From: a virus
DNA: 25,702 bases
Virus record (IMG/VR): IMGVR_UViG_3300048444_000020
Location: 1 to 25,702 of that record
Strand: one strand, 5' to 3'
In this document: positions 1 through 25,702 of the stretch, piece after piece
How positions within the stretch are numbered: position 1 is the stretch's first letter
How the letters are laid out: each line of letters starts with the position of its first letter
Program-made: the position numbers and the translations under genes
The notes under the pieces: generated by a model
Seen by the model: the letters and a program-made list of their open reading frames with translations, nothing else
What the model was told of the DNA's origin: nothing
Database searches by the model: none

Positions 1-1018
1 GAATATGGGTGTCCATATTGGTGAGACTGCTGATGTAGATTCTGCACAAGATTATTCAGTAGCTTTCCGAGACGATTGGACTGACAACGTTTCCAAGATT
101 AAACTTGGTGGTGGTGTTGAATCTGGTTCTCTAGGAACTAGTGAATTTTCTACTGGTTTTGATCTATTCGAAGATGTAGAAACTGTACAAGTAGACATGT
201 TAATCGCTCCTGCTCATGCAAACAAGACTAACGGTAACACCGTTGTAAATGATCTTGTAAGTATTGCGGTAGGTCGTAAAGATTGTGTTGTAACAACTTC
301 TCCCGATAAGAGTATAGTAACAGGAACAACACCTGTAACTAGTACTACATCGTTTGCGAGTGGTTGTACTCGTTCTTCATACCTAGTTATCGATAATAAC
401 TGGTTGAAGGTTTATGACAAGTACAACGATGTTTATGTCAATATACCTGCTAACTCTAGTACCGCTGGTCTATTCGCTGGTACAGATGCAGTCGCAGCTC
501 CGTGGTTCTCTCCTGCTGGTCAGAGACGAGGTAACTACTTGGGTGTAACTGACATTATAAGCAATCCAAATAAAACACAGAGAGATACTCTGTATAAAGC
601 AGGGGTTAACCCAATTGCCAACATTCCAGGCAGTGGTGTAATCCTATTCGGTGACAAGACGTTTGAATCTCGTCCAAGTGCATTCGATCGAATTAACGTT
701 CGTAGATTGTTCCTTGTACTTGAAAGAGCGATTGCCCGTGCAGCTAAGAACGTAATGTTTGAATTCAACGATGAGTTTACTCGTGCTGAATTTACAAACA
801 TCGTAGAACCTTTACTTCGTGAAGTACAAGGTCGTAGGGGGATCACTGACTTCCGTGTCGTTTGTGACGAAACAAACAATACTCCAGCAGTCATTGATCG
901 TAATGAATTTATCGCTTCAATCTTCATTAAACCCGCCCGTTCAATTAACTTCGTAACGTTGAACTTCGTTGCAGTTAGAACTGGTGTTGAGTTTGAAGAA
1001 GTAGTTGGCACGGTATAA
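1..1018 (+). CDS. 18: Tail sheath protein gp18, C-terminal part (5' truncated by window edge)
   Basis: The reading frame is open from the first bases of the window, so this is the C-terminal ~338 residues of a larger protein (T4 gp18 is about 660 aa). The sheath forms the contractile outer cylinder of the tail. The last ~120 residues carry the typical conserved sheath C-terminus: GDKTFESRPSAFDRINVRRL, then VLERAIARAAKNVMFEFND, then TNIVEPLLREVQGRRGI, ending in VRTGVEFEEVVGTV. The middle (~residues 60-160) is Ser/Thr/Val-rich and likely a variable surface domain. The gene ends in TAA, 17 bases before the tail tube gene, which matches the T4 order 18-19-20. The internal ATG at position 5 is not taken as the real start. 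Identification is by motif recognition and gene order, both strong. Confidence 0.95.
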   Translation, partial: NMGVHIGETADVDSAQDYSVAFRDDWTDNVSKIKLGGGVESGSLGTSEFSTGFDLFEDVETVQVDMLIAPAHANKTNGNTVVNDLVSIAVGRKDCVVTTSPDKSIVTGTTPVTSTTSFASGCTRSSYLVIDNNWLKVYDKYNDVYVNIPANSSTAGLFAGTDAVAAPWFSPAGQRRGNYLGVTDIISNPNKTQRDTLYKAGVNPIANIPGSGVILFGDKTFESRPSAFDRINVRRLFLVLERAIARAAKNVMFEFNDEFTRAEFTNIVEPLLREVQGRRGITDFRVVCDETNNTPAVIDRNEFIASIFIKPARSINFVTLNFVAVRTGVEFEEVVGTV

Positions 1019-1035
1019 GGTAAGGAGAGATAAAA

Positions 1036-1563
1036 ATGGCAATATTAGGCGTAGATGATTTTAAATCAAAACTCCGTGGTGGCGGTGCTCGTCCCAATCT
1101 CTTCAAGGCAACATTGAACTTTCCTGCTTACGCTGGTGGTGATGTAGAACTATCATCATTCTTGTGTAAGACGGCAGCTCTACCAGTATCAGAAATGGCA
1201 CTGGTAACTGTACCGTTCCGTGGTCGTCAATTGAAGATTGCAGGCGATCGTACCTTTGCAAACTGGACTGTAACCATTATCAATGATACTGATTTCAGTG
1301 TACGTGATGCTATGGAACGTTGGATGAACGGTATTAATGCACATAGTGCTAATACTGGTTTAAACAACCCTGTAGATTACGAAGCAGATCTTTCTGTTGA
1401 TCAATTAGATCGTAACGGAGATGTATTGAAAACATACAACTTCCGTGGATGTTTCCCAACTAACATTGGTGAAATTGCGTTGTCTTACGAGACTAACGAT
1501 GCGATCGAAGAGTTCACAGTAGAATTTGCTATCCAGTACTGGGAGTCAAATACTACTAGTTAA
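1036..1563 (+). CDS. 19: Tail tube protein gp19
   Basis: This 175-aa protein is close to the length of T4 gp19 (about 163 aa). It polymerises into the inner tail tube through which DNA passes. It shows the tube-protein pattern: an N-terminal GGGARPNLFKATLNFP, a VPFRGRQLKIAGDRTFANW strand pair near residues 58-77, the helix with RDAMERWMNGIN near 90-101, and a C-terminal beta strand FTVEFAIQYW. The ribosome binding site AAGGAG lies 8 bases before ATG 1036. It sits directly after gp18 and is followed by a strong hairpin terminator. A second protein with the same fold signature is encoded at 10460-10951. Confidence 0.95.
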   Translation: MAILGVDDFKSKLRGGGARPNLFKATLNFPAYAGGDVELSSFLCKTAALPVSEMALVTVPFRGRQLKIAGDRTFANWTVTIINDTDFSVRDAMERWMNGINAHSANTGLNNPVDYEADLSVDQLDRNGDVLKTYNFRGCFPTNIGEIALSYETNDAIEEFTVEFAIQYWESNTTS

Positions 1564-1580
1564 TTCTAGTATACATATGA

Positions 1581-1613
1581 GTGGTAAGGGCGATTATGCC
1601 CTTACCACTTTAT
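1581..1613 (+). terminator. Rho-independent terminator after gene 19
   Basis: A perfect 11-bp stem (1581-1591 with 1598-1608, GTGGTAAGGGC paired with GCCCTTACCAC) has a 6-base loop and is followed by TTTATT. It lies between genes 19 and 20 and probably reduces read-through from the tail genes into the portal gene. Confidence 0.85.
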
Positions 1614-1631
1614 TATAAAAGGTTCTATTAT

Positions 1632-3131
1632 ATGGCAGAAGACAACAACGGATTGAAACTCTTTGGTTTTGAAATCAAAAGAGCATCAAATAAACCCAAA
1701 GAAAAACTTCCATCTATTGTTCCAACGGCTGATCCCGATGGAGCTGGATACGTTACTGCCTCTGGTTCACACTTTGGTTCATATATTGATATGGACGGTG
1801 CGGACGCTAAAGATAATACCCAACAAATTCAAAAGTATAGGGGTGTTGCACAACATCCTGAAGTCGATGCAGCTATCGAAGATATCATCAATGAGTCTGT
1901 CTCTGGTTCCCAAATGGAAGCACCAGTCGAACTCGATCTCGATAACGTAAAAGCATCTGACAAAATCAAAAAGACCATCGTTGAAGAGTTTGACCAAGTA
2001 TGTTCAATGTTGAACTTCAGTGAATTAGGTCACGATATTTTCCGTTCATGGTATGTAGATGGTAGAATCTATCACCACTTAGTCGTGAACGAATCGAACA
2101 TGAAGGCAGGTATCCAAGAGATCCGTCCTATCGATGCAGCTAAGATGCGTAAAGTTCGAGAAGTTAAGTATAAGAAAGATCCTGTAACAAGTGCGAAGAT
2201 CGTAGATAAGGTAGATGAGTTTTATATCTACCAAGAAAAAGCAGGACAACAGTCTGGTGTTAAACTAAGTCCAGACTCAGTATCGTATGTTACGTCTGGT
2301 TTACTTGATCCGTCTAGGAAACGTGTAGTATCGTTCCTACATAAAGCGATCAAACCTATCAACCAGTTACGTATGATGGAAGATTCACTAGTAATCTACC
2401 GTCTTGCACGTGCGCCTGAAAGACGTATATTCTATATCGATGTAGGTAACTTGCCTCCACAAAAGGCAGAGAAACACATGAAAGACATCATGTCTCGTTA
2501 TAGAAACAAGTTGGTCTATGATGCGAACACTGGTCAATTAAAAGATGACCGCAAACATATGTCTATGTTGGAAGACTTCTGGTTACCTCGTAAAGAAGGT
2601 GGCCGAGGTACAGAGATCTCTACTCTGCCTGGCGGTGAGAATCTTGGACAGATTGATGATATCGTCTACTTCCAGAAGAGATTGTATCGTTCATTGAACG
2701 TACCTCTATCACGTCTAGAACAAGAGGCACAGTTCTCTCTAGGTCGTGCAACAGAGATCAACAGAGACGAAGTTAAGTTCCAGAAGTTTATTGATCGTTT
2801 AAGAAAACGTTTCTCTAACTTGTTCTTGAACATCCTAAAGAAACAATTAGTATTGAAGGGTGTATGTACCGAACAAGATTGGGAAACATGGAAAAACGAT
2901 ATAACCGTTGACTACATAAAAGACAACCACTTCTCAGAACTTAAAGAAGCAGAAGTACTCAGAGAACGTTTACAGACTATGGATCAAGTATCTCAGTATG
3001 TCGGTGAATACTTCTCTAAAGAGTGGGTATGGAAAAATGTATTACAAATGCAAGAAGACGAAGTTGAGAATATTCTGAAACAGATCGCAATTGAATCTAA
3101 TGCAGAGACAGGTAATGAAGATGAATTTTAA
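1632..3131 (+). CDS. 20: Portal vertex protein gp20
   Basis: This 499-aa protein is the dodecameric portal that nucleates prohead assembly and carries the packaging motor and neck. Gp20 signatures are visible: YRGVAQHPEVDAAIEDIINE near residue 45, RRIFYIDVGNLPPQKAEKHM about midway, the stretch TEISTLPGGENLGQIDDI, and NVPLSRLEQE followed by FSLGRATEINRDEVKFQKFI. The frame extends upstream to a GTG at 1581, but that codon is the first base of a terminator stem. ATG 1632, preceded by AAAAGG at 9 bases, is chosen instead and matches the family length. It is followed 15 bases later by the gp67 homologue. Confidence 0.96.
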   Translation: MAEDNNGLKLFGFEIKRASNKPKEKLPSIVPTADPDGAGYVTASGSHFGSYIDMDGADAKDNTQQIQKYRGVAQHPEVDAAIEDIINESVSGSQMEAPVELDLDNVKASDKIKKTIVEEFDQVCSMLNFSELGHDIFRSWYVDGRIYHHLVVNESNMKAGIQEIRPIDAAKMRKVREVKYKKDPVTSAKIVDKVDEFYIYQEKAGQQSGVKLSPDSVSYVTSGLLDPSRKRVVSFLHKAIKPINQLRMMEDSLVIYRLARAPERRIFYIDVGNLPPQKAEKHMKDIMSRYRNKLVYDANTGQLKDDRKHMSMLEDFWLPRKEGGRGTEISTLPGGENLGQIDDIVYFQKRLYRSLNVPLSRLEQEAQFSLGRATEINRDEVKFQKFIDRLRKRFSNLFLNILKKQLVLKGVCTEQDWETWKNDITVDYIKDNHFSELKEAEVLRERLQTMDQVSQYVGEYFSKEWVWKNVLQMQEDEVENILKQIAIESNAETGNEDEF

Positions 3132-3146
3132 TATAGGAGTAAAATA

Positions 3147-3521
3147 ATGAGTGAAGTAGAAAATGCAGTGGATGTTGAAACACCACCAGAACCAACTCAA
3201 ATGGAACTGAATCTAAGCAATTTTGTTGATGCGATTCAGGCATCGAACTTTAATAATGCATCTGATCTATTCAATGATATGTTGAGTAGTAAAGTTGATG
3301 ATGCAATTGAAGCGGAGAAAGTATCCGTTGCAAACAACATGTTCAACGGTGGGGAACCATCTGAAGAAGAAGTTGAAGAGTTCTCATTCGATGAAGCTGA
3401 GACAGAAGAAGTCGAAGATGGCGAAGAAGACGGTTTTGAGAACGCAGAAGCGGTAGAAGACCACGATGACGTGGAATATCAGACCGAAGAAGAACCAGAA
3501 GTCGAAGAAGACTTAGATTAA
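3147..3521 (+). CDS. 67: Prohead core protein gp67-like
   Basis: This small acidic protein (124 aa; T4 gp67 is 80 aa) belongs to the prohead scaffold core and is normally degraded by the gp21 protease. The region around residues 22-70 follows the T4 gp67 pattern: a short helix with DAIQASNFNNASDLFNDM, then DDAIEAEKVSVANNMFNGGE. It then becomes almost entirely Glu/Asp to the C-terminus. The position between 20 and the 68/21 pair is the T4 order. It has the ribosome binding site AGGAG before ATG 3147. It is longer than the T4 protein because of an extended acidic tail. Confidence 0.88.
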   Translation: MSEVENAVDVETPPEPTQMELNLSNFVDAIQASNFNNASDLFNDMLSSKVDDAIEAEKVSVANNMFNGGEPSEEEVEEFSFDEAETEEVEDGEEDGFENAEAVEDHDDVEYQTEEEPEVEEDLD

Positions 3522-3544
3522 TTCATTATAAAAAACTTCATTTG

Positions 3545-3552
3545 TATAAATA
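3545..3552 (+). promoter_or_regulatory. T4-type late promoter (TATAAATA) for 68-21-22-23
   Basis: An exact match to the T4 late -10 element TATAAATA lies in the 58-base gap after gene 67. No TTGACA-like -35 sits 17 bases upstream, as expected for a gp55-dependent late promoter. The expected start near 3558 would drive the prohead protease, scaffold and major capsid genes. Confidence 0.85.
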
Positions 3553-3579
3553 AATGTACGTAAAAGGAAAATACTTGTA

Positions 3580-3810
3580 GTGAAAACATTTAAACAGATC
3601 CGAGAAAAAAAGTCGTCCAAGTATAAGGGGAAACCTGTGTACTCGGCAAAGACTACTGGATCTATAAAGGTTCCTGTGGTAATAGTAAAGGAACCTAAAG
3701 GTTACTGTGTTTACATAGACGGTGACAAATTAGATGTATTCAAAACAGAATCAGAGGCAATGAAGACTCTGAAGACAACAGTTAAATCACTAGGTGGTAA
3801 ACTCAAATGA
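3580..3810 (+). CDS. 68: Putative prohead core protein gp68-like (short)
   Basis: This 76-aa basic protein begins with GTG 3580, preceded by AAAAGGA. It lies between gp67 and gp21, exactly where T4 has gene 68 (141 aa). The call rests mainly on position, small size and the N-terminal MKTFKQIREKKS, because little clear sequence identity is visible. The second half (VVIVKEPKGYCVYIDGDKLD) looks like a compact beta-rich module followed by a helix. Its stop overlaps the start of gene 21 (ATGA), so the two are probably translationally coupled. It could instead be an unrelated small gene that has replaced 68. Confidence 0.6.
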   Translation: MKTFKQIREKKSSKYKGKPVYSAKTTGSIKVPVVIVKEPKGYCVYIDGDKLDVFKTESEAMKTLKTTVKSLGGKLK

Positions 3811-4466
3811 AGTTAATAAGTGAATTTAGAGAAAACGATCTTCAGTGTATCGTTGAGAAGAAAGAAGATGGCGAGAAGAATTACGTCATTGAAGGAATCT
3901 TCATACAAACAGAATCAAAGAACAGAAATGGACGTGTATACCCAAAACCTATTATGGAAAAGGCAGTGGGTACATATGTCGATCAACAAGTTTCTAAGAA
4001 ACGTGCGGTAGGGGAATTAAATCACCCCGAAGGGCCGACCGTTAACTTAGACAAGGTTTCGCACCTTATCACGGATCTCAGATTTGAGGGAAATGATGTG
4101 GTCGGAAAGGCACAAATATTGGATACTCCAATGGGTAAGATTGTTAAAGGTCTCCTTGATGGTGGTGTACAATTGGGTGTGTCAACTCGTGGTATGGGAA
4201 GTCTGGAACAAAGAAATGGCGCTATGTACGTCAAAGACGACTTTATTCTTAGTACGGTAGATATCGTACAAGATCCATCTGCACCAGATGCTTTCGTCAA
4301 TGGAATTATGGAAGGTGTAGATTGGGTTTGGAATAACGGCATTTTGGAACCTCAGATTATTGAAGATATAGAGACTGAAATTAAAACCGCACCGAAAGCG
4401 TTTCGTCCAGAAGTGCAAATTCGTGAGTTTAAAAATTTCCTCTCGTTAATCAAATCTAGTATATAA
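3807..4466 (+). CDS. 21: Prohead maturation protease gp21
   Basis: This 219-aa serine protease of the T4 prohead protease family cleaves scaffold and capsid proteins inside the prohead and then degrades itself. Family hallmarks are the NRNGRVYPKPIMEKAV segment (39-54), the catalytic histidine H73 in GELNHPEGP, and the catalytic serine S126 in LGVSTRGMGSL. DPSAPDAF follows near residue 156. The start codon overlaps the previous stop (ATGA). Neighbours are its expected substrates: gp67, gp68, gp22 and gp23. Confidence 0.95.
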   Translation: MKLISEFRENDLQCIVEKKEDGEKNYVIEGIFIQTESKNRNGRVYPKPIMEKAVGTYVDQQVSKKRAVGELNHPEGPTVNLDKVSHLITDLRFEGNDVVGKAQILDTPMGKIVKGLLDGGVQLGVSTRGMGSLEQRNGAMYVKDDFILSTVDIVQDPSAPDAFVNGIMEGVDWVWNNGILEPQIIEDIETEIKTAPKAFRPEVQIREFKNFLSLIKSSI

Positions 4467-4475
4467 GGAGTCACT

Positions 4476-5531
4476 ATGACTGAAGAAAATAAAGTCGGAG
4501 TTGAACTTCACGATGAAATTGATAACGAAATCGTGGAGGAAACTCTCGAAGAAGCACAAGCACCTACTCCAAAGGGCAAACCAGATCCAGAGGCAACTAC
4601 TGAACCTGAATCTATTGCATCCGTGGACAAAGCTGCTGACGCTACTAGTAAAACTGCCCCACCTACACCAAAAACTAAAGCTGGTGTAATTAGTGCGATG
4701 GTTGACAAAATGCAGAAGATGGCGAAAGCAGATCTTCAAAGCATGTATCAATCAGTGCATAAAGAGTCAGTTGAATTAGAAGCGGACGAAGTGGTTGCAG
4801 AAACTACCGATACAACTTCCGAGTTGGATGCGTTGGTAGAATCTGAAGCAACTTTGTCAGAAGAGTTCAAAGAGAAAACTGCTGTTATCTTTGAGGCTGC
4901 TGTTAAGTCTAAACTATCAGAAGAAGTTGATCGTTTAGAGTCACAGTACAAAGAAGAACTTGCTGAAGAAGTATCATCTATTAAAGGTGATCTTGTTGAG
5001 AAAGTAGATTCTTACCTCAACTATGTGGTTGAATCTTGGATGGAAGATAACAAGGTTGCGGTACAGAACGGTCTCCGTACTGAAATCGCAGAAACTTTCA
5101 TGGACAAAATGAAGGATCTCTTTACTGAGTCTTACATTGAAGTTCCTGAATCTAAAGTTGACCTAGTTGACGAACTGGCAGAACAGGTAACTGAGTTGGA
5201 AGAAAAACTTAACTCAACAACTGGTAACGCTATTAAGTTGGCAGAAGAACTTGAAGTAATGAAGCGTGATTCTATCATCGCTGAAGCTGCTAAAGGTTTA
5301 GCTGACACCCAAGTAGAGAAATTACACGGACTTATCGAAGGTATCGATTTTGATGACGAGGAATCGTTTTCTAAGAAAGTTGGTATCGTAGTAGAGTCAC
5401 ATTTCTCAGCACAAAAAGAAACAAGCGTAGTAAGCGAAGACGTTGAAGTTGAAGATGATGCAGATACAACTGTAGAACTATCTTCTTCAATGGATGCGTA
5501 TGTTAACGCTATTAAGAAAACTATTAAGTAA
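4476..5531 (+). CDS. 22: Prohead scaffold core protein gp22
   Basis: This 351-aa, highly charged, acidic and helix-rich protein sits between the protease and the major capsid protein. It is the major internal scaffold of the prohead and is removed by gp21 during maturation (T4 gp22 is about 269 aa). Residues 1-70 are low-complexity and Pro/Thr-rich. The rest is Glu/Lys-rich and predicted coiled coil, for example VDELAEQVTELEEKLNS. Identification combines gene order with composition. AAGGAG precedes ATG 4476 and gene 23 begins 11 bases after the stop. Confidence 0.9.
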   Translation: MTEENKVGVELHDEIDNEIVEETLEEAQAPTPKGKPDPEATTEPESIASVDKAADATSKTAPPTPKTKAGVISAMVDKMQKMAKADLQSMYQSVHKESVELEADEVVAETTDTTSELDALVESEATLSEEFKEKTAVIFEAAVKSKLSEEVDRLESQYKEELAEEVSSIKGDLVEKVDSYLNYVVESWMEDNKVAVQNGLRTEIAETFMDKMKDLFTESYIEVPESKVDLVDELAEQVTELEEKLNSTTGNAIKLAEELEVMKRDSIIAEAAKGLADTQVEKLHGLIEGIDFDDEESFSKKVGIVVESHFSAQKETSVVSEDVEVEDDADTTVELSSSMDAYVNAIKKTIK

Positions 5532-5542
5532 GGAATAATAAA

Positions 5543-6862
5543 ATGCAACAATCTTACGATCAATTAATCGAAAAGTGGTCACCAGTACTTAACGAAAGTT
5601 CTGCTGGTGAAATTAAAGATCACCACCGTAAAGCGGTAACTGCTGCTATTCTTGAGAACCAAGAAAAAGCAATGGCAGAAGCCCGTCAAGCTGAATCTGG
5701 ATTTATGACAGAAGCAGCTCCTGCTGGTGCTAACACAGGTTCAATCGGTACATGGGATCCAGTTTTGATCTCACTAGTTCGCCGTGCGATGCCTAATCTA
5801 ATCGCATACGATGTATGTGGTGTACAACCTATGAACGGCCCAACTGGTCTCATCTTTGCGATGAAATCACGTTACGGTGCTGGTTCAACTTCATCACGTG
5901 AAGCTCTGTTCAACGAAGCAGAAACTAACTTCTCTGGTGTAGGTACTCATGACTCAGATAACGTATCTGGTTTCAACGGAATCGCCCCTGCTGGTGACTC
6001 TGCTGATGCACTACGTGCTGGTGGAGCAGGAACAGGTGATACTACTGCCAATATGGAAGCATATGGTTCAAGTGGTGGAGCTGCGTTCGAAGAAATGGGA
6101 TTCACCATTGAGAAGCAAACTGTAACTGCAAAGTCACGTGCTCTTAAAGCTGAATACTCACTAGAACTTGCTCAAGACCTTAAAGCAATCCACGGTCTTG
6201 ACGCTGAAACTGAACTTGCGAATATTCTTTCAACTGAGATCCTTGCGGAAATCAACCGTGAAGTTATTCGTACAATCAATACTCAAGCGAAAACTGGTTG
6301 TCTACAAGCTAACGTTACTAAGAATGGTATCTTTAACTTGTCTTCAGACGCTGACGGACGTTGGAGTGCTGAGAAGTTCAAAGGTCTAGTAGTACAGATC
6401 GACCGTGAATGTAATGTCATTGCTAAAGAAACAAGACGTGGAAAAGGTAACGTAGTTATCTGTTCTTCTGACGTTGCTACTGCATTGTCTGCTTCAGGTA
6501 TGCTTGACTACTCACCTGCTATGTCAACTCAATTGCAAGTTGATGACACTGGTAATACTTTTGCTGGTACTTTAGGTGGACGTATTAAAGTATACATCGA
6601 TCCATATGCACAAACTGACTACATCACAGTAGGTTATAAGGGTACTAACACTTATGACTCTGGTGTATTCTACTGCCCATATGTACCGTTACAAATGGTT
6701 AAAGCAGTTGGTGAAGATACTTTCCAACCAAAAATCGGTTTCAAAACTCGATATGGTATGGCAAGTAACCCATACGTGGGTTCAACACCTACTGACGGTT
6801 TGGCTGCTGCTAAATCTAACCAGTACTACCGTATCTTCCGTGTGGACAACATCCTCACATAA
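5543..6862 (+). CDS. 23: Major capsid protein gp23
   Basis: This 439-aa HK97-fold protein is the main shell protein of T4-like heads. Signatures include WDPVLISLVRRAMPNLIAYD near residue 70, VCGVQPMNGPTGLIFAMKSR, EMGFTIEKQTVTAKSRALKA, and near the C-terminus FKTRYGMASNPY. An N-terminal delta region precedes a likely gp21 cleavage site (hydrophobic-x-Glu), predicted after E57 in FMTE/AAP. Mature protein would be about 382 aa. It starts with ATG 5543 after TAAGGAA. No gene 24 vertex protein follows it, unlike T4. A very strong terminator lies 41 bases after the stop. Confidence 0.97.
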   Translation: MQQSYDQLIEKWSPVLNESSAGEIKDHHRKAVTAAILENQEKAMAEARQAESGFMTEAAPAGANTGSIGTWDPVLISLVRRAMPNLIAYDVCGVQPMNGPTGLIFAMKSRYGAGSTSSREALFNEAETNFSGVGTHDSDNVSGFNGIAPAGDSADALRAGGAGTGDTTANMEAYGSSGGAAFEEMGFTIEKQTVTAKSRALKAEYSLELAQDLKAIHGLDAETELANILSTEILAEINREVIRTINTQAKTGCLQANVTKNGIFNLSSDADGRWSAEKFKGLVVQIDRECNVIAKETRRGKGNVVICSSDVATALSASGMLDYSPAMSTQLQVDDTGNTFAGTLGGRIKVYIDPYAQTDYITVGYKGTNTYDSGVFYCPYVPLQMVKAVGEDTFQPKIGFKTRYGMASNPYVGSTPTDGLAAAKSNQYYRIFRVDNILT

Positions 6863-6902
6863 GGTATATAAAAATAAGAGTAGGGTTAACCTACCACATT
6901 TT

Positions 6903-6929
6903 AAGGGACTCTTCGGAGTCCCTTTTTTT
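6903..6929 (+). terminator. Strong terminator after gene 23 (UUCG loop)
   Basis: A nine-bp perfect stem (AAGGGACTC, 6903-6911, with 6916-6924) is closed by a stable TTCG tetraloop and followed by a T-run to 6929. A weaker 5-bp hairpin (6880-6894) precedes it. Confidence 0.95.
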
Positions 6930-6934
6930 ATGTG

Positions 6935-6942
6935 TATAAATA
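6935..6942 (+). promoter_or_regulatory. Late promoter for the lipoprotein gene
   Basis: An exact TATAAATA begins six bases after the gene 23 terminator, isolating the next gene as its own late unit. The ~90-base leader that follows holds a small inverted repeat (TTGTTC 6946-6951 with GAACAA 6959-6964). Confidence 0.8.
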
Positions 6943-7041
6943 AGTTTGTTCACGAACTGAACAACGTAGTAAAGTCGGTATTACTGCACGGTATTATCGG
7001 GGTCTCTGGTTATCCAGTAATCTAGAAAACAGGAGAGTACT

Positions 7042-7248
7042 ATGCGTATCATTGCAATTGCATTCGCATTAGTTTTGTCTGCTTGTTCCACCGTTGATGC
7101 AACCATTGACGGTACTGGTGGTGTTATTAAAGGTGTCGGTTCAGATGTCTTTGGTGTTACCGCAGGCGTATTGGATGTAACATCTAATCTTATTAAAGAT
7201 GTTGCAGACAAGACTGGAACTGCCGCAACTAAGCCAGAAGAAGAGTAA
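7042..7248 (+). CDS. Small lipoprotein, function unknown
   Basis: This 68-aa protein has a short signal peptide (residues 2-14, hydrophobic, one Arg) and a lipobox LSAC with the lipid-accepting cysteine at C15. Serine at the next position favours the outer membrane in enterobacterial rules. The mature part is Gly/Val/Thr-rich with alternating VGSDVFGV and VLDVTSNL motifs, then a charged C-terminus ending KPEEE. Size and style recall entericidin-like or Rz1-like small lipoproteins, but no family can be assigned. It has a good ribosome binding site (AGGAGAG) and is flanked by its own late promoter and terminator. Plausible roles, all inference, are lysis (outer-membrane spanin subunit) or envelope change and superinfection exclusion late in infection. 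Confidence 0.75.
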   Translation: MRIIAIAFALVLSACSTVDATIDGTGGVIKGVGSDVFGVTAGVLDVTSNLIKDVADKTGTAATKPEEE

Positions 7249-7252
7249 AAGG

Positions 7253-7278
7253 AAAGGGGACTTCATGTCCCCTTTTTT
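7253..7278 (+). terminator. Terminator after the lipoprotein gene
   Basis: The stem GGGGAC (7256-7261) pairs with GTCCCC (7267-7272) over a TTCAT loop and is extended by AAA/TTT pairs. A run of six T ends at 7278. Confidence 0.9.
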
Positions 7279-7330
7279 ATGGACATTATCTGGTCATTTG
7301 TTTAGAAGATTGTCCGTTTAAATGGGACAT

Positions 7331-7353
7331 AAAAAAACCCCACCGAAGTGGGG
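7331..7353 (-). terminator. Terminator of the tRNA-Gly unit
   Basis: Read on the minus strand, the stem CCCCAC pairs with GTGGGG over a TTCG loop and is followed by seven T. It lies 16 bases beyond the encoded CCA end of the tRNA. There is no T-run on the plus strand, so it acts for the minus strand only. Confidence 0.92.
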
Positions 7354-7369
7354 CGAGAGAGATTTAATT

Positions 7370-7441
7370 TGGAGCGGAGCAGAGGACTTGAACCTCCATC
7401 TTTAGGTTGGACACCTAACGTAATCGTTATACCAACTCCGC
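7370..7441 (-). tRNA. tRNA-Gly, anticodon UCC (atypical loop)
   Basis: This is a 72-base cloverleaf. The 7-bp acceptor stem is GCGGAGT/GCTCCGC (last pair T-G), with discriminator T and an encoded CCA at 7370-7372. The perfect 5-bp anticodon stem is TTAGG/CCTAA around loop TGTCCAA, giving anticodon TCC. The T arm is GGAGG/CCTCT with loop TTCAAGT. The acceptor end, discriminator and anticodon resemble the tRNA-Gly(UCC) of E. coli and T4. Two oddities stand out: base 33 is G where U is nearly universal, and the D arm is short (GTA/TAC, loop TAACGAT) without the usual GG. It is transcribed alone from its own promoter to its own terminator. It may be a variant working tRNA, or one that is decaying or reused. 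Confidence 0.88.
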
Positions 7442-7454
7442 ATAATATGTATAT

Positions 7455-7484
7455 ATTATACCATAAATCTTAGGTCAATGTCAA
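7455..7484 (-). promoter_or_regulatory. sigma70 promoter of tRNA-Gly
   Basis: On the minus strand, TTGACA (7484-7479), an 18-base spacer and TATAAT (7460-7455) are preceded by TGG (extended -10). The expected start is about 7 bases before the tRNA 5' end. The stop codon TGA (7483-7481) of the ParB-like gene lies inside the -35 box. Confidence 0.85.
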
Positions 7485-8455
7485 GCGATTTTTACTAATT
7501 CTTTTAAGTTTTCTTTACCACGTACTTGCGGAAGGAAACCTAGAACACGCAGTGGGAAAACGTCTAGTCCACATGCTTGAAGATCTGACTTGTGTTGATC
7601 CAACATTTTAAGGAACTTCTTTCTTTTAATATCTATAGTTGCCTTTGCAGTCGGAGATCCAACGTGTCCGATTAGATCTGTATATTTACCTGTTTCCACG
7701 TAACGTGTAATAGCTTGCATGATAACACGATACTGGTAACCTTCACCAATACACGCACCGTAAGTATCAGTCGTTTCATTATATTCACCACCAAGAGTGT
7801 ATTCTGTAGAAGAATGATTCTCGATCCAGTCCTGTACTTTAGGTATGGACGTGTATAGGATATATGGTTGAGGAGTTCCTGCCTCTTCCATAACCATTTT
7901 TACTACACGGTTTCTACAAGTCTTATCTCTGGTTTTACCATAGATTCTTATGAACTCATCGTTGATTGCTTTCTCATTGTTCTTGATACGACCAGTAGAT
8001 ACTTTTCGACTCAAGTGTTTACGCATGTCAACTTCTTTATTGAGATGTTTGGGATATCCCTCGTTCTCTCTTGCTTGTACATCTTCCATCTGTTCTGGTG
8101 TACCAGCGAACAAAGTAAAGATCCAGTCCTTTTGTCCCAAAGCACGAATTGCCTCAGATCTACCGTAACCATATACAAGAACATAAGGTTTGTCGTATTC
8201 ATCACCACGGAAGTAAACAGCTGGGGGACATTCTTGATTATCCACACCATCTGCGAAAGACATTCGCAACTGTTCGATTTCAGCGGGAGTGTGAGTTTCT
8301 ACCTTACCAATGTTACCTTCGATATCATCAATGTGAATCAGATCAAAAGATAGTTTGGTATTTTTTACGGATGTTACACCAAGATCGGTGTAGTCGGGTA
8401 ACGCAACAGCGTCACAGTTTGAATTGGCATAATCTGCCAGTGCTATAATAGCCAT
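7481..8455 (-). CDS. ParB/sulfiredoxin-fold domain protein
   Basis: This 324-aa protein carries an N-terminal ParB-like nuclease-fold domain (about 35-145). LIHIDDIEGN begins the domain, and EIEQLRMSFADG and the phosphate-binding-type motif GYGRSEAIRALG (96-107) follow. Next come ENEGYPKHLNKEVDMRKHL, equivalent to the ParB EN-x-R-L-P box. In the motif the usual GxRR becomes GYGR. The C-terminal half is unrecognised, helix-rich and basic. Phage ParB-fold proteins include DNA nucleases, CTP-dependent switches and regulators, and which applies here cannot be told. AGGAG on the minus strand precedes the ATG. It is followed by the tRNA gene and preceded in the same direction by the DruA-like gene. 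Confidence 0.75.
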   Translation of the reverse strand: MAIIALADYANSNCDAVALPDYTDLGVTSVKNTKLSFDLIHIDDIEGNIGKVETHTPAEIEQLRMSFADGVDNQECPPAVYFRGDEYDKPYVLVYGYGRSEAIRALGQKDWIFTLFAGTPEQMEDVQARENEGYPKHLNKEVDMRKHLSRKVSTGRIKNNEKAINDEFIRIYGKTRDKTCRNRVVKMVMEEAGTPQPYILYTSIPKVQDWIENHSSTEYTLGGEYNETTDTYGACIGEGYQYRVIMQAITRYVETGKYTDLIGHVGSPTAKATIDIKRKKFLKMLDQHKSDLQACGLDVFPLRVLGFLPQVRGKENLKELVKIA

Positions 8456-8522
8456 ATGATTTCTCCTATTGGATTAAATTAAGTGAAGTATAAGACTCAA
8501 TGAGAATTATAAAACACAGTAT

Positions 8523-8553
8523 TATTTATAAGATTTCTATCTTATAATGTCAA
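8523..8553 (-). promoter_or_regulatory. Composite sigma70/late promoter for the ParB-like gene
   Basis: On the minus strand, TTGACA (8553-8548), exactly 17 bases, then TATAAATA (8530-8523). The first six bases (TATAAA) serve as a sigma70 -10 and the full octamer is an exact T4 late box. The expected start near 8517 gives a leader of about 60 bases. The -35 lies inside the end of the DruA-like gene. Confidence 0.75.
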
Positions 8554-9667
8554 TATCGTCTGCATTTACATTCCATGTTTCCACGGTACGTCTCAGACGA
8601 CCTTCGCTCTTGAGTTTGTCATAACGTTTGACGGCATTCTTACGCCACCATTCGGTAACACCTTCAAGAGAAAATCTGTCGAAGTTTTCCTTCTTAATTA
8701 ATGTATCAGTTTCTAGGTTTAGATACTGCGGTACATTTTCATAACCGTATGTTGATACGAACGAACGTTTCTGTTCGGTCAGATCCTTTGCATCTGAGAA
8801 AGTTTGACAGAACTTCTTATAGGCAACTTCATCATGTACCTTGAGAGAGGCTTTGATGATAGATGCCATCTTGGTTTGAGTCTTTAGTTTACGAGATGAG
8901 GCGTCAACTGGAACCAAGGGTTCACCACCATTTTTCTCAATGAACCATGCACTTAGTCTGCGGAAAGTGTCGTCATTGATAAGTGGTAAGAAGTTTGAGT
9001 CTGTCAAACCATTGAATCGCAAGAATGGTTTCATACCATCGTATTGCGAAGCAGACTTAGTTGAACCATATAATGATGTAGTCTCGAACATACAGAAGTT
9101 ACTGTTGTACTTCTTGTTCAATGCTTCACGTGTATAATGGGAACAACAAATTGCGGCCAGTAATTTACCACCAAGATAGTTGAAACCAAACGGTTGAGTA
9201 GGTACAATGTTGAACCCCATGATTGCGGAGTCATTGAACCTTTTCATAATGTCTGGATTCATACTGTCTAGCGGTTTTCCTAACCATTCGTTTCTGGGTT
9301 TACTATTAATAGTAGGGGAACCGAAACGAATCATACCAATTACTTTGTTGGTATTCTTTTCTTTAATTACCCACTTCAGTCCCTTGCCTGGGATTGATGC
9401 TTCCACTGGTGCGGATGTGACAATCTCCATATAGGACATGAATTGTTGTGCGGGCGATTCTGCGATTACGAACTCCATCTCCGAAGGATGTATATCGAAA
9501 TCACTGAACAAGTCTTCTTCAGGGCCCATGCCTGGCAGAGAGTACGGAAAGGATTCCATACGTTCCATCTTGACTTGTCTCATGTATTCATCGATGCGTT
9601 CTATGTTTCCAAAGAACTCATCAAAAGCGTTTGCACCATACAGTGCATCTTTGTGACTTAAAATCAT
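8537..9667 (-). CDS. DruA/DUF4338-like protein of unknown role
   Basis: This is a 376-aa protein. Residues ~98-225 show a motif order recalled from the DUF4338 family (which includes DruA of the Druantia anti-phage system). That order is IGMIRFGSP (110-118), then KPRNEWLGKP (123-132), then GFNIVPTQPFGFNYLGGKLL (151-170). FETTSLYGSTKSASQYDGMK (194-213) follows. The DruA equivalents have G-x-x-GF, an R-x-WIGW box, an N-x-RF-x-I-x-P box with an L-A-S/G-x-x-L helix, and an L-E-T-F box. The N-terminal ~95 residues are acidic and unrecognised. The C-terminal ~150 residues are helical and end in a charged WWRKNAVKRYD segment. GAGG is 8 bases before the start on the minus strand. Family membership is a motif-level inference and function is unknown. 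Confidence 0.6.
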   Translation of the reverse strand: MILSHKDALYGANAFDEFFGNIERIDEYMRQVKMERMESFPYSLPGMGPEEDLFSDFDIHPSEMEFVIAESPAQQFMSYMEIVTSAPVEASIPGKGLKWVIKEKNTNKVIGMIRFGSPTINSKPRNEWLGKPLDSMNPDIMKRFNDSAIMGFNIVPTQPFGFNYLGGKLLAAICCSHYTREALNKKYNSNFCMFETTSLYGSTKSASQYDGMKPFLRFNGLTDSNFLPLINDDTFRRLSAWFIEKNGGEPLVPVDASSRKLKTQTKMASIIKASLKVHDEVAYKKFCQTFSDAKDLTEQKRSFVSTYGYENVPQYLNLETDTLIKKENFDRFSLEGVTEWWRKNAVKRYDKLKSEGRLRRTVETWNVNADDIDIIR

Positions 9668-9693
9668 TTATAATACCTCATCATCTGTTACAC

Positions 9694-9722
9694 ATTATAC
9701 AGTATGTAGCAAAGTTTGTCAA
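9694..9722 (-). promoter_or_regulatory. sigma70 promoter for the DruA-like gene
   Basis: On the minus strand, TTGACA (9722-9717), 17 bases and TATAAT (9699-9694): a perfect consensus. The expected start near 9687 leaves a ~20-base leader containing GAGG. The TGA stop of the upstream dioxygenase-like gene (9721-9719) is inside the -35. Confidence 0.9.
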
Positions 9723-10414
9723 GTAATTTTTAATCGGTCTTGAGAATGATGTCCGTTGTATGTAGGTGGGTGGTTGTCGGTAGTAATATATTCCCACGCA
9801 ACACTATATCTAAATCGATCACTGGTGTTCCGATAACAACTGTGAATCAACTGGGGGTGAAATAGTATGGCAAAGGGTTCATCTAGTTCAATGTCTATTA
9901 CTTCTTTCCAATGTTTATCTGATATCCATTCGAATACACCGTGAGAATCTAATTCGTGAGATATTAGTTCGTGTTGAGAATTAGGTATAATCCGTAGACA
10001 CCCATTCTCTCTTGTTGCACCTTGAACAAACACATCGCAACTGATCATCTTATTTGGATCTGCCTTTATGTAATAATTGTCTTGATGCCAATCTACAGAG
10101 AATCCTTTACGTGGTATCATGGGGAAGAACTTAGAGATATATGTCTCTATATTGGGCCCTATCAGTTCCCTTGCATACTTAACCAAAGTCTCATTTCTGC
10201 CAAGTCTAAATAGTTTACCAGATAACGACATCGCACAATCAAGTTTACATGGATTGTTCGGGTAGTTCATAACCCAATACTGATCGGGAGTTTCCATACC
10301 AATGTGGGCAAGATTATGACACTCTTCCAACAACTCATCGTACTCCGATTCGTTGAGAAAGTCGGTAACTATGACATAACCGCATTCATGGAATTTTTTA
10401 ATATCTCTGTTCAT
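9719..10414 (-). CDS. Phytanoyl-CoA dioxygenase-like 2OG-Fe(II) oxygenase
   Basis: This 231-aa protein has the PhyH family layout. It begins with the typical FHECGYVIVTDFLNESEYD (8-26). The iron ligands are H110 and D112 in VDWHQDNYY, with a distal histidine at H191 in FHPQLIHSCYRN. An arginine downstream in SDRFRYSV is the likely 2-oxoglutarate binder. The full catalytic set is therefore present. The substrate is unknown; marine phage members may modify proteins, nucleic acids or small metabolites. No Shine-Dalgarno sequence is visible before ATG 10414, and a GATAAATA box ends only 6 bases upstream. It is the first gene of the minus-strand block. Confidence 0.85.
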   Translation of the reverse strand: MNRDIKKFHECGYVIVTDFLNESEYDELLEECHNLAHIGMETPDQYWVMNYPNNPCKLDCAMSLSGKLFRLGRNETLVKYARELIGPNIETYISKFFPMIPRKGFSVDWHQDNYYIKADPNKMISCDVFVQGATRENGCLRIIPNSQHELISHELDSHGVFEWISDKHWKEVIDIELDEPFAILFHPQLIHSCYRNTSDRFRYSVAWEYITTDNHPPTYNGHHSQDRLKIT

Positions 10415-10420
10415 GCGAGT

Positions 10421-10428
10421 TATTTATC
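10421..10428 (-). promoter_or_regulatory. Variant late promoter (GATAAATA) for the dioxygenase-like gene
   Basis: Seven of eight bases match TATAAATA on the minus strand. With normal late spacing the transcript would begin at or within a base or two of ATG 10414. It lies back to back with the plus-strand late box at 10430-10437. Confidence 0.5.
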
Positions 10429-10429
10429 G

Positions 10430-10437
10430 TATAAATA
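10430..10437 (+). promoter_or_regulatory. Late promoter for the tail-tube-like gene
   Basis: An exact TATAAATA, 22 bases before ATG 10460, with TATAGGAGA as ribosome binding site between. This fits late expression of a structural protein. Confidence 0.85.
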
Positions 10438-10459
10438 GAAGGGTATAGGAGAACATTTA

Positions 10460-10951
10460 ATGGCAGAACTAACTACTAACAAAAACTACTTGCAACCTAC
10501 TGGATTTCGTGTTATAATAAGTAGGCAAAATTACCCAAACCTTGAGTACTTTGCACAAGGAGTAAACCACCCTGGCTCTACAGTTTCTCCATTGGAACTG
10601 GGAACACCAAGGATTACTTCTATCCCTTTAGCGGGAGATAAGATTACATACGGTAGTCTTACTATGGATATCATACTTGACGAAAACATGGTATCATATA
10701 AAGAGATGCAAGGTTGGTTAGAGAATACGTTGAACTTAAATCAGACATCTAATTCAGATGCGGAGTTCAATCCATATCGTGACATTACTGTCAGTATCCT
10801 ATCCAGTCATAACAATGCGAATACGCAGATACTATATAAGGACTGTATACCAACAAATATTAGTTCTATAGCGTTGACTGCCAATACGTCTACCGTATCG
10901 TTTTTAACCTTTAATGTGGAGTTTAGATTTTCGTCTTTTGAATTGAGATAA
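10460..10951 (+). CDS. Second tail-tube-fold protein (gp19-like paralogue)
   Basis: This 163-aa protein shares the gp19 pattern. IPLAGDKITYGSLTMDIILD here aligns with LKIAGDRTFANWTVTIINDT of gp19. The following helix YKEMQGWLENTLN aligns with VRDAMERWMNGIN, and both end in a beta strand of type F-x-V-E-F. Overall identity by eye is low. In T4 the tube-fold paralogues gp54 and gp48 sit at the baseplate-tube junction but are longer. This protein is closer in size to gp19 itself. It may be an alternative tube subunit, a tube-initiating ring or a tail-tip component. It has its own late promoter and ribosome binding site and lies far from gene 19. Confidence 0.75.
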   Translation: MAELTTNKNYLQPTGFRVIISRQNYPNLEYFAQGVNHPGSTVSPLELGTPRITSIPLAGDKITYGSLTMDIILDENMVSYKEMQGWLENTLNLNQTSNSDAEFNPYRDITVSILSSHNNANTQILYKDCIPTNISSIALTANTSTVSFLTFNVEFRFSSFELR

Positions 10952-10952
10952 T

Positions 10953-11594
10953 ATGCATTTTATTGAATTGAAGAATCCAAGGGTTCTTGATATATTAGAA
11001 AGGTTTCGTTATTTGTATCGTGATAAATATGACATCACCGAAACCAACCTACCTCTGTCTGACTTACTTGGGCATGGGGAAGAATACGTATCAGATGAAT
11101 ACCTAAGAGAAGTTTTGAAGATGGGGGAGAATCATGATGGTTCACCTAGAGCCGCCTTCTCATATCCAATAAAACCAGATCACTATCGTGGTACTGACAC
11201 TCAGTACAAAAAAGATTATAATGGTGTTGATCAGGATATGCGACTAGAAGTCGGATTCAAAGAATCCGCATTAACTCAACTGTATCCGCCTCAAGGTTTT
11301 ATTGACTGGCACAATAACGCTAACTCTTCGACATATAATATTTTATTTACGTGGAGTGAAACTGGTGATGGTTGGTTCAAGTGGTATGATAAAGAGAACA
11401 ACAAGGTAGTGACTATGCCCGATAAAAAGGGGTGGAGTGCGAAAGCAGGATACTTTGGTAATTATGGTGACGGTGATCTATGTTACCATAGTGCATACAC
11501 TGATTGTTGGAGAATGACAATGGCATATGTAGTACCCAATGATGCGAAAGAATATTGGGAACAAATGTGCGACTATATACAATGTGAGGATTAA
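10953..11594 (+). CDS. 2OG-oxygenase-like (double-stranded beta-helix) protein with HxN
   Basis: This 213-aa protein has a region (105-195) that reads like a 2-oxoglutarate/iron oxygenase core: LYPPQGFIDWHNNANSS, then YNILFTWSETGDGWFKWYD, then AGYFGN. LCYHSAYTDCWRMTMAYVV closes the core. H120, H179 and R187 fit the two histidine ligands and the co-substrate arginine. The usual aspartate two residues after the first histidine is N122. Similar WHNNAN proteins are, from memory, common in marine T4-like phages, so the asparagine may be characteristic of the family. The start is one base after the tail-tube-like stop, suggesting coupling. Catalytic activity is uncertain. Confidence 0.6.
   Translation: MHFIELKNPRVLDILERFRYLYRDKYDITETNLPLSDLLGHGEEYVSDEYLREVLKMGENHDGSPRAAFSYPIKPDHYRGTDTQYKKDYNGVDQDMRLEVGFKESALTQLYPPQGFIDWHNNANSSTYNILFTWSETGDGWFKWYDKENNKVVTMPDKKGWSAKAGYFGNYGDGDLCYHSAYTDCWRMTMAYVVPNDAKEYWEQMCDYIQCED
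11194..11222 (+). promoter_or_regulatory. Candidate internal sigma70 promoter upstream of uvsY
   Basis: CTGACA (11194-11199), 17 bases, TATAAT (11217-11222), inside the oxygenase-like coding region and about 380 bases before uvsY. It would explain early expression of uvsY, the glutaredoxin and uvsW, which otherwise lie behind a late promoter. Confidence 0.45.
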
Positions 11595-11597
11595 ATT

Positions 11598-12047
11598 ATG
11601 AAGTTAGATTTAGAAATGATATTAGGTGAGTGGAGAACGGATTGTCAAATCCCTACACACCAACTTGACGAAACGTCTCGTAACACACCGATGTTACATG
11701 CGAAATATTTGCAGTACCTATCTACAGCCAAGTTATCACTTAAACGTGCCGAACACGTACAGAAGATTTTACTTAAAGACAAGTGGTTGTACTATAACGG
11801 CAAGATGGATGAAGATGCAATCAAATCAAAAGGATGGGAACCAGATCCATTCAACGGTCTGAAGATTCTCAAAGGTGAGATGGAACATTACTACGACTCT
11901 GATCCAGAGATACAACGTAGTGAAGAGAAAATTGCGTATCTTAAAACTGTTATAGATACATTAAATGAAATTGTTAATAATCTAAACTGGAGACATCAAA
12001 CGATCGGTAACATGATCAGATGGAAACAGTTTGAGGCGGGAGCATAA
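11598..12047 (+). CDS. uvsY: UvsY recombination mediator
   Basis: This 149-aa protein (T4 UvsY is 137 aa) loads the UvsX recombinase onto gp32-coated single-stranded DNA. Shared features with T4 UvsY are the N-terminal helix with DLEMILGEWRTDC, the central MLHAKYLQYLSTAKLSLKRA and DKWLYYNGKMDEDA. The very similar C-terminus is WRHQTIGNMIRWKQFEAGA (T4 ends RAFEAGK). It has GAGG before ATG 11598. The glutaredoxin gene starts two bases after its stop, and uvsW follows. Confidence 0.9.
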   Translation: MKLDLEMILGEWRTDCQIPTHQLDETSRNTPMLHAKYLQYLSTAKLSLKRAEHVQKILLKDKWLYYNGKMDEDAIKSKGWEPDPFNGLKILKGEMEHYYDSDPEIQRSEEKIAYLKTVIDTLNEIVNNLNWRHQTIGNMIRWKQFEAGA

Positions 12048-12048
12048 A

Positions 12049-12297
12049 ATGAAATATATTGTATTAGGTGGTCAACACTGTGGGTATTGCACCCAAGCAA
12101 AAAATCTCTTGGAAAGAAAAGAATTGGATTACGAGTATCGTGATATGATGGATATCAATCCTAAAGAGATGACTCGACTTACGGATATCGCTGGCATACC
12201 ACAGTTCAGAACTGTACCACAGATCTTCGTTGTAGAAGGAGAGACTTGGTGTTACGTTGGTGGATACACCGAGTTGAATCACACCCTTAATGGATAA
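12049..12297 (+). CDS. Glutaredoxin
   Basis: This 82-aa glutaredoxin/thioredoxin-fold redox protein has active site C11-G-Y-C14. A cis-proline motif TVPQIFV (near residue 58) and a C-terminal GGYTEL complete the glutathione-binding pattern. It probably supplies electrons to a phage or host ribonucleotide reductase, as T4 NrdC does. ATG 12049 is chosen rather than an in-frame TTG at 12031, because GGCGGGAG lies at the right distance and the beta strand KYIVLG begins immediately. The stop overlaps the uvsW start (8 shared bases). Confidence 0.93.
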   Translation: MKYIVLGGQHCGYCTQAKNLLERKELDYEYRDMMDINPKEMTRLTDIAGIPQFRTVPQIFVVEGETWCYVGGYTELNHTLNG

Positions 12298-13786
12298 CCA
12301 GATTCGCATAGGATTGCAGAACCACTCTCTATTATCAGTCGAGTGTAATGCACATCAAAGTCAGGAATTACGAGACTACTTCTCGTTCTTCGTTCCTGGC
12401 TATCGTTTCATGCCTGCATTTAAAGCACGGAGATGGGACGGTAAAATAAAGTTATACAACATGGTGACCAAGACATTACCTGTTGGACTTTATACTCACC
12501 TTAAAAAGTTTTGTGCGGACAGATTCTATCCACTACAACTAGTAGAACATGAAGTCTACGGTCACCCTGCTATGAAGAATAAGGTTGATCATCCCACACT
12601 CATGAAAGAAATAAAAGACTACGATGCACCGTTCGATGTTCGTGGTTACCAGTACGATGCAATTGTACATGGTATAGAAAACAAAAGGGCCCTTCTACTG
12701 TCACCTACAGGTAGTGGTAAATCGTTTATCATATATAACCTTATGAAATGGGTACTAGAACGTACTCGTAGAAAGGTACTGATTATTGTTCCTACAACAA
12801 GTCTAGTGGAACAGATGTATAAGGATTTCGAAGACTACGGTATGGATGTTGCAAACGAGGCACATCGTATCTATTCGGGTAAGGAGAAGAAGACTGATAA
12901 ACGAATAATCATCTCTACATGGCAGTCGATCTATCGATTCGGTACAGAGTGGTTTACTCAGTTTGATTCTGTATTCGGTGACGAGGTTCACCTATTTAAG
13001 GCGAAGTCTCTATCCACAATGATGGACAAGTGTGTGAATGCCTCTTATAGATGGGGTACGACTGGTACATTAGATGGTACTGAAACAAACAAATTGGTAC
13101 TAGAAGGTTTATTCGGCCCCACATTCACGGTGACTACCACCGTAAAACTGATGGAGAGCCAAACCTTGGCAGAACTGGACATATCTGTCCTGTTACTGCG
13201 ATACCATAACGATATCTGTGAAATGATGAAAGACAAATCATATCAGGAAGAGGTTGACTACATTGTGACCAATCCAGATAGACTGCGATTCGTTACCAAC
13301 CTTGCAATGTCACAGGAAGGGAACACTCTGGTACTATTCCAGTTTGTTGAAAAACATGGGAAGTTACTTTACGATCAAATAAAAGAAAAAGTAAAAGATG
13401 ATCGTAAGGTCTTTTATGTGTCGGGGGAAGTTGATGCGACTGACCGTGAACAGATAAGAGGAATCGTAGAAGGACAAAAAAATGCTATCATTGTTGCCTC
13501 ACTTGGAACTTTTTCTACTGGGATTAATATACGGAATCTCCATAATATCATATTTGCTTCTCCAAGTAAATCACAAGTTAAGGTTCTTCAATCTATCGGC
13601 CGAGGGTTACGAAAGTCTGACGATGGGCGTACTACTAAGCTTTATGATATATCAGACGATCTACATACTAGAGGTTACAAAAACTTTACTTTAAAACATA
13701 GTGCAGAAAGGATTAAGATATATACTAAAGAGGGGTTCAGATACAAGATCTACCCTATAAATTTAAAAGGACATAATGATGAGTGA
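12290..13786 (+). CDS. uvsW: UvsW DNA/RNA-DNA helicase
   Basis: This 498-aa superfamily-2 helicase (T4 UvsW is 503 aa) unwinds R-loops and branched DNA and shifts replication from origin-dependent to recombination-dependent mode. Visible parts are an N-terminal DNA-binding domain with FVPGYRFMPAFKARRWDGKI and motif I SPTGSGKS (138-145). Motif II is DEVH (231-234), motif III-like is TGTLDG, and motif VI is SIGRGLRKSDDGR starting at 435. VYYVSGEVD-like and STGINIRNLHN segments match T4. The C-terminus overlaps the next gene by 11 bases. Confidence 0.96.
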   Translation: MDNQIRIGLQNHSLLSVECNAHQSQELRDYFSFFVPGYRFMPAFKARRWDGKIKLYNMVTKTLPVGLYTHLKKFCADRFYPLQLVEHEVYGHPAMKNKVDHPTLMKEIKDYDAPFDVRGYQYDAIVHGIENKRALLLSPTGSGKSFIIYNLMKWVLERTRRKVLIIVPTTSLVEQMYKDFEDYGMDVANEAHRIYSGKEKKTDKRIIISTWQSIYRFGTEWFTQFDSVFGDEVHLFKAKSLSTMMDKCVNASYRWGTTGTLDGTETNKLVLEGLFGPTFTVTTTVKLMESQTLAELDISVLLLRYHNDICEMMKDKSYQEEVDYIVTNPDRLRFVTNLAMSQEGNTLVLFQFVEKHGKLLYDQIKEKVKDDRKVFYVSGEVDATDREQIRGIVEGQKNAIIVASLGTFSTGINIRNLHNIIFASPSKSQVKVLQSIGRGLRKSDDGRTTKLYDISDDLHTRGYKNFTLKHSAERIKIYTKEGFRYKIYPINLKGHNDE

Positions 13787-14219
13787 TTTAGATCTCTATT
13801 CAGTGAAACATTTAAAACTTGTAACAGGAGAAGAAGTTCTCGCCGAAATTATCGAAGAGGATGATTACGATGTTGTTATGAGACGTGCATTAAAATTGCA
13901 AACGGATATTGCACCAGATAAAACTAGATACCACTCATTCCGTACATTCATGACATACATGGATGATCCCGAAACTTTTGTAATTTTAAAATCGCCTTCC
14001 ATAGTGGCAGTAACTTATCCGATGCCTCAGATGTTACAACAGTATAAGATGACGATCGAAGAGATAGAGACTGGACAAGACTACAATCAACAGAGAGAAG
14101 CGGCTAAGGTTGCAACTTCTATGTTGGATGAACTCATGGATAAGATGTCCAACGACAATAATGATGAAGGTGGTGGAGACAGTGACAGTAATGTTATCAA
14201 GTTTCCAACCATGCACTAA
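13776..14219 (+). CDS. Possible Sm-like small protein upstream of gene 55
   Basis: This is a 147-aa acidic protein of unassigned family. The N-terminal ~90 residues contain LYSVKHLKLVTGEEVLAEII and, after DDY, VVMRRALKLQ, then a second strand pair ending SIVAVTYPMPQ. This resembles the five-stranded Sm/LSm (Hfq-like) arrangement, where a 'V-x-LxxGexvxaxI' strand pair is diagnostic. The C-terminal 50 residues are a helix followed by a disordered Asp/Asn/Gly tail. ATG 13776 has AAAAGG upstream, and a second ATG is at 13779. RNA binding is only an inference. A minus-strand promoter at 14254-14282 points into this gene. Confidence 0.7.
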   Translation: MMSDLDLYSVKHLKLVTGEEVLAEIIEEDDYDVVMRRALKLQTDIAPDKTRYHSFRTFMTYMDDPETFVILKSPSIVAVTYPMPQMLQQYKMTIEEIETGQDYNQQREAAKVATSMLDELMDKMSNDNNDEGGGDSDSNVIKFPTMH

Positions 14220-14253
14220 ATCGTATGTTCACAGCGGGGCAAAGACGGCTTTG

Positions 14254-14282
14254 ATTATACAGGCAGTGGCAACTTTTGTCAA
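14254..14282 (-). promoter_or_regulatory. Divergent sigma70 promoter antisense to the 13776 gene
   Basis: On the minus strand, TTGACA (14282-14277), 17 bases and TATAAT (14259-14254): a perfect consensus. The expected start is near 14247. Nothing coding and convincing lies downstream on this strand, so an antisense RNA into the preceding gene is likely. Confidence 0.75.
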
Positions 14283-14306
14283 GCGTTTAATTAAATTTTT
14301 TTATAG

Positions 14307-14335
14307 TTGACACAGAGTACCAAATGTGGTATAAT
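14307..14335 (+). promoter_or_regulatory. sigma70 promoter of gene 55
   Basis: TTGACA (14307-14312), 17 bases and TATAAT (14330-14335) with TGG before the -10. The leader is about 20 bases, with AGGAG at 14348-14352. Confidence 0.95.
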
Positions 14336-14363
14336 GTACGTTATATTAGGAGTGATATATAAA

Positions 14364-14963
14364 ATGAAACCAAAAGAAAAACCCCATTACGTAAATAATG
14401 CTGACTTCTCACAGGCAGTTGTAACCTACGTTAGTCATGCAAGAATGTGTAAGGAGGCTGGTAAGGAGAAACCTGTCGTTCCTAATTATGTTGCGGAATG
14501 TTTTCTAAAGATTGCAGAAGGTCTATCACATAAGGCAAACTTCGTCCGATACACCTACCGTGAGGAGATGGTGATGGATGCGGTGGAGAACTGTCTAAAA
14601 GCAATCGAGAATTATAATCTAGAGGCCGCAACCAGATCTGGTAAACCCAATGCGTTCGCATACTTTACTCAAATTACTTGGTATGCCTTTCTACGTAGAA
14701 TCCAACGTGAGAAACGTCAACAAGATATCAAGATGAAGTATATCGCAGAGGCGGGAATCGAACAGTTCATAGATCTATCAGATGAAGACAAGATGGGAGA
14801 CTACAGTAATGTTCTACCATTTGTTGATTTACTCAGACAGAGGATTGATGTTGTTAAGACCGCAGATGCAGACTTTAAAGAATACGCAAAGGAAGAAAAG
14901 AAACAACGTAAGAGACGTGCGGTCAACGTTGACTCAGATTTGACAGGACATTTTTCTGACTAG
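14364..14963 (+). CDS. 55: Late-transcription sigma factor gp55
   Basis: This 199-aa phage sigma factor directs host RNA polymerase to TATAAATA late promoters (T4 gp55 is 185 aa). Conserved pieces are YVNNADFSQAVVTYV at the N-terminus, CFLKIAEGLSHKANFVRYTY near 50-70, MVMDAVENCLKAIENYNLE and the helix NAFAYFTQITWYAFLRRIQREKR. These match the T4 segments IAEGLSKRFNF, MIADGIEASIKGLHNFD and [21 protein letters not shown]. ATG 14364 after AGGAG is chosen; the frame extends upstream only into the promoter. The C-terminal tail ends LTGHFSD, where T4 has its hydrophobic/acidic sliding-clamp-binding tail. Several exact late boxes occur in this same window. Confidence 0.95.
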   Translation: MKPKEKPHYVNNADFSQAVVTYVSHARMCKEAGKEKPVVPNYVAECFLKIAEGLSHKANFVRYTYREEMVMDAVENCLKAIENYNLEAATRSGKPNAFAYFTQITWYAFLRRIQREKRQQDIKMKYIAEAGIEQFIDLSDEDKMGDYSNVLPFVDLLRQRIDVVKTADADFKEYAKEEKKQRKRRAVNVDSDLTGHFSD

Positions 14964-14968
14964 AATAC

Positions 14969-14997
14969 TTGACATTATGTTGCCAGTGTGGTATAAT
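14969..14997 (+). promoter_or_regulatory. sigma70 promoter of gene 47
   Basis: TTGACA (14969-14974), 17 bases and TATAAT (14992-14997) with TGG before the -10. It begins six bases after the gene 55 stop. Confidence 0.95.
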
Positions 14998-15032
14998 GTC
15001 GAGTATATTTTACAAATTGCGATAGGTATATT

Positions 15033-16097
15033 ATGAAAATAGCGATCTTAAATGATACGCATTGCGGTATCCGTAATTCGTCAGACATCTTTATGGACTA
15101 TCAAGAAAAGTTCTATCGGGATGTCTTTTTCCCATATCTGTTAGAGAACGATATCAAACAGATTGTACACTTGGGTGACTATTACGACAACCGTAAGACA
15201 ATCAATTTCAAGGCACTACAACACAACCGTAAGATCTTTCTAGAAAAGTTGCGTGAGTATGGTATCACTATGGATATCATCGTGGGTAACCATGACGTTT
15301 ACTTTAAGAATACCAATGAACTAAATGCATTAAAAGAATTACAAGGTCACTATATGAATGAAGTGAATGTGATTCTTGAGAACACTGTCATGCGTTATGG
15401 TAAGATGGACATGGCACTAGTACCTTGGATAAATCAGGAAAACGAAACTGCGACTTTAGAATTCCTAAAGAACTGTAAGGCAGATGTGGTAGGAGCTCAC
15501 CTAGAGTTGGATGGGTTCGAGATGTCTAAAGGTATTCCGTGTCACGGTGGTATGTCGATGGCACCTTTCCAGAGATTTGATCTGGTTCTGTCTGGTCACT
15601 TCCACACTCGTTCATCACAGGGTAATATTCATTACCTTGGATCACAGATGGAGTTCTTCTGGTCGGATTGTGATGACAAGAAATACTTTCATGTACTTGA
15701 TACTGAAACAAGAGAGTTGACACCAGTTCATAATCCTGTTACAATACACGAGAAGATCTTCTACGATCATGAGAAGATCGATGACTTCAAGTTTAAGGAT
15801 ATGCGTTACCTTGATGATAAGTTTGTTAAGATCATTGTGGTAAACAAAGGAGATCCATATAAATTTGAAAGATTCGTAGATCGTGTACAATCGCAGAAGA
15901 TACACGAACTAAAGATTGCAGAGGATTTCTCAGAGTTTAGGGGTGGTGCAGTAAGTGACGACAACTTACAGGTTGACGATACTGCTACTTTGGTCAACCA
16001 ATATGTTGACAATATAAATACGGATCTAGATAAGAATCGGATCAAACGAGAAATAAATAGTTTAATGAAAGAAGCAGAAAATGTGGAGGTAGCATAG
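15033..16097 (+). CDS. 47: Recombination nuclease subunit gp47 (Mre11/SbcD-like)
   Basis: This 354-aa metallophosphoesterase (T4 gp47 is 339 aa) resects DNA ends together with gp46 for recombination-dependent replication and helps degrade host DNA. Metal-binding motifs occur in order: D8-T-H10, LGD49 in HLGDYYDNR, GNHD (85-88), AHLE and GHFHTR. The C-terminal third holds the capping and gp46-binding region with an amphipathic end KREINSLMKEAENVEVA. ATAGG precedes ATG 15033. The stop TAG overlaps the GTG start of the next small gene by one base. A consensus-like promoter lies inside the coding region at 15717. Confidence 0.95.
   Translation: MKIAILNDTHCGIRNSSDIFMDYQEKFYRDVFFPYLLENDIKQIVHLGDYYDNRKTINFKALQHNRKIFLEKLREYGITMDIIVGNHDVYFKNTNELNALKELQGHYMNEVNVILENTVMRYGKMDMALVPWINQENETATLEFLKNCKADVVGAHLELDGFEMSKGIPCHGGMSMAPFQRFDLVLSGHFHTRSSQGNIHYLGSQMEFFWSDCDDKKYFHVLDTETRELTPVHNPVTIHEKIFYDHEKIDDFKFKDMRYLDDKFVKIIVVNKGDPYKFERFVDRVQSQKIHELKIAEDFSEFRGGAVSDDNLQVDDTATLVNQYVDNINTDLDKNRIKREINSLMKEAENVEVA
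15717..15745 (+). promoter_or_regulatory. Candidate internal sigma70 promoter within gene 47
   Basis: TTGACA (15717-15722), 17 bases and TACAAT (15740-15745), with TGT before the -10. It could add transcription of the two small genes and gene 46 downstream. It may also be a coding coincidence. Confidence 0.45.
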
Positions 16098-16255
16098 TGA
16101 ACGGAAAGAAAGCAAAACTTATGAGGAAGGCGGGGATCTCTAAACGAAGAGATAAGAAAAACTATCAGTCTATGAGTCACCAGAACAAAGGTATGTTCGC
16201 AGACGTGGTGAAAGAAGTTTCTGATAAAGGCGGTAAGTTGATCAATGCCAACTAA
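16097..16255 (+). CDS. Small basic protein between genes 47 and 46
   Basis: This 52-aa Lys/Arg-rich protein reads from GTG 16097 to TAA 16255. It begins MNGKKAKLMRKAGISKRRDK and ends DKGGKLINAN. Support comes from GGAGG seven bases upstream, one-base overlap with the gene 47 stop (TAGTG), and an 11-base overlap with the next gene. No family is recognised; the basic N-terminus would suit nucleic-acid binding. Small genes at this spot are common in T4 relatives. Confidence 0.7.
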   Translation: MNGKKAKLMRKAGISKRRDKKNYQSMSHQNKGMFADVVKEVSDKGGKLINAN

Positions 16256-16484
16256 GAATGATGTAACTGGAGATAGTATCCAGTCTAAAGCCCCTAGTAA
16301 GAAATACATGGATAACTATGATTCGATCTTCGGTAAGAAGACGGCAGTCGATGATGCGGCTGATGTGATGTCTAAGTTTGAAAGTTGGATATGTGAATGT
16401 CCAGTTGAGAAGACTACCCTTGAAGTTGAGAAGGGTGCTTCGTGTAATTGGTGTGGACGGTACGAGGACGGCACACTAGATTAA
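16245..16484 (+). CDS. Small zinc-ribbon-like protein before gene 46
   Basis: This 79-aa protein has a disordered basic N-terminus (residues 1-25), a short helical stretch, and a C-terminal C-x-C (WICECP) plus C-x2-C (SCNWCGRYED) arrangement suggestive of a zinc ribbon. The family is not recognised. The start ATG 16245 overlaps the previous gene by 11 bases, so translation may be coupled. Its stop is four bases before the gene 46 promoter. A nucleic-acid or protein-binding accessory role near the 46/47 nuclease is conjecture. Confidence 0.72.
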   Translation: MPTKNDVTGDSIQSKAPSKKYMDNYDSIFGKKTAVDDAADVMSKFESWICECPVEKTTLEVEKGASCNWCGRYEDGTLD

Positions 16485-16487
16485 TCC

Positions 16488-16516
16488 TTGACAATAGATG
16501 ATGAATATGGTATAAT
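16488..16516 (+). promoter_or_regulatory. sigma70 promoter of gene 46 with palindromic -10
   Basis: TTGACA (16488-16493), 17 bases and TATAAT (16511-16516). The -10 is the centre of a 13-base inverted repeat TGGTATAATACCA (16508-16520). Only eight bases separate the -10 from ATG 16525. Confidence 0.93.
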
Positions 16517-16524
16517 ACCACCCT

Positions 16525-18249
16525 ATGATTAAATTTCAGAAACTCCGATTCAAGAACTTTCTGTCTACTGGTAATAACTTTACTGAGTTAGACTTTCTTA
16601 GTTCCCCAACAACTCTTGTGGTTGGACATAATGGCGCAGGCAAATCCACGATGTTGGATGCCCTGTCGTTCGGTCTATTTGGAAAACCTCACCGCAAGGT
16701 ATCTAAAAATCAATTGGTCAATTCTATCAACAACAAAGGTACACTTGTTGAGGTAGAGTTCTCTGTCAATTCTCAAGAGTACAAAATTGTACGTGGGATC
16801 AAACCTAATAAGTTTGAGATATGGCAAGGTGGGAACATGATCAATCAGAACTCACATGCGAAGGAATATCAACAGGTTCTAGAGAAGAACATTCTAAAGT
16901 TGACTCACAAGAGTTTCCACCAGATTGTTGTTCTGGGATCAAGTTCTTTTGTACCATTCATGCAATTGTCTGGGGGTGCAAGACGTGATGTCATCGAAGA
17001 TCTACTAGACATTAATGTATTCTCTAAGATGAACTCGTTACTCAAAGAGAAGATGAGTATTCTTAAAGATGAGATCCAGACATCTAATCACAATCTAGAA
17101 ATGTGCAAGACCAAGATCAACGCACAGAAGAAATATCTACGTGATCTCAATGCAGTAAACACCGCATACCGTAAGGAAAAAGAGGAGAAGATCGAAGAGA
17201 TCAATGCGGAAATTGTAGAGTTACAAGAACGCAACACGGAACTTAGTACGATGGTTGAGGAACGTCAGCCACCTCTATTAAAGCAGATAGATGATCTTTC
17301 GGTCAAGGCAAAAGAACTGACCGAGTACATGTCATCATTCAAGACTCAGATCAAAGCATTGGTCAAAGAGTCTAAGTTCTTTGAAGAGAACGAAGTATGT
17401 CCGTCATGTGATCAAGATATCAGTCAAGAGATCCGTGACGAGAAAGTTGCGAAAGCAAAAAGAAAGGCGAATGCACTCAACGATACTATGGCACTAGCCA
17501 AAGAAAAGGATGAGGACTATAAGTCTCTACAAGAATCGTATGATGCAATGTCTGAAGCGATCCGCAACTGGCAGAACGAACTGAACAATAACAATCAGAC
17601 GATCTCTCGTTTACAAAAGAACATTACATCTATACATACAGATCTGTCGAAGGCACAAGGGGAGACAGGTGATCTAGAAAAGGCAAACACTGAACTAGAA
17701 ACACTACGTGAGTCTGAATTGTCTTTGACTGAGAACAAGTATAAGTTGAATGAACAGTATGCGTACAACCAAGTAAACGCAGAACTACTTAGAGACACAG
17801 GTATCAAGACCAAGATTATTAAACAGTACATTCCTGTTATTAATCAATTGACAAATCAGTACCTACAAATTTTAGACTTCTTTGTACACTTTGATCTGGA
17901 CGAAAGTTTCCAAGAGACTATCCGTTCACGTCACCGTGATGCATTTACGTATGACTCATTCTCTGAGGGTGAGAAACAACGTATCGATTTGTCCCTACTA
18001 TTTACGTGGAGACAGATTGCGAAGATGAAGAACTCAGTTGCGACTAACCTACTGATTCTGGATGAGACATTCGACTCATCTTTGGATGACGATGGTGTCG
18101 ATAACTTGATGAAGATCATTAACAGTCTGGGTGAAGATACTCATGTGTTTGTGATCTCACACAAAGGTGAACTCGAAGATGCGGCTTTCGATAGACGTAT
18201 TGAGTTTGTCAAAGAGAAAAACTTCTCTAAAATGAAAGAGGCGGCTTGA
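16525..18249 (+). CDS. 46: Recombination nuclease ATPase gp46 (Rad50/SbcC-like)
   Basis: This 574-aa ABC-type ATPase (T4 gp46 is 560 aa) partners gp47. Order of parts: Walker A GHNGAGKST (34-42), then FVPFMQLSGGARRDVIEDLL near 147-165. Long coiled coils flank the zinc hook C292-P-S-C295. ABC signature SEGEKQRIDLS starts at S480, Walker B ends in D513-E514 (LLILDET), and the switch histidine is in FVISHKGE. ATG 16525 is supported by alignment of the first residues to T4 gp46, but there is no Shine-Dalgarno sequence. The promoter -10 is so close that the mRNA would be nearly leaderless. The stop TGA is inside the -35 of the gene 45 promoter. Confidence 0.96.
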   Translation: MIKFQKLRFKNFLSTGNNFTELDFLSSPTTLVVGHNGAGKSTMLDALSFGLFGKPHRKVSKNQLVNSINNKGTLVEVEFSVNSQEYKIVRGIKPNKFEIWQGGNMINQNSHAKEYQQVLEKNILKLTHKSFHQIVVLGSSSFVPFMQLSGGARRDVIEDLLDINVFSKMNSLLKEKMSILKDEIQTSNHNLEMCKTKINAQKKYLRDLNAVNTAYRKEKEEKIEEINAEIVELQERNTELSTMVEERQPPLLKQIDDLSVKAKELTEYMSSFKTQIKALVKESKFFEENEVCPSCDQDISQEIRDEKVAKAKRKANALNDTMALAKEKDEDYKSLQESYDAMSEAIRNWQNELNNNNQTISRLQKNITSIHTDLSKAQGETGDLEKANTELETLRESELSLTENKYKLNEQYAYNQVNAELLRDTGIKTKIIKQYIPVINQLTNQYLQILDFFVHFDLDESFQETIRSRHRDAFTYDSFSEGEKQRIDLSLLFTWRQIAKMKNSVATNLLILDETFDSSLDDDGVDNLMKIINSLGEDTHVFVISHKGELEDAAFDRRIEFVKEKNFSKMKEAA

Positions 18250-18274
18250 CAATGTCATTCGTCTGTGATATAAT
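18246..18274 (+). promoter_or_regulatory. sigma70 promoter of gene 45
   Basis: TTGACA (18246-18251), 17 bases and TATAAT (18269-18274), with TGA before the -10. The gene 46 stop codon TGA (18247-18249) forms part of the -35. Confidence 0.94.
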
Positions 18275-18309
18275 ATGCAACATTAACCGATCAACTGTAG
18301 GAATTAATT

Positions 18310-18987
18310 ATGGAATTATCTGATAAAACTTTAAATGTACTCAAAAACTATGCGAGTATTAACCCAAACATTGTGTTCCAAGAAGGAAACACACTCAAGA
18401 CTATATCTGTCGCTCGTAATGTGATGTCACAAACATCACTAGAGGAAACAATGCCAAGTCAATTTGGTATCTATGACCTCAACGAGTTTCTGTCTGTACT
18501 GTCTCTAGTAGACAAACCACATCTCACATTCTCGGAAGGATTTGTGACGGTGGGTGATTCTACTGGACGTAGTAAGATCAAGTACTTCTTCTCTGATCCA
18601 GATATGTTGACTGCCCCTAATAAGGACATCATCATGCCTGAAGCGGACGTTAGTTTTGTACTAGATATAGATACATTGGGTAAAGTGAAGAGGGCTGCCT
18701 CTGTACTGGGACATAGTGAAATCTCGATTACACCGTCTGGTGGATCGGTTCAACTCTCGGTCGTGGACAGTAAGGATGCAACTTCAAATGTATTCTCAAT
18801 AGATGTTGAAGGTAGTTATCCTGAAGATGCCGACTTCAACTTTATCCTAAATGTAAATAATTTGAAAGTGGTGAATGAAGACTTCGAAGTAAATATTTCT
18901 AAGAAGTTAATTTCCCAATTCAAGTCGAAGCAATCAGAACTAGAGTATTTTATTGCCCTAGAGAAAACATCAAAGTATGGAGTATAA
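18310..18987 (+). CDS. 45: Sliding clamp gp45
   Basis: This 225-aa protein (T4 gp45 is 228 aa) forms the trimeric clamp that tethers DNA polymerase and also activates late transcription by binding gp55 and gp33. It starts MELSDKTLNVLKNYASINPN, matching the T4 N-terminal helix. Further family features are FGIYDLNEFLSVLSLV (about 56-71), SKIKYFFSDPDM and a C-terminal ISQFKSKQSELEYFIALEK. TAGGAATT precedes the ATG. It is placed between 46 and 44 as in T4, though two small genes are inserted before 44. Confidence 0.96.
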   Translation: MELSDKTLNVLKNYASINPNIVFQEGNTLKTISVARNVMSQTSLEETMPSQFGIYDLNEFLSVLSLVDKPHLTFSEGFVTVGDSTGRSKIKYFFSDPDMLTAPNKDIIMPEADVSFVLDIDTLGKVKRAASVLGHSEISITPSGGSVQLSVVDSKDATSNVFSIDVEGSYPEDADFNFILNVNNLKVVNEDFEVNISKKLISQFKSKQSELEYFIALEKTSKYGV

Positions 18988-18988
18988 A

Positions 18989-19186
18989 ATGTCAGATCAA
19001 GAACAATTGAATGATTTATCAAACCGTGTCGCTCGGTCAACAGTTGCGGTAATCGATACCGTTGTGCAGAGAGGTGGATTTAAGGGTGAAGAACTCACGA
19101 CCATCGGACAGCTAAGAGATCAAGCGGTGCAAGTAATTAATATGGTAGAGGCTGCACAGTCTACTGAATCAGAAGTAGAGGAGTAG
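18989..19186 (+). CDS. Small acidic protein downstream of the clamp, unknown
   Basis: This 65-aa protein starts at ATG 18989, one base after the gene 45 stop. GGAG six bases upstream, located in the end of gene 45, supports this start over the in-frame ATG at 18977. It looks all-helical: DQEQLNDLSNRVARSTVAVI, a short GGFKGEEL turn, a second helix QLRDQAVQVINMVEAA, and an acidic tail ESEVEE. No family is recognised. Tight coupling to gene 45 suggests a replisome-linked role, which is inference. Confidence 0.75.
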   Translation: MSDQEQLNDLSNRVARSTVAVIDTVVQRGGFKGEELTTIGQLRDQAVQVINMVEAAQSTESEVEE

Positions 19187-19189
19187 ATT

Positions 19190-19423
19190 ATGGATATATT
19201 ACTATTAGTAATTGTCGGTGGTTTTGTTACTTTTCATCTAGCTAAAAAAGTATTGGGTAATGCACCTAGTACTATAGATGTAATTAACGAGGCGGTTAGT
19301 GAAACACCTACCGAAGACTACAGTGGTCTCACCAAAGCACAGCTTTTGGATGTTGCAAAACACCAAGGCGTGAAGGTGACAACTAGGTCAACCAAAGCAC
19401 AGATCATAGAAGCGCTTAAATAA
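19190..19423 (+). CDS. Membrane-anchored SAP/HeH-like protein
   Basis: This 77-aa protein has an N-terminal transmembrane helix (about residues 3-18, DILLLVIVGGFVTFHLA), a 20-residue linker, and a C-terminal ~33-residue module. That module, LTKAQLLDVAKHQGVKV followed by TRSTKAQIIEALK, fits a SAP or HeH (helix-extended loop-helix) nucleic-acid-binding motif. GAGGAG precedes ATG 19190. It lies between clamp gp45 and clamp loader gp44. A DNA-binding module on a membrane anchor here could tether replicating DNA to the inner membrane. The topology and motif are seen, but the role is inferred. Confidence 0.75.
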   Translation: MDILLLVIVGGFVTFHLAKKVLGNAPSTIDVINEAVSETPTEDYSGLTKAQLLDVAKHQGVKVTTRSTKAQIIEALK

Positions 19424-19483
19424 GAATCTTGATCGGCACAAGGGCAATGGGTAAAGTCCTTAAAGACAATGTCGAAGACCCCC

Positions 19484-19512
19484 TTGACTTTCTGTTTCAT
19501 ATAGTGTACAAT
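19484..19512 (+). promoter_or_regulatory. sigma70 promoter of gene 44
   Basis: TTGACT (19484-19489), 17 bases and TACAAT (19507-19512). The match is one base off consensus in each box, weaker than its neighbours, which may set a lower level for the clamp loader. Confidence 0.85.
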
Positions 19513-19556
19513 GTACATCTTACGAAACATATTTTATTTTTATCATGGAGAAACAA

Positions 19557-20495
19557 ATGTCTACTGACTTTCTTTGGGTTGAGAAGTATCGACCAACAAA
19601 AATCTCTGACACTATCCTGTCGTCAGATCTCAAGAAAACATTTCAAAACATCGTAGACAATGGGGAGATCCCCAACATGATGTTCACTGGTACGGCTGGT
19701 ACTGGTAAGACAACGGTCGCACGTGCGATCTGTAACGAATTAGGTTTAGACCACATTGTGATCAATGGATCGGAAGACGGTAACATTGATACACTCCGTG
19801 GTAAGATCAAACAGTTCGCCTCATCTATCTCTCTCTCAGGTGGTTACAAAGTTGTAATCTTAGATGAGGCGGACTACCTTAATCCACAATCAACGCAACC
19901 AGCGTTACGTGGATTCATAGAAGAGTTCTCTGACAACTGTCGGTTTATTCTCACCTGTAATTTCAAGAACAAGGTTATCGAACCACTACACTCACGATGC
20001 AGTGTATACGAGTTCACCAACTCTAAGAAAGTTCTTGCAGATTTGTGTGGTCAATTCATGGGACGACTGTCCAAGATTCTTGATGACGAAAGTATCTCGT
20101 ATACCAACGAAGTCATTGCGGAACTGATCATGCGATACGCCCCCGACTGGAGACGTGTTCTCAACGAGGCACAACGTCATTCTATCGGTGGTACTTTGAG
20201 TACTGGAGCACTCATTAGTGATAGTAATGGTAACTATAATGACCTTTTTCAATCATTAAAGAACAAAGACTTCAAGAAGATGCGTAGTTGGGTTGTCAAT
20301 AATATTGACCTAGAACCAGCTAGTATCTATCGTGGTATATACGATTCAATGGAGGGCAAGGTATCACCTAACTCGATTCCGCAGTTAGTTCTGATCCTCG
20401 CTGATTATCAATACAAAAATGCATTTGTGGCAGATCACGAACTAAACATGGTTGCGTGTCTCACGGAATGTATGGCAAACGTGGAGTACATATAA
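19557..20495 (+). CDS. 44: Clamp loader large subunit gp44
   Basis: This 312-aa AAA+ ATPase (T4 gp44 is 319 aa) opens and loads gp45 onto primer-template junctions with gp62. Features are the N-terminal WVEKYRP box (7-13), Walker A GTAGTGKT (45-52), Walker B with DEAD (103-106), sensor 1 FILTCNF and the arginine-finger SRC motif in LHSRCSVYEF. ATG 19557 is chosen because GGAG lies six bases upstream. The in-frame ATG at 19545 would place that GGAG inside the gene. The stop overlaps the next start (TAATG). Confidence 0.96.
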   Translation: MSTDFLWVEKYRPTKISDTILSSDLKKTFQNIVDNGEIPNMMFTGTAGTGKTTVARAICNELGLDHIVINGSEDGNIDTLRGKIKQFASSISLSGGYKVVILDEADYLNPQSTQPALRGFIEEFSDNCRFILTCNFKNKVIEPLHSRCSVYEFTNSKKVLADLCGQFMGRLSKILDDESISYTNEVIAELIMRYAPDWRRVLNEAQRHSIGGTLSTGALISDSNGNYNDLFQSLKNKDFKKMRSWVVNNIDLEPASIYRGIYDSMEGKVSPNSIPQLVLILADYQYKNAFVADHELNMVACLTECMANVEYI

Positions 20496-20716
20496 TGGAC
20501 ATGTATGTTGTTAAAATGGTTAGGGAACAAGAAGAGTACATCGCTGGTGTTTACTCTTCACTAGATCAGGCGATCACTTCTGGTGAGATCGAAGAGGGTT
20601 GGGATCCAAAGTATAGATACAATATCTCGAAACACGAGTTGGATCGTTGCGATAACTGGCAGACCAAACTCGCACATTCGTATGATCAAGGAATGCAACT
20701 CACATTATTTAAATGA
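20495..20716 (+). CDS. Small protein between genes 44 and 62, unknown
   Basis: This 73-aa protein starts at ATG 20495, overlapping the gene 44 stop by one base, with GGAG upstream. It begins MDMYVVKMVREQEEYIAGVY, a beta-hairpin-like pattern. A short helix DQAITSGEIEEGWDP, WQTKLAHSYDQG and a terminal LTLFK follow. The C-terminal Q-x3-L-F resembles a clamp-binding peptide (QGMQLTLF), which would suit this location but is unproven. No family is recognised. The stop overlaps the next gene (ATGA). Confidence 0.72.
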   Translation: MDMYVVKMVREQEEYIAGVYSSLDQAITSGEIEEGWDPKYRYNISKHELDRCDNWQTKLAHSYDQGMQLTLFK

Positions 20717-20871
20717 GAAAATACTGGAGACTCTGGGCAAAATCACTCGGTGAAAAAGAGGGAACGACAGATCGAGAAGCCGACATGGTTGCGATCATTC
20801 GTTCTATCATTGTCCTAGTTAACTTCATAACTTGTTTCTTTATTATTAGCGGAGTGATACATCAATGGTAG
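20713..20871 (+). CDS. Small single-span membrane protein of marine T4-like type
   Basis: This 52-aa protein starts at ATG 20713 with ATGA overlap of the previous stop. The N-terminal soluble part is MRKYWRLWAKSLGEKEGTTD, followed by READMVAIIR and a transmembrane helix (about 29-47, rich in I, V, F). The end is SGVIHQW. From memory, proteins of this style (WxxAkaLGEK, DREAD, hydrophobic segment, HW end) recur in marine T4-like phages near the replication genes; the function is unknown. It overlaps the dCMP deaminase start by 7 bases. Conservative overlaps at both ends support it as real. Confidence 0.8.
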   Translation: MRKYWRLWAKSLGEKEGTTDREADMVAIIRSIIVLVNFITCFFIISGVIHQW

Positions 20872-21314
20872 ACAAGTGGGAAAAGGCATTTATGAAATCC
20901 GCAGAAACTTTTGCGGAACTGTCAAGTGCAAAAAGATTAAAGGTTGGTGCGGTTATTGTAAAAGATAAACGCATCATATCTATTGGGTACAATGGTATGC
21001 CTACTGGTTGGAGTAACAACTGTGAGGAGATCGTTTTCCCTAAAGGATATAATCCTAAGTCTGGTGTCAAGTTAGAACCAAAGACTAGGAAGGAAGTGTT
21101 ACATGCAGAGACTAACGCAATAGCGAAAGTTGCCATGAGTTCTGAATCATGTTATAATGCAGATATATACACTACGACCGCACCCTGTATGGATTGTGCG
21201 AAACTAATACATCAATCTGGTATCAAGAAAGTATACTGGAGAAACCCACATCTAAGAACGGACGAAGGGTTAAAGTTCTTAGAAAAATGTGGCATGGAGA
21301 TAGAACAAATATGA
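20865..21314 (+). CDS. cd: dCMP deaminase
   Basis: This 149-aa zinc-dependent deaminase of the cytidine/deoxycytidylate family converts dCMP to dUMP for thymidylate synthesis. The zinc site is H80-A-E82 (LHAETNAI) and P107-C108-x2-C111 (TAPCMDCAK). GYNGMPTGWSNNCE near residue 41 is the typical substrate-pocket loop. T4 Cd is longer (193 aa), mainly from an inserted segment. It starts with ATG 20865 after GGAG and overlaps gene 62 by ATGA. Its place inside the clamp-loader operon ties nucleotide supply to the replisome. Confidence 0.93.
   Translation: MVDKWEKAFMKSAETFAELSSAKRLKVGAVIVKDKRIISIGYNGMPTGWSNNCEEIVFPKGYNPKSGVKLEPKTRKEVLHAETNAIAKVAMSSESCYNADIYTTTAPCMDCAKLIHQSGIKKVYWRNPHLRTDEGLKFLEKCGMEIEQI
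21130..21158 (+). promoter_or_regulatory. Candidate internal promoter upstream of genes 62 and regA
   Basis: TTGCCA (21130-21135), 17 bases and TATAAT (21153-21158), with TGT before the -10, inside the dCMP deaminase gene. It would give separate transcription of 62 and regA. Confidence 0.4.
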
Positions 21315-21688
21315 ATCCCTTTCAGTTTGTGAATGAAATCACCTTTGGTAAGAAGGACGTGATGGTAGATCCAGATGTGGAGAAGAAGTATGCTCCATTC
21401 ATGGTCAATCGTAGTCTATCTTACTTTCCCGATACCGTTTATATGGCCAATGAGATGAACAGGTATCATCACCTTGATGGAAAGTTACAATTTCAGTTTT
21501 TACTAAATATAGTTAGGAAACGAAAACGTTTCTCTAAATGGGTTAAACCCGAAACTGACAGTAACGTTGATGTGATAAAAGAGTATTATGGATATAGTAA
21601 TGAAAAGGCCATTCAAGTCCTACCTCTCTTATCTACCTCTCAACTTAACATAATAAAAAATAAGGTGAACAAAGGTGGAAGAAAATAA
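21311..21688 (+). CDS. 62: Clamp loader small subunit gp62
   Basis: This 125-aa protein is shorter than T4 gp62 (187 aa) but matches the marine form. It starts MNPFQFVNEITFGKKDVM, then YAPFMVNRSLSYFPDTVYMA, DGKLQFQFLLNIVRKRKRFS and KWVKPE. The T4 equivalents are KFMVENALSQFPECM and RGKRYGKWAK. One gp62 joins four gp44 subunits in the loader. The ATG lies in an ATGA overlap with the deaminase stop, and its end overlaps the regA start. The T4 order 44-62-regA is kept. Confidence 0.88.
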   Translation: MNPFQFVNEITFGKKDVMVDPDVEKKYAPFMVNRSLSYFPDTVYMANEMNRYHHLDGKLQFQFLLNIVRKRKRFSKWVKPETDSNVDVIKEYYGYSNEKAIQVLPLLSTSQLNIIKNKVNKGGRK

Positions 21689-22085
21689 TATCGTAGAATG
21701 GAATGTCTCCAAAATGTTGGAGGTCACCTTGACGGAACCAGACGACTTTCTCAAAGTAAGAGAAACACTTACAAGGATAGGCGTGGCGTCTCGCAAGGAA
21801 AATAAATTATTTCAGTCGTGTCATATATTGCACAAACAAGGTAGGTACTTTATAGTACACTTCAAAGAATTATTCATGTTGGATGGTAAGAAGTCTAATC
21901 TTGAACTATCTGACATTCAAAGACGAAATACAATCGCAACTCTATTGGCAGACTGGGGACTCGTAGAGATCCAGAATGCAGACGTTGCTCAGGACTGTGC
22001 GCCAATGCGACAGATCAAAATCATTGGTTTTAAAGAGAAGGACGAGTGGGAGCTATGTCCAAAATATAATATAGGTAACAAGTAA
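21675..22085 (+). CDS. regA: RegA translational repressor
   Basis: RegA binds early mRNAs at their start codons and represses translation, in T4 including 44, 45 and itself. T4 RegA is 122 aa. Nearly colinear conserved runs are visible: EVTLTEPDDFLKVRETLTRI, LFQSCHILHKQGRYFIVHFK, LLADWGLVEIQ and WELCPKYNIGN. Two starts are possible. GTG 21675 (136 aa) has AAGG upstream and overlaps gene 62. ATG 21714 (123 aa, MLEVTLTEP) matches the T4 N-terminus exactly in position. GTG is listed because of its ribosome binding site. Confidence 0.95.
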   Translation: MEENNIVEWNVSKMLEVTLTEPDDFLKVRETLTRIGVASRKENKLFQSCHILHKQGRYFIVHFKELFMLDGKKSNLELSDIQRRNTIATLLADWGLVEIQNADVAQDCAPMRQIKIIGFKEKDEWELCPKYNIGNK

Positions 22086-22088
22086 TCG

Positions 22089-22625
22089 ATGGAATTTTTT
22101 GGTATATTTCAAGGTGATGAGATAGAAGATCACATTGCGGAGAAGAAACCGTTTCGTGGTAAACTTCCTATTGAAATGACGTATAATTGGAATGAGTATA
22201 TGTCTATGTTAGATACTCATCCCAAAGAATCATGTGACACCAACACAAGTAAAATGCGGATCGGTCTAAACGCTTTTCATGCTAGACCATCCGCACCAGA
22301 GTTCGCAAAGAAGATCGAGGCAGAGATGCAAGATACATTTGCGTTACACGGAAACAAGATCACAAACATTGCGTTTAGTGGATTTGGATATGCTAGTGAT
22401 AGTTATCCTTGGCACAAAGATTCGATGGATGTGTTCTTGGTTCAAGTAATCTCAACTTTAAAGTTAAAAGTAGAAGGCATTAACAATAATGAATTCTTTG
22501 ACTTTAAGCCTGGCGATTACGTCTGGATACCTCGTGGTACACATCACCAAGTGGTTCCCCAAATAAGTAGGGTGACATTTAGTTTTGGAGTCGAGGGCGA
22601 TCCAGATCCAAGTATATACTTTTAG
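22089..22625 (+). CDS. Cupin/JmjC-like 2OG oxygenase
   Basis: This 178-aa protein has a cupin fold signature. SYPWHKDSMDVFLVQV (105-120) gives iron ligands H109 and D111. FKPGDYVWIPRGTHHQV (139-155) gives the distal histidine (H152 or H153), and SRVTFSFGVEG closes the domain. This layout recalls the JmjC-type ribosomal oxygenases (YcfD/RoxA), which hydroxylate ribosomal proteins, but this protein lacks their C-terminal dimerisation domains. The substrate is unknown. The ribosome binding site is weak (TAGG about 13 bases upstream). It follows regA by three bases. Confidence 0.75.
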   Translation: MEFFGIFQGDEIEDHIAEKKPFRGKLPIEMTYNWNEYMSMLDTHPKESCDTNTSKMRIGLNAFHARPSAPEFAKKIEAEMQDTFALHGNKITNIAFSGFGYASDSYPWHKDSMDVFLVQVISTLKLKVEGINNNEFFDFKPGDYVWIPRGTHHQVVPQISRVTFSFGVEGDPDPSIYF

Positions 22626-22638
22626 AAAATAACAAAAG

Positions 22639-22646
22639 TATAAATA
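22639..22646 (+). promoter_or_regulatory. Late promoter for hsp20
   Basis: An exact TATAAATA lies 14 bases after the cupin gene stop. The expected start near 22652 gives a ~57-base leader containing an imperfect hairpin (22652-22677). Confidence 0.82.
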
Positions 22647-22708
22647 CAGTCGAATGTGCCGAATAGGTCGGGCATTCATTTAACTTGCTTTTTAAAAGGA
22701 GAAAAAAT

Positions 22709-23128
22709 ATGACTAATCTTAAAGCATCACAACTATTTCCACGAGCGTCTTTTGTAGGGTTCGATCATCTTTTAGATGAACTTGATTTTGTAGCGAGGCA
22801 TGCCAAGGATAATTATCCACCTCACAACATTGTTAAGCGATCCTCAACAGAGTACTCAATTGAACTCGCACTTGCTGGGTTCGAAGAATCCGATCTGGAT
22901 ATAGAGCAGAAAGAAAGAACGTTAAGCGTCAGCGGTGAGAGTAAACCCTCTGAACCAGAAGGTGAATACCTTCATAAAGGGATCTCTACCAAGAAGTTTA
23001 GACGTACTTTCCGCTTGAGTGAATATGTCGAAGTAGACGGAGCTTCTTATAGTAATGGTATACTTGTAATTAATTTAAAGGTAGTGTTACCAGAAGAGAA
23101 GCGTCCTCGTAAAATTTCTATCAGTTAA
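22709..23128 (+). CDS. hsp20: Small heat shock protein (Hsp20/alpha-crystallin)
   Basis: This 139-aa chaperone of the Hsp20 family has an N-terminal arm RASFVGFDHLLDELDF, then the alpha-crystallin domain YSIELALAGFEESDLDIEQK. ERTLSVSGES, FRRTFRLSEYVEVDGASYSN and GILVINLKVVLPE complete the domain. The C-terminal I-x-I anchor is KISIS. It prevents aggregation of unfolded proteins and is common in marine T4-like phages. ATG 22709 has a perfect AAGGAG upstream; a longer TTG-initiated frame is rejected. It is expressed from a late promoter, so it probably assists particle assembly or supports the host late in infection. Confidence 0.95.
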   Translation: MTNLKASQLFPRASFVGFDHLLDELDFVARHAKDNYPPHNIVKRSSTEYSIELALAGFEESDLDIEQKERTLSVSGESKPSEPEGEYLHKGISTKKFRRTFRLSEYVEVDGASYSNGILVINLKVVLPEEKRPRKISIS

Positions 23129-23144
23129 TTTTTCGAGGTAAATT

Positions 23145-23258
23145 ATGAAAACCCTAAAAGATCGTTCAATGCGATCCTCATACGACTGGGTGTTCGAAAC
23201 TCTTTTATTCGTAACGAGTTTCGTTATAACAGTTCTTTGTTTAGCCCCATTAGTATGA
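23145..23258 (+). CDS. Tiny single-span membrane protein, unknown
   Basis: This 37-aa frame runs ATG 23145 to TGA 23258. A basic N-terminus MKTLKDRSMRSS precedes a transmembrane helix (about 18-35, with LLFVTSFVITVLCLA). CGAGG lies seven bases upstream. It sits between hsp20 and a hairpin, so it is probably in the same late transcript. No family is recognised. Size and topology would fit a holin-like, antiholin or membrane-anchoring peptide, with no specific evidence for any of these. Confidence 0.6.
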   Translation: MKTLKDRSMRSSYDWVFETLLFVTSFVITVLCLAPLV

Positions 23259-23263
23259 TATTC

Positions 23264-23290
23264 GGAGGGGGAAGTCATTCTTCCCCCTTC
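23264..23290 (+). terminator. Hairpin after the hsp20 unit, probable weak terminator
   Basis: The perfect core stem GGGGGAAG (23267-23274) pairs with CTTCCCCC (23280-23287) over TCATT and can extend by three more pairs. There is no T-run after it, so termination may be partial, or the hairpin may protect the mRNA 3' end. Confidence 0.6.
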
Positions 23291-23297
23291 ACCCCTA

Positions 23298-23305
23298 GAT
23301 AAATA
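23298..23305 (+). promoter_or_regulatory. Variant late promoter (GATAAATA) before the GT25-like gene
   Basis: Seven of eight bases match the late box, placed just after the hairpin. With normal spacing the transcript would start 2-3 bases before ATG 23314, the same geometry as the GATAAATA box before the dioxygenase-like gene. Confidence 0.45.
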
Positions 23306-23313
23306 AGGTTGTT

Positions 23314-24165
23314 ATGAGTAAGTTGAAATTTTATCAAATAGTTATGCCCGACAACGAAGCGTCTATGGAGTATCATGAGATATCCAAAGCATCGTTTGAA
23401 TGTGTATCTGATATAATAGAAATCATTCCATTCGAGGCAATCACGCCCCAACATCCAGACTTTGAAGAACACCAATCCAGATACAACTGGCAATGGTCGT
23501 TGATGACGTTAGATAGAGATCGAAAGACTAAGAAAGCCAGGTTTGAATTTGATCAACCACACTCACCCACAGAAAGGGCAGGCATGTGTTCTCATTGGGA
23601 ACTTATGCGACAGGCATCTTTAACCGAAGAACGATTCTGGGTTACTGAACATGACACCTATCTATGGCCCGAACACGAAGATATCTTTAGGTATCTCGTA
23701 TCAATAGTCGGAACACGAAACCTTGAGTATGCAAACATAGGGTTGTTCATGGGATGTTATTCGTTCTCTAGAGATCTAGCACATCACAGTTATCACTTGT
23801 TATCACAAAAAGAATTTCCTATAAACTGTGGCCCATATGGAGTACTGGAGAGACTTTACAAAACTTACTGTACTTATCAATTCGAAAACTCAGAACAATA
23901 TAACTTAAAAGAATTCACATTCATACATCCGTGGGCGAACGGAGATTCTCTACGATTTGGTAAATCCAAAGAAGAGATGTTTGAAACCTACAACAAATAC
24001 GATCGTGATATATTTCCGCATCTACCGAGGTCTTTCTGGCCACCAAACCCTACCACACAAGTGGTTAAAAAAGATTTGATGGTTACTCAGGAACATAGAT
24101 TGTATCCAGAAAAGATGCAAACGGAACCTTGGAAACGTAGTAAAAGATTCAAAGTAATTGATTGA
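23314..24165 (+). CDS. Probable glycosyltransferase, GT25-like
   Basis: This is a 283-aa protein. The core AGMCSHWELMRQAS (89-102) followed by FWVTEHDTYLW (108-118) follows the family-25 glycosyltransferase pattern. In that family a G-C-x-x-SH helix is followed by a strand ending in an E-D/H-D metal-binding motif. The N-terminus KLKFYQIVMPDNEASMEYHE is a plausible first strand with a donor-site loop. The C-terminal third contains IHPWANGDSLRFGKS and is unrecognised. It could decorate phage DNA, a capsid protein or host surface polysaccharide. AAGG lies 7 bases before the ATG. The TGA stop lies inside the -35 of the gene 43 promoter. Confidence 0.65.
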   Translation: MSKLKFYQIVMPDNEASMEYHEISKASFECVSDIIEIIPFEAITPQHPDFEEHQSRYNWQWSLMTLDRDRKTKKARFEFDQPHSPTERAGMCSHWELMRQASLTEERFWVTEHDTYLWPEHEDIFRYLVSIVGTRNLEYANIGLFMGCYSFSRDLAHHSYHLLSQKEFPINCGPYGVLERLYKTYCTYQFENSEQYNLKEFTFIHPWANGDSLRFGKSKEEMFETYNKYDRDIFPHLPRSFWPPNPTTQVVKKDLMVTQEHRLYPEKMQTEPWKRSKRFKVID

Positions 24166-24190
24166 CAATCTACGCCCCTTGTGGTATAAT
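24162..24190 (+). promoter_or_regulatory. sigma70 promoter of gene 43 with palindromic -10
   Basis: TTGACA (24162-24167), 17 bases and TATAAT (24185-24190). The -10 is centred in a perfect 15-base inverted repeat GTGGTATAATACCAC (24181-24195). The stop TGA of the preceding gene (24163-24165) is inside the -35. Confidence 0.95.
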
Positions 24191-24215
24191 ACCACTTACA
24201 TTATGAGGAGACCGC

Positions 24216-25702
24216 ATGGAGTTTTATACTTCCGTTGCCCGTTACGGTAACAACTTATTATATCGTGGAGTCGAAAACGGCTTACGAGTCAAGAAAAAGA
24301 TTCCATTCAAACCGACACTGTTTGTTCCGTCTAACAAGACACAAACACGGTGGACTGGTCTGGATGGTACAAACGTAGAACCCATCACCTTTGGTAACAT
24401 GAAGGAGGCGGGCGACTTTGCGAAGAGGTATGATGGTGTTGAGAACTTCAAGATCTTCGGGACGACCAACTACGTCACACAATATATTGCCGACAAATTC
24501 CCTGGCGTGATTCCGTTCGATGCGAGTCAGGTGTCAGTCTGGACTATCGATATCGAGGTCGAGTCGGATGACGGATTCCCCGAACCATCTAAGGCAGACC
24601 ATCCAGTAATCTCGATCACCATGAAACAACGTGGCTCTGACGAGTATCATGTGTGGGGTATGCAATCCTACGATGCAGGCGAGAACGTCCTGTACCGTGT
24701 CTGTAAAGATGAACTCACCTTGATGACCAACTTCCTAGACTGGTGGAGAGAACATACACCAGATATTATTACTGGTTGGAACTCTCGTACATTTGACTTA
24801 CCGTATCTGATCAACCGCATGACCAAACTCGCTGGGTTTGACGAGGCGAAGAAGTTCTCACCGTGGGGTCTGGTCTCGGAATCCTCTTACTTTGACGAGG
24901 GTATGAAGTCACAGATCTACAACATCACTGGTGTAGAACAGATCGACTACCTTGAGATCTTCAAGAAGTTTACTCTCAATACGTGGGGACGACAGGAGTC
25001 TTACCGACTGGATAATATTGCCCACGTGGTTCTGGGTGAGAACAAACTATCCTATGAGGAACACGGTTCACTTCACTCTCTGTACCTACATGACTTCCAG
25101 AAGTTCATTGACTATAACATCAAGGACGTGGAACTCGTAGATAGACTGGACGAGAAACTCGGACTGATCGAATTGTGTATGACGATGGCCTATCGTGGTG
25201 GTGTGAACTATATCGATGCCCTTGGTACTACCAATATCTGGGACAGTATCATCTACCGACTACTGATGCGTAAAATGATTGCGTGTCCGCCCAAGGTAGA
25301 ACGTCCCAAGTCTGACTTCATGGGTGGTTACGTAAAAGATCCAGAGGTCGGGTCGCACGAGTGGGTCACATCGTTTGACCTTGCATCTCTGTATCCAAAC
25401 ATCATTGTTCAGTACAACATGTCACCCGAAACTGTACTGGACGGATTCGTCAATGACGTATCGGTGGAGAAGTTCCTTAACCGTGAGGTCACTCACCAAG
25501 GCGACTATACTCTCGCACCGACTGGTTCTAAGTTCTCTAAGGAGAAACAAGGTATCGTCCCCAACATCATTAAACAGTATTATGATGAACGTAAGATTAT
25601 CAAGAAACAAATGTTGGAATCGAAACAAGAGTTCGAGAAGAACCCGACCAAGGAATTGACCAACAAGATTGCCCAGTTAGACAATCAACAGATGTCGATC
25701 AA
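24216..25702 (+). CDS. 43: DNA polymerase gp43 (family B), N-terminal part
   Basis: The frame is open from ATG 24216 to the window edge (495 codons; T4 gp43 is 898 aa), so only the N-terminal and exonuclease domains and the start of the palm are present. Exonuclease motif I is D112-I-E114, the same numbering as T4. Exo II is ITGWNSRTFDLPYL and Exo III is YNIKDVELVDRL (Asp 304). Polymerase motif A SFDLASLYPNIIVQ has catalytic Asp 388. GAGGAG lies 5 bases before the ATG. The protein should replicate the phage genome with gp45 and gp44/62, all encoded just upstream. The leader around the start is a plausible site for repression by RegA or by gp43 itself, as known in T4-like phages. Confidence 0.97.
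   Translation, partial: MEFYTSVARYGNNLLYRGVENGLRVKKKIPFKPTLFVPSNKTQTRWTGLDGTNVEPITFGNMKEAGDFAKRYDGVENFKIFGTTNYVTQYIADKFPGVIPFDASQVSVWTIDIEVESDDGFPEPSKADHPVISITMKQRGSDEYHVWGMQSYDAGENVLYRVCKDELTLMTNFLDWWREHTPDIITGWNSRTFDLPYLINRMTKLAGFDEAKKFSPWGLVSESSYFDEGMKSQIYNITGVEQIDYLEIFKKFTLNTWGRQESYRLDNIAHVVLGENKLSYEEHGSLHSLYLHDFQKFIDYNIKDVELVDRLDEKLGLIELCMTMAYRGGVNYIDALGTTNIWDSIIYRLLMRKMIACPPKVERPKSDFMGGYVKDPEVGSHEWVTSFDLASLYPNIIVQYNMSPETVLDGFVNDVSVEKFLNREVTHQGDYTLAPTGSKFSKEKQGIVPNIIKQYYDERKIIKKQMLESKQEFEKNPTKELTNKIAQLDNQQMSI

What the first reader, a model, noticed from the sequence alone, without database searches (positions are those of the whole stretch)
7331..10428. Minus-strand accessory island with ParB-like and DruA-like proteins
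Between the capsid operon and a late tail gene lies a block in opposite orientation: a tRNA, a ParB-fold protein, a protein with DruA/DUF4338 motifs and a PhyH oxygenase, each with its own promoter. DruA is known from the Druantia anti-phage system. A phage-borne relative beside a ParB-fold protein could be an inter-phage exclusion module, a counter-defence device, or a DNA-processing pair. This is the best candidate here for an undescribed system.
Basis: inference. Interest (0 to 1): 0.65.

Follow-up and report, generated by a model that had tools for sequence, protein, structure and literature searches.

The report
Phage DNA-modifier gene with swappable partner
A marine T4-like phage carries an early-expressed enzyme of the DruA/Mom acyltransferase fold, probably one that chemically tags phage DNA, next to a ParB-fold gene that related phages keep swapping for other ParB-type or nuclease genes and beside an oddly shaped glycine tRNA, which together look like an undescribed phage module rather than a copy of the Druantia defence system.

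Summary
The minus-strand block contains tRNA-Gly(UCC), a true ParB-fold protein, a PF14236/DruA-family protein and a PhyH oxygenase. PhyH has no good promoter and is not part of the conserved unit. The DruA-like protein is a GNAT-fold enzyme; its best solved match is phage Mu Mom, tied with other GNATs. It is widespread in marine T4-like phages. In cyanophages it sits between gp44 and gp62, exactly where most relatives carry Dam methylase, and only 1 of 16 DruA-carrying phage genomes also has a Dam-family gene. In the window's clade the next gene is a hot-swap slot: four ParB-type families, DUF262-HNH, HNH, or a possible restriction nuclease alternate behind near-identical DruA genes (25 changes on the tree). 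A tRNA-Gly is the only tRNA found close to DruA; 13 of 27 distinct copies lack the D-loop GG (0 of 38 control tRNAs) while their stems stay paired. Best reading: an early DNA-acylating enzyme with an exchangeable ParB/nuclease partner (restriction-modification-like, anti-host or inter-phage). Chemistry is unproven. It is not a Druantia system. A dedicated role of Gly-tRNA, as donor or target, is the most novel reading not excluded.

The parts
8537..9667 (-). DruA-like (PF14236/DUF4338) GNAT-fold protein, 376 aa; proposed DNA (or nucleic-acid) acyltransferase
9694..9722 (-). sigma70-consensus promoter of the DruA-like gene (TTGACA-17-TATAAT), conserved in relatives
   Evidence: sequence
7481..8455 (-). 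ParB-superfamily partner (ParB_A), 324 aa: ParB CTPase-like domain at residues about 31-139, HTH-like helices about 141-195, C-terminus of unknown fold
8525..8553 (-). promoter-like site before ParB (TTGACA-17-TATAAA, one mismatch; also contains TATAAATA, the T4 late-promoter motif)
   Evidence: the late-promoter motif is from general knowledge
7370..7441 (-). tRNA-Gly(UCC) that closes the cassette; its D-loop lacks the G18-G19 pair
7455..7484 (-). sigma70-consensus promoter of the tRNA (TTGACA-18-TATAAT)
9719..10414 (-). PhyH-family 2OG oxygenase, 231 aa; adjacent in this sublineage only, not part of the conserved unit

Best explanation
The DruA-like protein is an early-expressed GNAT-fold acyltransferase that modifies phage DNA, functionally replacing or resembling Dam in this phage group and similar in kind to phage Mu Mom. 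The gene behind it is an exchangeable accessory that acts on the same substrate: a ParB-fold NTPase/DNA-binding protein here, and a DUF262-HNH, HNH or other nuclease in sister phages. The module would work like a phage-borne restriction-modification pair: the enzyme marks self DNA, and the swappable partner attacks, or regulates access to, unmarked host or competitor DNA. Shown: GNAT fold, ParB fold, consensus early-type promoter, conserved adjacency, repeated partner exchange, occupancy of the Dam slot. Inferred: DNA as substrate, an acyl group as the mark, nuclease activity of the partner, and protection or exclusion as the purpose.
For: GNAT model (pLDDT 88.9) with best solved match Mu Mom 8bv8 (Z 9.4, 174 residues, 4.1 A); DUF4338 is annotated as a GNAT domain in PMC10853773. 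In cyanophages the gene lies between gp44 and gp62, where relatives carry Dam; 1 of 16 DruA-carrying phage records has a Dam-family gene, and that one elsewhere in the genome; 0 of 10 Dam-carrying records has DruA. The next gene is ParB_A, ParB_B, ParB_C, ParB_D, DUF262-HNH, HNH or a REase-like gene, with 25 changes on the DruA tree. Found independently, 10 of 11 ParB_B loci have DruA directly upstream, and 9 of 10 DUF262-HNH loci have it directly upstream or within 1.2 kb. A pair 44% identical in ParB_A lies beside gp44 in L178. Promoter conservation. A ParB_B-like gene is followed by Dam in S-RIM2. Precedents: ParB-like DpdB with DpdA (PMC12839542), jumbo-phage Mom fused to nuclease (PMC7824862), ParB domains fused to DNA methyltransferases in phages (PMC12704722).
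Against: Mom is tied with ordinary GNATs such as SpeG (9.3), and no sequence-profile similarity to Mom was found. By eye the invariant N-Y-L-G-G-K motif has Gly where Mom has Ser124. On the gp44 tree the Dam/DruA exchange needs only about 2 changes, so it may be a single event. ParB_A shows no nuclease domain. Many DruA-like genes outside the window's clade have no such partner. The substrate could be tRNA or protein.
Confidence: 0.45

Rival explanations
1. The slot behind DruA-like is a landing site for selfish homing-type or mobile genes. The ParB/nuclease neighbours are passengers that exploit a conserved position next to a tRNA, and DruA-like works alone.
For: Partners exchange rapidly between near-identical DruA genes, and one allele is a small HNH+HTH protein like free-standing homing endonucleases. 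The slot is bounded by the DruA 3' end and the tRNA-Gly. DruA-like is present without a partner in many phages.
Against: Most alleles belong to one theme (ParB/DUF262 superfamily), which random passengers would not. ParB_A and DruA stay together across 44% identity and a change of genome position. DruA-carrying cyanophages sometimes carry ParB_B- or DUF262-HNH-like genes elsewhere.
Confidence: 0.27
2. DruA-like is a GNAT that acts on Gly-tRNA(Gly), like the TacT/AtaT2 toxins, to shut down host translation, and the linked phage tRNA-Gly with an altered elbow is the resistant replacement.
For: tRNA-Gly is the only tRNA near DruA (9 of 41 representatives within 1.5 kb; no other tRNA in any). 13 of 27 distinct copies lack G18-G19, against 0 of 38 control tRNAs. 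GNAT toxins AtaT2, TacT and GmvT are among the fold matches; AtaT acetylates Gly-tRNA(Gly) (PMC7595197 abstract).
Against: Does not explain occupancy of the Dam slot or the ParB/nuclease partners. Many DruA phages have no linked tRNA-Gly. DruA-like is much larger than GNAT toxins.
Confidence: 0.1
3. The genes are unlinked accessory cargo: DruA-like modifies a phage or host protein (for example a replisome subunit), ParB is a regulator, and the tRNA adjusts codon usage.
For: DruA-like sits among replisome genes in cyanophages and beside gp43 in HTVC008M. GNATs often acetylate proteins (general knowledge).
Against: Conserved adjacency and a shared promoter position in independent contexts; exchange with Dam points to a DNA substrate.
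Confidence: 0.18

Closest known systems
Druantia protein DruA (PF14236/DUF4338)
   Same: Profile match above the family cut-off; same GNAT domain
   Different: Match covers only profile positions 50-180 of 297; no Druantia helicase-sized gene in the window; phage core/accessory gene, not a bacterial defence operon
Phage Mu Mom (adenine methylcarbamoylation)
   Same: GNAT fold, best solved structural match (Z 9.4); phage-borne; one cyanophage relative is annotated 'methylcarbamoylase mom'
   Different: No detectable sequence-profile similarity; Ser124 position apparently Gly; Com-type regulator not sought
Jumbo-phage Mom-REase fusions (PMC7824862)
   Same: Phage DNA-acylating GNAT combined with a nuclease
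   Different: Here separate genes, ParB-superfamily partners, rapid partner exchange, linked tRNA-Gly
DpdA/DpdB and DndB systems
   Same: ParB-fold protein working with a DNA-modification enzyme
   Different: Modification enzyme is a GNAT, not a transglycosylase or the Dnd machinery
S. aureus non-proteinogenic tRNA-Gly with FemXAB (PMC4052509)
   Same: tRNA-Gly with G18-G19 replaced
   Different: Phage context; the 49-65 pair of the window tRNA is the strong G-U type; a link to an acyltransferase is only by gene position

Membership tests
PF14236 DruA / DUF4338 | profile score above the curated cut-off | tested here: met
   43.9 bits against 27; 43.7 bits in six frames
PF14236 DruA / DUF4338 | GNAT fold | tested here: met
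   literature statement
Druantia defence system | DruE-type YprA helicase and companion genes in the same operon | tested here: inconclusive
   largest ORF in the window is 574 aa and relatives' neighbours are head, tail and replication genes, but the record is a fragment and no helicase profile was run
Mom (Mu) family | fold | tested here: met
   Z 9.4 to 8bv8, tied with other GNATs
Mom (Mu) family | sequence-profile homology | tested here: not met
   hhalign probability 0.2%
Mom (Mu) family | methylcarbamoylation of adenine in DNA | not testable with these tools
   needs mass spectrometry
ParB/Srx superfamily | ParB CTPase fold | tested here: met
   Z 10.8, 90 residues, 26% identity to M. 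xanthus ParB
ParB/Srx superfamily | Pfam profile hit | tested here: not met
   no Pfam hit at E<=1
Restriction-modification system | modification enzyme plus cognate nuclease with matching specificity | not testable with these tools
   only gene-level evidence
Non-proteinogenic tRNA-Gly | loss of G18-G19 with intact stems | tested here: met
Non-proteinogenic tRNA-Gly | weak EF-Tu pairs 49-65 and 51-63 | tested here: inconclusive
   window has G-U at 49-65 (strong) and A-U at 51-63 (weak)

The most novel reading that the evidence does not exclude
DruA-like and the linked elbow-less tRNA-Gly form a functional pair: the GNAT uses glycyl-tRNA(Gly) as donor to put a glycyl or related group on DNA, or acts on Gly-tRNA itself with the phage tRNA as the dedicated partner. 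That would be a tRNA-linked nucleic-acid modification system unlike any described.
Probability: 0.13. Interest if true: 0.9.

Novelty: new variant of a known kind. Interest (0 to 1): 0.62.

Why it matters
It gives DruA/DUF4338, a domain known mainly from the Druantia anti-phage system, a testable function: its position in cyanophages is the slot of an adenine methylase. It also exposes a site in marine T4-like phages where ParB and nuclease genes are exchanged behind a constant enzyme, a natural experiment in phage-phage and phage-host conflict. The linked odd tRNA-Gly makes a role of glycyl-tRNA directly testable in cultured phages.

Tried and rejected
Profile-profile comparison of ParB_A with ParB_B (hhalign probability 0.2%) and of DruA-like with Mom (0.2%) gave nothing; alignments were shallow. 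PDB sequence searches with the DruA and ParB_A profiles found nothing, and the ParB_B profile only weak, unrelated hits. PF02195 ParB profile over whole phages gave only sub-threshold hits. The idea that PhyH belongs to the unit was dropped: absent beside DruA in most loci. The idea that each gene has its own promoter was dropped for PhyH. Conserved leader palindromes before ParB_B and ParB_A were seen but not shown to be operators. The 170-aa slot protein as a PD-(D/E)xK nuclease rests on a motif read by eye and a weak PADLOC REase_II hit (E=0.008), not proven. Independent repeated replacement of Dam by DruA is not supported: about 2 changes suffice. Only two structure jobs were allowed, so ParB_B, ParB_C, ParB_D and DUF262-HNH are assigned by PHROG/Pfam hits (mostly weak) and by motif.

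Full report
What is there. The window is a 25.7 kb fragment of an uncultured T4-like virus held as one record. Between the major head gene and the tail tube gene lies a minus-strand block: PhyH oxygenase 9719-10414, DruA-like 8537-9667, ParB-like 7481-8455, tRNA-Gly(TCC) 7370-7441. Promoter matches are perfect for DruA-like (TTGACA-17-TATAAT) and the tRNA, one mismatch for ParB, and none for PhyH. The DruA promoter sits about 30 bp upstream of the gene in relatives down to about 70% identity. This is the form of host-sigma70 (early, in T4 terms; general knowledge) expression, inside a late-gene region.

DruA-like protein. It passes the PF14236 cut-off, is phrog_19197 over its full length and has at least 600 matching stretches in viral contigs. 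The model (63 sequences, pLDDT 88.9) is a GNAT fold; the best solved match is phage Mu Mom (Z 9.4), tied with ordinary GNATs. The literature calls DUF4338 a GNAT domain (PMC10853773). Sequence profiles do not link it to Mom.

Context in other phages. In cultured cyanophages the gene lies between clamp-loader genes gp44 and gp62 (S-SSM7, S-T4, S-CREM1, S-SCSM2R, S-8S53, S-CAM9, Sf-CH8, S-SM2, S-SRM01, DSL-LC02, S-PRM1, SynMITS9220M01). S-B68 and HTVC008M carry it elsewhere. The same slot holds Dam in Syn1, S-H9-2, S-PM2, S-RIM8, P-SSM4, P-SSM2, S-SKS1, S-RIM2 and S-WAM1; 422 phage records carry a relative of this Dam. Of 16 DruA-carrying phage records one has a Dam-family gene, at another place; of 10 Dam-carrying records (chosen for Dam, so only the absence of DruA is informative) none has DruA. 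On a gp44 tree about two changes suffice, so this is a replacement of one modification enzyme by another, but not many independent ones.

The partner slot. ParB-like protein ParB_A has a ParB CTPase domain (Z 10.8) with ParB-like boxes (GYGRSEA, ENEGYPKRLN). Downstream of DruA in the window's clade the gene is ParB_A, ParB_B (weak ParB PHROG hit), ParB_C (by motif), ParB_D (weak ParB PHROG hit), DUF262-HNH (weak GmrSD_N/HNH hits), an HNH+HTH protein or a possible restriction nuclease. On a tree of 109 DruA proteins the next-gene label changes 25 times; in one sublineage ParB_A, ParB_B and DUF262-HNH follow nearly identical DruA genes (L063, L014, L011). Found independently, 10 of 11 ParB_B loci have DruA directly upstream; DUF262-HNH loci have it directly upstream (5) or within 1.2 kb (4), one being cut off. 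L178 keeps DruA, ParB_A (44%) and tRNA-Gly beside gp44. Exceptions: ParB_A without adjacent DruA in L059/L060 and in Mosig, and ParB_B in L092. The slot is bounded by the DruA stop codon and, in many loci, by tRNA-Gly.

The tRNA. Near DruA the only tRNA found is tRNA-Gly: 9 of 41 representatives within 1.5 kb, no other tRNA in any, in several arrangements (5 bp upstream in L121, 6 bp downstream in L124, 62 bp upstream in L018, behind the partner in others). In G001 (144 kb) and HTVC008M (147 kb) tRNA-Gly is the only tRNA of the genome; in G005 and S-SM2 it lies in distant clusters. 13 of 27 distinct copies lack the D-loop GG and some also the T-loop T55, with acceptor and T stems fully paired; 0 of 38 control tRNAs do. 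Sequences are related, so this is fewer independent losses than 13. S. aureus non-proteinogenic tRNA-Gly shows the same GG loss (PMC4052509), and GNAT toxins act on Gly-tRNA.

Mechanism and verdict. The most economical reading is a DNA-modifying GNAT, expressed early, with an exchangeable ParB/nuclease partner: a restriction-modification-like or exclusion module. Fold, adjacency, exchange and slot are shown; substrate, chemistry and purpose are inferred. Druantia membership is not supported beyond the domain. The tRNA link is the least explained and potentially most novel element.

Noticed in passing
window 7370-7441; L001, L007, L072, L124; HTVC008M (L243 11140-11213): DruA-linked tRNA-Gly genes often lack the D-loop GG and some lack T55, although their stems are intact; the control tRNAs of related phage genomes keep both.
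   Followed up: partly
L186 (S-RIM2) 3839-5757: A ParB_B-like gene is followed 9 bp later by a second Dam methylase, so ParB-type partners also accompany methylases.
   Followed up: no
L007, L014, L088 upstream of ParB_B: Conserved leader inverted repeat GGCATTC-ATACC-GAATGTC (one base differs in L088), possibly an operator or RNA hairpin.
   Followed up: partly
L112 1457-3997; HTVC008M 86386 and 99793: Some phages carry two different DUF4338 genes, in L112 in tandem.
   Followed up: no
window 10953-11594: A 213-aa protein without Pfam or PHROG hit next to the tail tube gene, replaced by diverged versions in relatives; reads like a 2OG-Fe oxygenase.
   Followed up: no
L018 1847-2359: 170-aa gene overlapping the DruA stop codon, weakly like a type II restriction enzyme.
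   Followed up: partly
L132, L135, L137, L018: tRNA-Gly with the unusual anticodon ACC upstream of DruA.
   Followed up: no
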